DNA of 64,000 nt from Miltoncostaea marina (GTDB lineage: Bacteria > Actinomycetota > Thermoleophilia > Miltoncostaeales > Miltoncostaeaceae), in assembly GCF_018141525.1 (NCBI RefSeq), contig NZ_CP064655.1:1736001-1800000 (forward strand), in the 5' to 3' direction. Both the position numbers and the translations under genes were made by a program. Shown here piece after piece: positions 1 through 64,000 of this stretch. The notes below the pieces were generated by a model that searched no databases, had not been told where the DNA came from, and was given only the letters and a program-made list of their open reading frames with translations. How positions within the stretch are numbered: position 1 is the first letter of the stretch; every line of letters begins with the position of its first letter.

Positions 1-201
1 CCGCTCGACGTGCTGATCGCGGGCGACGACGAGGAGGCGAAGGGCCGCGTGGCCCGGCTCGCCCGCGACGGCGGCATGACGCCACGCGACGCCGGCCCGC
101 TGCGGCGCGCCCGCGAGCTGGAGGCCGCCGGCTACCTGCACATGGCGCTCACCCAGGGCACCGAGGCCCCGTTCGGCACCGCGCTGCGGGTGGTCGCCTA
201 G
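1..201 (+). CDS. NADPH-dependent F420 reductase, C-terminal fragment
   Basis: The frame is open from the first base to a TAG stop, so only about 66 C-terminal residues are present and the start lies outside the window. The segments DVLIAGDDEEAK and DAGPLRRARELEAAGYLHM resemble the C-terminal helical part of the NADPH:F420 oxidoreductase family, which moves hydride between NADP(H) and the deazaflavin F420 in the cytoplasm. The Rossmann domain is not visible, so the family call rests on these short segments. The gene converges on the Nudix gene and overlaps its end by four bases. Confidence 0.6.
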   Translation, partial: PLDVLIAGDDEEAKGRVARLARDGGMTPRDAGPLRRARELEAAGYLHMALTQGTEAPFGTALRVVA

Positions 202-749
202 CCCGGGGGGCGCATCTCCCGCTCGAGCCGCAGGAGGCCGATCAGGGTCTTGGCGTCGCGCACCTCGTCGATGAGCCGGCCGAGATCGCCGAGCGGCCAC
301 CGGACGACCTCGATCATCTCGTCCTCGCCCTCCGCCCGCGCCTCGACGGGGGTCAGGTCGCTCGCCATGAAGAGGTGGATGAACTCGGTGAGCATGGCGG
401 GCGCGGTGTAGAAGCCGCCGGCGGCCCGCCAGGTGGCCGCGGCGCGGCCCGTCTCCTCGGCGAGCTCGCGGCGGGCGCACCCGAGCGGGTCCTCGCCCGG
501 CACGTCGAGCTTGCCGGCCGGCAGCTCCAGCGTGAACTCCTCGACCGCCTCGCGCGGCTGGCGCACGAGCAGGACGTGGTCGTCCTCGACCGCCACGACG
601 ACCGCCGCGCCCGGGTGGTCCATGACCTCCCGCCGCACGACCGAGCCGTCGGGGCGCCGGTAGTCGGAGACGCGCAGGTCGACGATCATCCCGCGGTAGA
701 CCGGCTCCGACCGCACCGGCGGCCCGAGCCCGCCCGAGCGGTCGCTCAC
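198..749 (-). CDS. Nudix hydrolase, ADP-ribose pyrophosphatase-like
   Basis: A 183-residue cytoplasmic Nudix protein. The Nudix box lies at about residues 79-101 and ends in RELAEETG; it has one residue more than the canonical spacing between the first Gly and Glu. The upstream LELPAGK and downstream GGFYTAPAMLTE are typical of ADP-ribose pyrophosphatases, which cleave ADP-ribose to AMP and ribose 5-phosphate. The GTG start is chosen because it overlaps the stop of the M20 peptidase gene as GTGA, implying translational coupling. It is the third gene of a pyrG-peptidase-Nudix unit. The exact nucleotide substrate cannot be fixed from sequence. Confidence 0.85.
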   Translation of the reverse strand: MSDRSGGLGPPVRSEPVYRGMIVDLRVSDYRRPDGSVVRREVMDHPGAAVVVAVEDDHVLLVRQPREAVEEFTLELPAGKLDVPGEDPLGCARRELAEETGRAAATWRAAGGFYTAPAMLTEFIHLFMASDLTPVEARAEGEDEMIEVVRWPLGDLGRLIDEVRDAKTLIGLLRLEREMRPPG

Positions 750-1882
750 GCGGCCCCGCGGGCCGCGTCCACCAGGCCCAGGGTGACGTCGAGCATCGCC
801 TCGAGGCTCTCGACGGCGATGCTCTCGTCGGGCGTGTGCACGTCGGTCATGCCGTTGCAGAGGTTGACCGCGGGGAAGCCGTTGAGCAGGAAGGCGTTGA
901 CGTCGGAGCCGCCCCCGCTCTGCACCAGGCGCGGCTCGTGGCCCAGCCCGGCGAGCACGTCGAGCGCCATGCGCACCTGGGGATCGCCCTCGCCCAGGCG
1001 GTAGGCGCTGAACTCGCGCTCCACGTGGGTCTCGAGGTCGACCTCGCACTCGCTGGCGGCCCAGGTGAGCGCGTCCAGCATGGCGGTGAGCTGGATGCCG
1101 AGCGCCCGCTCGTCGCGGCTGCGCGCCTCGGCGGTCACCGTGCAGCGCTCGGCCACCACGTTGGTCGCCGTCCCGCCGCCGACTGTGCCGACGTTCGCGG
1201 TGGTCTCGGCGTCGATCCGCCCCAGCGGCATGCGCGTGATCGCGCGCGCGGCCGCGAGGATCGCGCTGCGGCCCGCCTCGGGGGCGATGCCGGCGTGCGC
1301 GGCGCGGCCGACGAACGTGGCGGTGACGCGGTAGAGCGAGGGCGCGGCGACCACGACGTCGCCGACCGGGCCGGTGTGGTCGTAGACGAAGCCGAAGCGG
1401 GCCAGCAGCGGCGAGGGGTCGAAGACATGGGCGCCGCGCAGGCCGATCTCCTCGCACGGGGTGAAGACCAGCTCGACGCCCGCGTGCGGGCGCCCCTCCT
1501 CCACCACGCGCCGCATGCCCTCGAGCATCGCGGCCACGGCGGCCTTGTTGTCGCCGCCGAGGATCGCGTCGTGGCGGTTGCGCAGGCGCCCGTCGGCCAG
1601 CTCCACCTCGATCGGGCCCGTCACCGGCACGGTGTCGAGGTGCGAGGCCAGCATGATCGGGGTGCCGGGGGCGGTCGCCGGGAAGCGGCCGATGATGTTG
1701 CCGCAGCCCGCGGGCAGGCTGGTGGCGGCGCCGTCCTCGATCACCTCCGCGCCCATCTCGCGCAGCATGCCGCGCACGACCTCCGCGACCGCCGCCTCCT
1801 GGCGCGACGGGGACGGGATCTCGCACAGGCGCACGGTGAGGCGCGCCACCGGGGGCAGCGCCTCGAGCTCCTCCGGGCTCAC
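746..1882 (-). CDS. M20 family metallopeptidase, PepT/YqjE-like
   Basis: A 378-residue di-zinc peptidase. Expected ligands are visible: H81 and D83 in SHLDTVP, D111 in GGDNKAA and the Glu pair at about 144-145 in TPCEEIGL. The middle section, about residues 180-290, is the dimerisation/lid domain of M20 enzymes. The family hydrolyses short peptides or acyl-amino acids in the cytoplasm, and this subgroup resembles tripeptidase PepT and YqjE. The GTG start overlaps the pyrG stop by GTGA, which excludes the longer open frame upstream. The peptide substrate is unknown. Confidence 0.87.
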
Positions 1883-3534
1883 CCGCCCAGCTGCGCGTGC
1901 TCGCGGGCGGGCGCGACCCCCGGCCGGACACGGGCCCGCTCGGCGGCGGCGCCCACGAACTCGCGGAAGAGGGGCTGCGGGCGGGTCGGGCGGCTCTTGA
2001 ACTCGGGGTGGAACTGCGAGGCGCAGAACCACGGGTGGTCGGGCAGCTCGACGAGCTCGACCAGGCGCCCGTTGGGCGAGCGGCCGCTCATCACGAGGCC
2101 GGCGCGCTCAATCTCGTCGCGCATGGATGGGTTGACCTCGTAGCGGTGGCGGTGGCGCTCGTAGATGACCGCCTCGTCGCCGTAGGCCGCGCGCGCCCGG
2201 GTGCCCGGCTGCAGGTGCACCGGGTCGGCGCCCAGGCGCATGGTGCCGCCGCGCTCCTCGATGGCGCGCTGCTCCGGCAGCAGGTCGATGACCGGGTAGG
2301 GCGTCTCGGGGTCGAACTCGCTCGAGTTGGCGCCGTCCATGCCGCAGACGTGACGGGCGTACTCGATGACCGCCACCTGCATGCCGAGGCAGATGCCGAG
2401 GTACGGCACCCGCTCCTCGCGGGCGTGGCGGACGGCCGCGATCTTGCCCTCGATGCCGCGGCCGCCGAAGCCGCCCGGCACCAGGATGCCGTCGGCCCCC
2501 TGCAGGTGGTCGCGCAGGTGCGGGTCCTCGGCGTCGACCCAGTCGATCTCGACCTCGACGCCGTGGTGGATGGCCGCGTGCTTGAGCGCCTCGGCGACCG
2601 ACAGGTACGCGTCGTGCAGCTGGACGTACTTGCCGACCAGCGCGATGCGCACGCGGCCCTCGCAGGCGTGGATGCGCTCGACGATGGCGCGCCAGTCGGT
2701 GAGGTCCGGCGCGGGGGCGGTCACGCCGAGGCGCGCGCACACCACCCGGGCGAAGCCCTCGGCCTCGAGGTTGAGCGGCACCTCGTAGATGTCGGGCGCG
2801 TCGACCGCCGAGATCACCGCGTTGCTCGCGATGCCGCCGTAGAGGGCGATCTTCTGGCGGATGTCGTCGGTCAGCGGCCGGTCGGAGCGCAGCACGAGCA
2901 CGTCGGGCTCGATACCGATGCGGCGCAGCTCGTTGACCGAGTGCTGGGTGGTCTTGCTCTTGAGCTCGCCCGAGGCCTCGAGGTACGGCACGAGGGTCAC
3001 GTGCACGAAGCAGACGTGCTCGCGGCCCACGTCGTTGCGGAACTGGCGGATGGCCTCGAGGAACGGCAGCGACTCGATGTCGCCCACCGTGCCGCCGATC
3101 TCGATGATCACCACCTCGGCGCCGGAGCTGGCCGCCGCCTGGCGGATGCGCGCCTTGATCTCGTCCGTCACGTGCGGGATGACCTGGATGGTCGCCCCGA
3201 GGAAGTCGCCCCGGCGCTCCTTCTTGATTACCGCGTCGTAGACCGCGCCGGTCGTCACGTTCGAGATGCGGCTGAGGCTCTCGTCGGTGAAGCGCTCGTA
3301 GTGGCCGAGGTCCAGGTCCGTCTCGGCCCCGTCCTCGGTCACGAACACCTCGCCGTGCTGGAAGGGGCTCATGGTCCCCGGGTCCACGTTGAGGTAGGGG
3401 TCGCACTTCTGCAGCGACACGCTGATCCCGCGCGCCTTCAGCAGCGTCCCCAGCGAGGCCGCCGAGATGCCCTTCCCGAGGCCGGAGACGACACCCCCCG
3501 TCACGAAGACGTACTTGACCGGTGCCTCGCCCAC
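1879..3534 (-). CDS. pyrG: CTP synthase
   Basis: A 551-residue enzyme that aminates UTP to CTP using glutamine and ATP, the last step of pyrimidine nucleotide synthesis. The N-terminal synthetase domain has the diagnostic [13 protein letters not shown] (about residues 11-23) and [12 protein letters not shown]. The C-terminal glutamine amidotransferase has its nucleophile in GICLGMQ and the His/Glu pair in FHPEF. The first plausible start is the GTG reading [11 protein letters not shown], since the Val of VKYVFV is GTC and cannot initiate. It is preceded by GGGAGG at about 4 bases and by a TATCCT -10 candidate at 3564-3569. It heads the pyrG-peptidase-Nudix unit. Confidence 0.97.
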
Positions 3535-3563
3535 GTGACCTCCCTCGCCCGACGACCACGGTG

Positions 3564-3569
3564 AGGATA
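3564..3569 (-). promoter_or_regulatory. -10 element candidate for pyrG
   Basis: On the minus strand the hexamer reads TATCCT, 29 bases upstream of the GTG. With a transcript start about 7 bases downstream this gives a leader of roughly 22 bases, enough to include the visible GGGAGG ribosome-binding site. No clear -35 element was recognised. Confidence 0.4.
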
Positions 3570-3673
3570 GCGGGAGGGTCGGCGGGTGGCCGCCCGTCGG
3601 GCCTGTCACCGGGGGTCGTGGGGGACGCTCCGTGCGGCCGCGGCGGGTGGCGGGACGCCGGCGCGGGGGGATC

Positions 3674-3808
3674 GCGCGATTGGCGCAGGCGGGTCGCGCC
3701 AATTGGCGCGACCCGCATGGTGAGCCCCGTCGATGGCGATCCCGCGCCATTCCATAGGCGTGCGCCCGTCGTGCGCCATTTGGCGCGGACCGCGTGCGCC
3801 AATCGCGC
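3674..3808. repeat. Nested palindromic element built on GCGCCAAT
   Basis: Two 13-base arms, GCGCGATTGGCGC at 3674-3686 and its exact complement GCGCCAATCGCGC at 3796-3808, enclose about 110 bases. Inside lies a perfect 28-bp palindrome at 3689-3716 centred on CCAATTGG, and a smaller one (GCGCCA-TT-TGGCGC) at 3773-3786. The gap between pyrG and the methyltransferase remnant (3535-3942) holds nothing else recognisable. Part of the sequence (TTGGCGCGACCCGC and GTGCGCCAATCG) recurs in the hairpin at 31486-31536. Function unknown; a mobile palindromic repeat or a protein-binding site are both possible. Confidence 0.7.
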
Positions 3809-3942
3809 AGACAGCGGGCGGGGCGGCGGCGGCCCGCTGACAGGGCGTCGGGGCCGGCCCCCGACGGGGATGCCCCCCGGCGGGCCGGGGCGGCGATGCT
3901 GGACGCCCCGGCCCGCGAGGAGGCGGCGACGGCCCGCCGGCG

Positions 3943-4651
3943 TTCGACCGGGAGGAGGCCCGGCGGACGGAGGCGGTCCACCTGATCGAGGACGCCGTGC
4001 GGCGGCGCGGGATCGTGCGCCGGGCGCTGGCGGCCTCGGCGGGCGAGCGGGTGCTCGACGTCGGCTGCGGCCCCCGGTTCGTCCGCGGCGGGCCGGCCGG
4101 CGGGGTGGGGCCGTCGGGGGGCGTCGTCGGCGTCGACCGCAGCGCGGCGATGCTCGAGCTCGCCCGCCGGCGGTGCGCGGGCCTCGCGGACGTGACCCTG
4201 CCGGTCGGCGACGCCTCGTGCGACGCGGCCCTCTGCGTGCAGGTGCTCGAGTACGCGCCCGACGTGCCGGCCGCGCCGGCCGAGATGGGACATCGACCGG
4301 GCGACGCGCTCCGTGCACGCGGAGGACGAGGCGCGCAGCGACCGTGTGCCGGAGGCCTGGGAGGAGCACCTCGAGCACCGCTCCCTCCCCCGCACGCTCG
4401 CGCCCCTCATGCGGGCCGCCGGCGTCGCCGACGAGCGCATGGAGGGTCACGCCTTCGCCACCGCCGAGCTCGACGAGGCCCGCCACTCCGGCGCGGCGCT
4501 CGTCCCCTTCATCGGGGCGTTCGTCGCCGGTCGCGGCCGCGTGGCGCCGGAGGAGGTGGCGGCGTGGGAGGCGGAGCAGCGCGCGCTGGGCGCGCGGGGC
4601 GCGTGCTCCTTCGCCTGCACCCAGTGCTGCGTCACCGGGCGGGCGGCGTGA
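3943..4651 (+). pseudogene. Decayed class I SAM-dependent methyltransferase
   Basis: The first part reads in one frame from [20 protein letters not shown] through the SAM-binding [10 protein letters not shown], the acidic [17 protein letters not shown] and [16 protein letters not shown]. At about 4285 the meaningful frame changes and continues as [18 protein letters not shown] to the end. Roughly twelve residues that family members have at the switch (the HRALRPGG strand) are missing, and a second gap follows DVTLPVGD. No standard start codon exists in the first frame after the stop at 3838. These are deletions rather than a single indel, so a real pseudogene is more likely than a sequencing error. 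Intact relatives are UbiE-like methyltransferases of unknown substrate. Confidence 0.7.
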
Positions 4652-4661
4652 GGACGGCCGG

Positions 4662-6350
4662 TCAGCCCGCGCGGCGGGCGAGCAGCTCCTCGGCGTGCCG
4701 CCGGGCGCCGGCGTCGGCGACGCCGGCGCCGAGCATGCGGCAGAGCTCCTCGACGAGGGCCTCCCCCTCGACCGGCTCGATGCGGGTGGTGGCGCGGCCG
4801 TCGGCGTCGATGCCCTTCACCAGGCGGTAGTGGGCGTCGGCCATCGCGGCGACCTGGGGCAGGTGGGTGATCACGATCACCTGGCGGCCGCCGGCGAAGG
4901 CGCGCAGCCGGGCGCCGACCGCGGTGGCGGTGACGCCGCCGATGCCGGCGTCCACCTCGTCCATCACCCAGGTCGCGTCGTCCCCGGCGGCGGCGACGCC
5001 GTGGAGGGCGAGCAGGACGCGGGAGAGCTCGCCGCCCGAGGCGGTCGCGGCGAGCGGGGCCTCGGGCAGGCCGGGGTTGGCCCGCAGCCAGACGACGCAC
5101 GAGTCGGCGGGCGGGTCGGCGTCGTCCTCGACCAGCTCGACGCGCAGCTCGGCGCGCGGCATGGCGAGGTCGGCGAGCTCCGCGCGCACGGCCTCCGCCA
5201 GGCGGGGCGCCGCCTCGGCGCGCGTCTCGCGCAGCTCGAGGGCCACGCCGATCGCCTCCTGCAGCGCGGCCTCGCGCTCCTCGGCCAGCGCCATCACCTC
5301 GTGGGCGCCCTCGTCCAGGCCGCGCAGGGACTCGCGGGCCTCGTCGGCGCGCGCGACCACCGTCTCGACCCCCGGCCCCCAGCGGCGGTCGAGGCGCGAG
5401 TAGGCGTCGAGCCGGTCCTCCACCTGCGCCAGCCGGCCCGGCTCGGCGTCGAGGTCGTCGAGGTAGGCGCGCAGCGCGAGGGCGGCCTCCTGCAGCGTCG
5501 CCTGGGCGGCCGCCAGCTCGCCGTGCGGCCCGGCCAGGGCCTCGTCGACCGGCACCATCGGCGCCAGCGCGGCCGCGGCGGCGCCGACCGTCGCCAGCGC
5601 GCCCCCCTCGCCGTCGCTCGGCGACAGGGCCTCGGCGGCCGCGGCGGCCGCCGCCGCGAGCCCCTCCGCGTGGCGCAGCCGCTCGCGCTCGGCGAGGAGC
5701 GCGGCGTGCTCGGCCGGCTCGGGGGCGACCGCCTCGACCGCGGCCACCAGCTCCTGGAGCTCCTCGCGCTCGCGCTCGGCCCGCTCGCGCCGGGCGCGCG
5801 CCGCCGCGAGCGCCCGGTCGAGCCCGCGCAGGCGGCGGCGCAGCCCCGTGAGCCGCTCCGCGGCGGCGGTGGCCCCGGGGCCGGCGAAGGCGTCGAGGAT
5901 CGCGAGCTGGCTGGCCGCGCTCACCAGCCGGCGGTGCTCGTGCTGGGCCGAGAAGCGCACGAGCGCCCGCGCCAGCGCCGCGACCGCCTCGCGCGGCGCG
6001 GCCTGGCCGTCGATCAGCGCCCGGGCGCGCCCCTCGGCGGGCACCCGGCGGGCGATGACCACCTCCGACTCGTCCTCGGCCAGCTCGCGCAGCGGCAGCG
6101 CCGGGTCGTCCTCGTCGAGCGCGTCCCAGAACCCGGGGGGCACGGCGAGGGTCGCCTGCACGAGCGCGTGGCGCGCCCCGGGGCGCACGGCGCCGGCGTC
6201 GGCCGGCCCGCCGGCCAGCAGCCCGAGCGCCTGGGCCAGCACGGTCTTGCCGGCGCCGGTCTCCCCCGTCACCGCCGTCAGGCCGGCCGGCGGCGCCAGC
6301 TCGGCGCGCTCGATGACGACGAGGTCGCGGACCTCGAGCGAGCGGATCAC
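4662..6350 (-). CDS. recN: DNA repair protein RecN
   Basis: A 562-residue SMC-like ATPase that acts early in recombinational double-strand-break repair. Walker A is GETGAGKT at residues 29-36. The QHEHRRL segment and a long Ala/Glu/Arg-rich coiled coil in the middle follow, then the signature region SGGELSRVLLAL, Walker B WVMDEVDAGIGG and a D-loop/His motif ITHLPQVAA near the C terminus. The GTG start overlaps the NAD kinase stop by GTGA, so the longer upstream extension is rejected. It is the last gene of a tlyA-nadK-recN unit, an arrangement common in Gram-positive bacteria. It converges on the methyltransferase remnant. Confidence 0.95.
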   Translation of the reverse strand: MIRSLEVRDLVVIERAELAPPAGLTAVTGETGAGKTVLAQALGLLAGGPADAGAVRPGARHALVQATLAVPPGFWDALDEDDPALPLRELAEDESEVVIARRVPAEGRARALIDGQAAPREAVAALARALVRFSAQHEHRRLVSAASQLAILDAFAGPGATAAAERLTGLRRRLRGLDRALAAARARRERAEREREELQELVAAVEAVAPEPAEHAALLAERERLRHAEGLAAAAAAAAEALSPSDGEGGALATVGAAAAALAPMVPVDEALAGPHGELAAAQATLQEAALALRAYLDDLDAEPGRLAQVEDRLDAYSRLDRRWGPGVETVVARADEARESLRGLDEGAHEVMALAEEREAALQEAIGVALELRETRAEAAPRLAEAVRAELADLAMPRAELRVELVEDDADPPADSCVVWLRANPGLPEAPLAATASGGELSRVLLALHGVAAAGDDATWVMDEVDAGIGGVTATAVGARLRAFAGGRQVIVITHLPQVAAMADAHYRLVKGIDADGRATTRIEPVEGEALVEELCRMLGAGVADAGARRHAEELLARRAG

Positions 6351-7249
6351 GGCCGGCCGAACTTCTCCCGGTAGCGCCGGTAGAACGACGCCTCGGGGAA
6401 CGTCGCCAGGTGCACGTCGGAGCCACCCAGCCCGATGGTGATCGACCGGCCCGGGCGCAGTGCGCCGATGCGCTGGCCGTCGGCCTGGATGTCGACGTCG
6501 CCGATCAGGGCGCTGTTGGTGACGACGAGCTGCTCCCCCGCGCCGATGACGAGCGGCCGGCTGTCGAGGTGGTGCAGGGCGATGAACGACAGGACGAAGC
6601 AGCGCACCCGCCAGGAGACCGTGGGCCCGCCGGCGGCGAGGTTGTACGCGGTCGAGCCGACCGGGGTGCTCACGACCAGGCCGTCGCAGCGCACGGTGGC
6701 GACGAGCTCGCCGTCGACCGAGTAGCTGAGGTCGGCGATGCGCGACTCGCCGCCGCGGAAGAGGGCCAGGTCGTTGACGGCCAGCACCTCGCCGTCGCTC
6801 CACTCCGCCTTCAGCGACGGCAGCTCGAGCACGATGTACTCGCCGGTCAGCGCCCGGCGCAGGTCGCGCTCGAGGGTCTCGCGCTCGATGGAGGCGAGGA
6901 AGCCGACCCGGCCGTAGTTGACCCCGATCACCGGCGCGCCGGAGCCGGCCTCGCGCGCCAGCGCGCGCAGGATGCTGCCGTCGCCGCCGAGCACGAGGAT
7001 GAGGTCCTCGCCCCCCGGGCGCAGCCGCATGCCGTCGCCGGAGGAGTAGGGCGCCAGCACGCGATGCTTGACCACCTCGCCGGCCGGCACGAGCACCTCG
7101 ACGCCGGCGTCCTCGAGGATCGACAGCACGGCCGGCAGGGTGGAGGCGGTGACCGCGGGCTCGCGGTGGGTGAGCAGCAGGACGCGGCCGACCGCCCGCC
7201 CCTCCGCGGTGGCGATCGGGGGCCCGCCGCGGCGGGTGGTGGGGCTCAC
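6347..7249 (-). CDS. nadK: NAD kinase
   Basis: A 300-residue cytoplasmic enzyme that phosphorylates NAD to NADP. The catalytic GGDG is at residues 88-91 (LILVLGGDGSILRA), followed by NYGRVGFLA, the NAD-contacting AVNDLAL and the glycine-rich GSTAYNLAAGGP. The GTG start overlaps the tlyA stop by GTGA and its own stop overlaps recN, so all three genes are probably translationally coupled. The residues after GGP (TVSWRVRCFVLSFIALHHL) differ from the usual PIVHP-like segment, a modest oddity in an otherwise standard protein. Confidence 0.94.
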   Translation of the reverse strand: MSPTTRRGGPPIATAEGRAVGRVLLLTHREPAVTASTLPAVLSILEDAGVEVLVPAGEVVKHRVLAPYSSGDGMRLRPGGEDLILVLGGDGSILRALAREAGSGAPVIGVNYGRVGFLASIERETLERDLRRALTGEYIVLELPSLKAEWSDGEVLAVNDLALFRGGESRIADLSYSVDGELVATVRCDGLVVSTPVGSTAYNLAAGGPTVSWRVRCFVLSFIALHHLDSRPLVIGAGEQLVVTNSALIGDVDIQADGQRIGALRPGRSITIGLGGSDVHLATFPEASFYRRYREKFGRP

Positions 7250-7995
7250 GACGCCGTCCCGGCGTCGTGGGCGAGGACGAACACCTCGCGATTGCCCTTC
7301 GGCCCCGGCAGCCCGGCGTCCGCGGTCCCGATCACTCGCCCCCCGTTGTCCTCGACGACCCCGATCACCCCGCGCACCGCGTCGGCGCGCGCCGCCTCGT
7401 CCCGCACGACGCCGCCCGACCCGACCCGCTCGCGACCGACCTCGAACTGCGGCTTGACCATCACCATCGCACGCCACCCGGGCGCCAGGCACGGCACCAC
7501 CGCGCCCCAGACCGTGCCGATCGAGATGAAGGAGAGGTCACAGGTGACCAGGTCGGGCGCCCACGGCAGGTCGCCGGGCGCGAGGTGGCGGGCGTTGGTC
7601 CGCTCCATGACCGTCACCCGCGGGTCCTGGCGCAGCCGCCAGTCGAGCTGCCCGTAGCCCACGTCGAGGGCGATGACCCGCTCGGCGCCGCGGCGCAGCA
7701 GGACGTCCGTGAAGCCGCCGGTGGAGGCGCCGAGGTCGAGCGCGCCCGCGCCGGCCACGTCGACGCCCAGCGCGTCGAGGGCGGCGGCGAGCTTGACGCC
7801 GCCCCGGGAGACGTACTCCTGGTCCCGACGCACGTCGAGCGCGGCGCCGGACGGGACGGCCGTGCCCGGCTTGTCGACCGGCCTGCCGTCGACGCGCACC
7901 CGCCCCGCCATGACGGCCGCCTGGGCGCGGGCGCGCGACGGGAACAGGCCGCGCTGGACGAGCTCGACGTCCAGTCGTGATCGGGCGGAGGCCAC
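7246..7995 (-). CDS. tlyA: TlyA family rRNA methyltransferase
   Basis: A 249-residue protein with an N-terminal S4 RNA-binding domain (about residues 4-60, RLDVELVQRGLFPSRARAQ) and an FtsJ/RrmJ-like methyltransferase domain carrying ALDLGASTGGFTDVLL. TlyA proteins 2'-O-methylate cytidines in 16S and, in some species, 23S rRNA, and loss can give capreomycin resistance in mycobacteria. The GTG start lies 6 bases after a TATCAT hexamer, suggesting a leaderless transcript. It leads the tlyA-nadK-recN unit. Confidence 0.92.
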   Translation of the reverse strand: MASARSRLDVELVQRGLFPSRARAQAAVMAGRVRVDGRPVDKPGTAVPSGAALDVRRDQEYVSRGGVKLAAALDALGVDVAGAGALDLGASTGGFTDVLLRRGAERVIALDVGYGQLDWRLRQDPRVTVMERTNARHLAPGDLPWAPDLVTCDLSFISIGTVWGAVVPCLAPGWRAMVMVKPQFEVGRERVGSGGVVRDEAARADAVRGVIGVVEDNGGRVIGTADAGLPGPKGNREVFVLAHDAGTAS

Positions 7996-8001
7996 CGGGC
8001 G

Positions 8002-8007
8002 ATGATA
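8002..8007 (-). promoter_or_regulatory. Leaderless-type -10 element for tlyA
   Basis: Minus-strand TATCAT followed by six bases (CGCCCG) and the GTG start. Such spacing places the transcript start at or next to the initiation codon, as in leaderless actinobacterial mRNAs. Confidence 0.5.
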
Positions 8008-8059
8008 GCCGCGCCCTCGGCGGCCGCCTGCCCCGTGCCCGGCCGACAGGCCGGGGGCC

Positions 8060-8359
8060 GACGTGCAGATCCCCGGCCAGGGACGATCTGCCGCGTGGCC
8101 CGCGGGCACGGCGTGGGGCCCCCGCGTGACAGGGATCGCCCGGCGCCGGCGCGGCCGCCCAGGCGGGGCGCCGGTGTGCAGATCGCCCCGGCCAGGGACC
8201 ATCTGTCGCGTGACCGCCGGCGAGCGCGTGGGTCCCCTCGTGACAGGGGTTCTTCCCGGCGCCCACCCCGCCGCAGGCGGTGCGCCGGTGTGCAAATCGC
8301 CGCGGCCGGCGGCGATCTGCCGCGTGACCCGGCCCGAAAGAGGCCGGGTCCCCGCCTGA
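8060..8359. repeat. Three-unit tandem array of a compound-hairpin repeat
   Basis: Three related units start their central hairpin at 8066 (CAGATC), 8179 (CAGATC) and 8293 (CAAATC), giving a period of 113-114 bases. The best unit (8258-8359) contains three successive hairpins: GGCGC/GCGCC, CAAATCGCC/GGCGATCTG and GACCCGGCC/GGCCGGGTC. A close fourth copy sits at 55197-55298. The array fills the 366-base gap between tlyA and the dxs stop, where no gene is visible. Paired changes in the central stem (CAGATC with GATCTG, CAAATC with GATTTG) suggest the structure is maintained. Confidence 0.8.
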
Positions 8360-8361
8360 GA

Positions 8362-10275
8362 TCAGCCTTCCGCGACGAGCATGCGGCTCGGGCCGCGCAG
8401 GGCGCGCAGCGTGCGGGCCGCGACGTGGGCGGGGGTGAGCCCGGCCTCGTCGAGCAGGATCTCGCGCTTGCCGTGGTCGATGAAGCGGTCGGGCAGGCCC
8501 AGGCGCAGCACCCGCGAGGGCACGTCCTCGAGGGCCTCGAGCACCGCGCTGCCGAACCCGGCCAGGTGCGAGTGGTCCTCGATGGTGACCAGCAGCTCGT
8601 GGCGCTCGGCGAGCTGGCGCATGAGCGTCGCGTCGAGCGGCTTGCAGAAGCGCGCGTTGACGACCGTGGGCCGGGCGCCGGTGCCCTCGGCGACCGCGTC
8701 GGCGGCGGCGGCCGCGAGGGCGGCGCCGTAGCCGTAGCCGATGAGGGCCACGCCCTCGCCGGACTCGAGCACCTGCCCCTTGCCGACCTCGATCACCTCC
8801 GGCCGCTCGGGCAGCGGCACGCCCAGGCCGGCGCCGCGCGGGTAGCGGAACGCCACCGGCCCGTCGATGCGCAGGGCGGTGTGGAGCATCGAGACGAGCT
8901 CGGACTCGTCCATCGGCGCCATCACGGTCATGCCGGGGATGGCGCGCAGGTAGGCCAGGTCGAACACGCCGTGGTGCGTCGGGCCGTCGTCGCCCACCAG
9001 GCCTCCGCGGTCGATCGCGAAGACGACCGGCAGCTCCTGGATGGCGACGTCGTGGATGATGGGGTCGAACGCCCGCTGCAGGAACGTGGAGTAGATCGCG
9101 CAGACCGGCCGGTAGCCGGCGATCGCCAGGCCGCAGGCGAAGACGACCGCGTGCTGCTCGGCGATGCCGACGTCGTAGGTGCGCTCCGGGAAGGCCTGGA
9201 GCATGTGCTGCATGCCGGTGCCCTTGAGCATGGCCGCCGTGATGCCGACCACGCGCGGGTCGCGCTCGGCCTCGGCCACCAGCGCGCGGCCGAAGACCTC
9301 GGTGTAGTTCGGCGGGCCGGGCGCCTTCTTCGTGGCCGCCTTGCCGCTCTCGATGACGAACGGGGTGGCGCCGTGCATGCACTCGCCGTCGGCCTCGGCC
9401 GGCGGGTAGCCGCGGCCCTTGACCGTCTTCACGTGCAGGACGACCGGCCGGTCCATCTCGAGCGTGGTGCGCAGCGCGCGCCGCACGGCCTCGATGTCGT
9501 GGCCGTCGATCGGGCCGATGTAGGCGAAGCCGAGCGCCTCGAACAGGGCGCCCGGGACGAACCAGAGCGACTTCGTCGCGTCGCGGATGTGGCCGCCGAG
9601 CTCGCTGGCGCCGGGCAGCCGCGACAGCCCGCGCTCGAGCTCCTCGCGCACCCGGGTGAGGGTCGGGTCGATGCGCACGCGCTGGAACAGCTTCGAGAGC
9701 GCGCCGACGTTCTCCGAGATGCTCATCCCGTTGTCGTTGAGCACCACGGTGATCGGCGAGCCGAGGTGGCCGGCCTGGTTGAGGCCCTCGTAGGCCATGC
9801 CACCCGTCAGGGCGCCGTCGCCGATGACGGCCACCACCCGGGCGTCGCCGCGGCCGTGCCGCTCGGCCTCGGCCAGGCCGGTCGCGTAGGAGATGGAGGT
9901 GCTGGCGTGGCCCGCGCCCATCACGTCGTGCTCGCTCTCCACGCGGCGCAGGAACCCGGAGATGCCGCCGTGCTGGCGGAGCGTCGGGAACCCGTCCAGC
10001 CGCCCGGTGAGCAGCTTGTGGCCGTAGGCCTGGTGGCCGACGTCCCAGATGATGCGGTCGCGGGGGGACTGCAGCTCGGCGTGGAGCGCGATCGTGAGCT
10101 CCACGGTGCCGAGGCTGGCGCCCAGGTGGCCGCCGGTCTGGGAGACCGTGTCGATGATGGCCTCGCGCATCTCGGCGGCGAGCTCGCCGAGCTGGTCGTC
10201 GCTCATCGCGGCCAGGTCCGACGGGCGCTCGAGGCCCGCGAGGATGGGGAATCGGGACGTCGTGTGGGTCGTCAT
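8362..10275 (-). CDS. dxs: 1-deoxy-D-xylulose-5-phosphate synthase
   Basis: A 637-residue thiamine-diphosphate enzyme that condenses pyruvate with glyceraldehyde 3-phosphate, the entry step of the MEP isoprenoid pathway. The TPP/metal motif is visible as GDGALTGGMAYEGLNQAG. Upstream is WDVGHQAYGHKLLTGR; the central pyrimidine domain has MLKGTGMQ and the catalytic Glu in DVGIAEQHAV; the transketolase C-terminal domain ends near HVAARTLRAL. The ATG reading MTTHTTSRFPIL is chosen over an upstream GTG because a TAGGAT hexamer lies seven bases before it. It stands apart from the upstream aro-acc block by about 94 bases. Confidence 0.96.
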   Translation of the reverse strand: MTTHTTSRFPILAGLERPSDLAAMSDDQLGELAAEMREAIIDTVSQTGGHLGASLGTVELTIALHAELQSPRDRIIWDVGHQAYGHKLLTGRLDGFPTLRQHGGISGFLRRVESEHDVMGAGHASTSISYATGLAEAERHGRGDARVVAVIGDGALTGGMAYEGLNQAGHLGSPITVVLNDNGMSISENVGALSKLFQRVRIDPTLTRVREELERGLSRLPGASELGGHIRDATKSLWFVPGALFEALGFAYIGPIDGHDIEAVRRALRTTLEMDRPVVLHVKTVKGRGYPPAEADGECMHGATPFVIESGKAATKKAPGPPNYTEVFGRALVAEAERDPRVVGITAAMLKGTGMQHMLQAFPERTYDVGIAEQHAVVFACGLAIAGYRPVCAIYSTFLQRAFDPIIHDVAIQELPVVFAIDRGGLVGDDGPTHHGVFDLAYLRAIPGMTVMAPMDESELVSMLHTALRIDGPVAFRYPRGAGLGVPLPERPEVIEVGKGQVLESGEGVALIGYGYGAALAAAAADAVAEGTGARPTVVNARFCKPLDATLMRQLAERHELLVTIEDHSHLAGFGSAVLEALEDVPSRVLRLGLPDRFIDHGKREILLDEAGLTPAHVAARTLRALRGPSRMLVAEG

Positions 10276-10282
10276 CGCGGTG

Positions 10283-10288
10283 ATCCTA
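10283..10288 (-). promoter_or_regulatory. Leaderless-type -10 element for dxs
   Basis: Minus-strand TAGGAT, seven bases before the ATG. It partly overlaps an AGGA that could act as a weak ribosome-binding site, so initiation could be leaderless or conventional. Confidence 0.45.
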
Positions 10289-10369
10289 GACCACACCCCC
10301 CGCCCGGCCGCCACCCCCGGTGCGCCACGGGACCATCGTCCCGCGCGCGCCGCGCCCCCGGGGCCGGCC

Positions 10370-10765
10370 TCAGGCGAGCATCACCACGCGCATGACGGGC
10401 AGGTCGTCGTCGCCCGCCGGCGGCACCGCGTGGATGCCCACGAGGTACGGCAGGTCCTGGCGCATCTGCATGATGTCGCCGTCCTCCAGCACGCCGCCGG
10501 CGAGGACGTAGGTCCCGAGCTCCTTCAGCACCCGCACGCCGCTCTCGATGAAGGCGGTCGGCAGGTTGACCAGCGACAGCTCGGGGTGGCCGGCGTAGAG
10601 GGTCAGGCCGAGCGTCTCCAGCTCGGCCCCGCGCGCGGGCTCGCCCTGCTGCAGCCACGGCCGCAGGGCCAGCTCGTCCATGGGCGGCCGGTCCTCCCCG
10701 CTGCCGATGCCCTGGAGTTCGTCGTGCCCCGCGGCCTCGGGCTCGTTGGGCGGCAGCACGACCAC
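10370..10765 (-). CDS. Conserved-looking small protein of unknown function
   Basis: About 131 residues with sensible composition, including LETLGLTLYAGHPELSLVNL, a central AFIESGVRVLKELGTYVLAGG and a tail DLPVMRVVMLA. There is no signal peptide or membrane segment. I do not recognise the family. The frame is open back toward the xseB stop (reading ETAREDLTDPRVQVV), but no ATG or GTG occurs upstream of the GTG used here, and that GTG lacks a good ribosome-binding site, so the true start is uncertain. It is probably the last gene of the aroC-xseB chain. Confidence 0.55.
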   Translation of the reverse strand: MVVLPPNEPEAAGHDELQGIGSGEDRPPMDELALRPWLQQGEPARGAELETLGLTLYAGHPELSLVNLPTAFIESGVRVLKELGTYVLAGGVLEDGDIMQMRQDLPYLVGIHAVPPAGDDDLPVMRVVMLA

Positions 10766-10802
10766 CTGGACGCGCGGGTCGGTGAGGTCCTCGCGCGCCG
10801 TC

Positions 10803-10994
10803 TCAGGCCTCGCCGGCGGGCGGCCGCAGGGCGGCCGGCAGCTGCTCGGTGATGCGCGCGCCCAGCTCGAGCGCCTCCTCGGCCAGCGCGCGCAGCTCGT
10901 CGGCCGGCAGTCCGGGGTCGCCGATGCGGCGGGCGACCTCCTCCAGCCGGGCGGCCGACGCCCGCAGCGCCCCGCCGTCCTGCGCGCCGCTCAC
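10803..10994 (-). CDS. xseB: Exodeoxyribonuclease VII small subunit-like protein
   Basis: A 63-residue helical protein. The pattern ARLEEVARRI, then GLPADELRALAEEALELG and ARITEQL follows the XseB fold, where LEE.V..L, the L-D/E-E turn and a second helix assemble around the XseA catalytic subunit that degrades single-stranded DNA. The GTG start overlaps the nusB stop by GTGA. XseA, usually the immediate neighbour, is not in this window. The assignment depends on a short helical pattern and is moderate. Confidence 0.6.
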   Translation of the reverse strand: MSGAQDGGALRASAARLEEVARRIGDPGLPADELRALAEEALELGARITEQLPAALRPPAGEA

Positions 10995-11416
10995 CGCGGG
11001 ACGCCCGCGTGGTCGGCGGCGATGCGGCCGAGGATGCCGTTGACGAGGCCCGCGGCCTCGCTCTGGCAGTAGCGCTTGGCCAGGTCGACCGCCTCGTTGA
11101 TCGACACCGCGGAGGGGATGTCCTCCCAGTCGAGGATCTCGTGCACCGCGACGCGCAGGATGTTGCGCTCGAGCGGGGCCAGCCGCTCGGCGGTCCAGCC
11201 CTCGGCGGCGCCCGTGATGAGCTCGTCCAGCCCGGCGGTGTCGGACACGACGCCCTCGGTCAGCGCGCGGGCGAACGGGTCGATGGGCGTGCCGTCGCGG
11301 GCCGCGTTGCGCTCCAGCTCCTCGAGCGGGATGCCGGTGACGTCGTGCTGGTAGAGCAGGATCACCGCCTGCCGGCGGGCGGCCCGGCGCCCGCCCTCGC
11401 GGCCGGCCACGCTCAC
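10991..11416 (-). CDS. nusB: Transcription antitermination factor NusB
   Basis: A 141-residue all-helical protein of normal NusB length. It contains RRAARRQAVILLYQHD near the N terminus and the C-terminal hallmark LRVAVHEILDWEDIPSAVSI followed by NEAVDLAKRYCQSEAAGLVN. NusB with NusE binds boxA RNA and prevents premature termination, chiefly in rRNA operons. The start GTG forms GTGA with the accC stop; a second in-frame GTG two codons later is an alternative. Both ends overlap neighbours by four bases. Confidence 0.93.
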   Translation of the reverse strand: MSVAGREGGRRAARRQAVILLYQHDVTGIPLEELERNAARDGTPIDPFARALTEGVVSDTAGLDELITGAAEGWTAERLAPLERNILRVAVHEILDWEDIPSAVSINEAVDLAKRYCQSEAAGLVNGILGRIAADHAGVPR

Positions 11417-12777
11417 GCCACCCGCTGCCCCTGCAGCGTGGGCAGGTGCTCGGCGCGCTCCGGCAGGTACGACGTCGTGTAGCGGCCCTCCACGAAGGGC
11501 GCGTCGTGGGCGATGTCGGCCAGCAGCGGCAGCGTGGTCGGGATGCCCGTCACCGAGGTCTCGGCCAGCGCGCGCCGCAGCCGCGAGATGGCCCGCGGCC
11601 GGTCGGGCGCCCACACGCACAGCTTGCCGAGCAGGCTGTCGTAGTGGGGCGGGATGGTCTCGCCGGGCTCGCAGTGCGTGTCGACCCGGATGCCCGGCCC
11701 CTGTGCGATGCGGAAGTCGTCGAGCCGCCCGGCCCCGGGGCGGAAGTCGCGCGAGGGGTCCTCCGCGTTGATGCGGCACTCGATCGCGTGGCCGCGCGCC
11801 TCGGCCACGCCCGTGCGCGAGAGCAGCCCGCCGGCGGCCACGGTGAGCTGCTCCGCGACCAGGTCCATGCCGGTCACGAGCTCCGTGACCGGGTGCTCCA
11901 CCTGCAGGCGGGCGTTGAGCTCGAGGAAGAAGAAGTCGCCCGCGGCGTCCACGAGGAACTCCAGGGTGCCCGCGCTGCGGTAGTTCCAGGCCTTGACCGC
12001 GCGCAGCGCGGCCTGCTGCATGGCCTCGCGGGTGGCGGCGGGCAGGTGCGGCGCCGACGCCTCCTCGATGAGCTTCTGGTGGCGGCGCTGGATGGAGCAC
12101 TCGCGGTCGCCGCAGACCAGCGCGCCGCCGAGGCCGTCGGCCATCACCTGGATCTCGACGTGCCGCGCGCCCTCCAGCAGCCGCTCGACGTAGAGGCCGC
12201 CGTCGCTGAACGCCGCCTCGGCCTCGCGCTGGGCCACCTCGAAGGCGCCGGGCAGCTCCGCGGCGTTGGAGACGCGCCGCATGCCCTTGCCGCCGCCGCC
12301 CGCGGCCGCCTTCAGCAGCACCGGGTAGCCGGCGCGCTCGGCGGCCGCGAGCGCCGCCGCCACGTCCTGCACGGGCCCGTCGGAGCCCTCCAGCACCGGC
12401 AGCCCGGCCTCGCGGGCGGCCTGCTTGGCGGCGATCTTGTCGCCCATGCGCTCCATCACCTCGGGCGCCGGGCCCACGAAGGTCACGCCGGCGTCCGCGC
12501 AGGCGCGCGCGAAGGCCGGGTTCTCCGAGAGGAAGCCGTAGCCGGGGTGCACGGCGTCGCAGCCGGTGATCTCGGCGGCCCCGAGCACGTTGGCGATGTT
12601 GAGGTAGGAGTCGCGCGCCGGCGGCGGGCCGATGCAGACCGCCTCGTCGGCCAGGTCGACGGCGAGGGTGTCGGCGTCGGCGGTCGAGTAGACGGCGACC
12701 GTGGGGATGTCCAGCTCGCGGGCGGTGCGGATGATCCGGACGGCGATCTCGCCCCGGTTGGCGACGAGCAGCTTCAC
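11413..12777 (-). CDS. accC: Biotin carboxylase subunit of acetyl-CoA carboxylase
   Basis: A 454-residue ATP-grasp enzyme that carboxylates biotin on BCCP with bicarbonate and ATP, feeding malonyl-CoA and fatty-acid synthesis. Expected motifs are present: the N-terminal KLLVANRGEIAVRIIR, the glycine-rich loop KAAAGGGGKGMR, the RRHQKLIEEA segment and the catalytic/metal region LEFLVD...FFFLELNARLQVEHPVTE. The GTG start overlaps the upstream BCCP-containing gene by GTGA. The order BCCP-accC is standard for accBC. Acyl-CoA carboxylase substrate specificity is set by a carboxyltransferase that is not in this window. Confidence 0.95.
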   Translation of the reverse strand: MKLLVANRGEIAVRIIRTARELDIPTVAVYSTADADTLAVDLADEAVCIGPPPARDSYLNIANVLGAAEITGCDAVHPGYGFLSENPAFARACADAGVTFVGPAPEVMERMGDKIAAKQAAREAGLPVLEGSDGPVQDVAAALAAAERAGYPVLLKAAAGGGGKGMRRVSNAAELPGAFEVAQREAEAAFSDGGLYVERLLEGARHVEIQVMADGLGGALVCGDRECSIQRRHQKLIEEASAPHLPAATREAMQQAALRAVKAWNYRSAGTLEFLVDAAGDFFFLELNARLQVEHPVTELVTGMDLVAEQLTVAAGGLLSRTGVAEARGHAIECRINAEDPSRDFRPGAGRLDDFRIAQGPGIRVDTHCEPGETIPPHYDSLLGKLCVWAPDRPRAISRLRRALAETSVTGIPTTLPLLADIAHDAPFVEGRYTTSYLPERAEHLPTLQGQRVA

Positions 12778-14542
12778 GGCTCGATGAGGAACAGGAGCTG
12801 GCCGAACTCCGCGGGCGAGGCGTCCTCGAGGGCGATCGACCGGACCGTGCCGGCGATCTCCGCGGTGATCTCGTTGAAGAGCTTCATCGCCTCGATCAGG
12901 CAGAGCGTGTCGCCCTTCTCCACCCGGGCGCCCTCCTCGACGAACGCCGGCTGGTCGGGGCCCGGGCGCCGGTAGAAGGTGCCGACCATCGGGCTCGTGA
13001 CCCGCACGAGGCCGTCGTCCTCGTCGGCGGCGGCGCCCGCGTCGGCCGTGCCGCCGGCGGCGGCCGGCGCGCCGCGGCCGGGGCGGCGCGGCGCACGGTC
13101 ACCCGCGCGCCCGACACCTCGACGCTGACCTCGGCCTCGCCGGAGGCCTCCACCACGTCGACGAGCGTCTCCAGCAGGTCGCGGTCGATGGGCGACTGGC
13201 CGGGGCGGCTGGCCGCCTCGGCGCCCAGCGAGCGCCGGCGGGCCACCACCTGCTCGGTGTCCTCGGCGAACATCGCCCACAGGACCATGTCCTCGTCCGA
13301 GAGGCCCTGCGGCGCCTCGTCGGCGACGGCGGTGATGTCGCGCTCGGGCGCCTCGCCCGGGTCGTCGGCCCGCGCCGCCTCGAGCACCGCGTCGGCCACC
13401 GGGCCGCGCAGGCGGCCGGCGCGGCCGAGCGCGATCGGCACCAGCTCGGGCTCGATCCCGGCCCAGCGGTGGCCCTCGATGACGTGGCGGGCGGCCTGGG
13501 CGAGGATCGCCGAGCCGAGCGGGTAGGCGAGCGTCGCGCCGCCGACGTCGCGGGCGACCGCCGCCGACTCGGTGGCGACCGCCACGAGGCTCCGCGACAG
13601 GCCCAGCCGGCCCAGCCGCGACACGAGCCCGGCCTCCAGCGCGGGCGGCACGGCGACGGCCGGCCCGAACACGGCGGCGGCCGCCTGGCGCAGGCGGTCG
13701 GCCGGCAGCATGGGACCGACCACCCGCGCGGCGCGGTCGAGCGCGGCGGGCTGCAGGTCGAACGAGCGCTCCTCGCCGGCCAGGGCGGCCCGCAGCGTCT
13801 CGGCCGACGGCCGCGCCGACACGAGCGCGACGGGGCCGGCGGAGGCCTGCACGGCGGTCGCGCCCGCCGCCACGGCGTAGGTGGCCGACAGCGGCGCGAG
13901 GCCGCCCGGCGCCTGCACCTGCACCTCGACCGGCAGGCCGGTGGCCTGGCCGATCGCGCCCACCAGGCGGCCGAGGGCGGCCGGGGAGACGTGGCCGGCG
14001 CCGTCGGACAGGCAGATGCCGCCCGCGCCCGGCAGGGCGGCCAGCGCGACCGCCTCGCTCACCCAGCGGTCGTCGTCGGGGCCGGGGGTCGGGCCGATGA
14101 TGAGCGTCGGCACGTACTCGAGCCCCGCCTCCTCGCAGGCCCGCGCGACCGGCGCGTGGGCGTCCGCGTCGTTGAGCGGGTCGGTGGCGCGCACTCGCGC
14201 CACGCCGGAGTCGGCCGCGCACAGCACGAACCGGCGCACCACGTCGGCGCCCAGCGGGCGCTCGCCCCACAGGTTGCGGGCGCCCACGACCACGCCGACC
14301 GGCGTGTTGCCGGCCTCGCGCAGCACCGCACGCAGGCGGTCCCACGGGCTCTCCGAGCGGGCCTCGAGGGCCGCGCGGGCGCAGCGGGCGTCGAGGGCCT
14401 CGAGCACCCGCGCGCCGACCTCCGACAGGGCCGCCGCGGCGGCGCCCAGCTCGTCGGTGCCCACGGCCGTGCCCCACGGGAACGGGGCGAGGTCGCGGAG
14501 GGTCGCATCGACATAGCCGACGGCGTCGGATGCTGGCGTCAC
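12774..14542 (-). CDS. BCCP (AccB) fused to a degenerate carboxyltransferase-like domain, with an apparent frameshift
   Basis: From the GTG at 14542 (ribosome-binding site AAGGGAG) one frame encodes about 410 residues resembling the PycB/OadA carboxyltransferase: YVDATLRD, SESPWDRLRAVL, the ND of DPLND, and SDEDMVLWAMFAED. It then gives a BCCP N-terminal helix (DRDLLETLVDVVEASG). The biotinyl domain, with SPMVGTFYRRPGP and the biotinylation site EAMKLFNE, is in the next frame, so a one-base shift is needed in the Ala/Pro linker at about 13050-13095. Residues that bind metal (the HTH motif) and the carboxylated lysine (IKDM) in active enzymes appear as QVQ and LSDGA. Alternatively a short biotinyl protein starts internally at GTG or ATG near VRVTSPMVG. 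Confidence 0.7.
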
Positions 14543-14569
14543 TGAACTCCCTTCGGTGCCTGGTCGGGG

Positions 14570-15124
14570 CTACGCGCGGGCAGAGTACTCGCGCGTGCGG
14601 GTGTCGATCCGCAGGCGGTCGCCCTCGTTCACGAACAGCGGGACGTCGACGGTCGCCCCGGTCTCGAGCTCAGCGGGCTTCGTGACGTTGGAGACCGTGT
14701 CGCCCTTCACGCCCGGGTCCGTGCGGGCGACCGTCAGCTCGACGAAGGTCGGCAGCTCGATCTTGATGGGCGCGTCGCGCACGAACAGCACCTGCACGTC
14801 GGTGTTGGGCGCGAGCAGGTCGTCGTTGTCGACCAGGGCGGCCGTCACGGGGATCTGCTCGTACGTCGAGTTGTCCATGAGGATCAGGTCGTCGCCGTCG
14901 CGGTAGAGGAACTGCATCGTGCGGCTCTCCGTGGTGACCCGCTCGACCTTCTCCCCCGCCCGGAAGGTGCGGTCGACGGTCGCCCCGGTGGTCAGGTTCT
15001 TGAGCTTCGTGCGGACGAATGCCCCGCCCTTGCCCGGCTTGACGTGCTGGAAGCTCACGACGGAGACCAGGTCCCCGTCGATGTCGAGCACGTAGCCGTT
15101 CTTCAGGTCGTTGGTCGTGATCAT
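14570..15124 (-). CDS. efp: Elongation factor P
   Basis: A 184-residue three-domain translation factor that relieves ribosome stalling at polyproline. The N-terminal KOW-like domain carries the loop KPGKGGAFVRTKLKN, whose second Lys is the position modified in many species. The middle OB domain contains RDGDDLILMDNSTYEQ and the C-terminal OB domain FVNEGDRLRIDTRT. The ATG start reads MITTNDLKNG, standard for the family. It lies between pepQ (12-base gap) and the BCCP fusion gene (27-base gap), the classic efp-accBC-nusB neighbourhood. Confidence 0.97.
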   Translation of the reverse strand: MITTNDLKNGYVLDIDGDLVSVVSFQHVKPGKGGAFVRTKLKNLTTGATVDRTFRAGEKVERVTTESRTMQFLYRDGDDLILMDNSTYEQIPVTAALVDNDDLLAPNTDVQVLFVRDAPIKIELPTFVELTVARTDPGVKGDTVSNVTKPAELETGATVDVPLFVNEGDRLRIDTRTREYSARA

Positions 15125-15137
15125 CCGCTCGGTCCCC

Positions 15138-16220
15138 TCATTCGACGGTCGTCAGCTGCTTGGGCGACGTGGACAGCACCTCGCGGCCGTCCTCCGTCAG
15201 CACCACCAGGTCCTCGATGCGCACGCCGCCCAGGCCCTCGAGGTAGACGCCGGGCTCGATCGTGATGGCCATGCCGGCCGCCAGCACGTCGGCGCCCTCC
15301 GGCCGGATGCCCGGGCGCTCGTGGATCTCGAGGCCCACGCCGTGGCCGAGCCCGTGCCCGAAGTGGTCGCCGTGGCCGGCGTCGGCGATGCGCCCGCGGG
15401 CCACCGCGTCGAGCTCGGCGCCGGTCATCCCCGGGCGGGCGGCGGCGAGGGCCGCCTCCTGGGCCGCGAGGCAGACGCCGTAGGCCTCCTCAAGCCGCTC
15501 GGGCAGCGGCCCGGTGGCGACGGTGCGGGTCATGTCGGAGCAGTATCCGTCCACGACCGCCCCGAGATCGATGACGACGAGCGTGCCCGCGGGGATGGCG
15601 TCCGCCCCCGGCACGTGGTGCGGCCGGGCGCCGTTGGGGCCCGCCGCGACGATGGTGGCGAAGCTCGGCTCCGTGGCCCCCTCCTCGAGCATCGCCTCGT
15701 GCAGGGCGAAGGCCACGGCGCGCTCCGTGCGGCCGACGATGCCGGCGGCCAGCACGCGCGCCAGGGCGCGGTCGACCGCCGCGGCGGCGCGGCGCATCGC
15801 GGCCACCTCGCCGGCGTCCTTCACCATGCGCAGGGCCTCCACGATGCCGCGCGTGGGCTCCGTGGGCGCGCCGTCCAGCAGCTCGAGCAGGCGCTCGTGG
15901 CGGGCGATCGTGAGGTCCTCCGCCTCCACCGCGATGCGGCCGCCGCCGGCCACCTCCGCGAGCCGCTCGGCGACGTCCTTCAGCAGGTCGCGCGAGCCGA
16001 CCACCACCTCGGCGTCGCGCACCTGCTCGCGAGCGCTGACGGCGTAGCGCGAGTCGGTCAGCAGCAGCCTGCCCCGGCGGCCGATCACCGCGATGCCGTT
16101 GGAGCCGACGTAGCCGGTCAGGTAGCGCACGTTGGCGCCGCCGGTGACGAGCATCGCGTCGATGCCGCGCTCGTCGAGCACGGCGAGCAGGCGCTCCTGG
16201 CGGGCGGCCTCGGCGCTCAC
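15138..16220 (-). CDS. pepQ: M24 family Xaa-Pro peptidase
   Basis: A 360-residue creatinase-fold dimetal aminopeptidase that removes N-terminal residues before proline or cleaves Xaa-Pro dipeptides. The N-terminal domain (1-130) carries YLTGYVGSNG. The C-terminal pita-bread domain holds the metal ligands: Asp in VIDLGAVVDGYCSDMTRT, His in GHGLGHGVGLEIHE, and Glu in ITIEPGVY and GVRIEDLV. The GTG start overlaps the aroQ stop by GTGA. Proximity to efp is conserved in many Gram-positive bacteria. Xaa-Pro aminopeptidase and prolidase cannot be separated confidently by sequence alone. Confidence 0.92.
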   Translation of the reverse strand: MSAEAARQERLLAVLDERGIDAMLVTGGANVRYLTGYVGSNGIAVIGRRGRLLLTDSRYAVSAREQVRDAEVVVGSRDLLKDVAERLAEVAGGGRIAVEAEDLTIARHERLLELLDGAPTEPTRGIVEALRMVKDAGEVAAMRRAAAAVDRALARVLAAGIVGRTERAVAFALHEAMLEEGATEPSFATIVAAGPNGARPHHVPGADAIPAGTLVVIDLGAVVDGYCSDMTRTVATGPLPERLEEAYGVCLAAQEAALAAARPGMTGAELDAVARGRIADAGHGDHFGHGLGHGVGLEIHERPGIRPEGADVLAAGMAITIEPGVYLEGLGGVRIEDLVVLTEDGREVLSTSPKQLTTVE

Positions 16221-16660
16221 GCGAGCACCCCGGCGAGGTGGTCGAGCGCCTCGCGGTAGCCGTCGGGCCCCTTGCCCCACACGGCCGCCGAGGCGATGTC
16301 GCGCACCACCGACACCCGCCGGTGCGGCTCGCGCGCCTCGACGTCGGACAGGTGCACCTCGACGAACGGCGCGCCCAGGATCTCCAGCGCGTCGCGGATC
16401 GACCACGCGTAGTGGGTCCACGCGCCGGGATTGACGACGGCGCCGTCCACCAGCCCGGCGAGGCCGTGGACGTGCTCCACGAACGAGCCCTCGTGGTCGC
16501 TCTGGAAGCAGCCCACCCGCATGCCGCGCTCGGCGGCCCAGCCGCGCACCAGGTCCTCCAGCTCGCGCAGGGTGAGCGTGCCGTAGTGCGCCGACGGACG
16601 GCGGCCGAGCATGCCGATGTTCGGCCCGTGCAGCAGCGCGATCGACAGCGGGCGGCTCAC
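16217..16660 (-). CDS. aroQ: Type II 3-dehydroquinate dehydratase
   Basis: A 147-residue type II enzyme that converts 3-dehydroquinate to 3-dehydroshikimate in the shikimate pathway. It has the active-site lid LLHGPNIGMLGRRP with the catalytic Tyr in HYGT, FQSDHEGSFVEHVH, VVNPGAWTHYAWSIRDAL and VEVHLSDVEAREPHRR. The motif usually reads NGPNLNLLG, so HGPNIGMLG is a slight variant. The GTG start overlaps the aroB stop by GTGA. Confidence 0.95.
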   Translation of the reverse strand: MSRPLSIALLHGPNIGMLGRRPSAHYGTLTLRELEDLVRGWAAERGMRVGCFQSDHEGSFVEHVHGLAGLVDGAVVNPGAWTHYAWSIRDALEILGAPFVEVHLSDVEAREPHRRVSVVRDIASAAVWGKGPDGYREALDHLAGVLA

Positions 16661-17754
16661 CGGCGCAGCTCCTCGATCGCGGCCACCAGGCGCTCGCGCG
16701 GCACGTCCTGGCGCAGCCGCACGTCGCCCGGCGCGCCCAGCAGCACCATGTTGAGCGACCCGGCGTCGGCCTTCTTGTCGCGGGCCATCGCCTCCAGGAT
16801 CGCCGGCGTCGGCACGTCGGCCGCCAGCCGGACCGGCAGGCCGTGCCGCTCGAGCACCGCCATCGTGCGGACCCTCCACCCGGGGTCGAGCCCGGCGGCG
16901 CGCTCGGAGAGCCGCAGCGCCGCGAGCAGCCCCAGCGAGACCGCCTCGCCGTGCTGGTAGCGCTCGTAGCCCGCCGCGGCCTCGATGCCGTGGCCGACCG
17001 TGTGGCCGAGGTTGAGGGAGGCGCGGATGCCGGTCTCGCGCTCGTCGGCCTCGACCACCGCGATCTTGTGGCCGGCGCAGCGGCGGATGAGGTCGGCGAG
17101 CTCGTCCGGCGGGCCCGGCAGGGCGGGCCGCGACTCGACCAGCTCGAACAGCTCCGGCCCGTCGAGCAGGCCGTACTTGACGACCTCGGCGAACCCGCAC
17201 GCGAGCTGGCGCGCCGGCAGGCTGTCGAGCGCCTCCGTGTCCATCACCACGAGGCTCGGCTGCCAGATGGCGCCGACGTAGTTCTTGCCCTCGGGCAGGT
17301 CGACGCCGGTCTTCCCACCGATCGCCGAGTCGACCATCGCGAGCAGCGTCGTGGGCAGCTGCACGAGGCGCACCCCGCGCTGGTAGGTGGCGGCCACGAA
17401 GCCCGCCAGGTCCCCCACCACGCCGCCGCCGAGCGCGGCCACCGTGTCGGCGCGGCGCAGCCCGGCGTCGGCGGCCAGGCGGCAGAGGCGCTCGACCTGG
17501 GCCAGCGACTTCGAGCCCTCGCCGGGCGGCACCGTGGCCGTGATCACGCGCACCCCGCCCGCCTGCAGCGCCGCGCGGGCGCGCCGGGCCAGCGGGGCGA
17601 CGTTGCCGTCGCTCACCAGCAGGGCGCTCGCGCCGGGGCGCCGGTCGGGCCAGAGCTCGCCGAGCCGGTCGAGCAGCCCCGGCCCGAGGTGGAGCGGGTA
17701 GCGGGCGTCGCCGACGTCGGCGACGAGGGCCGGCGCGGGCGCCGACGCGCTCAC
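16657..17754 (-). CDS. aroB: 3-dehydroquinate synthase
   Basis: A 365-residue NAD- and zinc-dependent enzyme converting DAHP to 3-dehydroquinate. The nucleotide-binding GGGVVGDLAGFVAATYQRG and the substrate segment DSAIGGKTGVDLPEGKN are intact. Zinc ligands are seen as the Glu in DERETG and His in LNLGHTVGHGIE and YQHGEAVSLG. The GTG start overlaps the aroK stop by GTGA. It lies between aroK and aroQ in a four-gene shikimate cluster; the DAHP synthase and EPSP synthase genes are not in this window. Confidence 0.96.
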   Translation of the reverse strand: MSASAPAPALVADVGDARYPLHLGPGLLDRLGELWPDRRPGASALLVSDGNVAPLARRARAALQAGGVRVITATVPPGEGSKSLAQVERLCRLAADAGLRRADTVAALGGGVVGDLAGFVAATYQRGVRLVQLPTTLLAMVDSAIGGKTGVDLPEGKNYVGAIWQPSLVVMDTEALDSLPARQLACGFAEVVKYGLLDGPELFELVESRPALPGPPDELADLIRRCAGHKIAVVEADERETGIRASLNLGHTVGHGIEAAAGYERYQHGEAVSLGLLAALRLSERAAGLDPGWRVRTMAVLERHGLPVRLAADVPTPAILEAMARDKKADAGSLNMVLLGAPGDVRLRQDVPRERLVAAIEELRR

Positions 17755-18269
17755 CGGGGCGCCTCGGCCGGGGCCCCGGCGACCCACGCGGCCACGCGCG
17801 CGGCGACCTCGTCGGCGGGGCCGGCCGCGTCGACCTCCAGGCCCGCCGCCTCGCGGTAGTGCTCCTCGCGCGCCCGCGCCCGCCGCTCGAAGCGAGCCCG
17901 GTCGCTCACGAGGGGGCGGTCCGAGTCCTTCACCCGGGCCCAGAGCACGTCGATGTCGGCGCGCAGCCACACCACGTCGGCCAGCCGCCCGAGCACGCCG
18001 CGGGTCTTGGCGCTCTCCAGCGCCCCGCCGCCGAGGGCGAGCACGCCCGGCTCGCCGGCGAGCACCTCGCGGATGACCGCCTCCTCGGTGCGCCGGAACC
18101 ACAGCTCCCCGCGCTTGGCGAAGATCTCCGGGATCGGCATGCCGGCGCGCTCCTCGATGACCCGGTCCGAGTCGACGAACTCGCGGCCGAGGCGGGTCGC
18201 CACGCGGCGGCCCACCGAGGTCTTCCCGGCGCCCATGAACCCCGACAGTGCGAGCCAGCGCGCGGACAC
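17751..18269 (-). CDS. aroK: Shikimate kinase
   Basis: A 172-residue P-loop kinase that makes shikimate 3-phosphate. Walker A is GFMGAGKTSVGRR near residue 10, followed by the substrate-binding DSDRVIEERAG, FRRTEEAVIREVL and LALGGGALE, and the lid Arg in SDRPLVSD. Unlike its neighbours, its GTG start does not overlap the upstream stop: two bases separate it from the aroC TGA. Its end overlaps aroB. Confidence 0.95.
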   Translation of the reverse strand: MSARWLALSGFMGAGKTSVGRRVATRLGREFVDSDRVIEERAGMPIPEIFAKRGELWFRRTEEAVIREVLAGEPGVLALGGGALESAKTRGVLGRLADVVWLRADIDVLWARVKDSDRPLVSDRARFERRARAREEHYREAAGLEVDAAGPADEVAARVAAWVAGAPAEAPR

Positions 18270-18271
18270 GC

Positions 18272-19432
18272 TCAGCCCGCGATCTCGTCCCGGTACCGCT
18301 CGACCGCCGCGTCGAGGTGGGCGATGGAGTCGCCGCCGAACTTCTCGAGCAGCGCCTGGGCCAGCACGAAGGCGACCGCCGCCTCGGCGACGACCGCGGC
18401 GGCCGGCACCGCGCAGATGTCGGAGCGCTCCTTGAACGCCGCCGTGGCCTCCTTCGTCGCCACGTCGACCGACGCCAGCGGGCGGCTGAGCGTGCTGATC
18501 GGCTTCATCACGGCCCGGATCACGACCGGCGCGCCGTGCGTCATGCCGCCCTCGATGCCGCCGGAGCGGTTGGTGCGACGGAAGAAGCCGCGCTGCGGGT
18601 CGTGGAAGATCTCGTCGTGGGCCTCGCTGCCCGGGATGCGGCCGAGCTCGAAGCCGGCGCCGATCTCCACGCCCTTGATGGCCTGGATGCCCAGGATCGC
18701 CTGGCCGAAGCGGCCGTCCAGGCGGGCGTCGCCGCTCACGTGCGAGCCGAGCCCCGGGATGGGGTCGAACGCCCACACCTCGAAGACGCCGCCGAGGGTG
18801 TTGTGGTCCTGGCCGGCGGCCTTGATCGCGGCCTTCATGCGCTCGGAGGCCTCGGGGTCGAGGCAGCGCACCGGGCTCTCGTCGACGCCCTCGAAGTCGT
18901 CGATCGTCAGGTCGTCGCGCAGCGGCACGGCCTCCGCGCCGATCCGCACCACGTGGCTGCGCACCTCGGTGCCGTAGCGGCGCAGCAGCGCCTTGGCCAC
19001 GCCGCCGGCCGCCACCCGGGCGGCGGTCTCGCGGGCGCTGGCGCGCTCGAGGATCGGGCGCAGGTCGTCGGTGCCGTACTTGAGCATCCCGGCCAGGTCC
19101 GCGTGGCCCGGGCGCGGCAGCGTGATCGGGTCGACCTCGCGGGCCGGCTCCCAGACCGCCATGCGGTCCTCGGCCCACTTGGGGAAGTCGAGGTTCGTGA
19201 TCTCGAGGGTCAGCGGGCTGCCGATCGTGCGGCCGTGCCGCAGGCCGGTCTTGACCTGCACGCGGTCGGTCTCGATCTTCATGCGCCCGCCGCGCCCGTA
19301 GCCGAGCTGGCGGCGGGCGAGATCGTCGTCGATGTCCTCGGGCCGGAGGGGCAGCCCGGCGGGCAGTCCCTCGACGACCGCGAAGAGCGCGGGGCCGTGT
19401 GACTCCCCGGCTGTGCGGTAGGTGAGTGGCAC
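18272..19432 (-). CDS. aroC: Chorismate synthase
   Basis: A 386-residue FMN-dependent enzyme that converts EPSP to chorismate. Family signatures are intact: the N-terminal TAGESHGPAL, RRQLGYGRGGRM, RPGHADLAGMLKYG, RASARETAARVAAG and the C-terminal FFRRTNRSGGIEGGMTHG. The GTG start lies nine bases after a TACACT hexamer with no ribosome-binding site, consistent with leaderless initiation. This is the first gene of the long minus-strand block that runs to about 10370 with mostly 4-base overlaps. Confidence 0.97.
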   Translation of the reverse strand: MPLTYRTAGESHGPALFAVVEGLPAGLPLRPEDIDDDLARRQLGYGRGGRMKIETDRVQVKTGLRHGRTIGSPLTLEITNLDFPKWAEDRMAVWEPAREVDPITLPRPGHADLAGMLKYGTDDLRPILERASARETAARVAAGGVAKALLRRYGTEVRSHVVRIGAEAVPLRDDLTIDDFEGVDESPVRCLDPEASERMKAAIKAAGQDHNTLGGVFEVWAFDPIPGLGSHVSGDARLDGRFGQAILGIQAIKGVEIGAGFELGRIPGSEAHDEIFHDPQRGFFRRTNRSGGIEGGMTHGAPVVIRAVMKPISTLSRPLASVDVATKEATAAFKERSDICAVPAAAVVAEAAVAFVLAQALLEKFGGDSIAHLDAAVERYRDEIAG

Positions 19433-19441
19433 GGGTCGGAG

Positions 19442-19447
19442 AGTGTA
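19442..19447 (-). promoter_or_regulatory. Leaderless-type -10 element for the aroC block
   Basis: Minus-strand TACACT, nine bases before the aroC GTG. It is the best candidate promoter for the eleven-gene aroC-to-10370 block, since the later genes leave little room for another. Confidence 0.5.
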
Positions 19448-19814
19448 GTGGAGCGCCCCCTCTCTGGTGGCGGCCAGGCGGTCGACGACGATCGCGGCGG
19501 CGGGACGACCGTCACGAGCGCCGCCGTGGCGAGCGCCGGGGGCGCGACGCCGGCGCGGCCGGGGGTCGCGACGGCCCCGCGACCGCGATCCGCCCCGGGC
19601 CCCGGGGACGGCGATCGCCGCCGGGGGCCGCGGGCGTCTGCGACCCCCCGGGGGGAGGAGGGCGTCTGCCAGCCCCCGGGGCGCCCACCCGGCCGACCGG
19701 CCGGCCGCGCATCGCGGCCTCGCGGTGGTCGCCGTGATCGAGCGGCGGTCCGGCCCCGCCGACGCGACCACCGTCTCGGTCGCCATACCGAACGTCCGTC
19801 GTCAGGGTCGCCGC
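19448..19814. other. Divergent spacer between aroC and the FTR1 permease
   Basis: About 370 bases with no convincing gene; the open frames here have the Arg/Pro/Gly-rich composition of non-coding GC-rich DNA. It contains a 12-bp palindrome of six C and six G at 19644-19655, flanked by two copies of GGGCGTCTGC about 30 bases apart. No -10 element was obvious for the permease gene. Confidence 0.5.
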
Positions 19815-20840
19815 ATGCCCACCTCATCCCCGCTTCTCCGCCGTCCCGGCCCGGCGACCCGGCGCATCGCCTGGTGGTCGCTGGGCCTGGCGGCGCTCGC
19901 CGGCGCGCTCCTGCTGATGGCGACCGCGGCCGCGCCGGCCGACCCCGTCGAGTCCGCCGCGCCGCAGGCCGGCGGCGCCGCCGTCGCCAACGCCGCCATC
20001 ATCGTGTTCCGCGAGGGGCTCGAGGCGGTGCTGATCGTCGCCGCCGTCGTCGCGAGCCTGCAGGGGGCCCACCTGCGCCGCCGGCGGCCGGTCGTGGCCG
20101 GCGCCTGCGTCGCCTTCGCGGCCTCCGTCGCGACGTGGTTCGTGGTCCAGGCGGCGCTCGACGCGGCCTCCCCGCTCGGCCCGCGGCTGGAGGCGATCAC
20201 CGGCGCGCTGGCGGTGGTCGTGCTGCTCGTGGTGCTCAACTGGTTCGTCCACCGCGTCTACTGGTCGGAGTGGATCGGCCGCCACCACCGGCGCCGGCGG
20301 GAGCTGCTCGGCCGGGCGGGGCTCGGCGCCAGCCTCGGGCTGGTGCTGCTGGGCTTCACGAGCGTGTACCGCGAGGGCTTCGAGGTCGTGCTCTTCCTGC
20401 AGAACCTGGAGCTCCGCAACGGCTCGGCGACCGTCGCCGAGGGGGTCGCGCTGGGCCTGGCCGGCACCGCGGTGGTGGGCGCGCTCACCTTCTGGCTGCA
20501 CCGGCGCCTGCCGTACCGCCGCATGCTGGTCTGGACGGGGCTGCTGGTGGGCGCGGTGCTCGTGGTGATGGTCGGCGGGACGGCCCTGACGTTCCAGCAG
20601 CTCGGCTGGCTGCCGGCGCACCCGACGCCCTTCCCGGTGCCGGGATGGATGGGCTCCTGGTTCGAGCTCTACCCCTCGTGGGAGACGCTCGCCGCCCAGG
20701 CCGCCGCCGCGGCCGTCGTGATCGGCTCCTACCACCTCGCCGAGTACCTCAAGGTCACGCGCCCGGTGCGGCGCGGCGAGCGCCCCGCCGAGCGGGCGGG
20801 CGCGCCGGCGGCCGGCTCGGCCGGCCCGGCGGGATCGTGA
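19815..20840 (+). CDS. FTR1 family iron permease
   Basis: A 341-residue multi-pass membrane protein. The two REGLE-type motifs that define FTR1/EfeU ferrous or ferric iron channels are visible: FREGLEAVLIVAAV at about residue 65 and YREGFEVVLFLQNL at about 187. An N-terminal hydrophobic segment (about 17-37) is followed by six to seven further membrane spans. The ATG reading MPTSSPLL is chosen as the last start before the first membrane segment. The EfeO and EfeB partners of complete systems are not adjacent; an MscS-type channel follows 49 bases downstream. Confidence 0.85.
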   Translation: MPTSSPLLRRPGPATRRIAWWSLGLAALAGALLLMATAAAPADPVESAAPQAGGAAVANAAIIVFREGLEAVLIVAAVVASLQGAHLRRRRPVVAGACVAFAASVATWFVVQAALDAASPLGPRLEAITGALAVVVLLVVLNWFVHRVYWSEWIGRHHRRRRELLGRAGLGASLGLVLLGFTSVYREGFEVVLFLQNLELRNGSATVAEGVALGLAGTAVVGALTFWLHRRLPYRRMLVWTGLLVGAVLVVMVGGTALTFQQLGWLPAHPTPFPVPGWMGSWFELYPSWETLAAQAAAAAVVIGSYHLAEYLKVTRPVRRGERPAERAGAPAAGSAGPAGS

Positions 20841-20876
20841 CGGCAGCCGCCGGCGCACGCGGTCGGCGCGCGCCGG

Positions 20877-20882
20877 TATCGT
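20877..20882 (+). promoter_or_regulatory. Leaderless-type -10 element for the MscS gene
   Basis: TATCGT followed by seven bases and the GTG start. The same TATCGT-N7 arrangement precedes the gene at 36591. Confidence 0.5.
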
Positions 20883-20889
20883 CGCCGCC

Positions 20890-21702
20890 GTGCACCTCCA
20901 CCCGCTCGCGATCTTCGGGCTGCCGGAGTGGGCCGGCCGGCTCACGCTCGTCGGCGCCGTCATCGCCGGCGCGCTCCTCATGCTGTCGGCGATCGGCTGG
21001 CTGGCCCCGCGGCTGCTGCGCCGCACCGGAGCCGACGCGGGGCCCCGCGCGCGGCAGCGCCAGACGGCGGTCGCCGCGCTTGCGACGAGCCTGCGCTACG
21101 TGGTGCTCGTGGCCGCGGCGGTGGCGATCGCCGCGGTCGTGGCCGGCGGCGGCGGCCTGGCGGCCGTCGGCAGCGGCGCGCTCGTGGTGGTGCTGGTCGG
21201 CTTCGCCGCCCAGCGCCTGCTGGTCGACGTCATCGCCGGCTTCTTCATCCTGTTCGAGAGCCAGTACGGCGTCGGCGACACCGTCCGCCTGGAGCCGAGC
21301 GGCTACACCGGCGAGGTCGTCACGGTCGGCTTCCGCACAACCGAGCTCACCGCGCCCGGCGGCCAGCGCATGATCGTCCCGAACGGCGCGATCACGGCCG
21401 CGCGCGTCATGCCCGACGGCCGGCGGCGCCACCGGCTCGAGCTGCTGACGCACGACCCCGACGCGGTGGAGGGCATGCTCGCGGAGCTGGGCGGCGGCAT
21501 GGCCGGCGCCGGGGGGCCGTGGCGGGCCGCGCCGCGCACGACCCGTCGCGACGCGCCCGGCGGGGTCACCCGCATCGTGGCGGTCGTCGACGTCGACGCA
21601 CACCGCGAGGTCGCGGTGGCCTGGCTCGCCGACGCGCTGGCCGCGCGGGCGGGCGATCGGCTCGCCGCCCCGCCGCTGCACGGGCCGGACGGGCGCCCGT
21701 AG
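20890..21702 (+). CDS. MscS family mechanosensitive channel-like protein
   Basis: A 270-residue protein with three membrane spans (about residues 17-38, 60-82 and 85-105) and the MscS pore-to-beta junction: GFAAQRLLVDVIAGFFILFE, then QYGVGDTVRL and GEVVTVGFRTTELTAPGGQ, ending in the typical VPNGAI. MscS channels open under membrane tension and release solutes in hypo-osmotic shock. The cytoplasmic domain is shorter than in E. coli MscS. It may be transcribed from its own promoter despite following the iron permease closely. Confidence 0.87.
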   Translation: MHLHPLAIFGLPEWAGRLTLVGAVIAGALLMLSAIGWLAPRLLRRTGADAGPRARQRQTAVAALATSLRYVVLVAAAVAIAAVVAGGGGLAAVGSGALVVVLVGFAAQRLLVDVIAGFFILFESQYGVGDTVRLEPSGYTGEVVTVGFRTTELTAPGGQRMIVPNGAITAARVMPDGRRRHRLELLTHDPDAVEGMLAELGGGMAGAGGPWRAAPRTTRRDAPGGVTRIVAVVDVDAHREVAVAWLADALAARAGDRLAAPPLHGPDGRP

Positions 21703-21758
21703 GGCCGCCCGCCCCGCCCCCGCCCCGGCCCGCGTCCCGCCGCCGGCCACGCGCGGGC

Positions 21759-21784
21759 GGCGGCGGCGGGAGGCGGCGGCGGGA
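21759..21784. repeat. Two perfect 13-bp G-rich tandem copies
   Basis: GGCGGCGGCGGGA occurs twice in succession and continues into a partial third copy, between the convergent MscS and lipoprotein genes. The G tracts could form a G-quadruplex in the plus strand or simply reflect slippage. Confidence 0.7.
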
Positions 21785-21797
21785 GGCGGCGCGGGCG

Positions 21798-22499
21798 CTA
21801 CGCCGCCCGCACGTCCACGAGCTTGATGGTGTAGCTGCGGCGCGTGGTGGTGTTGTCGAGGGTGATCTTCTCCCCCTCCCTCAGCCTGACCGTGTCCGTG
21901 CCGTCCGGCAGCAGCCCGCCGCTCAGCTTGAGCGTGACGGAGTCGGCCGTGATCGCCTGGACCACGAACTGCTGCGTGTCGGGCGGGATCGCGTCGCCCT
22001 CGCGGGCCACCACGGGCTCGCCCGACACGTCGAAGTCGGCCTCCAGGGCGAGCGGCGCCTGCACCGGCGGGGCCGGCGTCGCGGCGGGCCCGGTGGTCGT
22101 GCCCCCCGGGGTCGCGATCTGCTGGCCGGGCGGGGGCACGAGCACCGGCAGGTCGGCCGGCGTCTCGGGCGCCGGGGCCGCCTCGGCGGGGGGCGGCTCG
22201 GCCGCCGCCGCCTCGTCGACCTGCGGCGCGAAGAGGTCGTGCGGCGCCCCCATCTCGTCGTGGGCGGCCAGGGTGCGGGCGGCCGCCGCGTCGTCGACCG
22301 CCCCCGGCGCGCCCATCGCGGCGATCGCCAGCGCGGCCGAGTCCTGGGCGCCGGCGCCGGTCGCCACGGTGGCGGCGGCGGCGTCCGGCGGCGACGTGTC
22401 CGCCTCGGCGGCCGAGCCGCCCCCGCCGCCGGAGCAGCCGGCGAGCACGGCCGCGGCCGACAGGGCGGCCAGGGCCGGCGCGAGATGACGGCGGCGCAT
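21798..22499 (-). CDS. Lipoprotein at the end of the pilus operon, PilP-like position
   Basis: A 233-residue predicted lipoprotein: a short signal ends in the lipobox LAGC at about residue 22, followed by a Gly/Ser spacer and a long Ala/Pro-rich disordered section. A compact C-terminal domain (about 150-233) contains QQFVVQAITADSVTLKLSG and LREGEKITLDNTTTRRSY. Its ATG shares one base with the pilO stop (TGATG), so it belongs to the pilM-N-O unit. Position suggests the role of PilP, linking PilNO to the envelope, but no PilP sequence signature was recognised. Confidence 0.75.
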   Translation of the reverse strand: MRRRHLAPALAALSAAAVLAGCSGGGGGSAAEADTSPPDAAAATVATGAGAQDSAALAIAAMGAPGAVDDAAAARTLAAHDEMGAPHDLFAPQVDEAAAAEPPPAEAAPAPETPADLPVLVPPPGQQIATPGGTTTGPAATPAPPVQAPLALEADFDVSGEPVVAREGDAIPPDTQQFVVQAITADSVTLKLSGGLLPDGTDTVRLREGEKITLDNTTTRRSYTIKLVDVRAA

Positions 22500-23275
22500 C
22501 ACTGGGAACCTCCGGTGCTCGGCGAGGAGACGGTCTGCGGCTCGCCCGCGGCCTCGCCGTCGGGCGTCGCGGATCCGCCGGGGGCGGCCGCGGCGGCCGG
22601 CGCCGCGGTGGCGGTCGTCGTCGCGGCCGGCGCCGGCGCGGCGACCGGGGTGCCCGCCGCCGGGGCGGGGACGACCGAGGAGGCGGCGCCGCCGGGCACG
22701 CTCGAGAAGGCGACGACCTTGACCGTGCCGACGACCTGGTCGCCGTCCGCGTCCGCCTCGCCCTGGACCAGGTTGAGGTCCAGCGAGACCGTGGCGAAGA
22801 GGCGCCCGCCGATGATCGGCCGGTCCTTCTCGTCGACCGCCACCTGGCGGTGGAGCCGGTAGAGGAAGTCGTCCACGTCGAAGAAGCGGCCGGTGATGCG
22901 CACCTCGAGCTCCGTACCGCGGATCGATCCGTAGTCCGTGTACGAGTTGGTCTTGATCGAGGTCAGCTCGACGTTCGCCCGGTCGGCGAGCCGCTGGAGC
23001 TGCACGATCGCGCCCGGCGCGTCGGCGCCGTCCGGCAGGGCCTTGGCCAGGCGCAGCCGCTCGGCCGCGCGGGCCGTGTCGCTGCGCGTCGAGACCGAGT
23101 AGCGCGAGAGCGTGTCGCGCATGGCGCCGGCCTCGTCGCGGACGGCCTCGAGCCGGTCGCGCTCGGCCTGGAGGTCGGCGGACGCCGGCTTCACGACGAA
23201 CCACCAGAAGCCTCCGAGCACCGCGACGACCCCCAGCACCGCGAGGAGGATCCTGTCCCGCTTGGTCACCTTCAT
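22499..23275 (-). CDS. pilO: Type IV pilus assembly protein PilO-like
   Basis: A 258-residue bitopic membrane protein: a short cytoplasmic N terminus (MKVTKRDR), one membrane span at about 9-29, a coiled coil (30-90) and an extracytoplasmic ferredoxin-like domain with LQRLADRANVELTSIKTNSY and VRITGRFFDVDDFLYRLHRQ. PilO pairs with PilN and PilM to align the pilus motor. The last 70 residues are an Ala/Pro/Thr-rich tail not usual in PilO. The ATG overlaps the pilN stop by ATGA. Confidence 0.87.
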   Translation of the reverse strand: MKVTKRDRILLAVLGVVAVLGGFWWFVVKPASADLQAERDRLEAVRDEAGAMRDTLSRYSVSTRSDTARAAERLRLAKALPDGADAPGAIVQLQRLADRANVELTSIKTNSYTDYGSIRGTELEVRITGRFFDVDDFLYRLHRQVAVDEKDRPIIGGRLFATVSLDLNLVQGEADADGDQVVGTVKVVAFSSVPGGAASSVVPAPAAGTPVAAPAPAATTTATAAPAAAAAPGGSATPDGEAAGEPQTVSSPSTGGSQ

Positions 23276-23949
23276 GGCGTGGCTCCGGTGGCGGCCCCGG
23301 GCGCGGAGCCGGTCGGCGCGAGGACGTCGCGGTCCTGCGCGCGCTGGTCGATCGGGATGTCGATCACGAAGTGGATGACCTCGCGGCCGCCCTTGAGCTC
23401 GACCTCGCTGCTCGCGAGGCGCGGCTCGCCGAGCCCGCGCACCGTGGCGGCGCGCGCCATGGCGAGCGCCACCTGCGGCTGGGTGAACGCGTAGCCGTCG
23501 AGGTGGACGCCGCGCGGCACGACGGCGACCGGGGTGCCGGGCGCCGCGGCGACGGCCGCCGGGTCGGCCGCCGCGGGGTCGGCCTCGCCCTTCAGGTTGA
23601 CGAGCCACACCTGGCGGGGCATCGCCGAGGAGAGGTCGCGCACGAGGCGCTCCCAGTTGACCCGGTTCTGGACCAGGCTGACGATCGCCCCGCGACGGGT
23701 GCGCTGGGCGAGGTCGCGGGCCTGGGCCTGCTCGAACGCGCCGATGCGCGCCTGCAGGTCGTCCCGCTCGATGGTCGCGGCGGCGACGTCCTCGCGCACC
23801 CGGTCGACCTCGCTCGTGACGGACCAGCCCCAGTACCCGAGCCCGCCGAGCGCCAGCACCGCGCCGGCGACCGCCAGGGGCGCCCTGGGCCCGCCGGAGA
23901 AGCCGCGCGCGCGCCGCTCGGGCGGCGGGAGGAGGTTGACGGCCCTCAT
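23272..23949 (-). CDS. pilN: Type IV pilus assembly protein PilN
   Basis: A 225-residue bitopic protein. The N-terminal MRAVNLLPPPERR is the conserved PilM-binding motif of PilN (consensus INLLP). A membrane span at about 27-47 is followed by a coiled coil and a domain with NRVNWERLVRDLSSAMPRQVWL. It forms the PilMNO alignment complex. The ATG overlaps the pilM stop by ATGA, and the stop overlaps pilO the same way. Confidence 0.92.
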   Translation of the reverse strand: MRAVNLLPPPERRARGFSGGPRAPLAVAGAVLALGGLGYWGWSVTSEVDRVREDVAAATIERDDLQARIGAFEQAQARDLAQRTRRGAIVSLVQNRVNWERLVRDLSSAMPRQVWLVNLKGEADPAAADPAAVAAAPGTPVAVVPRGVHLDGYAFTQPQVALAMARAATVRGLGEPRLASSEVELKGGREVIHFVIDIPIDQRAQDRDVLAPTGSAPGAATGATP

Positions 23950-25019
23950 GACGCCTCCGGCGCGTCCAGCGCCAGGCCGACGGCGACCGCCGCGCGGGCG
24001 GCCACCTCGGCGGTCAGGTCGCCGGCCTCGTCGAGCTGCCGGCGCGGGTCGCCGATCTCGACCGGGATGCCGAGCCCCTGCTGGAGGTAGCGGTCGATGC
24101 CGGTGCACAGCGACGTGCCGCCCGACAGCACCAGGCGCTCGATCGGCCGGGAGAAGCCCTGCGAGCGGTAGTAGTCGAGCGAGCGGCCGATCTCGCGCAC
24201 GAGCGGCCGGGCGCCCAGCGCGAGGGCGTGGCGCACCTCCGCGACGGTCTCCGGGTCCCAGCCCTCGAGCGGCTCGCCCAGCAGGCCGCAGGCCGTCTTG
24301 ACGACCTCCGACTCCTCGGGCGTGAGGCCGGTGCGCTCCGCGACGGCCTTCGTCAGGTGCGACCCGCCGAAGCCCACGAGGCGGGTGAAGTGGCACCGCC
24401 GGTCGACCGCGACGATCATGTTGGTGACCTCGGCGCCGACGTGGCAGACCGCCACGGCCGGCGTGTCGGCGCTGCCCTCGTCGATGACCGGCGGCGGCGG
24501 CAGCAGGGCCCGCAGGATCGCGAACGCCTCGAGGTCGATCCCCGTGGGGTGCAGCCCCGCCCTGCGGACGGTGGCCGCGAGCCCCTCCACCATGTCGCGG
24601 TGGGCGGCGACCACGACGTGGCGCTCCCGCTCGCCGGCGTCGGTCGTGAAGCGCAGCACCGGCTGCGCGTCCACGACCGTCTGCTCCGGCGGGATCGGGA
24701 TCTGCTCGGCCGCCTCGAACTCGACCGCGGCGCGGCGCTCGGCCTCGTCCTCGAGCGCGGGCAGCTCGATCGTGCGGACGACGACCCGCTGGTTGGCGAC
24801 GCCCAGGCGCACCTTCTTCCCCGAGAAGCGGGCGGTGCGCCAGAAGCGCTTGATCTCGTCGGCGAGCTCGTCCGGGCGGAGGATCTCGCCGTCGTTCACC
24901 AGTCCCGGTGGGAGCGGCTCGACCGCGGCCTTCGCGAGCGTGACCCGCTCGCGGGCGGTCTTCAGCTCGACGCCGGCGATCGCGCTGGATCCGATGTCGA
25001 GTGCGACGACGGTGCTCAT
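23946..25019 (-). CDS. pilM: Type IV pilus assembly protein PilM
   Basis: A 357-residue actin-like cytoplasmic ATP-binding protein. The phosphate-1 loop is ALDIGSSAIAGVELK at residues 7-21, with a second nucleotide segment AVCHVGAEVTNMIVA and the adenosine motif LVLSGGTSLCTGI. PilM binds the PilN N terminus at the membrane and connects it to the motor ATPases. It lies 48 bases downstream of the prepilin peptidase gene, the largest gap inside the operon. PilB, PilC, PilT and PilQ are not in this window. Confidence 0.93.
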   Translation of the reverse strand: MSTVVALDIGSSAIAGVELKTARERVTLAKAAVEPLPPGLVNDGEILRPDELADEIKRFWRTARFSGKKVRLGVANQRVVVRTIELPALEDEAERRAAVEFEAAEQIPIPPEQTVVDAQPVLRFTTDAGERERHVVVAAHRDMVEGLAATVRRAGLHPTGIDLEAFAILRALLPPPPVIDEGSADTPAVAVCHVGAEVTNMIVAVDRRCHFTRLVGFGGSHLTKAVAERTGLTPEESEVVKTACGLLGEPLEGWDPETVAEVRHALALGARPLVREIGRSLDYYRSQGFSRPIERLVLSGGTSLCTGIDRYLQQGLGIPVEIGDPRRQLDEAGDLTAEVAARAAVAVGLALDAPEAS

Positions 25020-25067
25020 TGGCGTGGTGTCCGTGTCTCGGGGGGCAGGGGGAGGCGGAGCGGGCGG

Positions 25068-25838
25068 TCAGCCGAGCCGCTCGGCGTACCAGCCGAGCAT
25101 CGAGGGACCCCACCACAGGGCGACCAGCGCGCCGGCGGCGAGGAAGGGTCCGAACGGGACGGCCATCCGGCGGGCGCGCGCCCCGAAGCGGGCGAGCAGC
25201 GCGACGCCGAGCGCGGCGCCCCCGGCGAAGGCCACGACGAGCGCCGGGACGACCGAGGCGCCGAGCACGGCGCCCATCAGCAGGGCGAGCTTGACGTCGC
25301 CGAAGCCCATGCCGCCCGGGTAGAGGAACCACAGCATGAACATGAAGCCGCCCGCCCCGAGCGCGGCGGCGACCGGGACCCACCAGCGGGCCGGGTCTGC
25401 CGCGACGCCGACCGCCAGGGCGACGGCGGCCGCGGGCAGCACGACGAGGTCGGGGATCAGCTTGTGCTCGAGGTCGATCGCGACCACCGGGACGAGGCTG
25501 ACGCCGAGCAGCGCGGCCGCCAGGCCCTCCCAGGTGGGGCCGAAGCCCGCGATGGCGCCGGCGGCGAGCGCGCCGCTGGCGAGCTCGATGGCCGGGTAGC
25601 GCCACGACACCCCGGCGCCGCAGCCGCGGCAGCGGCCGCGCAGGGCGAGCCACGACAACACCGGCACCAGCTCGGCGGCGCCGAGGGTGCGCTCGCACGA
25701 GGTGCAGTGCGACCGCGGGCGCACGAGCGACGCCCCCGCGGGCCAGCGCGAGGCGACGACCGTGGCGAACGACCCCAGGCAGAGCCCGAGCACGCCGGCC
25801 ACGACGGCCCAATAGGCGGTGGGGGCACCGAGGAGCAT
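25068..25838 (-). CDS. pilD: Prepilin peptidase (A24 family)
   Basis: A 256-residue membrane aspartyl protease that cleaves the leader of type IV prepilins and methylates the new N terminus. The N-terminal cytoplasmic loop has the two CxxC pairs (CTSCERT and CRGCG) of the methylating class. Catalytic Asp residues are in VAIDLEHKLIPD and GMGFGDVKLALLMG. About eight membrane spans are predicted by eye. The ATG shares one base with the stop of the FnIII-repeat gene. Its likely substrate is the pilin at 28600-29028. Confidence 0.94.
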   Translation of the reverse strand: MLLGAPTAYWAVVAGVLGLCLGSFATVVASRWPAGASLVRPRSHCTSCERTLGAAELVPVLSWLALRGRCRGCGAGVSWRYPAIELASGALAAGAIAGFGPTWEGLAAALLGVSLVPVVAIDLEHKLIPDLVVLPAAAVALAVGVAADPARWWVPVAAALGAGGFMFMLWFLYPGGMGFGDVKLALLMGAVLGASVVPALVVAFAGGAALGVALLARFGARARRMAVPFGPFLAAGALVALWWGPSMLGWYAERLG

Positions 25839-28369
25839 CAGCGGACCACGAACCGGTCGTAGACGAGCACGCCGCGCTGGCGGCTCGAGGCGGCCACGAA
25901 GCGCCGGCCGGCGTCGCGCGGCACGAGCAGCCGCAGCCGCACCCGGCCCGGCCCGAGCCGGCCGGTGCCGATGCGCACCGCGAAGCGGCGCGACGTGGGC
26001 GCGACGCGGCGGACCGTCTCCCATCCGTCGGAGGAGCGCACCTGCACGACCGCGGGCCGGCGCGGGAACACGCTGCCCCGCACCAGCAGGCGCGTGGTGC
26101 GCACGACGCGGCCGGCGGCCAGGCGGAAGGTGACCCGCGGCTTGACCTTGAGGGAGAAGGCGGCCGCGCCGCCGGGCTTGGCGGCGGTGCCGCGCCACAC
26201 CAGGCGGTAGTCCGCCGTGCGCACGGCGATCAGGCGGAAGCGGTAGCGGCCCCGCCGGTCCGTGCGGACGGTGCCCGCGGGCCGGTAGGCGCCGGCGCCC
26301 GCGAGGCGGCGCTCCAGGTGGAGCCGCGCCCGCCTGACCGGCGCGCCGTTGTCCATGAGCTGTCCCGAGACCGTCATCTGCCTGCGGTACTCGACACTCG
26401 CGGGTACGGAATTGAGGTTGAAGGACGGCGGCCTGACGCTGCGGAAGCTGCGCGCCGGTGACCACTGCCCGGCGCCGCCGTTGCAGTAGTCCGCCCGCAC
26501 CCGCCAGTGGTTGACGCCGGGCGTCGTGACGCCGGCCCGCGGCGGCACGAGCGCCGTCTGGGCGGTGGCCAGCGGCTCCGCGCCGGCGAAGGACGGGTCG
26601 GCCGACACCTGCACCTGGTAGCCGCAGGCGCTCGCCACCGGGGACCAGCGCAGCAGCGGCGCGTGCACCACGCGGGCGCCGTCGGCGGGCTGGGCCTGCG
26701 CGGGCCGCGGCGAGGAGAGGGTGAACTGGCCGGCGGGGCTCCAGGTCTGGCCGGCGCCGCCGCCGTCGACGGCCCGCACGCGCCAGCTCCAGGTGCCGTC
26801 GGGCAGGCGGGTGTCGCGGTCGCGCATCGTGCCGGGCACCCCGCCGGTGCCCCACACCGTCTCGGTGCGGGTGGCGTCGCCGGCGAACTGGTGGTCGCGG
26901 CTGAGCTGGACCTCGTAGCGGGCGACGCCCGGCACGGGGCTCCAGGTGAGCAGGGCCGGCTGCTGGATGACGCCGCCGTCGGCCGGCGAGCCGAGCGTGA
27001 CGCGGGTCTGCTTGCGGAAGGTGCCGGAGGCCGCGGTGGCGTCGGCCTCGCCGATCTGCCAGTCCGGATCGATCGGCGTGGCGCTCACGCCCCAGACGAC
27101 ACGCCAGTGGTAGCCGGTGCCCACGCGGTTGTCGGCCAGCGGCGTGCGCGGCGTCCACGAGGGCGTCGCCGTCAGGTCGCTCGCGACGATGTGGTTGAAC
27201 TGCGGGTCCGTCGCGATGTCGACCCGGTAGATCCTCGCGCCGTCGACGGGTTCCCAGGCGAGGCGCGGCATCAGGCCGGTGTCGGAGTCGCCGGCGACCC
27301 CCAGCTGGACGACGCCCGGCGCGGTGACCTCGCCCGGCGTGGGCGCGCGCCAGGTGAGCTTGTGCACGTCGCTCCACGTGCCGGTCACGCCGTTGACCGT
27401 CGGCCGGACGCGCCACCAGTGGTCGCCGAACGTCATGCCCTGGGCGGCGACCTCCTGGATGGTCGGCGTGAACGACGTGGAGGTCGTGGTGCCGGTGACC
27501 TTCAGGTGCGAGCCCAGCCAGTTGTGCTCCCGACTGGTGACCTGGACCTCGTACGATTCGGCGCCCTCGACGGCCTCCCAGCGGAGGCTGAGGTCGTGGA
27601 CGGATGCGCCGTCGGCGGGCTCGACGACCCGGGGGGCGACCCAGGCCTTCGTGAAGGTGCCGCCGAGCGTCCAGGGGCCGGGGTTGTCCTTCGGGTCGCG
27701 CGCGCGGACGCGCCACGCGTACGTGTCGTCGGGCAGCACGCCGGCGGCGGCGGGCGTGAGGAACGGCTCGGAGTTCTTCTCGCCGGTGAGGACCGGCGCG
27801 GCGAAGCCGTCGCCGGCGGCGATCTGGACGTCGTACGACTTGGCGCCCGGCACCGCGTTCCAGCTGAGGTACGGGTTGAGCCGCAGGTGGCTCACGGCCG
27901 GGCCGCCCGGGACCGCGGCCAGGCGCGCGCCGGTGATGGCGTTGGGCCAGGTCTTCGCGAAGCGCGCGACGCCGCTCCAGGCGCCGGCCGTGCCGGCGGC
28001 GTCGGTCGCGCGCACGCGCCACCAGTACTCGCCGTCGGGCAGCACGACCTCGGGCGCCGCGACGGTCTCGGCCGTGTCGGCCTCCCAGACGACCCGGCTG
28101 AAGCCCGGCGTGTCGCTCACCTCGACGTGGTACTCGGCGGCGCCGGGCACCTCGCCCCAGGCGAGCACGACCGGCGTCTCCGGGAAGGCCAGCGGGGCGG
28201 CGACGCCGTCGGGCGTGAGGCCGCTCGGGACGCTGGCCGCGCGGTCGGCCGCGAAGGGGCTGGTCACGGCGGGCTTCTCGGGCGCCGCGGTGCCCTGCGC
28301 GAGGACCGCCGCCGGGGCGACGGCCGCGCAGGCGGAGAGCAGGAGCGCGAGGTGGACGGAGCGGCGCAT
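25838..28369 (-). CDS. Secreted protein with six FnIII-like repeats, first gene of the pilus operon
   Basis: About 843 residues. A signal peptide (MRRSVHLALLLSACAAVAP, cut near VLAQ) is followed by six repeats of about 90-110 residues, each with an opening W..V.GA..Y.VQ strand and a closing W.WRVRA.D...G.WS motif, as in FnIII-type domains. Two Ig-like beta domains follow in the last 250 residues. This suggests a surface-exposed or pilus-associated adhesin. A longer form from GTG 28471 has a better ribosome-binding site (AAGGAAG) but adds an unusual 34-residue extension before the signal. It overlaps pilD by one base. Confidence 0.8.
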   Translation of the reverse strand: MRRSVHLALLLSACAAVAPAAVLAQGTAAPEKPAVTSPFAADRAASVPSGLTPDGVAAPLAFPETPVVLAWGEVPGAAEYHVEVSDTPGFSRVVWEADTAETVAAPEVVLPDGEYWWRVRATDAAGTAGAWSGVARFAKTWPNAITGARLAAVPGGPAVSHLRLNPYLSWNAVPGAKSYDVQIAAGDGFAAPVLTGEKNSEPFLTPAAAGVLPDDTYAWRVRARDPKDNPGPWTLGGTFTKAWVAPRVVEPADGASVHDLSLRWEAVEGAESYEVQVTSREHNWLGSHLKVTGTTTSTSFTPTIQEVAAQGMTFGDHWWRVRPTVNGVTGTWSDVHKLTWRAPTPGEVTAPGVVQLGVAGDSDTGLMPRLAWEPVDGARIYRVDIATDPQFNHIVASDLTATPSWTPRTPLADNRVGTGYHWRVVWGVSATPIDPDWQIGEADATAASGTFRKQTRVTLGSPADGGVIQQPALLTWSPVPGVARYEVQLSRDHQFAGDATRTETVWGTGGVPGTMRDRDTRLPDGTWSWRVRAVDGGGAGQTWSPAGQFTLSSPRPAQAQPADGARVVHAPLLRWSPVASACGYQVQVSADPSFAGAEPLATAQTALVPPRAGVTTPGVNHWRVRADYCNGGAGQWSPARSFRSVRPPSFNLNSVPASVEYRRQMTVSGQLMDNGAPVRRARLHLERRLAGAGAYRPAGTVRTDRRGRYRFRLIAVRTADYRLVWRGTAAKPGGAAAFSLKVKPRVTFRLAAGRVVRTTRLLVRGSVFPRRPAVVQVRSSDGWETVRRVAPTSRRFAVRIGTGRLGPGRVRLRLLVPRDAGRRFVAASSRQRGVLVYDRFVVR

Positions 28370-28552
28370 CTGCCGCGAGCGTGTCGCCCCGTGGCGCGCG
28401 GCGGGCGCGCCGTCTGCGCCGGAGGTGTCACGGCGCCGTGTCATGTCCTGTGTCCGGTCCGGCGTGCGCACGGGTCGCTTCCTTGCGTCGGGGGGCGTCC
28501 GAGCCGGGCGCCGTCGCTGGCGCCGGCGTGAGAAGGGTGGTGCGGACGAAGC

Positions 28553-28576
28553 GGGGGCCCGCCGGAGCGGGCCCCC
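28553..28576 (-). terminator. Hairpin terminator after the pilin gene
   Basis: A perfect 10-bp stem, GGGGGCCCGC / GCGGGCCCCC, with a CGGA loop, 23 bases beyond the pilin stop. There is no U tract, as is common in high-GC actinobacteria. It would allow the abundant pilin mRNA to be separated from the assembly operon downstream. Confidence 0.65.
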
Positions 28577-28599
28577 GGTTCACCGTGGTGGTGCGGGAG

Positions 28600-29028
28600 C
28601 TACCAGGTGCAGCCGGTCCCACACGTCCGCTCGACCGTCGAGTCGGACTTCTTCTCGTACTTGTAGGTGATGTTCGACTTGCTCTTGGACTCGAGCGTGT
28701 AGCCCGTGCCGGAGCCGGTGACGGCGAACTTCACCTGGTTGGCGCCGGCGTCCATGTTGGCGGCGTCCCACTTGATGTTCGGCTCGATCGCCGCGAGCTT
28801 CGTGGCGTCGGCGTTGGCGTACGTGTTGCCGTCGGCGAAGTAGGCCTCCATGGCCGTCGCGCCGTTGCGCACCAGCGACTTGGCAGCCGCGTCGTTGGCC
28901 TTGTCGCGCTGGCCGAGGAACGCCGGAATGGCGATCGCGGCGAGCAGGCCGATGATGATCACCACCACGAGAAGCTCGATGAGGGTGAAGCCACCCTCGC
29001 CCCTGCGGCGGCGGAGTCGCTCAAGCAT
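28600..29028 (-). CDS. Type IV pilin (PilA-like prepilin)
   Basis: A 142-residue prepilin. The leader ends in RRRRGEGG and is cut before FTLIELLVVVIIIGLLAAIA, with the invariant Glu at position 5 of the mature protein and a hydrophobic assembly helix continuing to IPAFLGQRDKAN. The C-terminal globular part ends in ERTCGTGCTW, where two Cys could form a disulphide. The ATG is fixed by GGAGGAGAGCAC directly upstream and by the leader. The prepilin peptidase lies about 2.8 kb downstream, across a hairpin. Confidence 0.95.
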   Translation of the reverse strand: MLERLRRRRGEGGFTLIELLVVVIIIGLLAAIAIPAFLGQRDKANDAAAKSLVRNGATAMEAYFADGNTYANADATKLAAIEPNIKWDAANMDAGANQVKFAVTGSGTGYTLESKSKSNITYKYEKKSDSTVERTCGTGCTW

Positions 29029-29135
29029 GTGCTCTCCTCCGTGAGGACGTGACGTGCCGCGGTCCTCCTGCCCGTGACGAGGGCCTCCGCGGTTTTCACA
29101 CCACTCATCGAGCGCCGTGGGCAATCTCTTTAGGA

Positions 29136-29152
29136 ACACGCCATCGGCGTGT
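29136..29152 (-). terminator. Short hairpin between the methyltransferase and pilin genes
   Basis: ACACGCC / GGCGTGT with a 3-base loop, about 50 bases past the methyltransferase stop and 108 bases before the pilin ATG. It could terminate the upstream gene or lie in the pilin leader; there is no U tract. Confidence 0.35.
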
Positions 29153-29200
29153 GCCCTCGAGGGGCGCCGCCGCGGGGCCGGGCCACGCGGCGCGGGCCGG

Positions 29201-29998
29201 TCAGGCCGGCCTGCGCCCCACGCCGAAGAGCTTCACGAAGGAGTAGCGGAACCCCCTCGGGCCGGCGGCGGCGGCCACGGCGGCGGCCACCCGCTCGCCG
29301 TGGGCGGCCGCCTCGGCCGGCTCGAGGTCCGCCGACAGGTGCGACGCGACGGCGGCGATGCGTGCCAGGTACGCGTCGGGCGGCTGGTGGCGCACCCGCC
29401 GCTCGTCCCAGGCGTCGACGACCTCGAGCCCGGCGTCCTCCATGTAGCCCGCGAGCTCCTCGCTGTCGCGGTGGATGTCGTCGAACACCGAGATCCACGC
29501 CGGCGGCACCGGCGGCCGCACGCCCTCCAGCACGCGCCGGAACTCCTCGTCGGTGCCGCGCCCGGAGGCCAGGATCGCCAGCACGCCGCCCGGCTGCAGG
29601 CGGCGCGCCATCGAGGCGACCGCGGCCGGCTTGTCGGGGAACCAGTGGAAGGCCATGCCGCTCACCACGGCGTCGAAGGCGCCCTCGGGGACGTCCATGT
29701 CGTGCACCCCGCCCTGCACGAGCGTCGCCTCCACGGGCAGCCCGGCGAGCTTGTCGCGGAAGACGTCCAGCATGCCGCCGGAGGGGTCCACCCCGGTCAC
29801 GCGGCGGGTGCCGAAGCGCTCCACCATGCGCTCGGTGACGAATCCGGTGCCGCAGCCGACGTCCAGCACGTCGTCGTAGGTCCCGTCCGGCAGGGCGGCC
29901 ACGAGGCGCGCGGCGCCGTCGCGGTTGTGGCGCAGCAGCTCGTCGTAGTCCGCCGCCGCGAGGTCGAAGCCCTCCCCCACCGTCCGCCCGTCACCCAT
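29201..29998 (-). CDS. Class I SAM-dependent methyltransferase
   Basis: A 265-residue cytoplasmic methyltransferase. Motif I is DDVLDVGCGTGFVTERM (about residues 44-60), motif II VTGVDPSGGML, and the post-motif segment AFDAVVSGMAFHWFPDK. It resembles methyltransferase type 11/UbiE-like enzymes; the substrate is unknown. The ATG has a clear GGGGGAGG site, and the gene is read divergently from RNase HI with a shared -10 region (TACGGTA at 30026-30032). Confidence 0.85.
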   Translation of the reverse strand: MGDGRTVGEGFDLAAADYDELLRHNRDGAARLVAALPDGTYDDVLDVGCGTGFVTERMVERFGTRRVTGVDPSGGMLDVFRDKLAGLPVEATLVQGGVHDMDVPEGAFDAVVSGMAFHWFPDKPAAVASMARRLQPGGVLAILASGRGTDEEFRRVLEGVRPPVPPAWISVFDDIHRDSEELAGYMEDAGLEVVDAWDERRVRHQPPDAYLARIAAVASHLSADLEPAEAAAHGERVAAAVAAAAGPRGFRYSFVKLFGVGRRPA

Positions 29999-30025
29999 GC
30001 CGCCTCCCCCGCCGTCGTGGTCCTC

Positions 30026-30032
30026 TACGGTA
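30026..30032. promoter_or_regulatory. Shared divergent -10 region for rnhA and the methyltransferase
   Basis: TACGGT (30026-30031) on the plus strand lies nine bases before the rnhA ATG. The overlapping minus-strand hexamer TACCGT (30032-30027) would start the methyltransferase mRNA with a leader of about 20 bases that includes its ribosome-binding site. Confidence 0.45.
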
Positions 30033-30040
30033 TCGCCCGG

Positions 30041-30550
30041 ATGCCCGACACCTTCACCCTCGTCACCGACGGCGCCTGCTCCGGCAACGGCACCGACGCC
30101 TCCCGCGGCGGCTGGGCCGCGATCCTCACCGCGCCCGACGGCACCGAGGAGGTGCTGACGGGCGGCGAGTACCCCACCACGAACAACCGGATGGAGCTGA
30201 CGGCCGCGCTGGAGGGCCTGCGCGCGGCGCCCGAGGGCTCCGAGGTGGAGCTCGTCACCGACTCGAGCTACGTCGCCAACGCCCTGCTGAAGGGGTGGCT
30301 CGCCGGCTGGCAGCGCAAGGGCTGGCGCACGGCGAGCAGGCAGCCCGTCGCCAACCGGGACCTGTGGGAGCGGATGATCGAGGAGATCGCCCGCCACCGG
30401 CGGGTGCGGCCGGTGCTCGTGCGCGGGCACGCCGGCCACTCGGCCAACGAGCGGGCCGACCGCCTCGCCGTGGAGGCGGCGAAGGACGCCCAGCCGCGCG
30501 GCGAGGCCCCCGTCGTCCCCGGGGAGGGTCAGCTCGGCCTCGATCTCTAG
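30041..30550 (+). CDS. rnhA: Ribonuclease HI
   Basis: A 169-residue nuclease that degrades RNA in RNA-DNA hybrids (R-loops, replication primers). The catalytic acidic set is complete: Asp in VTDGACSGNG, Glu in NNRMELTAALEGL, Asp in VTDSSYV and Asp in ANERADRLA, with the His of VRGHAGHSAN. The ATG lies nine bases after TACGGT, with no ribosome-binding site. The C-terminal tail (about 145-169) is low-complexity. The next gene begins within a few bases of its stop. Confidence 0.95.
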   Translation: MPDTFTLVTDGACSGNGTDASRGGWAAILTAPDGTEEVLTGGEYPTTNNRMELTAALEGLRAAPEGSEVELVTDSSYVANALLKGWLAGWQRKGWRTASRQPVANRDLWERMIEEIARHRRVRPVLVRGHAGHSANERADRLAVEAAKDAQPRGEAPVVPGEGQLGLDL

Positions 30551-30554
30551 GACC

Positions 30555-31472
30555 CTGGTCGTCGGACCGGGCGCCATCGGCGGCTTCGTCGCCGCGCGCC
30601 TGGCCGACGCGGGCTGGCCGGTCGCGGTGCTCGCCCGCGGCGCCACCCTCGAGGCGCTCCGCGCGGGCCCCATGCGGCTGACCGACGACGGCCGCGAGCG
30701 CGCCGTCCCGCTGCGCGCGGTCGCCGACGTCCGCAAGGCCGGCGAGGTCGACCTGGCGCTCGTCTGCGTGAAGAGCTTCGACACCGCCGCGGCGGCGCGC
30801 GGCCTGCGCGGCGCGCTCGCCCCCGGCGGCGTCGTGCTGTCGCTGCAGAACGGCGTCGACAACCCGGCCGTCATCGCGCGCGAGCTGCCCGGGGCGGCCG
30901 TCGGCGGCGTGGCGGTCTACCTGGGCTGCCAGCGGCTCGCGCCCGACCACGTCATCCGCCGGCCGAGCCGGAACCCCTCGACCGGCCGCCTGCGCGACCT
31001 GCTCGCGGGCGGCGGCGCCGGCGCCCCCGGCCGGGCCCTCGCCGCGGTGGCCGACGCCATCGGCGTGCCCTCGCGGGTCGACGACGACCCGGCGGGCGCC
31101 CTCTGGACCAAGCTCGTCGCCAACGTCGCGCTCAACACCGTCACGGCCCTCGGGCGGGCCCGCGTCGGCCGCGTGCTCGCCGACCCCCGCGCCGTGGGCC
31201 TGATGCTGGCCCTCGGCGAGGAGGTCGTGGCCGTCGCGCGCGCCGCCGGCGTGCCCGTCGCGTCCGACGCCGCCCGGGCCTACGTCGCCGACGCGCGCCG
31301 CCGGCTGCCCGCCGACGGCGGCTCGTCGACGCTCTTCGACCTCGAGGCCGGCCGCCGCCTCGAGCGCGACGCCCTCGTCGGCGCCGTCGTCCGGGAGGGC
31401 GAGCGCCTGGGGGTCCCCGTCCCGGCCAGCCGCGCCTGCGACGCCCTGCTCCGGCTCCTCGACCCCGGCTGA
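30555..31472 (+). CDS. Ketopantoate reductase family protein, apparent non-standard start
   Basis: About 305 residues of the ApbA/PanE family, which reduces 2-dehydropantoate with NADPH in pantothenate synthesis. The Rossmann motif VVGPGAIGGFVAARLADAG is at the N terminus, with LVCVKSFDTAAAARGL, LSLQNGVDN, and the C-terminal segment KLVANVALNTVTALGR containing the catalytic-type Lys. The first ATG/GTG in frame (GTG 30627) would delete the NADPH motif. The only candidates before it are CTG (used here), just past the rnhA stop, or ATC at 30543. Translational coupling to rnhA is likely. Many family members have other substrates. Confidence 0.78.
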   Translation: MVVGPGAIGGFVAARLADAGWPVAVLARGATLEALRAGPMRLTDDGRERAVPLRAVADVRKAGEVDLALVCVKSFDTAAAARGLRGALAPGGVVLSLQNGVDNPAVIARELPGAAVGGVAVYLGCQRLAPDHVIRRPSRNPSTGRLRDLLAGGGAGAPGRALAAVADAIGVPSRVDDDPAGALWTKLVANVALNTVTALGRARVGRVLADPRAVGLMLALGEEVVAVARAAGVPVASDAARAYVADARRRLPADGGSSTLFDLEAGRRLERDALVGAVVREGERLGVPVPASRACDALLRLLDPG

Positions 31473-31485
31473 TCCCCGCCTCGCG

Positions 31486-31536
31486 GGGGTCGACGCCGAT
31501 TGGCGCGACCCGCGTGCGCCAATCGGCGTCGACCCC
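31486..31536. terminator. 21-bp perfect inverted repeat between convergent genes
   Basis: Arms at 31486-31506 and 31516-31536 are exact complements (starting GGGGTCGACGCCGATTGGCGC minus its last base) around the loop GACCCGCGT. Placed between the reductase stop (31472) and the protease stop (31549), it can act as a bidirectional terminator. The loop and inner stem resemble the palindromic element at 3674-3808, so it may also be a dispersed repeat. Confidence 0.7.
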
Positions 31537-31548
31537 TCCGGCGCCCCC

Positions 31549-32547
31549 TCAGGCGGGGCCGGCGACCGGGCGGACGGCGAGCCGGACGTCGAGGTCGAGC
31601 CGCCTCCCGTCGCGGAGGACGGTGACCCGGACCGCCTCGCCCGGCCGGCGGTCGGCGAGGGCGTCGGCGATGGCCGCGCTCGAGTCGACGGGGCGCCCGC
31701 CGACGGCGACCACGACGTCGCCGGGGCGCAGCACGCCGCGGGCGGGGCCGTCCCGGAGGACGTCGGCCAGGCGGACGCCGCCCTCGCCCCCCTGCCCCAC
31801 GATCCCGAGGTAGGGCAGCCGTGCGGCGCCGGTGGCGACGATGCGCTCGGCGGTGCGGGCGACCACGTCGGCGGGGACGGCGAAGCCGATGCCCTCGTTG
31901 CGCCCGCCCTCCGTCGCGATCTGGGTCGCGATGCCGACCACCCGGCCGTCCATGTCCAGCAGCGGGCCGCCGGAGTTGCCGGGGTTGAGGGCCGCGTCGG
32001 TCTGGATGACGCCGGTGATGGCGAAGCCGTTGGGCGAGTCGATCTGGCGGCGCAGGCCCGAGACGACGCCGGTCGACAGCGAGCCCTGCAGGCCGAAGGG
32101 GGCGCCGATGGCGATGACGGGGTCGCCGACCCGCAGCGCCGCGGCCGGGGCGAGGGGCAGCGCGGGGACGCCGGCCTCGACGCCGTCCAGGCGCAGGACG
32201 GCCACGTCGACCGACGGCTCGACGCCGCGCACGCGGGCGCCCACGCGGCGGTCGCCGATGGCCACCTCGACCCGCTCGGCATCGCCGACGACGTGGGCGT
32301 TGGTCACCAGGTGGCGGGCGTCGAGCACCACCGCCGAGCCGGTGCGCCCCCCGGCGTCCACGGCGGCGACCGAGGGGGCGGCGGCCGCGTAGAGCGCGCT
32401 GACGTCGGCGCCGGAGGGCCATGTCGCGGCGCCGGCGGCTCCGGCGGCGCCGGGCAGCCCGGTGACGGCCAGGAGGAGCCCCGTCACAAGGCCCCCCACG
32501 CTCGCCGCCACCAGGATCCTCAGCGCCTCGCCGCCGCGCAGCCGCAT
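31549..32547 (-). CDS. HtrA/DegP-like membrane-anchored serine protease with PDZ domain
   Basis: A 332-residue trypsin-fold protease. An N-terminal membrane span (about 10-32) anchors it outside the cytoplasm. The triad is intact: His in LVTNAHVVG, Asp in SVDVAVLRL, Ser in LNPGNSGGPLLD. A C-terminal PDZ domain (about 235-325) contains the GDVVVAVGGRPVDSSA ligand region. HtrA proteases degrade or refold misfolded envelope proteins. The ATG is supported by GGAGGG just upstream. It is divergent from the M50 protease gene. Confidence 0.92.
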   Translation of the reverse strand: MRLRGGEALRILVAASVGGLVTGLLLAVTGLPGAAGAAGAATWPSGADVSALYAAAAPSVAAVDAGGRTGSAVVLDARHLVTNAHVVGDAERVEVAIGDRRVGARVRGVEPSVDVAVLRLDGVEAGVPALPLAPAAALRVGDPVIAIGAPFGLQGSLSTGVVSGLRRQIDSPNGFAITGVIQTDAALNPGNSGGPLLDMDGRVVGIATQIATEGGRNEGIGFAVPADVVARTAERIVATGAARLPYLGIVGQGGEGGVRLADVLRDGPARGVLRPGDVVVAVGGRPVDSSAAIADALADRRPGEAVRVTVLRDGRRLDLDVRLAVRPVAGPA

Positions 32548-32665
32548 GGCCCTCCGCCGTCCGCCTCACGTCCTCGCGACCGAGTCTGCGGGCGCGCCGC
32601 GCGCCTCGCACCGTCCCGTGGCGGGGTCGCGCGCCCCCCGGGCGGCCAGTTGCGCGGCCCCGTCC

Positions 32666-32671
32666 TACACT
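32666..32671 (+). promoter_or_regulatory. -10 element candidate for the M50 protease gene
   Basis: TACACT, 23 bases before the ATG, giving a predicted leader of about 16 bases. No convincing -35 was seen. Confidence 0.4.
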
Positions 32672-32694
32672 GACCGCGTGGACCGGACCGCACG

Positions 32695-33807
32695 ATGAGG
32701 AGCACCTACTCGCTCGGCCGCGTCGCGGGCATCCCGATCGGCCTGCACTGGAGCGTCCTGGGGCTGCTCTTCCTGCTCATGTGGACGCTGGCCACGGGCA
32801 TCTTCCCCGAGACCAACCCCGGCCTCGGCGACGACGCCCACTTCGCGATGGCGGTCGTGTCGGCGACCGGCTTCTTCGGCTCGATCCTGCTGCACGAGCT
32901 GGGCCACGCCCTCCAGGCGCGCCGCGAGGGCGTCGCGATCGACGGCATCACGCTGTGGCTGTTCGGCGGGGTCGCGCGGTTCACCGGGATGTTCCGCACG
33001 GCCGGCTCGGAGTTCCGCATCGCCGTGGCCGGGCCGCTGGTCTCGCTCGCCCTCGGCGCCGCCTTCATCGGCGCCGCGCTCGTGCCGGGCATCCCGGGCG
33101 CGGTCGACGGCGTCTGCTCGTGGCTCGGCTTCATCAACCTGGCCCTGCTCGCCTTCAACCTGCTCCCCGCCCTGCCGCTGGACGGCGGGCGCATGCTGCG
33201 CGCCGCCCTGTGGCGCATGAAGGGCGACCTGCGCGCGGCCACCCGCCTGGCGGCGGGCGCCGGGCGGGTGCTCGCCCTCGCCATGATCGGCCTCGGGGTC
33301 GCGGGGACGGCGCTGTTCGGGGCCTTCAGCGGCATCTGGCTGGCCCTGATCGGCTGGTTCCTGCTCCAGGCGGCCGGCGCGGAGGGCCGGGCGGCGGCCC
33401 AGGCCGGGCGGATGCCGCGGGCCCGGGACATGATGGACGCCGACCCGATCGTGGCCCGGCCCGACATGACGCTCGACGACGTGGCCGACGAGTCGCCCTG
33501 GGGCGCGCACGACCTCGCCTACCCGGTGGTGGAGGACGGCCGCGCCGTGGGCCTGCTGCCGCCGGGCGCCCTGGCCGGCACGCCGCGCGCCGACTGGGAG
33601 CGGCTGCGCGTGGCGGACCGCATGGTCGGCCGCGACCGGGTCCCCGCGCTGGGCGCCGACGACGAGCTGCCGGTCGTGATCGCCGCGCTGCGCGGCACGG
33701 AGCTCGAGAGCGCCCTCGTGCTGGACGGCGACCGCCTGCTCGGCGTGGTGACCGTCGGCGACGTGGCGCGGGCGCTCGGCATCGACCCCCGGAGCCGCGC
33801 CGTCTGA
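32695..33807 (+). CDS. Site-2 protease family (M50) metalloprotease with CBS-like C terminus
   Basis: A 370-residue membrane zinc protease. The HExxH ligand motif is LLHELGHALQARREG (about residue 66) and the third ligand is in the LPLDGGRMLRA motif. About six membrane spans occupy residues 15-225. The C-terminal 130 residues form two CBS-like halves (MDADPIVARPDMTLDD and VPALGADDELPVVIAALRG), as in the SpoIVFB-like/Rv2625c class, and may sense nucleotides. Such enzymes cleave membrane-bound regulators; no anti-sigma substrate is adjacent. Confidence 0.92.
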   Translation: MRSTYSLGRVAGIPIGLHWSVLGLLFLLMWTLATGIFPETNPGLGDDAHFAMAVVSATGFFGSILLHELGHALQARREGVAIDGITLWLFGGVARFTGMFRTAGSEFRIAVAGPLVSLALGAAFIGAALVPGIPGAVDGVCSWLGFINLALLAFNLLPALPLDGGRMLRAALWRMKGDLRAATRLAAGAGRVLALAMIGLGVAGTALFGAFSGIWLALIGWFLLQAAGAEGRAAAQAGRMPRARDMMDADPIVARPDMTLDDVADESPWGAHDLAYPVVEDGRAVGLLPPGALAGTPRADWERLRVADRMVGRDRVPALGADDELPVVIAALRGTELESALVLDGDRLLGVVTVGDVARALGIDPRSRAV

Positions 33808-33822
33808 GGCACGCCCGGGGGC

Positions 33823-34773
33823 TCAGGCCTCCTCGGGCGCCGCCGCCCGGCGGTCGGCCCGCGCCCGCGAGAGGACGGTGCGCAGCCGCAGGCTGCGCAC
33901 CATCAGGCCGATGCAGGTCAGCCCGAGGAGCGCGTTCGTGACGAGCAGGGTGAGCTCCATGCCGGCGCTGAACGCCAGCACCTCCCCGCGTCCGGTGGAG
34001 CCGGCCAGCATCACCACGAGCAGGGCCTGCTTGGGGCCGAGGCCGCCCGGCGTCGCCGGGAAGAGGCTCGCCATGCTGCCGGCCACCTGCACGATGAGCG
34101 CGGCCTCGATGCCCGCCGGCACGTCGAAGGCCTGCAGGAAGTAGAAGGCGCCGCCGATCCGGCAGCCCCAGCCGAGCGCCTGCCAGATGACCACCGAGCG
34201 CAGGTAGCGGCGCGGCGTGCGGACGATCGCGAGCCCCTGCCCGAAGCGGCGCCAGAACTCCCGCACCCGCCGGGCGAGCAGCAGCCCCAGCACGACGAGC
34301 CCGCTGACCACCGCGAGGGTGGCGACCGGGTAGCGGAACGCCAGCGAGAGGTCGAAGGCCGGCAGGTCGGGCAGTCGCACGCCGGGCAGCACGCCCGCCC
34401 ACAGGGCCCAGAGGATGAGCCCCGAGGCCATCGCCATGTCGAACAGCGTCTCGGCCACGAGCGAGCCGGCCAGGGTCGGGTAGCGGGCCTCGCGGGTGCT
34501 GCGGCGGACGAGGAACATCTTCATCAGGTCGCCGACCCGCGCCGGGATCACCGCGTTGACGCCGACCCCCGCGCAGTAGGCGCCGAAGGCGGTGCGGTAG
34601 CGGATGCGCTCGCCGGGGAGGGCCGCGCGCAGGATCTGCTGCCACGCGCGCGAGCGCAGCGCCAGGTTGCCCACGCTGAAGGCCACGGCGGCGGCGAGGA
34701 ACCCCCAGTGCACGGCGGCCAGGCGCTCGACGAAGGCCTCGACCGCGTCGATGAAGCGGCGAAGGCTCTCCAC
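33823..34773 (-). CDS. Lysylphosphatidylglycerol synthase-type transmembrane protein
   Basis: A 316-residue membrane protein with about eight hydrophobic spans and the conserved signature of the UPF0104/MprF flippase-like domain: a NxxxPARVGDLMK-type motif (NAVIPARVGDLMKMFLVRR, about residues 72-90) and FPATPGGLGPKQALLV near residue 240. No soluble aminoacyltransferase domain follows, so it is a stand-alone flippase-like protein of unknown lipid. The start GTG lies six bases after the metW stop, so it is probably the third gene of a metX-metW unit. Confidence 0.82.
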   Translation of the reverse strand: MESLRRFIDAVEAFVERLAAVHWGFLAAAVAFSVGNLALRSRAWQQILRAALPGERIRYRTAFGAYCAGVGVNAVIPARVGDLMKMFLVRRSTREARYPTLAGSLVAETLFDMAMASGLILWALWAGVLPGVRLPDLPAFDLSLAFRYPVATLAVVSGLVVLGLLLARRVREFWRRFGQGLAIVRTPRRYLRSVVIWQALGWGCRIGGAFYFLQAFDVPAGIEAALIVQVAGSMASLFPATPGGLGPKQALLVVMLAGSTGRGEVLAFSAGMELTLLVTNALLGLTCIGLMVRSLRLRTVLSRARADRRAAAPEEA

Positions 34774-34779
34774 CGGCGC

Positions 34780-35370
34780 CTACCGCGTCAGCAGGTAGAC
34801 GGCGCCCGCCGCGAGCAGGTTGGGCCGGCGCTCCGCCCACGCGGGCGCCGCGCGGCCGTCCTCGCCCAGCAGGCGCCGCCCGCCCACCCGCAGCCCCTCG
34901 GCGCCGGCCAGGTCCTCGAAGTCGCGGATCGTGCAGAGGTGGATGTTGGGCGTCTCGTACCACCGGTACGGCAGCGTGCGGCTCACCGGCATCCGCCCGC
35001 GCGCGCCGAGCGCCAGGCGCAGCCGCCAGTGCCCGAAGTTCGGGAACGAGACGATGCCCACCCGGCCCACGCGCATCACCTCGCGCAGCACCGGGGCCGG
35101 CCGGCGCACCGCCTGGAGCGTCTGGGAGAGCACCACCACGTCGAACGCGTGGTCGTCGAAGTCGAGGCCCTCGTCGATGTCGGCCTGCACCACGGCGATG
35201 CCCCGGGCCACGCAGGCGTGGAAGGCCTCGTCGGACACCTCCACGCCCTGCCCGCGGCAGCCGCGGGCCACGATGAGTTCCTCCAGCAGGTCCCCCTCGC
35301 CGCAGCCGAGGTCCAGCACCCGCGAGCCGCGCGGCACCATGCCGGCGACCACCATCAGGTCGGGCCTCAC
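34780..35370 (-). CDS. metW: Methionine biosynthesis protein MetW
   Basis: A 196-residue class I methyltransferase-fold protein. It has SRVLDLGCGEGDLLEEL, GVEVSDEAFHACVARG, FDVVVLSQTLQAVRRP and the family-specific SFPNFGHWRLRL and LPYRWYETPNIHLCTIRDF. MetW is normally encoded with MetX and is needed for efficient homoserine acylation in several bacteria. The GTG start overlaps the metX stop by GTGA. Confidence 0.93.
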   Translation of the reverse strand: MRPDLMVVAGMVPRGSRVLDLGCGEGDLLEELIVARGCRGQGVEVSDEAFHACVARGIAVVQADIDEGLDFDDHAFDVVVLSQTLQAVRRPAPVLREVMRVGRVGIVSFPNFGHWRLRLALGARGRMPVSRTLPYRWYETPNIHLCTIRDFEDLAGAEGLRVGGRRLLGEDGRAAPAWAERRPNLLAAGAVYLLTR

Positions 35371-36512
35371 GGCACCCCCGCCGGCGTGCTGTGCACGTGC
35401 TGCAGGAACGTCCCGACGGTGCGGTGGTAGTCGGGGATGTCGAGCAGGAACGAGTCGTGGCCGAACGGCGAGGCGACCTCCCGGAACGTGACCGGCGCCC
35501 CGTGGGTGGTGAGCGTGCGCACGATCTCCCGCGAGTGGGCCGTGTCGAAGCGCCAGTCGCTGTCGAACGAGACGACGAGGAAGCGGGTGCTCGTGCCCTC
35601 GAGCGCGCGAGCCGTGGCCACCGGGTCGGCGAAGGCGTCGAAGTAGTCCATCACCCGGGTCAGGTAGAGGTAGCTGTTGGCGTCGAAGCGGCGCAGGAAC
35701 GACGCGCCCTGGTGGCGCAGGTAGCTCTCCACCTGGAAGTCGACGTCGAAGCCGAAGCGCGGCGTCTCGCGATCCTGGAGGCGGCGGCCGAACTTGCGCC
35801 GCATCGACTCCTCGGACAGGTAGGTGATGTGGGCCAGCATCCTCGCGGTGGCGAGGCCCCGGTCGGGGCGCACGCCGTGCTCGTAGTAGTCGCCCCCGTG
35901 GAAGTCGGGGTCGCCCATGATGGCCTCCCGGGCGACCGCGGAGAAGGCGATGTTCTGCGCCGACAGGCGGCTGCTGGCGCAGATGACCACCGCCGACTCG
36001 AGCTCGCCCGGCGCGTCGAGCGCCCACTGCAGCGCCTGCATGCCGCCGAGCGAGCCGCCGACGGCCGCCAGCGGGCGCTCGATGCCGAGGTGGGCGATCA
36101 GCGCCCGGTGCACCCGCACCAGGTCGGAGATCGTCATGAGCGGGAAGCGCAGCCCGTAGGGGCGCCCCGTGGCCGGGTCGGTCGACGACGGCCCGGTCGT
36201 GCCCTGGCACCCGCCGAGCAGGTTGGAGCAGACGACGAAGAAGCGGTCGGTGTCGAGCGGGCGGCCCGGGCCGATGATCGAGTCCCACCAGCCACGCTTC
36301 GCCGGGTCGCCGTGGTGGCCCGCCGCGTGGGCGTCGCCGGTCAGGGCGTGGCACACCACGATCGCGTTCGAGCGGTCGGCGTCGAGCCGCCCGTAGGTCT
36401 CGTAGGCCACCTCGACCGGCGCCAGGACCGCCCCCGAGTCGAGCGCCAGCGGCCGGTCCGCGGTGAACAGGACGGCTCGCTGCGTTTCGACCCGTCCGAC
36501 GGAGACCCCCAC
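35367..36512 (-). CDS. metX: Homoserine O-acyltransferase (MetX)
   Basis: A 381-residue alpha/beta hydrolase that acylates homoserine, the first committed step of methionine synthesis. The nucleophile is in VGGSLGGMQALQW, the Asp in VSFDSDWRF, and the His in FGHDSFLLD. NLLGGCQGTTGPSS is also typical. Acetyl- and succinyl-CoA-using members share this fold, so the acyl donor is not fixed here. The GTG start is nine bases after a TACCGT hexamer with no ribosome-binding site, suggesting leaderless initiation. metW follows with a 4-base overlap. Confidence 0.94.
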   Translation of the reverse strand: MGVSVGRVETQRAVLFTADRPLALDSGAVLAPVEVAYETYGRLDADRSNAIVVCHALTGDAHAAGHHGDPAKRGWWDSIIGPGRPLDTDRFFVVCSNLLGGCQGTTGPSSTDPATGRPYGLRFPLMTISDLVRVHRALIAHLGIERPLAAVGGSLGGMQALQWALDAPGELESAVVICASSRLSAQNIAFSAVAREAIMGDPDFHGGDYYEHGVRPDRGLATARMLAHITYLSEESMRRKFGRRLQDRETPRFGFDVDFQVESYLRHQGASFLRRFDANSYLYLTRVMDYFDAFADPVATARALEGTSTRFLVVSFDSDWRFDTAHSREIVRTLTTHGAPVTFREVASPFGHDSFLLDIPDYHRTVGTFLQHVHSTPAGVP

Positions 36513-36521
36513 GGCGCGAGG

Positions 36522-36527
36522 ACGGTA
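36522..36527 (-). promoter_or_regulatory. Leaderless-type -10 element for metX
   Basis: Minus-strand TACCGT, nine bases before the GTG. The short 78-base divergent spacer leaves no room for a SAM riboswitch. Confidence 0.5.
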
Positions 36528-36577
36528 GTGAGGCGCCCGGCGGGTGTCAACCGGCCGGGCGCCGGGCGGGCGGCCGG

Positions 36578-36583
36578 TATCGT
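36578..36583 (+). promoter_or_regulatory. Leaderless-type -10 element for the MBL-fold gene
   Basis: TATCGT, seven bases before the ATG, matching the MscS gene arrangement at 20877. Confidence 0.5.
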
Positions 36584-36590
36584 GGCCGCC

Positions 36591-37607
36591 ATGCCGAGCC
36601 GCGCCGCGCCCGCGCCCCTCCCGCCCTGGCTGCGCATGCTCCGGATCGGCTACCCCAGCGCGAACGTGGTCGTGACGACCGCCGGCCGGCGCGTCCTGTT
36701 CGACAGCGGCTACGGCAGCGACGCCGGGCGCCTGCCGGCCGCCCTGGCGCAGGCCGGCGCCCCGGCCGACGCGCTCGAGCTCGTGGTCAACACCCACTGG
36801 CACAGCGACCACGTGGGCGGCAACGCCGCGCTGCAGCGCCGCCACGGGATCCCGGTGGCGGCCGAGGCCGGCGACGCGGAGGCGGTCAACCGCTGCGACC
36901 GCGCGGCCTGCATGGCCGAGTGGCTCGACCAGCCCGTGGAGCGCTACCGCGTGGACGTGCCCCTGCGGCCGGGGGACCGCCTGCGGGCGGGCCCCGCCGA
37001 CTGGGAGGTGCTCTCGACCCCTGGGCACACGCCCCGCCATCTGAGCTTCCACCAGCCGGACGAGCGCGTGCTGGTGCTGGGCGACGCCCTCCACGACGAC
37101 GACGTGGGCTGGATCGACGTCGCCCTGGACGGCCCGGCGGCCATCGACGCCGCGCTGCGCACGGTCGTGTCGCTGGCGGCGCTCGCGCCGCGCGTGGCGC
37201 TGTCGGGGCACGGGCCGGTGATGGCCGACCCCCCGCGGGCCTTCGCCGCCGCACACGCCCGCTACGAGCGCATGCGGGCCGACCCGCAGCGGGCGGCCTG
37301 GCACGCCATGAAGCGCATCCTCGCCTTCGCGCTCATGATCCGCGACGGCGTCGCCCTCGACGAGCTCGACGCGTACCTGGTCGCCAGCCCCTGGCTGGCC
37401 GGCCACGCGGCGCGGGTCTTCGCGACGACGCCCGAGGCGCTCGCCGCCGACCTGCTCGCGGAGATGCGCCGCGCCGGCGCGGTCGAGGAGCGGGACGGGC
37501 GGCTGCGCTGCCGCACCCCGTCCCATCCACCGCCGCCCGAATGGGCGCGCCCCGCGCCGCCCCGCGGGTGGGCGCGGGCGACCGGGGCGGCGCCCGCCGC
37601 GGGTTAG
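36591..37607 (+). CDS. Metallo-beta-lactamase-fold hydrolase
   Basis: A 338-residue protein. The metal-binding motif is complete: NTHWHSDHVGG (about residues 64-74), the later His in TPGHTPRHLSF, Asp in LVLGDALHDDD and His in LSGHGPVM. A C-terminal winged-helix-like segment (about 225-305) containing KRILAFALMI and DLLAEMRRAGAVEERDG resembles the extra domain of glyoxalase II/LACTB2-like hydrolases. The substrate is unknown. The last 35 residues are Pro/Ala/Arg-rich. It converges with a small gene whose stop it overlaps by four bases. Confidence 0.87.
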   Translation: MPSRAAPAPLPPWLRMLRIGYPSANVVVTTAGRRVLFDSGYGSDAGRLPAALAQAGAPADALELVVNTHWHSDHVGGNAALQRRHGIPVAAEAGDAEAVNRCDRAACMAEWLDQPVERYRVDVPLRPGDRLRAGPADWEVLSTPGHTPRHLSFHQPDERVLVLGDALHDDDVGWIDVALDGPAAIDAALRTVVSLAALAPRVALSGHGPVMADPPRAFAAAHARYERMRADPQRAAWHAMKRILAFALMIRDGVALDELDAYLVASPWLAGHAARVFATTPEALAADLLAEMRRAGAVEERDGRLRCRTPSHPPPPEWARPAPPRGWARATGAAPAAG

Positions 37608-37888
37608 GGCCGGGGGGCTCCGCCGGCCGGCGGCTCGGTGTCGCGGCCGGCGGCGTCCGGCCGCGACAGGTGCTCGTCCGCGCGGCCCGTGCCCTCGGCC
37701 GGCGGGGCGTCGTCGCCGCGCGCGCCGGGGTCGCGCAGCGCCTCGGCCGCGGCCTTCGCCTTGTCGGCCAGGCTCCCCTCCCCGGTGGCGATGTCCTTGA
37801 GCTCCTGCGCGTCGCGCTTGAGGGCCTCCGTGCCGCCGCGCTGGTCCACGAGGCGCTTCGCCGCGCCGGCGAGCTTGCCGATGTCCAT
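37604..37888 (-). CDS. Small acidic helical protein, MT0933-antitoxin-like
   Basis: A 94-residue protein. The first 50 residues (MDIGKLAGAAKRLVDQRGGT and ADKAKAAAEALRD) form charged amphipathic helices; the rest is Pro/Gly/Asp-rich and probably disordered. The pattern is reminiscent of the small actinobacterial MT0933-like family annotated as antitoxins, but the match is weak and no toxin gene is adjacent. The ATG is well supported by GGAGGATCGGC upstream. Confidence 0.6.
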   Translation of the reverse strand: MDIGKLAGAAKRLVDQRGGTEALKRDAQELKDIATGEGSLADKAKAAAEALRDPGARGDDAPPAEGTGRADEHLSRPDAAGRDTEPPAGGAPRP

Positions 37889-37966
37889 GCCGATCCTCCG
37901 GGTGGGTGCTGTTGCGCTGACGCCGCGGGGATACCCGGCGGCGGGCCCGGCGTCACACGGGGATGC

Positions 37967-39253
37967 TCAGAGCTCGCGCCGGAGCAGGCGCGAGGCCGCC
38001 TCGCGGAGGCGCTCGCCGAGGGGCCGCCGCGCCCACTCCTCCAGCGAGACCTCGTCGGCGGCGGCCGTGTCGGCCTCGAACGACTCGGTGAGCAGCCGCG
38101 CGAAGCCGCGATCCTGCACGGCCAGCACCGCCTCGTCGTTGAGCTGGAAGGAGCGGTTGTCGAAGTTGGCGGAGCCGATCGCGGACCAGACGCCGTCGAC
38201 CACCATGCACTTCGCGTGCAGCATCGTCGGCGCGTACTCGAACACGCGGGCGCCGGCGCGCAGCAGCTGCCCGTAGGTCGCCCGGCCGGCGCGGCGCACC
38301 ACGTCCTTGTCGATGTGCTCACCCGGCACGAGCACGCGCACGTCCACGCCACGGCGGGCCGCGTCCTCCAGCGCGCCGAGGAAGGCCGGCCGGGGCGCGA
38401 AGTAGGCGGAGGTCAGCAGGATGCTGCGCGACGCCGAGGCGATCGCCAGGTAGTAGAGCGTCTCCACGTTGGTGTCGCCCACGCCGGCGCTCGAGCGGAT
38501 GACCTGCATCGGCGCGCCCTCCTCGCCGTCCTCGCCGGGCACCGGCCCGAGCGGCGGCAGGTCGTCCTCGCCCGCCAGCACCTGCCCGGTGGCCTCCAGC
38601 CAGTTCTCGGCGAACGCGCCCTGCAGCCCGCGCACCACCGGGCCGCGCACGCGCACGTGGGTGTCGCGCCAGTGATCGGGGTCCTGGGCGTCGCCGGTCC
38701 ACTCCTCGGCGATGCCGACGCCGCCGGTCAGCCCCACGGTCCCGTCGGCCACCAGGATCTTCCGGTGCGTGCGGTTGTTGGCCCGCCGCAGCGCGTAGGG
38801 CTTCGGCGGTCGGAAGCGCCGCACCACGACGCCGCAGTCCTCCATGCGCCGGATGAGCCCGCCGTCCATCTTCACGGCGCCGACCGCGTCGAGCAGCACG
38901 CGGCACTCCACGCCGGCCTCGGCGCGCTCGCAGACGGCGTCGGCCACCTGCTCGGCGATCTCGCCGGTCCAGTAGACGTAGGTGAGCAGGTTGAGCGTAC
39001 GGCGGGCGCCCGCGATCGTCTCGAGGAAGGCCGGGAAGATGCGGTCGCCGTTGATCAGGAGCTCCGCCCGGTTGCCACGCGTGACCGGCGCGCCCGTGAG
39101 CGCCTCGGCGGCGCGCAGGAAGCCCTCCGAGCCCACGTCGGCGACCTCCTGGAGCTCGTACCCGCGCCCGCCCTCGCGGCGGTGGCGGAGCGAGTCGCTC
39201 GCGTACCAGACGACAGCCCACAGGGCGATCGCCGCGGGCCAGCGCCGGTTCAC
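37967..39253 (-). CDS. Phospholipase D family protein, cardiolipin synthase-like
   Basis: A 428-residue protein with an N-terminal membrane anchor (about 6-20) and two HKD motifs: NNRTHRKILVADG (about 165) and TMLHAKCMVVDGVWSAIGSANFDNRS (about 345). The paired domains make one active site for phosphatidyl transfer. Bacterial cardiolipin synthases join two phosphatidylglycerols or a PG and CDP-DAG. The GTG start overlaps the stop of the upstream diacylglycerol-kinase-like gene, linking two phospholipid genes in one unit. Confidence 0.9.
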   Translation of the reverse strand: MNRRWPAAIALWAVVWYASDSLRHRREGGRGYELQEVADVGSEGFLRAAEALTGAPVTRGNRAELLINGDRIFPAFLETIAGARRTLNLLTYVYWTGEIAEQVADAVCERAEAGVECRVLLDAVGAVKMDGGLIRRMEDCGVVVRRFRPPKPYALRRANNRTHRKILVADGTVGLTGGVGIAEEWTGDAQDPDHWRDTHVRVRGPVVRGLQGAFAENWLEATGQVLAGEDDLPPLGPVPGEDGEEGAPMQVIRSSAGVGDTNVETLYYLAIASASRSILLTSAYFAPRPAFLGALEDAARRGVDVRVLVPGEHIDKDVVRRAGRATYGQLLRAGARVFEYAPTMLHAKCMVVDGVWSAIGSANFDNRSFQLNDEAVLAVQDRGFARLLTESFEADTAAADEVSLEEWARRPLGERLREAASRLLRREL

Positions 39254-40104
39254 CCCACCACCACCCGCACGCGCCCGGGCTCGACGGTCAGCGGCGGGCC
39301 GGCGTCCTCCACGTCCCCGTCCACGTTGAGCTCCGCCCCGGGCGGCAGGCCCAGCTCCACGCGCCGCGCCCGCGCGCCGACCACCCCGGGCTGCTCCGTG
39401 ATGCGGCCGCGGCGCAGGCCGTACGCGTGACGCACCAGGCGCAGGCGGCCGCCCGCGGCCAGCACGACCACGTCGAGCAGCCCGTCGGAGGGGTCGGCCT
39501 CGGCCACGCGCGAGCCGGCGCCGAACGCGCCCGAGCAGGCCACCATCACCTGCCACGCGCGGCCGGCGTAGAGCCGCCGCCCGTCGCAGCGCACGTCGCA
39601 CGTCACCGGCCGGCCGGTGAGGCCCGCGCGCACCGCGCCCACCAGGTAGCCGGCCGGGCCGATCAGGGGCTTGAGCGGCTCGGCGCCGCGCAGCGCGGCG
39701 ACGGCGAGCCCCGCGGTGGCCATGTTGACGAACGGGTGGTCGCCGACCCGCGCCAGGTCGATCGTCCGCAGGCGCTCGCCGGTGGCCGCCAGGCGCGCGG
39801 CCTCCAGCACGTCGGCGGGGATGCCCATGCGCCCGGCGAAGTCGTTCGCCGTGCCGTTGGGGATCACGCCGAGCGGCACTCCCGCCGCGCCGGCCGCGTC
39901 GGCCACGTGCGCGACGTTGCCGTCGCCGCTCGCGATCACCACGCGGTCGGGCCGGGTGGCGGCGATGGCGTCGATCTCCTCGGCGCCGCGCAGGTCGACC
40001 TCCGCGCCGGCGTCGCGCATCGCGCGGGCGAGGGCGTCGCCGTCCGGGCCCGAGCCGGAGCCGGAGCTCTCCTTCACGAGCAGCAGGACCCTCACGGCCG
40101 CCAC
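39250..40104 (-). CDS. Diacylglycerol/lipid kinase family protein
   Basis: A 284-residue DAGK-catalytic-fold protein. The nucleotide-binding loop reads VVIASGDGNVAHVADAAG, where most members have GGDGT, and the second motif VIPNGTANDFAGRMGIP is intact. The C-terminal beta domain has DPSDGLLDVVVLAAGG and ends ELNVDGDVED. It probably phosphorylates a lipid; the substrate is undetermined. Start choice: GTG 40104 lies nine bases after TAGCGT; an in-frame GTG three codons later is possible. It is divergent from the YgjP-type gene 29 bases away. Confidence 0.85.
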   Translation of the reverse strand: MAAVRVLLLVKESSGSGSGPDGDALARAMRDAGAEVDLRGAEEIDAIAATRPDRVVIASGDGNVAHVADAAGAAGVPLGVIPNGTANDFAGRMGIPADVLEAARLAATGERLRTIDLARVGDHPFVNMATAGLAVAALRGAEPLKPLIGPAGYLVGAVRAGLTGRPVTCDVRCDGRRLYAGRAWQVMVACSGAFGAGSRVAEADPSDGLLDVVVLAAGGRLRLVRHAYGLRRGRITEQPGVVGARARRVELGLPPGAELNVDGDVEDAGPPLTVEPGRVRVVVG

Positions 40105-40113
40105 CCTACCCGC

Positions 40114-40123
40114 ACGCTAGCCT
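40114..40123. promoter_or_regulatory. Back-to-back leaderless -10 elements sharing GCTAG
   Basis: The minus-strand hexamer TAGCGT (40119-40114) is nine bases before the lipid kinase GTG. The plus-strand hexamer TAGCCT (40118-40123) is ten bases before the GTG of the YgjP-type gene. The two share the central TA, so the genes probably cannot be transcribed simultaneously from this site. Confidence 0.45.
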
Positions 40124-40133
40124 CACCATCCCC

Positions 40134-40837
40134 GTGGAGCTGCGCGAGACGCCCTTCCCCCACCGCGTGGTCCGCCATCGCCGCGCGCGGCGCATGACGC
40201 TGAGCGTCGGGCCGGCCGGCGTGCGGCTGACCGTGCCGCCCGGCGCCCCCCGGGCCCGCATCGACGCCTTCCTGCGCGCGCAGGCGCCCTGGGTCGAGGA
40301 GCAGCGCCGCCGGCTGGCGCCGCCGCCCCGGCCCCTGCGCGACGGTGACCGCCTGGCCCTGCTGGACGGCGGACTGACCCTGCGCGTCCGGCCCGGCGGG
40401 CCCGCGCGGACGGCCGTCCGCGAGGGCGACGCGCTCGCCACCGGGCCCGCCGACCCGGGGCGGCGGTCGAGCGCTGGTACCGGGCCCACGCGCACGCCGT
40501 GCTCGGCGAGCGCGCCCACGCGGCGGCCGCGCGCCTGGGGGTCGCCGTGGCGGCCGTCGGCGTGCGCGACCCGCGCTCGCGCTGGGGCAGCTGCTCGCCC
40601 GGCGGGCGCCTGTCGTTCTCGTGGCGGCTGCTGCTGGCGCCGGAGGCCGTGCTCGACCACGTCGTCGCCCACGAGGTCTGCCACCTGGTGCGGCCGGACC
40701 ACTCGCCGGCCTTCTGGGAGCTGCTGGCCGGCGTCGACCCGGGTCACCGCGCCGCCCGCGACTGGCTCGCCGCGCGCGGCCACCTGCTGCACCGAGGGCC
40801 GGCCTGGCGCGGGGAGGCGGGCGTCAGCCGCGCCTGA
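40134..40837 (+). pseudogene. YgjP-type zinc metallopeptidase with a one-base frameshift
   Basis: The N-terminal half (VVRHRRARRMTLSVGPAGVR and VTVPPG-like LTVPPGAP) is in one frame; from about 40460 the sense continues in the next frame as AVERWYRAHAHAVLGERAHA, then RWGSCSPGGRLSFSWRLLLA and the zinc motif VVAHEVCHLVRPDHSPAFWE. Adding one G to the run at 40457-40460 would restore a protein of about 234 residues. A homopolymer sequencing error is therefore as likely as a true mutation. If intact it would be a YgjP/SprT-like (DUF45) metallopeptidase of unknown substrate. Confidence 0.75.
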
Positions 40838-41813
40838 TGCGCGCGATGCGGCTCTCGACGTCGGCCGCGCCCAGCTGATCGTTGCGGGCCAGGGCGTCCT
40901 TGCGCAGCACCTGCAGGCCCGCGAGCGCGCCCGGCACGTCGAGCCCCAGGCCCGCGGAGCGCTCCCACGCGTCGCCGGCGCGGACCGTCTCGCCGCGGTC
41001 GGTCAGGACGAGGGCGAGGGCGCGCCAGGCGTGGGCGTCCTCCTCGTCCTCCTCGATCACCCGCAGGGCCGTCTGCTCGGCGCCGGCCAGGTCGCCGCGC
41101 GCGCGCAGGGTCGCCGCCAGCGCGACCAGGCCCGGCGCGTTCTCGCGCACGGTCGGCAGCATGCGCGCGCTCTCGCGGAGCGCCGTCTCGCTGCCCGCCA
41201 GATCGCCCACGTCGCGGCGGGCGGCGCCCAGCGTGGTGAGCGAGCCGGCGGTCACGCGGAGGGCGTGCGCGCGCTCGGCCAGGGCGAGCGCGCGGATGGT
41301 CGCCCCCTCGGCGCGGGCCCGGCGGGCCGCCGCGAGCGCCTCGCGCGGGTCGGACACGGCCGCCGCCGCCCGCCGCTCGGCCGCGAGCTCGGCCTGGGCG
41401 TCGTCGCCGGCGAGCAGCATCGCGGGCCCGGGGGCCATCCGCGCGTCGTCCTCGCCGTAGTGCTCGATGCGCTCGCGGGCCGCGCGCAGCCGCTCCTCGC
41501 GCTCCAGCACGGCGCGCTGGGCGCTCGTGGTCGCCCGGGCCGGAGACGTCGCTGCCCCGAGCAGGGCGTCGTACTCGCGCCGCACGTCAGGGCGCAGCAG
41601 CGCCTTCTCGCCCTGGTCGCAGTAGGCCTTCTCGATCGCGCGCGCCTTCTGGGACATCGGCGTCCCCGCCAGCTGCCGCCGCTTGGCCTCCGCGGCGGCG
41701 CGGATGGCGTCCGGGCCCGCGTCGCGCGGGATGCCGAACCAGGCGTAGAGGTCGCGCTGGGCGAGCTCCCGCAGGAACCGGCCCCTGCGCGCGCGTGCGT
41801 CGTCGTCGGCCAC
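40824..41813 (-). CDS. J-domain-like protein with TPR-type repeats
   Basis: A 329-residue soluble protein. The N terminus (RDLYAWFGIPRDAGPDAI to RPDVRREYDALLG, about residues 20-87) has the spacing of a DnaJ J domain but lacks the HPD tripeptide that activates DnaK. A charged linker follows, then helical repeats (about 165-320) with TPR-like spacing, e.g. LTTLGAARRDVGDLAGSETA and HAWRALALVLTDRGETVRAG. It could bind partners without stimulating Hsp70. The GTG start is eight bases after TACAGT. Its end overlaps the end of the convergent YgjP gene. Confidence 0.75.
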   Translation of the reverse strand: MADDDARARRGRFLRELAQRDLYAWFGIPRDAGPDAIRAAAEAKRRQLAGTPMSQKARAIEKAYCDQGEKALLRPDVRREYDALLGAATSPARATTSAQRAVLEREERLRAARERIEHYGEDDARMAPGPAMLLAGDDAQAELAAERRAAAAVSDPREALAAARRARAEGATIRALALAERAHALRVTAGSLTTLGAARRDVGDLAGSETALRESARMLPTVRENAPGLVALAATLRARGDLAGAEQTALRVIEEDEEDAHAWRALALVLTDRGETVRAGDAWERSAGLGLDVPGALAGLQVLRKDALARNDQLGAADVESRIARIRRG

Positions 41814-41821
41814 GAGGCGGC

Positions 41822-41827
41822 ACTGTA
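41822..41827 (-). promoter_or_regulatory. Leaderless-type -10 element for the J-domain-like gene
   Basis: Minus-strand TACAGT, eight bases before the GTG. The rest of the 41828-42094 spacer shows no recognisable feature. Confidence 0.5.
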
Positions 41828-42094
41828 GTCGACCGCGGCCCGTAGCAGGTGCACGCCGTACACGCCGTGACGTTCCGCCCTTGCGCGCCGTCCGGCGGGT
41901 CGGCTTTCATGCCCGACTTCGCCTGCCGGGCCCGTCCGGCGGCGAGCACAGGCGGACGGCACGGAGGCCGTCGCGGCGGGACCTGCCCATGGGCGGGACG
42001 ACCCCGCCGCCCGCGACCGCCCCGGGCGTGCCCGAACCGGCCCGGGGCGTCCCGCGCAGGACCGCGCGGGGATGTCCCCTGCGAAAGGCACCAT

Positions 42095-42937
42095 GTGAAG
42101 GCGCTCGTCTCGCTGGCCGTCGCGTTGACGGCCATCCCCGCCGGCGTGGCGGTGGCCCAGTCCGCCGCGCCCGCCGAGGGCGCGGCACCGCTGCCCCCCG
42201 GCGCCCTCCTCGGCACGGGCGCGCCCGTCGCCCACGAGCCCGACCACGCCGCACGCCCGCGTCGCGCGGCTCGCCGGCCAGGCCCGGCGCCACTCCCGCC
42301 GCCTCGGCCTGGTCCCGCCGCGGCGCCCCGCCCGCCGACGCGCACCTCGTCGCGCACGAGCGCCGCCTCGAGCGCGTCGTGGGCTCCGCGGGCGCGCCGA
42401 GCTCGACGCCGCCCTCGACGAGCGGCGCGCCCCCGGCCGCGCGCGCGGTCCCGCGCCCATGCCCGCGCCGGCGGCCTGCCGGCGCTGGTGGCCCGCGAGC
42501 ACCGCCGCGTGGCGCGCCGCGCGGTCCGCCTGGGCATCCAGCCCCCGCGCCCGCTGCGCCTCGCGCGCACCGAGGCGGGCCGGCGCGCGCAGCTCGCGCG
42601 CCTCCGCACGCTGAGCCGCTGGCTGGCCGCCCGCACGGAGCGGGTGCGGCCGCAGGAGCGGCCCCTGTCCGAGCGCCTGCGCCACTACGACGCGCTGGCC
42701 TGCATCGCCGGGCACGAGTCCGGCGGGCGCTGGGACATCTCGACCGGCAACGGCTACTACGGCGGCCTGCAGATGGACGTGGCGTTCCAGCGCACCTACG
42801 CGCCGGACCTGCTGCGGCGCAAGGGCACCGCGGACAACTGGACGATGGAGGAGCAGATGCGGACGGCGCAGCGGGCGATCCGCACCCGCGGGTTCACGCC
42901 GTGGCCGAACACCGCGCGCATGTGCGGGCTGCTCTGA
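42095..42937 (+). CDS. Secreted Rpf/transglycosylase-like protein, middle region doubtful
   Basis: Open for 280 residues. A signal peptide (VKALVSLAVALTAIPAG, cut after VAVAQ) follows a fair ribosome-binding site (AAAGG). The C-terminal 80 residues are convincing: LACIAGHESGGRWDISTGNG with the catalytic-type Glu and YYGGLQMDVAFQRTY, as in resuscitation-promoting factors that cleave peptidoglycan. Residues about 50-150 in this frame are Arg/Pro/Ala-rich and look wrong; sensible helices such as HLVAHERRLERVVGSAG and AELDAALDERR appear in other frames, pointing to compensating indels. The gene may encode a scrambled linker or be decaying. Confidence 0.65.
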   Translation: MKALVSLAVALTAIPAGVAVAQSAAPAEGAAPLPPGALLGTGAPVAHEPDHAARPRRAARRPGPAPLPPPRPGPAAAPRPPTRTSSRTSAASSASWAPRARRARRRPRRAARPRPRARSRAHARAGGLPALVAREHRRVARRAVRLGIQPPRPLRLARTEAGRRAQLARLRTLSRWLAARTERVRPQERPLSERLRHYDALACIAGHESGGRWDISTGNGYYGGLQMDVAFQRTYAPDLLRRKGTADNWTMEEQMRTAQRAIRTRGFTPWPNTARMCGLL

Positions 42938-42981
42938 CGGGTACCCTCGTCCCGACGGCACCGACGACGGGGAGGTCCTGC

Positions 42982-43167
42982 ATGAGCGGCGACGGTCGAC
43001 GGGACGACGACCCGGCCGAGCGCGGGCCGGACGGCGGCGAGGCGAGCGGCTCGGGCGGGGTCTCGTACACCGGCCGGCCGAGCGGCGAGCAGCCCGAGGA
43101 GGGCGGCGCGACGCGCGACGAGTCGGCCGAGCGGGAGGACCACCCGGAGGGCCGGGAGCACACCTGA
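42982..43167 (+). CDS. Small acidic disordered protein
   Basis: A 61-residue protein rich in Asp, Glu, Gly, Ser and Arg (MSGDGRRDDDPAERGPDGG...HPEGREHT) with no hydrophobic core, signal or membrane segment. It is reported because the ATG has an excellent ribosome-binding site, GGGGAGGTCCTGC, and the frame ends cleanly before the next gene. No family recognised. Confidence 0.5.
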   Translation: MSGDGRRDDDPAERGPDGGEASGSGGVSYTGRPSGEQPEEGGATRDESAEREDHPEGREHT

Positions 43168-43277
43168 GGGATCGCCGGCGGCGCGGCGCCGGAACCCTCC
43201 CGCGTCGCTCCGCGGCGGATCGCGGCGAGGGCGTGGGGGTCCCGACCGGGCCACGTCCCACGAGCGGGAGGACGCGC

Positions 43278-44288
43278 ATGGAGGACGACCCACGCCGCCG
43301 CCCGCGCGCGTTCGCGGCGCCGGGCGTGCTCGGAGGCCTCGCCGCCGCCGCGGCCGCCACCGACGAGGCGCGCGCCCAGGCCGCGCTCGCGCCGCCCGCG
43401 CCGGGCGTCATCGCCGACGGGGTCTCGATCGGCGGCGTCCCCGTCGCCGGCCTCGACCGTCGCGCCGCCCGCGCCCGGGTGCTGACGGCGCTCGTCGCGG
43501 CCCGGCGACGTCCGATCGAGTTCCGCATCGGCGGGCGGACGGTGCGGGTCAACCCGGCGATCGCCGGCTACGTGGCACGGGTCACGACGCGCTGACGGGC
43601 GCGCTCAACGTCGGCCGCAGCCGGCCACCGCGGGTCGTCGACGGCCCGCTGCGCCAGCGGGTGGACCGGCGCAAGTTGCGCAGGATCCTGCGCTGACACG
43701 AGGACCGGCTGGCGCCCGCCCCGGTCGACGCGCGGCCGGGGGACGTGGACGACGAGCCGAAGGTCGTGAAGCCGGTCCTGGGCGTCGGGCTGCGGATGCC
43801 GCAGGCGCTGCTCGCCGCCGAGCGGGCGATCGTCGAGCGGGCCGCCGAGGCGCACGACCTCCCCACCCGCCGCCTCCGGCCCGAGCGCACCGGCGTCGGG
43901 TTCTCGATGGTGATCGACCGCGAGGCGTTCGAGCTGCGCCTCCACCGCGGGGAGGAGCTGCTGCGCACCTTCGACGTCGGCGTCGGCACGGCCTCGCATC
44001 CGACCCCGGCCGGGCGCTTCAGGATCGCCAACGTGGAACGGCACCCGACCTGGCGCCCGCCGGACTCCCGGTGGGCGGAGGGGATCGGCCCGGTCCCGCC
44101 GGGACCCGACAACCCGCTCGGCACGCGCCGGATCGGCATCAGCGCGCCAGGCGATCGCCATCCACGGCACGCCGCGGCCCGACACCGTCGGCCGCCGGTC
44201 CTCCCACGGCTGCGTCCGGATGCGGATCCGGCGCGTCGAGTGGCTCTCCAACGTGGTGCGGCTCGGGACGGCGGTGAAGATCGTCTGA
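43278..44288 (+). pseudogene. Decayed L,D-transpeptidase with YoaR-like N-terminal domain
   Basis: The ATG has a good GGGAGGACGCGC site and the protein begins with a Tat/Sec-like signal and a peptidoglycan-binding YoaR-like domain (VIADGVSIGGVPVAGLDRRA). The frame breaks near 43588 and continues one frame over (DALTGALNVGRSRPPRVVDG), meets a TGA at 43694-43696, resumes through the YkuD core (FSMVIDREAFELRLHRGEEL, HPTPAGRFRIANVERHPTW) and breaks again near 44150. Only after that shift do IAIHGTP and the catalytic SHGCVRM appear. Three separate lesions make loss of function likely. Intact enzymes form 3-3 peptidoglycan cross-links. Confidence 0.8.
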
Positions 44289-44295
44289 CGCGCCG

Positions 44296-45207
44296 TCAGC
44301 GGCGCACGACGAGGCCGGCGAGCGCCCGCCGGACCCGCTCCGACGCCGGCCGCCCGTACGGGTCCGGCTCCGGCGGGCGCCGCCGGTCGGCCACCTCCGG
44401 CCAGCAGGCGGCCAGGGAGGCCGCCACGAGCAGCACGATCGCCGCGAGGAACGCGAACACGAGGAACGCGGCCACCGCCCCGAGCGATCCGTAGACCGCG
44501 TTGTAGCGCCCGAAGTTGCCGACGTAGAGCCCGAAGCCCGTGGCGAGCGCGTAGAGGGCGACCGCGCCGGCGAGGGCGCCCGGCAGCGCCCCGCGCCACG
44601 GCACCGGGCGCGCGGGCACGAACCGCAGGAGCACGACGAAGGTGGCCGCGGCGAACGCGACGGTGGCGCCCGCCCCGAGCAGGCCGCCGGCCACGCCCGA
44701 CAGGCCGAGCGGCCCCAGCACCTCCTCGTCGGCGACCCGCACAACGATCGTGGCCGCCGCCGCGCAGAGGAAGAGCAGGCCGGTGACGAGCACCATCAGG
44801 ATGTCGACCGCCTTCCCGCGCAGGAACGGGCGGGGCCGCGCGTCGCCGGTCACCTCGGTCAGGCCCGAGCGGATCGCGCCCATCAGCCCGCCCGCCGTCC
44901 AGAGCAGGCCGACGAGGCCGGCGATGCCGACGGCGCCCGCGCTCTCGCCGGCCTCGAGCAGCACGTCGCGCAGGTCCGCGCTGCCGTCGCCGCTGAGCGG
45001 CAGCGGCTCCACGATCCGGTCGACCACCTCGTCGCGGACGCCCTCCACCGGCAGCAGGGCGTTCGCGCCGGCGACGATCACGATGACCAGCGGGAACAGC
45101 GAGAGCAGCGCGTAGTAGGCGATGGCCGCGGCGAGGCGGGTGCCGCCGGAGCGCACGAACCCCTCCAGCGAGCCCCGGGCCAGCAGCCGGATGCGCCAGA
45201 GCGACAT
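44296..45207 (-). CDS. YihY/BrkB family membrane protein
   Basis: A 303-residue inner-membrane protein with six predicted spans. It shows the family hallmarks LAAAIAYYALLSLFPLVIVIV near residue 25, the Gly-rich GLVGLLWTAGGLMGAIRSGL, and FGLYVGNFGRYNAVYGSLGAVAAFLVF near the C-terminal third, where YNxxYGSLG is the most conserved element. The biochemical role is unsettled; the old RNase BN label was withdrawn. It converges on the L,D-transpeptidase remnant. Confidence 0.88.
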   Translation of the reverse strand: MSLWRIRLLARGSLEGFVRSGGTRLAAAIAYYALLSLFPLVIVIVAGANALLPVEGVRDEVVDRIVEPLPLSGDGSADLRDVLLEAGESAGAVGIAGLVGLLWTAGGLMGAIRSGLTEVTGDARPRPFLRGKAVDILMVLVTGLLFLCAAAATIVVRVADEEVLGPLGLSGVAGGLLGAGATVAFAAATFVVLLRFVPARPVPWRGALPGALAGAVALYALATGFGLYVGNFGRYNAVYGSLGAVAAFLVFAFLAAIVLLVAASLAACWPEVADRRRPPEPDPYGRPASERVRRALAGLVVRR

Positions 45208-45289
45208 GCCCCATCACCTGCCCGGACCGGCGCGCCGGGAAGCGCCCCGCCGCCGGGCGGGCGGCCGCCCGCTGTGGTACCTGTGCCCG

Positions 45290-46780
45290 GTGGGCCGCCA
45301 CCGACGCATCCGCGCGGCGCTCCTCGCGTCGGGCGCCGCCGCGATCTGTGCCGGCGCGCTCCCGGCCACCGCTGTCGCGGGCGACCGCGCCCTGCTCCGC
45401 GCCCACGGCGCCCTGTACCCGCGCATGGAGCACGCCGCGGCCCGGGCCGCCGGGCCGGAGGGCGTCCAGGCGATGTACGACGCCGCGCGCGACCTGCAGG
45501 AGGCGGCCCGGCGTGCCGGGCGGCCGGGCGGCGCCTGCGCGCCGCTCGCGCGCGCCCTCGCCCGCGCCGCGGCCAGCCGGGTGCTGCAGGCCGAGGGGGT
45601 CGACCGCCCGAGCCCCGGCGACGTGCGCGCGGGGCGCCGGGCCGCGGCGCGCGCCGGTGCGGGCCTCGCCGCCCAGGCCCGGGCCTGCGCGGCCCGCCCG
45701 GCCCGCTCGCGGGCCGCCGTCGCGCCCGCGATGGCGCCCGGCGACGGCGAGGCGTTCTTCGGGCAGGTGGTGGCGCGGGCGCCGCGCGGCGCCGACCGGG
45801 CGCGCCTGCTGATCGACGGCCGGCCCGCCGGCGAGGCGCCCGTGCGCGGCGGCCGGGCGCGCCTGACGGCCGCCGCGGCGCCGGGGCGCCACGACCTGGT
45901 GGTGGTCGTGGGTCGCGGCGGCCGCGACGTCGCCACGGCGCGGGCGCGGGGCGCCTGGCTGCTGCCGGCGAGCGCCCGCGCGGCGGCGCCGGGGGACCGC
46001 ATCGACCCCGCCCTGGCCGGCCGGCTGCGCGCCGCGCTCGCGCGGGGGCCGCGCCACCGCGCCGCCTGGGCCCAGGACCTGCGCACCGGCGCGGCGGCCG
46101 GCGTCGGCGCCGACGCGCCCTACCCCGCCGCCTCGACGGTCAAGCTCGGGCTCATGGCGGGCGCGCTGGCGCGCCTCGGCGGCGGCGCCGGGCGGGGCCC
46201 GTTCGCCCACGACCTGCGCGCGATGACGACGTGGTCGAGCAACCTCGCCACCAACCGCATCCTGCGGCGCCTGGGCGGCACGGCGACCGCCGCGCGCGGC
46301 CTGCGCGCGCTGGGCGCGCGGGCCAGCACCTTCCCCGGCGAGTACATCGTCGGCACCCAGCTCCAGCCCGCCCTGCCGGCCGGCGGCGCGGGCGGGGGCC
46401 CGCCGGCGGTGTCGCGGCGCGTCACGACGGCGCGCGACCTGGCGCGGATGCTCCACGCCCTCCACGCCGCGGCCGTGGGCGCGCCCGGCGCCCGGGCCCG
46501 GACCGGCCTCACGGCGCGCGCGGCGCGCCTGGCGCTCGGCTGGCTGCTGGCGTCGCAGCAGCGCGCGGGCAACCGCAGCCTGCTGGCGGGCGGCGCCCCG
46601 GCGGGCACGCTCGTGGCCCAGAAGAACGGGTGGATCCGCTCCGCGCGCCACGCGGCCGGCATCCTCTACACCCCGCGGGGGCCGGTCATCGCGGTGGTGC
46701 TGGCCTACGACGCCGCCGGCGTGCCGTTCGCGGCCGGGCGGGCGCTCGGCGCCCGCGTGGCCGCCGCGGCCTCACAGTAG
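45290..46780 (+). CDS. Secreted serine hydrolase of the class A beta-lactamase/PBP fold
   Basis: A 496-residue exported protein. A signal peptide (about 1-30, ICAGALPATAVAG) is followed by an Ala/Arg-rich helical region (31-240) and a catalytic domain. The active-site motifs are SxxK in AASTVKLGLM (about residue 282), an SDN-like SSN in MTTWSSNLATN and a KTG-like KNG in VAQKNGWIRSARHAAG. With KNG in place of KTG it is more likely a peptidase or esterase than an efficient beta-lactamase. An upstream in-frame ATG would place 28 unlikely residues before the signal. The last nine bases overlap the convergent zinc-ribbon gene. Confidence 0.8.
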   Translation: MGRHRRIRAALLASGAAAICAGALPATAVAGDRALLRAHGALYPRMEHAAARAAGPEGVQAMYDAARDLQEAARRAGRPGGACAPLARALARAAASRVLQAEGVDRPSPGDVRAGRRAAARAGAGLAAQARACAARPARSRAAVAPAMAPGDGEAFFGQVVARAPRGADRARLLIDGRPAGEAPVRGGRARLTAAAAPGRHDLVVVVGRGGRDVATARARGAWLLPASARAAAPGDRIDPALAGRLRAALARGPRHRAAWAQDLRTGAAAGVGADAPYPAASTVKLGLMAGALARLGGGAGRGPFAHDLRAMTTWSSNLATNRILRRLGGTATAARGLRALGARASTFPGEYIVGTQLQPALPAGGAGGGPPAVSRRVTTARDLARMLHALHAAAVGAPGARARTGLTARAARLALGWLLASQQRAGNRSLLAGGAPAGTLVAQKNGWIRSARHAAGILYTPRGPVIAVVLAYDAAGVPFAAGRALGARVAAAASQ

Positions 46781-47023
46781 GCCGCCGCCCTCCCCGCCGG
46801 TGCGCGCCCGCCGGCAGGCGCCGCACTCGAGGCCGGTGTTGTAGCGGTTGAGCACCGTCGAGCACGAGATGCAGGTGCGCCGCCGGGTGGCCGGGGCGAC
46901 GCGCTCGGGCGCGGGGCAGGCGCACAGCTTGGGCCGGCGCGCGCCGCGCGGCCGCCACAGCTCGGCGATGAGCCCGCAGGTCGGGCAGACGATCTCGATC
47001 GGCTCGAGCGGGCGCCGCCTCAC
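46772..47023 (-). CDS. Small double zinc-ribbon protein
   Basis: An 83-residue protein with ten Cys residues in metal-binding spacing: IEIVCPTCGLIAELW, LCACPAP, and TCISCSTVLNRYNTGLECGACRRA. The last motif (C-x2-C-x12-C-x2-C with RYN) resembles zinc ribbons attached to actinobacterial DNA-binding proteins. It could bind nucleic acid or act as an accessory subunit, but no known family was identified. The GTG start has GGAGG about six bases upstream. Confidence 0.65.
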   Translation of the reverse strand: MRRRPLEPIEIVCPTCGLIAELWRPRGARRPKLCACPAPERVAPATRRRTCISCSTVLNRYNTGLECGACRRARTGGEGGGLL

Positions 47024-47124
47024 GTGGCCTCCGTCATGGCCCCATCATCGCCGCCGGCGGCGAGGGACGTGAGCGCCGCGGTCGCCCGGCCCCGGGCGGA
47101 GGGCGCCTGGCAGACTGCGCCCCC

Positions 47125-47736
47125 ATGCGGGCCATCCTCCCCGGCGTGTGGCACTGGACGACGGTCCACGAGCGCCACGGCATCGAGATCTCGTCCTACT
47201 TCCTCGAGGCGGAGCGCGTGCTCATCGACCCGCGCGTTCCCGACGGAGGGCTCGACTGGTTCGCGGGGCGCGAGCCGGTCGCCGCGCTCCTGACCAACCG
47301 CCACCACTACCGGCACTCGGGCCGCTTCGCGGAGCGCTTCGGGACCCGGGTGCTCTGCAACCGGCTGGGCGCCTACGAGTTCACGCACGGCGAGCCGGTC
47401 GAGTTCTTCGGCGCGGGCGACGAGCTGCCCGGCGGCGTGCGGTCGCTGCAGATCGGCGGCATCTGCCCCGACGAGACCGCGCTGCACGTCCCCGCGCACG
47501 GGGCGATCGCCGTGGCGGACGGGCTGGTGCGGATGCCGCCGGACGGCCCGCTCGGCTTCGTCCCCGACGTGCTGATGGACGACCCACCCCGCACCAAGGC
47601 GCGCCTGCGCGAGGCGTACGCGCGACTGCTCGACCTCGACTTCGACACCCTGCTGCCGGCCCACGGCCGGCCGCTGGTGGGCGGCGCGAAGGCGGCCCTG
47701 GCCGGCTTCGTCGGGACCGGGGCGGCCGGGGCCTAG
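47125..47736 (+). CDS. MBL-fold-like protein with a modified metal motif
   Basis: A 203-residue protein with metallo-beta-lactamase-like layout: an opening VWHWTTVHERHGIEISSYFLE, VLIDPRVPDGG, LLTNRHHYRHSGRFAER where enzymes have HxHxDH, LHVPAHGAIAVADG and a final LLPAHGRPL. The Asp of HxHxDH is absent and several His positions differ, so zinc chemistry is doubtful. Similar proteins are annotated as MBL hydrolases of unknown function. A CAGACT hexamer eight bases before the ATG may be a weak leaderless promoter. Its stop overlaps the DUF1206 gene. Confidence 0.72.
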   Translation: MRAILPGVWHWTTVHERHGIEISSYFLEAERVLIDPRVPDGGLDWFAGREPVAALLTNRHHYRHSGRFAERFGTRVLCNRLGAYEFTHGEPVEFFGAGDELPGGVRSLQIGGICPDETALHVPAHGAIAVADGLVRMPPDGPLGFVPDVLMDDPPRTKARLREAYARLLDLDFDTLLPAHGRPLVGGAKAALAGFVGTGAAGA

Positions 47737-48548
47737 ACCTCGCGGTACCGGGCCTGCGCGATGCAGGTGGCGGCGTAGGCCAGCAGCCCGAGGGCGACCG
47801 CCACGAGCAGGGCGGTCCCGTACGGCTGGCGCGCCAGGCGCGCCAGGGCGCCGTCGATGCCGACCGCCTCGCTCGGGTCGTACTCGACGGCCGCCTTCAT
47901 GAGGAAGGCCCCGACGAGCGCGAACACCGCGCCGCGGGCGATGTACCCCACGGCGCCGAGGCGCTCCACCAGCCGGCGGCGCCCGCCGGCGACGCGCATG
48001 CGCCGCATGAAGCGGCGCGAGAGCCCCTCCCACGCGTTGTAGGCGCCGACGCCGATCACCAGGAGCGCCGCGGCCGCGACGATCGCGCGCCCGCCGGTCC
48101 AGCCGAGCACGCCGGCCGTCGCCTGCCGCTCGCCGCCGCCCGACGAGCCGCCGCCCGCGTCGGCCATCAGGCGCACCGCGAGCACGGCGAGCCCGAGGTG
48201 GACCACCCCGCTGGCGGCCGCGCCGGCGCGGCTGGCCAGCCCGCCCGCGTCGGTGCCCTCGCGGTCGGTGTCGAGGGCGGCCTGCGCCAGCCGCCACGCC
48301 GCGTAGCCGACCAGGCCGGCCGCCAGGAGGCCGGTGAGGACCGCGCCGCCGGGGGATCCGGCGAGCGTGCGCAGCGCCCCGGCCTGGTCGGTGGTGCGCC
48401 CGCCGAGCTCGAGGGCGACGCCCAGCGCCAGCAGCGCCATCGTGGCGTACAGCACCCCCTTCGCGACCAGACCGGCCCGGAAGAGCCGCTCGACCCACGG
48501 ATGCTCCGCCGCCCGCCGCGCCGCCGTGCCCGCCTCGCCGATCGCCAT
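47733..48548 (-). CDS. DUF1206 family membrane protein
   Basis: A 271-residue protein made of three repeats of two membrane spans, each repeat starting with a conserved RxGxxAxGxxY-type helix: RAGLVAKGVLYATMALLALG, RAGAAASGVVHLGLAVLAVR and RLGAVGYIARGAVFALVGAF. This six-helix pattern is diagnostic of DUF1206, common in actinobacteria and cyanobacteria; function unknown. The ATG follows GGAGGGGG closely. The TetR gene lies upstream on the same strand. Confidence 0.87.
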   Translation of the reverse strand: MAIGEAGTAARRAAEHPWVERLFRAGLVAKGVLYATMALLALGVALELGGRTTDQAGALRTLAGSPGGAVLTGLLAAGLVGYAAWRLAQAALDTDREGTDAGGLASRAGAAASGVVHLGLAVLAVRLMADAGGGSSGGGERQATAGVLGWTGGRAIVAAAALLVIGVGAYNAWEGLSRRFMRRMRVAGGRRRLVERLGAVGYIARGAVFALVGAFLMKAAVEYDPSEAVGIDGALARLARQPYGTALLVAVALGLLAYAATCIAQARYREV

Positions 48549-48611
48549 CTCCCCCTCCGGGTCGCGTCGGCGCTGGCCTGCCCGCGGCCACCGGGCGCGA
48601 AACGCCGCCGG

Positions 48612-49283
48612 TCAGCCGGCGGGGCGGGCCCGGTCGAGATCGGGGAAGGCCGCCGCGGCCCGCGCGAGCACCTCGCCGGCCACCGCCAGGGCGCCGCGGC
48701 GGATCTCCGCGCCCGGCAGGCCCGCGAGCACCCCGTCGCAGATCGCCCGGTGCCGCAGGTGCACGGCCGACACGAGCATGGCCGCGAAGGCCCGCACCGC
48801 GGGGTCGCCGGCGGGCGCCGCGCACTCCGCGGCGAGGCCCGCGGCCAGCGCCGCCGCGAGCAGCTCGTTGCCCATCAGCAGGCGCGCGCGCAACGCCGGG
48901 GTGGCCTCCCAGGTGGCGAGGAAGGCGGCGAACGGCTCCCGCCAGGCCGGATCCTCGACCGCCGCCCAGCCCTCGCGGTCGATGATGCAGTTCGCCTCGA
49001 GCAGCGCACCCAGCGCGGCCGTCGGCGTCGTGCCCGGCGGGCGCTCCGCGACCGTCGCCGCGATGAGCTCCCGCATCGCGGCGTCGCGGTCGAGGAAGAG
49101 CTCCTCCTTCGAGCCGAAGTAGTTGAACACCGTCTTCGCCGAGACGCCGGCGGCCTCCGCGATGTCGGCGACGGTGACCGCGTCGAAGCCGCGCGCGATG
49201 AACAGCCGGGTGGCGACGTCGGAGATCGCCGCGCGGGTCTGGGCCTTCTTGCGCTCGCGCAGGCCGGGTCCGGGGTTCGGCAC
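48612..49283 (-). CDS. TetR family transcriptional regulator
   Basis: A 223-residue repressor-type protein. The N-terminal helix-turn-helix spans about residues 12-58: RAAISDVATRLFIARGFDAV, then TVADIAEAAGVSAKTVFNYF. The C-terminal ligand-binding domain is unassigned. It is divergent from the ABC exporter genes (130-base spacer), the usual arrangement for local repression of a drug or lipid exporter. The GTG start lies six bases after TACAGT. Confidence 0.92.
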   Translation of the reverse strand: MPNPGPGLRERKKAQTRAAISDVATRLFIARGFDAVTVADIAEAAGVSAKTVFNYFGSKEELFLDRDAAMRELIAATVAERPPGTTPTAALGALLEANCIIDREGWAAVEDPAWREPFAAFLATWEATPALRARLLMGNELLAAALAAGLAAECAAPAGDPAVRAFAAMLVSAVHLRHRAICDGVLAGLPGAEIRRGALAVAGEVLARAAAAFPDLDRARPAG

Positions 49284-49289
49284 GCGCCG

Positions 49290-49295
49290 ACTGTA
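49290..49295 (-). promoter_or_regulatory. Leaderless-type -10 element for the TetR gene
   Basis: Minus-strand TACAGT six bases before the GTG. Confidence 0.5.
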
Positions 49296-49306
49296 GCGCA
49301 GGAGTC

Positions 49307-49321
49307 TTTATCGGACGTAAA
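49307..49321. promoter_or_regulatory. Possible TetR operator
   Basis: TTTATCGGACGTAAA is an imperfect inverted repeat (TTTA..CGTAAA) in a rare AT-rich patch between the TetR gene and the exporter, about 90 bases before the ABC ATPase start. Its position suits a shared operator. The symmetry is partial, so the call is tentative. Confidence 0.35.
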
Positions 49322-49412
49322 CTTTCACCCGTTGTACCGATCCGGGACCTGTGCCAGTGTCCCGCGGCGCGGCGCGGAGGGGCGCCGCCGTCCGCACGCG
49401 GGAGGGGGTCGC

Positions 49413-50393
49413 ATGAGCGGTGGCAACGCGATCGAGGCCGAGGGCCTCGTCAAGCGCTTCGGCGAGAAGACCGCGCTGGCGGGGGTCTCGTTCGACGTCC
49501 CCCGCGGCACGGTCTGCGGCCTGCTCGGCCCCAACGGGGCCGGCAAGACGACGGCCGTCCGCATCCTCACGACGCTGTCGGAGCCCACCGCCGGGCGCGC
49601 CCGCGTGGCCGGCATCGACGTGCAGGAGCAGCCGCACGAGGTGCGGCGCCGGCTCGGGCTGGCGGCCCAGGACGCGACGGTCGACGGCCTGCTCACCGGG
49701 CGCGAGAACCTAGTCATGATCGGCGAGCTGCACCACCTGGGGCGCCGCGTGGCCAGGGCGCGCGCGGAGGAGCTGCTGGAGCAGTTCTCGCTCACCGACG
49801 CGGGCGACCGCGCCGTGAAGACCTACTCCGGCGGCATGCGGCGGCGCCTCGACCTGGCGGCGACGCTCGTCTCCCGGCCCGAGATCCTGTTCCTCGACGA
49901 GCCCACCACCGGCCTCGACCCGCGGGCGCGCAACGAGCTGTGGGACGTGCTCGGGTCGCTGGTCGGCGAGGGCACGACGGTGATGCTCACCACCCAGTAC
50001 CTCGAGGAGGCGGACCGCCTGGCGGACGACATCGTGGTGATCGACCACGGCCGCGTCATCGCCCGCGGCACGGCGCGCGAGCTCAAGCGCCAGGTGGGCG
50101 GCTCGCAGGTCTTCGCGGTCGTCGCCGACGCCGCCCGCCTCGACGAGGTGGCCGGCCACGTCGCGCGGCTGACCGGCGCCGAGCCGGGCGTCGACCGCGC
50201 CACGCGCCTGGTGCACGCCGGCACCGACGGCGACCCGCGGGTGGTGTCGACGCTCGCGGACGCCCTCGCCGAGGCCGGCGTCGAGGTGGAGGAGATCGGC
50301 CTGCGCCAGCCGACCCTCGACGACGTGTTCCTCACCCTCACCGGCGCGCCCATCGCCGACGACGAGCCCGCCCTCGAGGAGGTCAGCCGATGA
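49413..50393 (+). CDS. ABC transporter ATPase, DrrA-like
   Basis: A 326-residue ATPase: Walker A GPNGAGKTTAVR (about residue 41), Q-loop in AAQDATVDGLL, signature YSGGMRRRLDLA, Walker B ILFLDEPTTGLD and the H-loop position replaced by Gln (LTTQYLEEADRL), as is usual in daunorubicin-resistance (DrrA) type ATPases. The C-terminal extension is also of that class. It pairs with the permease that starts with an ATGA overlap. The ATG has GGAGGGGGTCGC upstream. The exported compound is unknown. Confidence 0.93.
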   Translation: MSGGNAIEAEGLVKRFGEKTALAGVSFDVPRGTVCGLLGPNGAGKTTAVRILTTLSEPTAGRARVAGIDVQEQPHEVRRRLGLAAQDATVDGLLTGRENLVMIGELHHLGRRVARARAEELLEQFSLTDAGDRAVKTYSGGMRRRLDLAATLVSRPEILFLDEPTTGLDPRARNELWDVLGSLVGEGTTVMLTTQYLEEADRLADDIVVIDHGRVIARGTARELKRQVGGSQVFAVVADAARLDEVAGHVARLTGAEPGVDRATRLVHAGTDGDPRVVSTLADALAEAGVEVEEIGLRQPTLDDVFLTLTGAPIADDEPALEEVSR

Positions 50394-51220
50394 CGACGGT
50401 CTCCGTCCCCCCGCCCGCCGAGCGGCGCGGAAACGCGCTCAGCGACATCTGGGTGGTCGCCCGGCGGGCGCTGCTGCACATGCGGCGCCAGCCGGAGGCG
50501 CTCGCCGACGTGACGCTGCAGCCGATCATGTTCGTCCTGCTGTTCGCGTACGTCTTCGGCGGCGCGATCCAGGTCGCCGACGGCGGCTACCGCGAGTTCC
50601 TGATGGGCGGCATCTTCGCCCAGACGATCACCTTCGGCGTGTTCGGCGTCGCGATCAGCCTCGCCTACGACCGCACCAACGGCGCGATCGACCGCTTCCG
50701 CTCCCTGCCGATGGCCCGCAGCGCCGTGCTCGGCGGCCAGGCGGTGGCCAACCTCGTGCGCAGCATGCTGCCGATCGTGCTGATGTCGCTCTGCGGCCTC
50801 ATCGTGGGCTGGCGCATCAACGACGGCGTCGTGGAGGCGGCCGGCGGCTACGGCCTGATGATCGCCTGGTCGTTCGCGATGATGTGGATCGGCGTGCTGA
50901 TGGGCGCCCTGCTGCCCTCGCCCGAGGCGGTCCAGGGGGTCGCCTTCACGGCGATCTTCCCCATCACCTTCGTCGCGAGCACGTTCGTGCCGGTGGCGAC
51001 GCTGCCCGGCCCGCTGCAGACGGTGGCCGAGTGGAACCCGGTCACCTCGCTCACCGAGTCGCTGCGGCGGCTGTTCGGCAACCCGACCGGCGACCTCGGC
51101 GCCGACCCGCCGTGGCCGATCGACCACCCGGAGCTCTACACGCTGGGCTGGACGGTCGCGATCGTGGCGATCTGCGCCCCGCTGGCGATCCGGGCCTACC
51201 GGCGCACGTTCAGCGACTGA
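50390..51220 (+). CDS. ABC-2 type permease, DrrB-like
   Basis: A 276-residue ABC-2 membrane subunit with six spans. Family features include QPIMFVLLFAYVFGGAI, RTNGAIDRFRSLPMARSAVL and the C-terminal WNPVTSLTESLRRLFG. With the upstream ATPase it forms an exporter, probably for a hydrophobic drug or lipid and probably controlled by the divergent TetR protein. Its end overlaps the convergent secreted protein gene by 11 bases. Confidence 0.92.
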   Translation: MTTVSVPPPAERRGNALSDIWVVARRALLHMRRQPEALADVTLQPIMFVLLFAYVFGGAIQVADGGYREFLMGGIFAQTITFGVFGVAISLAYDRTNGAIDRFRSLPMARSAVLGGQAVANLVRSMLPIVLMSLCGLIVGWRINDGVVEAAGGYGLMIAWSFAMMWIGVLMGALLPSPEAVQGVAFTAIFPITFVASTFVPVATLPGPLQTVAEWNPVTSLTESLRRLFGNPTGDLGADPPWPIDHPELYTLGWTVAIVAICAPLAIRAYRRTFSD

Positions 51221-52742
51221 CCACCACGCGGACCTCCGCGGCGAGCGGCGCGCCCGCCGAGGGGTTCGCGACGGTCACCGGCACCGACCGGCCGGCCAGC
51301 ATCGCGGCGGGGACGTCCAGCGCGACGGCCCCGCCGCGCACGACCGGGGCGATCCGCCCCTCCGCCCCGCCCGACACCACGTGGGCCGCGAGCGTCTCCG
51401 CGGGCACCCCGGCGGCGCTCACCAGCACGGTGGCGGCGGCCGCGCCGGAGCCCCAGGCCGCCGTCGCGGACGACACCCCGCCGGGCGCGACGGGCAGCGT
51501 CGCCGCCGAGGCCTCGGACGCCGGCGGGCGCAGGGCGCCGAGGAAGTCGCGCACCACCGGGTCGAAGGTCGCGGTGCCGGACGGCGAGCGCAGGTCGCCG
51601 CACGTCGCGTGGGCCGCGACGCGGACGGCCTCGGCCCAGCGCGCCGGGCCCACCCGGGCGACCGCCGCGCCGCCCGCCAGGCGTGTGCCGGTGGAGGTGC
51701 GGAAGCCGAGCAGCGCCGCCCGCACGCCGGCCGCCGACGGCGCCGCGGCGGGGTCGAGCGCCTGCCACACCGCCCACGAGGCGTAGGGGGTCGTGCCCGT
51801 GCCGGCCGGGTCGAAGCCGTTGCAGAACGAGGCCACCCGCGCGTTGCCGCCGCCGATCGACGACGAGCCGCCGCCCGACGCGACCGCGCCCGGGAAGGCG
51901 GCCGGCTCGGCGACCGACGCGAACCACTCGGCGGTCCCCTCGCGGGCGAGCATCGGCGCGTCGAAGCCGACGCCCAGGTTGCACTGGGCCACGTGGAACA
52001 GCTCATGCGCGAGCACGGCGCGCGGGTCCCGGCCGGGCTGCGCCAGCACGACCGCCCAGGCCGCGTGAAACCGCGCGCGGCCCTCGCCGGTCGTGCGGCA
52101 GGGCGACGCGCCGGGTTGACCCGGCTGGACGAGCCCGGTGGCGCCGGTGCCGTCGACCACCACGTCGACCCGCCGGTCGCCGCCGACGAAGTCGGCCGGC
52201 CGGCCCCGCTGCACCCGCCGCATGTCCGCCAGCAGGCGCGCGCGCAGGCGCCGCGGCACGCCGCGCAGCACGCGGGCGCGCTGGGCGGGGCGCAGGCTCG
52301 CCAGATAGCCGCCGCGGGCGGCGCGCGCGCTCGCGGCGAGGATGCGCGCCCGGCGCGCGGGGCCGGTGCGCAGCAGCGTCCGGGTGAGCGCGGGACGGGC
52401 CGGGATGCTCGGCGCCGCGTCGCCCGCCATCGCGGGGAAGCCGAGCGCGCGGGCCGTCGCGCGGTGCGCCTCGGCGGCGCCGGCGAGCCCGGCGACGACG
52501 GGCGGCTGGGTGGCGCACGAGCCGTCGGCGCCCTCGACCGCGCCCGGCGCGCCCGGATGGTCGCTCCACCACAGGCGGAAGGCCGGCGTGTCGGCGCGGC
52601 ACAGCGGGCCCAGCGCGCCGGCGCCGTCGGGCGCCGGGAACGACGCGGGCACGGGCACGCCGCCGGCCCCGAGGGACGACGCCGGCGCGGCGGCCAGGAG
52701 GGCCGCGACGGCGGCGAGGAGGGCGATGCGCGGGGCGCTCAC
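51210..52742 (-). CDS. Secreted protein with HExxH zinc-protease motif
   Basis: A 510-residue exported protein. The signal peptide is about residues 1-25 (LLAAVAALLAAAPASSLG). Near residue 245 is VLAHELFHVAQCNLG, with a downstream REGTAEWFASV that supplies the third Glu ligand of a gluzincin-type metalloprotease. The C-terminal 150 residues are beta-rich. Six or more Cys residues suggest disulphides outside the cell. I do not recognise a named family; related sequences are probably annotated as hypothetical. It is upstream of nothing obvious and converges on the ABC exporter. Confidence 0.75.
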   Translation of the reverse strand: MSAPRIALLAAVAALLAAAPASSLGAGGVPVPASFPAPDGAGALGPLCRADTPAFRLWWSDHPGAPGAVEGADGSCATQPPVVAGLAGAAEAHRATARALGFPAMAGDAAPSIPARPALTRTLLRTGPARRARILAASARAARGGYLASLRPAQRARVLRGVPRRLRARLLADMRRVQRGRPADFVGGDRRVDVVVDGTGATGLVQPGQPGASPCRTTGEGRARFHAAWAVVLAQPGRDPRAVLAHELFHVAQCNLGVGFDAPMLAREGTAEWFASVAEPAAFPGAVASGGGSSSIGGGNARVASFCNGFDPAGTGTTPYASWAVWQALDPAAAPSAAGVRAALLGFRTSTGTRLAGGAAVARVGPARWAEAVRVAAHATCGDLRSPSGTATFDPVVRDFLGALRPPASEASAATLPVAPGGVSSATAAWGSGAAAATVLVSAAGVPAETLAAHVVSGGAEGRIAPVVRGGAVALDVPAAMLAGRSVPVTVANPSAGAPLAAEVRVVVSR

Positions 52743-52800
52743 GCGGGCAACCGTAGGGGCGCCGCCTGCGCGGCGACTACTGGACGGCGGTCCAGTCCGC

Positions 52801-53844
52801 TCAGCCGGGGATCAGCACCGAGGAGCGGCGGCGCGCGGCGAGCGCCGGGCCGAGGGCCATGCCGGCGCCCGTCGCGACGCAGGTCAACGGCGACTTGGCG
52901 GTGGTCACCGACAGCCCGGTGTCGCGGCGCAGGCGGTCGTCGAGCCCCGGCAGCAGCGCGCCCCCGCCCGCGAGCACCAGGCCGTGGGCCATCACGTCGG
53001 CGGCCAGCTCGGGCGGCGTCTCGGCGAGCGTCTCCACCACGGCGGCCACGGTCTGGGCGATCGCCGGCTCGAGCACGGGCCGCACCTCGTCGGGGTCGAG
53101 GATCACGGTGCGCGGGATGCCGCGGGCCACGTCGCGGCCCCGCACCTCGGCCGGCTGCGCGCCCGCGCCGGCGAGCGCCGAGCCGACCCGCATCTTGAGA
53201 TCCTCGGCGGTCTGCGGGCCGATCGCGAAGTTGTGCTCCCGCCGCACGTGGGCGATCAGCGCGTCGTCGAGCGTGTCGCCGCCCACCCGGATCGATCGCG
53301 AGGCGACCATCCCGCCCAGGGCGATCACCGCCACCTCGGTCGTGCCGCCGCCGACGTCCACCACGAGGTGGCCCACCGGCTCGGCCACCTCGATGCCGGC
53401 CCCGATCGCCGCGGCCATCGGCTCCTCGATGAGGTGGGCCTCGCGCGCGCCGGCCTGGTCCGCCGCCTCGAGCACCGCGCGGCGCTCGAGCTTGGTGAGG
53501 CCGGACGGCACGCAGATCATCACGCGGGGCCGGGCGCGCCGGCCGGCGAGGGCCCGGTCGATGAAGTGCCGCAGCATCTGCTGCGCCACGCCGAGCTCGC
53601 GGATGACGCCGTCGCGCAGTGGCCGGGTGGCGGTGATCGTGCCGGGCGTGCGGCCGAGCATGCGGCGCGCGTGCAGGCCCACCGCCACCACGTCGCCCGT
53701 GCGCTCCTCCACCGCCACGACCGAGGGCTCGCTCAAGACCACCCCGCGGCCGCGCATGTAGACGAGCGTGTTGGCCGTGCCGAGGTCGACCGCCAGGTCG
53801 AGCGACTCGGAGCTGCGCGGAAGGAACGGCAGTTGCAGGCCCAT
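52801..53844 (-). CDS. mreB: Rod-shape-determining protein MreB
   Basis: A 347-residue bacterial actin. Phosphate-1 DLAVDLGTANTLVYMRGRG, connect-1 LIEEPMAAAIGAGI, phosphate-2 LVVDVGGGTTEVAVIAL and adenosine VLAGGGALLPGLD are all present. It organises lateral cell-wall synthesis. MreC, MreD, PBP2 and RodA, often adjacent, are not here, so this may be a stand-alone or Mbl-like paralogue. The ATG start lies seven bases after TACGCT. Confidence 0.95.
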   Translation of the reverse strand: MGLQLPFLPRSSESLDLAVDLGTANTLVYMRGRGVVLSEPSVVAVEERTGDVVAVGLHARRMLGRTPGTITATRPLRDGVIRELGVAQQMLRHFIDRALAGRRARPRVMICVPSGLTKLERRAVLEAADQAGAREAHLIEEPMAAAIGAGIEVAEPVGHLVVDVGGGTTEVAVIALGGMVASRSIRVGGDTLDDALIAHVRREHNFAIGPQTAEDLKMRVGSALAGAGAQPAEVRGRDVARGIPRTVILDPDEVRPVLEPAIAQTVAAVVETLAETPPELAADVMAHGLVLAGGGALLPGLDDRLRRDTGLSVTTAKSPLTCVATGAGMALGPALAARRRSSVLIPG

Positions 53845-53851
53845 CGGGGCC

Positions 53852-53857
53852 AGCGTA
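53852..53857 (-). promoter_or_regulatory. Leaderless-type -10 element for mreB
   Basis: Minus-strand TACGCT, seven bases before the ATG. Confidence 0.5.
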
Positions 53858-53883
53858 CGCCCCGTCGCCCGCGGGCGCGCCCC

Positions 53884-54249
53884 TCAGATGTCGCGCAGCT
53901 CGGCCTCCAGGCGCGCGATCGCGCGCCGCCGGTCGACGCGCAGGCGCAACGGGCTCCCGACGGGCCCGACCGGCGCCGGGGCGGCGTCGTCGCCCGCGGC
54001 GTCGGCCGCGCGCAGGCGGTCCAGCAGCGCCTCGGTGACCGCCCGCACCCGCGCCTCGGCCACGCCCGCGTCGACCACCGCGCCGGCCTCCACCAGGCCC
54101 ACCCGCCACGGGTCGTCGGTGAGCCGGAACCAGCCGATGTGGTGGCGCTCGCCGCTGACCACGTGGAGCGGCGCGAAGCGGGCGCCGTCCGGGGCGGTCT
54201 CCTCCTGCCCGAGGGGCAGGATGCGCGGAACGTGCTCGGAGGGGTTCAT
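53884..54249 (-). CDS. Small protein of unknown function upstream of mreB
   Basis: A 121-residue soluble protein: a beta-rich first half (SGERHHIGWFRLTDDPWRVG, LVEAGAVVDAG) and a helical second half with a basic C terminus (RRRAIARLEAELRDI). No family recognised. The ATG reading MNPSEHVPRIL follows AAGGGACCG; a longer form from 54288 adds thirteen unlikely residues. It is divergent from the chelatase gene and could be co-transcribed with mreB (39-base gap, though mreB has its own -10 candidate). Confidence 0.65.
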   Translation of the reverse strand: MNPSEHVPRILPLGQEETAPDGARFAPLHVVSGERHHIGWFRLTDDPWRVGLVEAGAVVDAGVAEARVRAVTEALLDRLRAADAAGDDAAPAPVGPVGSPLRLRVDRRRAIARLEAELRDI

Positions 54250-54322
54250 CGGTCCCTTCGGATGGTGACGATCGATCGCTCGGCGCACCCGAGCCTACGA
54301 GACCCGCCGCCCGCAGACGGGG

Positions 54323-54328
54323 TACCAT
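54323..54328 (+). promoter_or_regulatory. Leaderless-type -10 element for the CbiX-type gene
   Basis: TACCAT, six bases before the GTG. An ATG within this hexamer is out of frame. Confidence 0.45.
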
Positions 54329-54334
54329 GGCCGC

Positions 54335-54808
54335 GTGCAGAGGGCGCAGAACGAGGAGATCGGCCTCGTCGTGGTCGATCACGGCTCGCGCAGGGCCGAG
54401 AGCAACGAGATGCTCGAGCGGATGGCCGTCATGGTCGCGGAGGCCGTCCCCTACGGCATCGTCGAGCCGGCCCACATGGAGCTCGCCGAGCCCTCCATCC
54501 AGACCGCGTTCGACACGTGCGTGGAGCGCGGCGCGACGACGGTGGTGGTCGCGCCCTACTTCCTGCTGCCGGGCAAGCACTGGACCGAGGACATCCCGGC
54601 GCTGGTCGCGGCGGCCGCCGCCCGCCACCCGGGCGTCAGCTACCTCGTCGCCGCGCCCTTCGGCCTGCACCCGCTGATGGCCGAGGTGGTCGGCGCCCGC
54701 GCCGCCCACTGCATCGCCCACGCGCGGGGCGAGGCCGCCGAGTGCGAGGTCTGCGCCGGCCGGGGCGGCTGTCGCATGCAGGTCGCCCCCGCCACCGCCG
54801 CGGCGTAA
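54335..54808 (+). CDS. CbiX/SirB-type chelatase, small
   Basis: A 157-residue class II chelatase-fold protein. The catalytic His is in GLVVVDHGSRRAESN near residue 16; the middle has HMELAEPSIQTAFDTCVERG and VVVAPYFLLPGKHWTEDIP with a second His. Such proteins insert Co or Fe into sirohydrochlorin for cobalamin or siroheme. The C terminus carries a Cys cluster, ECEVCAGRGGCRMQ, not needed for the fold and possibly a metal or iron-sulphur site. No other tetrapyrrole gene is nearby. Confidence 0.85.
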   Translation: MQRAQNEEIGLVVVDHGSRRAESNEMLERMAVMVAEAVPYGIVEPAHMELAEPSIQTAFDTCVERGATTVVVAPYFLLPGKHWTEDIPALVAAAAARHPGVSYLVAAPFGLHPLMAEVVGARAAHCIAHARGEAAECEVCAGRGGCRMQVAPATAAA

Positions 54809-55196
54809 GGCCCCGCGCGACGAGCCCGGCCGGGCGCGTCGCGCTTCGAAGTGGTCGCGATCCGAAGCTCCGCCCAGACCACCCGGCTTCGCAGGGCGGC
54901 CTGGGCTGCGTCGGACCGAGGAACGCCGGCTGGCGCGCCGGCCGAATCGGCTCCGGCCTGGCGGCCGGGGCGCGCCGATCCGGCAGATTGCCCCTCACCG
55001 CGCGGCTCCGTCGGCGCTGACGCGCCGCCGGGGCGCGCCGCGCGGCGAACTGGTCGCACTGCGTCCCGGACGACCTGATCGAGCGACGACGTGGTCGTAG
55101 ACACGACCGCCGAAGGCGGGAGCGGGACAGAACCGGCCACGAGGGCGCCGGGCACACCACACGCGCACCACGGACGCTCACGTCAGTGGGGTTTCC
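54809..55196. other. Gene-free spacer
   Basis: No convincing coding sequence on either strand. The stretch is slightly less GC-biased than its surroundings and contains several short inverted repeats (for example GGCTGGCGCGCCGGCC near 54930) but no repeat matched elsewhere in the window. It may be a degraded region. Confidence 0.45.
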
Positions 55197-55298
55197 GGCG
55201 CCCGCCCCGCCGAAGGCGGTGCGCCGGTGTGCAAATCGCCCCGGCCAGGGGCGATTTGCCGCGTGACCCGGCCCGAAAGAGGCCGGGTCCCCGCGTGA
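55197..55298. repeat. Fourth copy of the compound-hairpin repeat
   Basis: About 100 bases nearly identical to 8258-8359, with the same internal spacing (central hairpin 35 bases in, at 55232). The central stem CAAATCGCC / GGCGATTTG is perfect here, and the last hairpin GACCCGGCC-cgaaaga-GGCCGGGTC is identical. Located 47 kb from the three-unit array. Confidence 0.8.
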
Positions 55299-55342
55299 GG
55301 GGCACGGCGGTCGTCACCCGCCCAGCGCGAGCCGGCCCGAAG

Positions 55343-55537
55343 GGCCGGGTCCCGCCCGCGCAGAGGATCGGCCCCAGCCGACCCGGTCCGTCGACGACCT
55401 CTCTTGGGCCGGGTCCCGCCCGCGCAGTGGATCGGCCCCAGCCGACCCGGTCCCTCGACGACCTCGTGAAGCGGGGGCCGGGTCCCGCCCGCGCAGAGGA
55501 TCGGCCCCAGCCGACCCCGTCCGTCGACCACCCCGTC
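55343..55537. repeat. Three tandem direct repeats of 64-69 bp
   Basis: Units begin at 55343, 55407 and 55476 with GGCCGGGTCCCGCCCGCGCA and end in TCGACGACCTC or TCGACCACC. Each holds an imperfect inverted pair (CCGGGTC and GACCCGG). They follow the compound-hairpin repeat directly and end just before the phosphatase gene stop. They are too few, long and unspaced to be CRISPR. Confidence 0.8.
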
Positions 55538-55548
55538 CCCGGACGGCG

Positions 55549-56343
55549 TCATGCACGGGCGACCTCGGCGACGAGCGCCGCGTGGTCGGAGAGGCCCTCC
55601 TCGCGCCAGTCGTGCCGATACGCGACCGCGGTGGCGGTGAGCTCCCGCGACAGGAGGAGGTGGTCCAGCCGGTAGCCGCCCATGCCCGAGGGATAGACCC
55701 AGCTCCGGGCGCGGACGCCGTAGCCGTGGAGCGCGCGGAAGGCGTCGACCACCTCCGGCGCGAGGCCGGTCAGGATGCGCCGCTCGGCCAGGTCCCAGCG
55801 GGGCCCGCGCCCCGGGATGGGCGCCGCGCCGCGGCGGCGCTGGGCGAACGTCGTGATCTCGCCCTCGGCGGACTCCGCCCGCGGCGTGTTGAGGTCGCCG
55901 CCCAGCAGGCGCGGCGGCGCGCCGGGGCGGACGAGCAGGGCTGCGAGCGCCTCGAGGGTCTCGACCTTCACCCAGCCGTTGGCCGCCTGCGGCACGTACG
56001 CGGACCACGCCTCGAGGGGCCCGGACGGCCCCTCGGCCACGACCCCGGCGAGCCGCTCGGGCCACGGCGCCGTCGGCGCGCCGGCCGGGTCGCGCACGTG
56101 ACCGCGGGCGGCGGCGAGCGCGCCGAGCCTGCGCGCCCCCGGACCGGGGGGCTCGGTCGCCCGCACGCCGAGGCCGGCCGCCTCGAGCGCCTCGCGCCAG
56201 GCGGGCGTCGTGCGGCGGGTGGTCTCCTGCAGCAGGACGACGTCCGGCCGCTCCCCCACCACCCGCGCGATCTGGCGTTCGAGCACGGCCACCCGGCCGG
56301 CGACGTTCCAGGAGAGGACCCGCAGCCGGCCGCCGTCGGTCAC
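55549..56343 (-). CDS. Endonuclease/exonuclease/phosphatase family protein
   Basis: A 264-residue EEP-fold hydrolase. Metal and catalytic residues are visible in order: Asn in VLSWNVAG, Glu in VVLLQETTRR, Asp/Asn in LLGGDLNTPRA, Asp in RLDHLLLSRE and the terminal Asp-His in EGLSDHAALVAEV. Substrates of the family include DNA, phospholipids and nucleotides; none is indicated here. No signal peptide, so cytoplasmic. The GTG start overlaps the stop of the M23 peptidase gene by GTGA. Confidence 0.87.
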   Translation of the reverse strand: MTDGGRLRVLSWNVAGRVAVLERQIARVVGERPDVVLLQETTRRTTPAWREALEAAGLGVRATEPPGPGARRLGALAAARGHVRDPAGAPTAPWPERLAGVVAEGPSGPLEAWSAYVPQAANGWVKVETLEALAALLVRPGAPPRLLGGDLNTPRAESAEGEITTFAQRRRGAAPIPGRGPRWDLAERRILTGLAPEVVDAFRALHGYGVRARSWVYPSGMGGYRLDHLLLSRELTATAVAYRHDWREEGLSDHAALVAEVARA

Positions 56344-57542
56344 ACGACCGAGGTGGACAGCGCCCGCAGCTGACGGTAGGGGTTGACGGCGCCGCGACCC
56401 GGCGGGTGGATCTCGAAGTGCAGGTGCGGCGGCGTGGTGCGGGCGTCGCCCGTGCGCCCCTGCACGCCGATGCGCTGCCCCGCGCGCACCCGCGAGCCCG
56501 GGCGCAGGCCCGGGGCGATCGAGGCGAGGTGGGCGTAGTAGTAGGCGGTGCCGTCGTCGGCGCGCAGCCAGATCGTGATGCCCCCGCGACCGCGCGGCAC
56601 CCGGCTCAGGCGCTCGATGGCGCCGTCGGCGACGGCGACGATGCGCGCCCCGCGCGCCCCGAAGACGTCCGTGCCGCGGTGGCGGCCCTGCGGGCGCGCG
56701 GCGCCCCAGTCGTCCTGGAACCAGTGCGGCCCGAGCATCGGGAAGGCGGCCATCCTCGTGGCCGCCGAGGCGCCCGCCAGCCGGCGCTGGGTCCTGGCGT
56801 CGACGCGCCCGGTGGCGGGCAGCCCCTCGCGCCGCTGGAAGCGCGCGACGGCGCCCCGCGTCGCCGGCCCGAACGCGCCGTCGACCGCCACGCGGATGCC
56901 GTGGCGGCGCAGGGAGGTTTGCAGGCGGCGCACCGCGGCGCCGCGCGAGCCCGGCGCGAGCAAGACCGGCGCGGCCGGCGGGCGCTCGGGCTCCGCGACC
57001 CGCAGGCGCCCGAGCAGGCGCGCGTCGGCCACGCCGGTCGCGCGCAGCCCCAGCCGCCGCTGCGCCCGGCGCACCGCGGCGCGCGTGGCGGGGCCGAAGC
57101 CGCCGTCCACCTCGAGCCGCTCACCGGCGCGCGCGAGCGCCCGCTGCAGCCCGCAGACGCGGCTGCCGTAGGCGCCCATCCGCAGCGCGCCGCCGCCGGC
57201 CGGCCCCGACGAGCCCGGCAGGTGGCACACCGAGACGCCCAGCCACCACAGCAGCGGCCGGTCGACGACGCCGTTGACGCGGAGGCCCATGCGCCGCTGC
57301 AGCCGGGCGACGGCGCGCCGCGTACCGGCGCCGTAGCGGCCGTCGACCGCCACCCGCATGCCGCGCTCGCGCAGCTCCCGCTGCAGGGCGCGCACCGTCG
57401 GCCCGGACGATCCGGCGCCGAGCACGCCGCGCTCGGCCCCGGCGGGGGGCCGGTCCTGCGCGACGGCGGCCGACCCGGCCGCCGCGATGGACGCCGCGAT
57501 GAGGACGGCGAGCGCCGGACCGGGGGGACGTCGCGACGGCAT
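56340..57542 (-). CDS. Secreted M23 peptidase with three peptidoglycan-binding repeats
   Basis: A 400-residue exported protein. The signal peptide (about 8-28, VLIAASIAAAGSAAVAQ) is followed by three PG_binding_1 repeats, each with the pattern G..V..LQ..L...G....VDG.FG..T..AV...Q...GL...G at about residues 40-100, 120-185 and 198-255. The LytM/M23 domain (about 270-395) has ligands in HRGTDVFG and HLHFEIHPPG. It probably cuts peptide cross-bridges during growth or division, or acts as an activator. The phosphatase follows by GTGA overlap. Confidence 0.9.
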   Translation of the reverse strand: MPSRRPPGPALAVLIAASIAAAGSAAVAQDRPPAGAERGVLGAGSSGPTVRALQRELRERGMRVAVDGRYGAGTRRAVARLQRRMGLRVNGVVDRPLLWWLGVSVCHLPGSSGPAGGGALRMGAYGSRVCGLQRALARAGERLEVDGGFGPATRAAVRRAQRRLGLRATGVADARLLGRLRVAEPERPPAAPVLLAPGSRGAAVRRLQTSLRRHGIRVAVDGAFGPATRGAVARFQRREGLPATGRVDARTQRRLAGASAATRMAAFPMLGPHWFQDDWGAARPQGRHRGTDVFGARGARIVAVADGAIERLSRVPRGRGGITIWLRADDGTAYYYAHLASIAPGLRPGSRVRAGQRIGVQGRTGDARTTPPHLHFEIHPPGRGAVNPYRQLRALSTSVV

Positions 57543-57615
57543 GGGCTGGTTCCCTTCGCCGGGCGGCGCCGCGACCCTTTGCGCCCCCGCAGATCCCGCG
57601 CGCGGCGGGCGGCGC

Positions 57616-59508
<1,893 letters not shown>

Positions 59509-59530
59509 GCTCGCCGCCGCCCCATCGCCC

Positions 59531-60487
59531 CTACGCCGTCGGCGCGCCGGGCGCCGGCGCCTTCGCCCAGTACCGCTCGCCGGCGGTCACGAGCACGTCG
59601 CGCCCGGTCCGCTTGTCGCGCACCACGACCGCGCCGTGCCTGACGTAGGTCATCGTGCCCCTGCAGTTCTCGACCGTGAGCCACTGCGTGCCGCGCACGG
59701 TCGCGACGCTGTTGCGCCCGTGGGTGCGGAACCGACCCTTCGTGTCCTTGCCCCACAGGCGGCGCTGGGCCGCCCGGCGGGCGCGCGGGGCGCGCTTGGC
59801 CGTCTCGACCGCCATCGCGAGCCGCGCGGCGCCGGCGGCCGTCCCCGGGCAGGTCAGGCGGCCCGACAGCACCAGGTCGGTCATGCCGCGACCGCCCTTC
59901 GGCTGGCGCACCGTGAAGACGCCGCCCCAGAACGTGCCCGTCTGCGACGTGCCGTCGGCGGCGACCGCCGATGTGAGCGTGATGCGGCCGCGGCTCGCGT
60001 CGACCACGCTGCCCACCGGCAGCGGCGCGCCCTCGTCGATGGCCACGAAGTCCGACGTGCCCGGCCGGCGCACGAGCACCGTGCCGGACGCCGGCTCCAC
60101 CACCACCCGCCTGCCCATCGCCGGCCCGGGCAGGTCGCCGGTGTTGCCGGGCGCGCCGCCGCTGCTGCCCGGCGTCTCGCCGTCCCGCGGCTGCCGGCCC
60201 GGCGGCGCGACGGCCGGTCCGCCGCCGGCGCCGCCTCCGGGGCTCTGGCCGTTGCCGGCCCCCTGGCCGGGACCGGTGCCGGCGTCCCGGCCGGGGCCGC
60301 CGGCCTGGCCGCCGTCCGTCTCCACGGGGATGCAGTCCGGCTTGTCGCCGGGGGTGCCCCTGCAGGGCTGCGGCCCGGGGGCGTGGCTCGTGTGGGCCGA
60401 CGCACCGCCGACCGCGACCACGCCCCCGCCTGCGACCGCGGCCGCGACCGCGGCCGCCATGGCCGTCGTCCGTCTCGTCAGCCTCAT
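59531..60487 (-). CDS. Secreted FecR-like domain protein
   Basis: A 318-residue exported protein. After the signal peptide (about 1-31, AGGGVVAVGGASA) comes a Gly/Pro-rich disordered section (35-120), then a beta-rich FecR-type domain: VVVEPASGTVLVRRPGTSDF, LPVGSVVDASRGRITLTSAV and VRGTQWLTVENCRGTMTYVR near the end. In FecR proteins this domain senses or relays extracytoplasmic signals. The ATG has an excellent AGGAGGTTCCG site. Encoded just before the CHASE2-HD-GYP receptor, it is a plausible periplasmic or cell-wall-side partner of that sensor. Confidence 0.8.
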   Translation of the reverse strand: MRLTRRTTAMAAAVAAAVAGGGVVAVGGASAHTSHAPGPQPCRGTPGDKPDCIPVETDGGQAGGPGRDAGTGPGQGAGNGQSPGGGAGGGPAVAPPGRQPRDGETPGSSGGAPGNTGDLPGPAMGRRVVVEPASGTVLVRRPGTSDFVAIDEGAPLPVGSVVDASRGRITLTSAVAADGTSQTGTFWGGVFTVRQPKGGRGMTDLVLSGRLTCPGTAAGAARLAMAVETAKRAPRARRAAQRRLWGKDTKGRFRTHGRNSVATVRGTQWLTVENCRGTMTYVRHGAVVVRDKRTGRDVLVTAGERYWAKAPAPGAPTA

Positions 60488-60617
60488 CGGAACCTCCTGT
60501 TCCAGGTGTACGCCCTGGGAATCGACCCGTACGCGTAACGCTTTATGCGCGACGTTCCGCCGGAACCCCCGCGTAGAGAGCCGTCGCGCCGCGCTCACGC
60601 GCCCGCGGGGGTGACCG

Positions 60618-62933
60618 ATGCAGGGGGCACCCGTCACGGCGACGGTCACCCCCTCCCCGCAGGGACACGCCAGCGTGATGTCCGGTCCCACCCCCAGAGC
60701 AGGCGCCGCGGCAGCCTCCGAGTCGTCGGCGATGATGGAGCGGCTGCGCGGCGCCCTGCACCGCCTCGGGCCGCTGCCCGTGCTCGACGGCACGGTGCGC
60801 CGGGTGCTCGAGCTGGCGGACGACCCCGACTCGAGCGTCGCCGAGATCGCGGTGGCGATCGAGCGCGACCCCACGTTCTCGGCCAACCTGCTGCGGGCTG
60901 CGAACTCGGCCCACTACGGGCGGCGCCGCGGCGCGTCCGGCGTGCACGACGCCCTCATGATCGTCGGCCGCGAGGGCATGCGGCGGATCGCCACCGAATC
61001 GGCCACGTACCGGCTGCTGGAGCGGGCGGGCGACACCGGCCCGGAGACGCGCGCCGAGCTGCACGCGCACGCGGTGGCGGTGGCCGGGCACGCGGCGGTG
61101 CTCGCCGAGCGGGCCGGCCTCGACGCCGAGGCGGCCCACCTCGCCGGCCTGCTGCACGACCTGGGCAAGGTGCTGCTGCCGATGATCTTCGGCGCGCGGC
61201 ACGTGAGCGACGCGCTGGCGGGCGCGCCGCGCGGCCTGCAGCGCCTGCTGGCCGAGCGCGCCGGGCTCGGGATCGACCACGCGGCCGCCGGCGCCGCCCT
61301 GGCGGGCGCGTGGGAGCTCGACGCCCACATCGTCGACGCCATCCGCCACCACCACGGCCCCGAGCCGCTCGACGGCATCCCGGGGTGCGTGCAGGCGGCC
61401 AACGAGCTCGTGCTGCTGACCGGGGGCGCGAGCGTCGAGCCCGCGCTGCTGGCCGGCGCCCTGCGGGCGATCGGGCTCGACCCGGCGGTGCTCGACGACC
61501 TCGTGCACGGCGGCGGATCGGTCGAGCTCGACCACGCCCGCGACCAGATGCGGCGGCTGGAGCGCATCGCGCACATCGACGACCTGACCGGCCTCGCGGT
61601 GCGCCGCCACTGGACGGCGCAGGTCGCGGCCGCGATCGAGCGCGGCGAGCGCGGCGCGGTGCTCCTGCTGGACGTCGACGAGTTCAAGGGCGTCAACGAC
61701 GCGTTCGGCCACCTGGTCGGCGACGAGGTGCTGCGGGCGGTGGCCCGGGTGATCGGCGACGCCGGGCTGGCGGGGCGGCTGGGCGGCGACGAGTTCTGCG
61801 TGTGGGTGCCGCACGGGGGCGACGACGCCCTGGCCGTGGCCGGGTGGATCTGCCGCGACGTGCTCGCCGCCACCCCGGGCGCGACGGGCGGCACCGCCGT
61901 CGGCGTGTCGGTCGGCGTGGCGCGCGCGCCGGGCGACGGCACCGACGTGACTGCGCTGCTCGGCGCGGCCGACGCCGCGCTGTACGAGGTGAAGCGGGGC
62001 GGCCGGGGGCGGGCGGGCGCGGCCCGCGCGGAGCACCGCCCGGCGCCCCCGCCCGAGGCCGCGGCCGCCGGCGCCGGCGAGGCCCTGCGGGCCGTCTTCG
62101 ACGCGCAGCTCGCCGCCGTGTCGGTGGCCGAGCGCGCCCGCGTCGAGAAGGAGGGCGCCCGGGCGGCGGCGGCGGTCGACGGGGCGCTGGCCCGGCTCTG
62201 CGCCGACCCGGCGTCGGTCGGGCTCGTGCTGCGCCACGGGCTGTCGCCGCGTCTGCTGTCCCACGGCCTCCAGACCGCGGCGCTGGCCTGCGTCACCGGC
62301 TGCCGCCTGGGCTGGGACGCCGACCGCCTGGCGCAGCTCGCGGTGGCCGCGCTCTACGCCGACATCGGCATGACCCGGCTGGACCGCGGCCTCACCGAGA
62401 AGCCGGGCCGGCTCACCGACGCCGAGCGCGCCCAGCTGCAGCGCCACCCGGCCCTCGGCGCCGCCCTGCTGGCCGCCGTCGGCGCCACCTGGCCGCTGGC
62501 CGCCGTGGTGGCCGGCCAGCACCACGAGCGCTGGGACGGCGCGGGCTACCCGGCCGGGCTCAGCGGCGAGCGCATCCGCCCCGAGGCCCAGGTGGTGGCC
62601 GTCTGCCACCGCTACCTCGCGGCGGTCCAGCAGCGCCCCCACCGGCCCGGCCTGCCGCCCCACCAGGCGCTGGAGCTGCTCTACACCCTCGGCGGCGGGC
62701 TCGCGGGGCGGGACGTGCTCGAGGCGTTCGTGGAGTCGATCGCGATCTACCCGGTCGGGGCGTTCGTGCGCCTCTCGAACGGCCTGTCGGGCGAGGTGCT
62801 CGCCGGCGGCACCCCCACGCGACCCCGGGTGCTCGCGCTGTGGGACCCCTCGGGCGATCCGCTGGCCGAGCGCCCGGTCATCGACCTCGCCGACCAGCCG
62901 ACCCTCTTCGTCGACTCGCTGAGCGGCGGCTGA
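60618..62933 (+). CDS. HDOD-GGDEF-HD-GYP signalling protein
   Basis: A 771-residue cytoplasmic protein with three signalling domains. HDOD (about 40-240) includes AEIAVAIERDPTFSANLLRA and GLLHDLGKVLL. GGDEF (about 310-460) has DDLTGLAVRRHW, LLLDVDEFKGVNDAFGHLVG and an intact RLGGDEFCVWV at about 390, so cyclase activity is plausible; the inhibitory RxxD site is absent. The C-terminal HD-GYP-like part (520-690) keeps QHHERWDGAGYPAGL but has YADIG in place of HDIGK, so the metal His is lost. The ATG follows GGGGGTG closely. Divergent from the FecR-CHASE2 genes. Confidence 0.9.
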   Translation: MQGAPVTATVTPSPQGHASVMSGPTPRAGAAAASESSAMMERLRGALHRLGPLPVLDGTVRRVLELADDPDSSVAEIAVAIERDPTFSANLLRAANSAHYGRRRGASGVHDALMIVGREGMRRIATESATYRLLERAGDTGPETRAELHAHAVAVAGHAAVLAERAGLDAEAAHLAGLLHDLGKVLLPMIFGARHVSDALAGAPRGLQRLLAERAGLGIDHAAAGAALAGAWELDAHIVDAIRHHHGPEPLDGIPGCVQAANELVLLTGGASVEPALLAGALRAIGLDPAVLDDLVHGGGSVELDHARDQMRRLERIAHIDDLTGLAVRRHWTAQVAAAIERGERGAVLLLDVDEFKGVNDAFGHLVGDEVLRAVARVIGDAGLAGRLGGDEFCVWVPHGGDDALAVAGWICRDVLAATPGATGGTAVGVSVGVARAPGDGTDVTALLGAADAALYEVKRGGRGRAGAARAEHRPAPPPEAAAAGAGEALRAVFDAQLAAVSVAERARVEKEGARAAAAVDGALARLCADPASVGLVLRHGLSPRLLSHGLQTAALACVTGCRLGWDADRLAQLAVAALYADIGMTRLDRGLTEKPGRLTDAERAQLQRHPALGAALLAAVGATWPLAAVVAGQHHERWDGAGYPAGLSGERIRPEAQVVAVCHRYLAAVQQRPHRPGLPPHQALELLYTLGGGLAGRDVLEAFVESIAIYPVGAFVRLSNGLSGEVLAGGTPTRPRVLALWDPSGDPLAERPVIDLADQPTLFVDSLSGG

Positions 62934-63240
62934 GCGCGCCCGGCCGGGTCATGCTGAACCGGCCGAGGGGGAGGCCGAGGAACGTCGCCACGCCGTCCCA
63001 TCCGCCGTCGGGCCGCGGCGTGAGGCGGTCCCGCAGCGCGCGCAGCGGCCCCGCGTAGACGAGCTCGGGGCCGGCGGGGCCGTGGCGCACGCGGAACGGG
63101 ATGCCGGGCAGCCGCCCGAGCGCCGTGGCGCCGCGCGAGCCGGCGATGCGCTTGTGCAGCAGCCCGAGGGGCGGCAGCATCCCGCTCTCGCGCGCGAGCG
63201 CCCAGCGCCCGCCGAGGCCGTCGGTCCGGACCGGCTCCAT
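62878..63240 (-). CDS. Small protein of unknown function
   Basis: A 120-residue candidate gene. Residues 25-100 look protein-like: PPLGLLHKRIAGSRGATALG, GIPFRVRHGPAGPELVYAGP and WDGVATFLGLPLGRFSMTRP; the last 20 are Arg/Ser-rich. No family recognised and no membrane segment. It overlaps the 3' end of the HDOD-GGDEF gene by 56 bases on the opposite strand, which is more than usual here, so the stop or the gene itself may be misjudged. Confidence 0.5.
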   Translation of the reverse strand: MEPVRTDGLGGRWALARESGMLPPLGLLHKRIAGSRGATALGRLPGIPFRVRHGPAGPELVYAGPLRALRDRLTPRPDGGWDGVATFLGLPLGRFSMTRPGALSRRSASRRRGSAGRRGR

Positions 63241-63297
63241 GCCGGGTCGGTTCCCACCGCGCGCGCCGCCGACACGTCCCCGCCCCAGGAGGCACAT

Positions 63298-63642
63298 GTG
63301 CGCCGCGCCGCAGGCAGCCCCGCCACCCTCTTCCGCGTTGTCGCGCTCGCCGAGGCGGCCTCGTGGGCCGGCCTGCTGCTGGGCATGCTGCTCAAGTACG
63401 GTCCGCCCGGAGCGGACGCCGGGGTGGCGCTGTTCGGCCCCGTCCACGGGGCGCTGTTCCTGCTCTACGTCGTCGTGGCGCTCGCCACCTGGCGGCGCCT
63501 GCGCTGGAGCGCCGCGGTCGGCGCGACGGCCCTGCTCGCCGCGGTGCCGCCGCTCGCCACCTGGGCGTTCGAGCGGTGGGCGCTGCGCACCGGGCGCCTG
63601 GAGGAGCCGGAGGTCGCCGGAACCGATCCGTTCTTGGAATAG
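63298..63642 (+). CDS. DUF3817 family membrane protein
   Basis: A 114-residue protein with three to four membrane spans. LFRVVALAEAASWAGLLLGM, the FGPVHGALFLLYVVVA core with conserved His, and WSAAVGATALLAAVPPLATW followed by FE match the DUF3817 pattern. Function unknown. The GTG start has an ideal AGGAGGCACAT site; the ATG two bases earlier is out of frame. Confidence 0.87.
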   Translation: MRRAAGSPATLFRVVALAEAASWAGLLLGMLLKYGPPGADAGVALFGPVHGALFLLYVVVALATWRRLRWSAAVGATALLAAVPPLATWAFERWALRTGRLEEPEVAGTDPFLE

Positions 63643-63656
63643 ATCAAGTTCTCAGG

Positions 63657-63662
63657 TAGCGT
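63657..63662 (+). promoter_or_regulatory. Leaderless-type -10 element for the Fur-family gene
   Basis: TAGCGT, eight bases before the GTG. Immediately upstream is a rare AT-rich stretch (TTCTTGGAATAGATCAAGTT) that could hold a Fur/PerR operator for autoregulation, although no clear palindrome was seen. Confidence 0.5.
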
Positions 63663-63670
63663 CCCCGGCC

Positions 63671-64000
63671 GTGCCGCACACCGCCGAGCAGCGCCTGCGC
63701 GACGCGGGCCTCAGGGTCACGGCGCCGCGCGTCGCGGTGCTGCGGGCGCTCGACGGGGCGCGGGACCACCCGAGCGTCGACCAGGTCATCGCCCGGGTGC
63801 GGGCCGCCGGGACGCCGATCTCCGTCCAGGGGGCCTACGATGCCTGCGAGGCGCTGATGCGGGCGGGCCTCGCCCGCCGCATCGAGCCCGCGGGCGGCCC
63901 GGCGCGGTACGAGTCCCGCGTCGGCGACAACCACCACCACCTCGTCTGCCGCGCCTGCGGCGCGGCCGCCGACGTCGATTGCGCCGCCGGCCACACCGTG
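63671..64000 (+). CDS. Fur family metalloregulator, truncated by the window end
   Basis: The first 110 residues are present and the frame is open at the window edge. The winged-helix domain reads RLRDAGLRVTAPRVAVLRAL, then HPSVDQVIARVRAAG and ISVQGAYDACEALMRAGLAR; the metal-binding region begins GDNHHHLVCRACGAAADVDC. HHHLxCxxCG is the hallmark of Fur/PerR/CatR proteins, with the CxxC a structural zinc site. A peroxide (PerR/FurA-type) role next to a catalase gene is a guess, since the downstream gene lies outside. Confidence 0.9.
   Translation, partial: MPHTAEQRLRDAGLRVTAPRVAVLRALDGARDHPSVDQVIARVRAAGTPISVQGAYDACEALMRAGLARRIEPAGGPARYESRVGDNHHHLVCRACGAAADVDCAAGHTV

Follow-up and report, generated by a model that had tools for sequence, protein, structure and literature searches.

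A dispersed, genus-restricted family of intergenic repeats with a three-hairpin core in Miltoncostaea marina

The tandem array between dxs and tlyA of Miltoncostaea marina contains the core of a repeat family, whose members are probably lineage-specific, non-coding, and non-autonomous palindromic interspersed repeats that were inserted between genes and multiplied within the species. We analyzed a window of 64,000 nucleotides (C1:1736001-1800000) of the genome, which consists of a single contig of 3,370,274 b. A covariance model (R1), built from eight cores of this genome with a hand-set structure, found 26 cores in the genome at E ≤ 0.01, under strict filters by which weak copies may be lost. 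These were 20 cores in long elements, unit 3 of the array, four compact copies, and one diverged inverted neighbor at 1020034.

The gap between dxs and tlyA measures 366 b, of which 340 b are taken up by the stretch with the array. Tandem Repeats Finder placed the array at window positions 8038-8331 (period 114, 2.6 copies, score 335), and three units with a period of ∼113 b cover positions 8030-8360. By BLAST, a unit at 55190-55305 was matched by window positions 8037-8129 (76%), 8140-8243 (79%), and 8253-8360 (93%), which bore out the original prediction of a three-unit array with a nearly identical further unit at 55197-55298. The features of the array are as follows.

8022-8361, no strand assigned: 340-b stretch holding the array, between dxs and tlyA; missing in two congeners
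8030-8137, + strand: array unit 1, decayed core (BLAST 76%); stem B CAGATC/GATCTG still pairs
8138-8250, + strand: array unit 2, decayed core (BLAST 79%); covariance-model match at 8146-8234, E 0.007
8256-8350, + strand: array unit 3, intact core; covariance-model match of 90.9 bits, fold z −4.1
8256-8288, 8292-8320, and 8326-8350, + strand: hairpins A, B, and C of unit 3

Since unit 3 folded better than shuffled sequences, and units 1 (z = −1.0) and 2 (z = +0.2) did no better than these, the array comprises one live and two decayed units. The three hairpins with fixed spacing that had been predicted for all copies were present in unit 3 and in the core at 55195-55289. Within the window, the central stem B, expected to change on both sides together, did so between unit 1 and the 55195 copy (CAAATC/GATTTG), but carried one A·C mismatch in unit 3 (CAAATC/GATCTG) and was broken in unit 2.

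The copy at 55197-55298, described before as a nearly identical unit, does exist, but turned out to be part of a ∼680-b element that had been missed. Long elements of this type measure ∼700 b and are modular, with the fixed order head hairpin, M1, M2, core, and a tail of about 1 to 6 M3 units of 64 to 70 b each. The window copy is composed as follows.

54868-55547, + strand: long modular element, one of 20 copies; boundaries approximate
54873-54907, + strand: head hairpin CCCAGnCCnCCCGG..GGGCGGCCTGGG, the left end common to long elements
54901-55050, + strand: module M1, nested GC-rich hairpins
55098-55176, + strand: module M2, conserved block ahead of the core; mostly 93 to 98% mean pairwise identity, 82% at 55118-55137
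55195-55289, + strand: core; 103 bits (covariance model R1), fold z −8.6 as RNA and −9.6 as DNA
55195-55227, 55231-55259, and 55265-55289, + strand: hairpins A, B, and C of this core
55342-55537, + strand: module M3, 64-b tandem units, 3 copies here and 1 to 6 elsewhere; Tandem Repeats Finder period 64, score 300

Most of the core was 93 to 98% identical between copies (hairpin C, 89%), compared to 73 to 83% in several neighboring segments. The M1-M2 sequence was confined to this genome, where M1 also occurs alone as a tandem pair without a core at C1:322528-322928 (L094:3529-3929) and there takes up a 431-b gap flanked by convergent genes. Long terminal inverted repeats were absent from the window copy, which was the own-genome copy tested.

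According to our own codon-score gene calls, by which 88% of the window is coding and the median intergenic gap is 37 b, all copies are intergenic. The gene pairs flanking the long copies were convergent in 8 cases, co-directional in 9, and divergent in 3; the long copy of the window lies between the convergent cbiX and a gene of the endonuclease/exonuclease/phosphatase family. A role as terminator was rejected because the neighboring genes take every orientation, divergent pairs among them. Of the four compact single cores (L023 to L026), one is located downstream of clpP, one between a cupin gene and a VitK2_biosynth gene, and two upstream of a gene (gatC and an AIR-synthase (purM-like) gene, respectively); their stems are wholly different yet near-perfect. 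Copies are distributed around the entire chromosome. Of the 20 long copies, six (L077, L080, L083, L086, L087, and L089) fall within 80 kb (C1:2711000-2791000; P = 0.002 versus random placement), which is what local spread would give. No replichore strand bias was observed for either the long copies (7 of 20) or the cores (12 of 26), with dnaA at C1:22.

The window also contains a second palindromic repeat. Its hairpins, with ATTGGCGC, occur several times in the gap at 3534-4313, and a long near-perfect hairpin at 31487-31545 (within 31480-31550) is related to them in sequence. Called genes are also separated by gaps of unusual length (646 to 700 b) at 43595-44296, 41813-42488, and 29980-30627. 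The first of these resembles a stretch that was called coding elsewhere (L085), so that some long gaps may be genes missed by the caller.

In the eight own-genome cores, 98.2% of the alignment cells were paired, and 17 of 34 pairs had changed in both partners, whereas no pair had changed in a single partner. Stem B comprises 12 bp and stem C 9 bp plus a bulged tip. When cores from the congeners G002 and G003 were included (25 distinct rows), 95.5% of the cells were paired in an alignment that was fitted to the structure and hence leans toward pairing; controls reached 39 to 45% (slid) and 73% (shuffled). Double changes were present in 26 of the 34 pairs (163 cells), and 2 of 34 varied on one side only. 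Since entire stem sequences are exchanged with their pairing preserved, the predicted covariation holds genome-wide; G002 cores, for instance, retain the layout although the sequences of their outer stem A (TCAGGC/GCCTGA) and of stem C (CTGATCTCCC/GGGAGATCAG) differ completely. Both further copies and covariation, on which the original prediction had staked itself, were thus found. Together, these data support that the fold of the core is selected for or otherwise maintained.

The correction of quasi-palindromes is an established source of mutations, and the paired changes could have arisen neutrally, by template-switch correction of inverted repeats during replication and without selection on the fold. 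The near absence of one-sided states, the many double changes, and the strict Watson-Crick pairing would all be expected from such correction, which concerns the covariation rather than the dispersal of the repeats and is therefore compatible with their being mobile. It leaves unexplained, however, the constant loop bases, the bulge in hairpin C, and the fixed order and spacing of the three hairpins. We regard neutral upkeep as a rather unlikely explanation; template-switch correction may nevertheless add to the covariation.

Model R1 found 7 cores in G002 and 2 in G003, all diverged from those of M. marina, but none, under the same strict filters, in the congener G001 (3 contigs, 100% complete) or in 77 other genomes of the class. 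Among the genomes searched, the repeat family is restricted to the genus. Genes dxs and tlyA are adjacent, with short gaps, in many relatives, including more distant ones. In G001 and G002, their aligned parts are separated by 11 and 18 b, respectively, compared to 340 further bases in M. marina. These extra bases are exactly the array, so that the two congeners present a clean empty site. This comparison showed neither a target-site duplication nor a sharp terminus, the termini being blurred and the congeners only ∼75 to 77% identical beside the site. As judged from the comparison between species, the array was probably inserted between dxs and tlyA. The cbiX site is less clear, as the congeners differ there by gene rearrangement too. 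A putative counterpart of the endonuclease-family gene in G001, assigned by size and place, adjoins the x53884 gene at a distance of 37 b, with neither cbiX nor the element between them. In M. marina, cbiX (window 54335-54808) lies between the endonuclease-family gene and x53884; in G001 it is ∼4 kb away, which indicates a rearrangement at the site of the element.

Most copies in G002 and G003 are situated near contig ends, and their full extent is hence uncertain. One G002 copy (L102) is flanked by 72-b inverted repeats (87.5%), and another (L100) has inverted repeats of about 105 b (90%) that extend from the palindrome GTGGCGCCAC inward; the right arm of the G002 inverted repeat takes in hairpin C. 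The form of these copies is MITE-like. In some G002 cores (L100:2010-2090), the place of hairpin B is taken by an A-tract/T-tract hairpin (CAAAAGGGCCCC..GGGGCCCTTTTG) with the appearance of an intrinsic terminator. On contig C236 of G002 (L041:1380-1720), a truncated core is joined to unrelated sequence with GTCAAGATGCAAACGGGTCACA, possibly the end of another mobile element.

Dispersed, intergenic, lineage-specific copies, an empty site, and inverted ends in some congener copies agree with the palindromic mobile element of REP or MITE type that had been proposed from the array. The loops of the core have G as their first and A as their last base in nearly all rows and are usually closed by a C-G pair; a single bulged base (A or T) invariably follows the tip of hairpin C. 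This polarity implies that one strand is the folded strand. C-GNA-G and C-GNNA-G loops form very stable DNA mini-hairpins, and the ends of IS200/IS605 elements as well as REPs are recognized in single-stranded form, as hairpins that contain a bulge or mismatch. On the most likely route, which is in part conjectural, one particular strand of the M. marina core would extrude in the form of DNA hairpins; an enzyme supplied in trans, a recombinase or transposase other than a Y1/RAYT enzyme encoded in this genome, would then recognize the hairpins or the element ends and move the element, and tandem units would grow and shrink by slippage or recombination. The Y1-type (RAYT) transposase suggested originally was absent: Y1_Tnp (PF01797) had no match in the four genus genomes (M. 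marina and three congeners), while control profiles matched in 5 to 8 of 14 genomes. Y1/RAYT was therefore rejected as mobilizer, and a search for a parent transposon, which covered the Y1 family only, found none.

Several observations argue against mobility. No transposase was identified in the search for the Y1 family, and neither a target-site duplication nor, in the own-genome copy tested, long terminal inverted repeats were found; the replichore strand bias that lagging-strand single-strand transposition might give is lacking; and compact copies L023 to L026 look maintained rather than decayed, although a pure parasite would not have to be maintained. A more specific version of the mobile-element reading, which we consider improbable, posits a single-strand hairpin element moved by an enzyme outside the Y1/HUH group that reads the shape of the hairpins and not their sequence. 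The three G-to-A loops and the conserved bulge would then constitute a strand-specific recognition code, and the stems would be free to change.

The core might instead be a structured RNA, as the original prediction had also allowed, with the transcribed triple hairpin having a cis-acting role (3′ UTR stability, attenuation) or representing a multicopy small RNA family. The strong covariation and very stable RNA fold would suit such a function, and so would the location of the array and the four compact copies 14 to 90 b from a stop codon and the GNRA-type loops (GAAA, GCAA, and GCGA) that are common in hairpin C. Other loops (GGCA, GGTA, and GATA), however, fit GNNA but not GNRA. Selection on an RNA transcribed from the top strand should favor G·T over A·C, but the 18 complete distinct rows contained 595 Watson-Crick (97% strict Watson-Crick), 3 G·T, 8 A·C, and 6 other cells, and all rows together 9 G·T versus 16 A·C. 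Although these are small numbers from related rows, G·T is not in excess, and RNA selection is thus unsupported. Moreover, copies lie beside genes in all orientations, divergent pairs included, and are missing from the complete congener G001. Rfam covariance models gave no match in the window at gathering score and none at the core at E ≤ 1; the sole hit at that threshold, to a miRNA family, was at chance level and lay outside the core, so that no known RNA family was identified. Altogether, the data lean toward folding of the DNA itself and not of an RNA, and an RNA function appears quite improbable.

Alternatively, a nucleoid or regulatory protein could bind the palindromes, and the copies would be kept as protein-binding or chromosome-organizing sites, in line with the high identity of the core relative to neighboring segments and with the spread of copies all round the chromosome; since wholesale replacement of stems between copies and species leaves no constant site for a sequence-reading protein, and since six copies are clustered in 80 kb and none is present in G001, this is very doubtful. 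A phage or plasmid origin was rejected, as the core had no match in phage or plasmid records and two stem patterns had no exact match in viral contigs.

Miltoncostaea marina and its congeners thus provide a genus-restricted REP/BOX/MITE-like family with a clean empty site for the deep-branching actinobacterial class Thermoleophilia (probably Miltoncostaeales). As these genomes lack a Y1 transposase, mobile repeats of this kind would be a useful case for the spread of repeats without RAYTs. They also illustrate that striking stem covariation does not prove an RNA, as it here accompanies DNA-level repeats without an excess of G·U.

BOX elements have the architecture boxA-boxB(n)-boxC and occur in over a hundred copies. 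With their ordered modules, one of which (M3) is present in variable tandem number, the long elements resemble them as structured, modular intergenic repeats that are restricted to close relatives, by analogy only; they differ in that the multiplied unit is the tail, in the presence of a triple-hairpin core, and in having 20 long copies. In Streptococcus pneumoniae, BOX elements are intergenic, have extensive secondary structure, are limited to close relatives, and have been read as parasitic (PMC3049150). REPs are 20 to 40 b long, have a GTAG or CGTC foot, and usually exceed 100 copies (PMC2817692, PMC3733652). Like REPs and BIMEs, the repeats described here are extragenic palindromes, single or clustered, and polar, with the defining loop and bulge confined to one strand. 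Unlike these, they have a core of about 96 b with three hairpins and no constant tag, number 26 copies, and coexist with no Y1 transposase in the four genus genomes. The aligned cores showed no unpaired GTAG foot, the genome no cognate RAYT (Y1_Tnp) gene, and the cores did not fit the CGTC type of REP either (unpaired CGTC foot, 8- to 9-bp stem, 4- to 5-b loop). With CGTC-tagged REPs, described in a paper that never uses the word Actinobacteria (PMC3733652), they share the palindromic form without a known dedicated transposase, but CGTC precedes hairpin C only in some compact copies (L023 to L025) and not in long elements or G002. MITEs are likewise short, non-coding, and intergenic, and the G002 copies with 72- to 105-b inverted repeats come close to them, whereas no target-site duplication was seen at the blurred dxs-tlyA termini, the own-genome copy tested has no long inverted ends, and the search of the Y1 family found no parent transposon. 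The family hence fails the tests for REPs and is BOX-like only by analogy. Its kind is already known from REP/BIME, BOX, and MITE elements (PMC2817692, PMC3733652, PMC3049150); the family itself is new.
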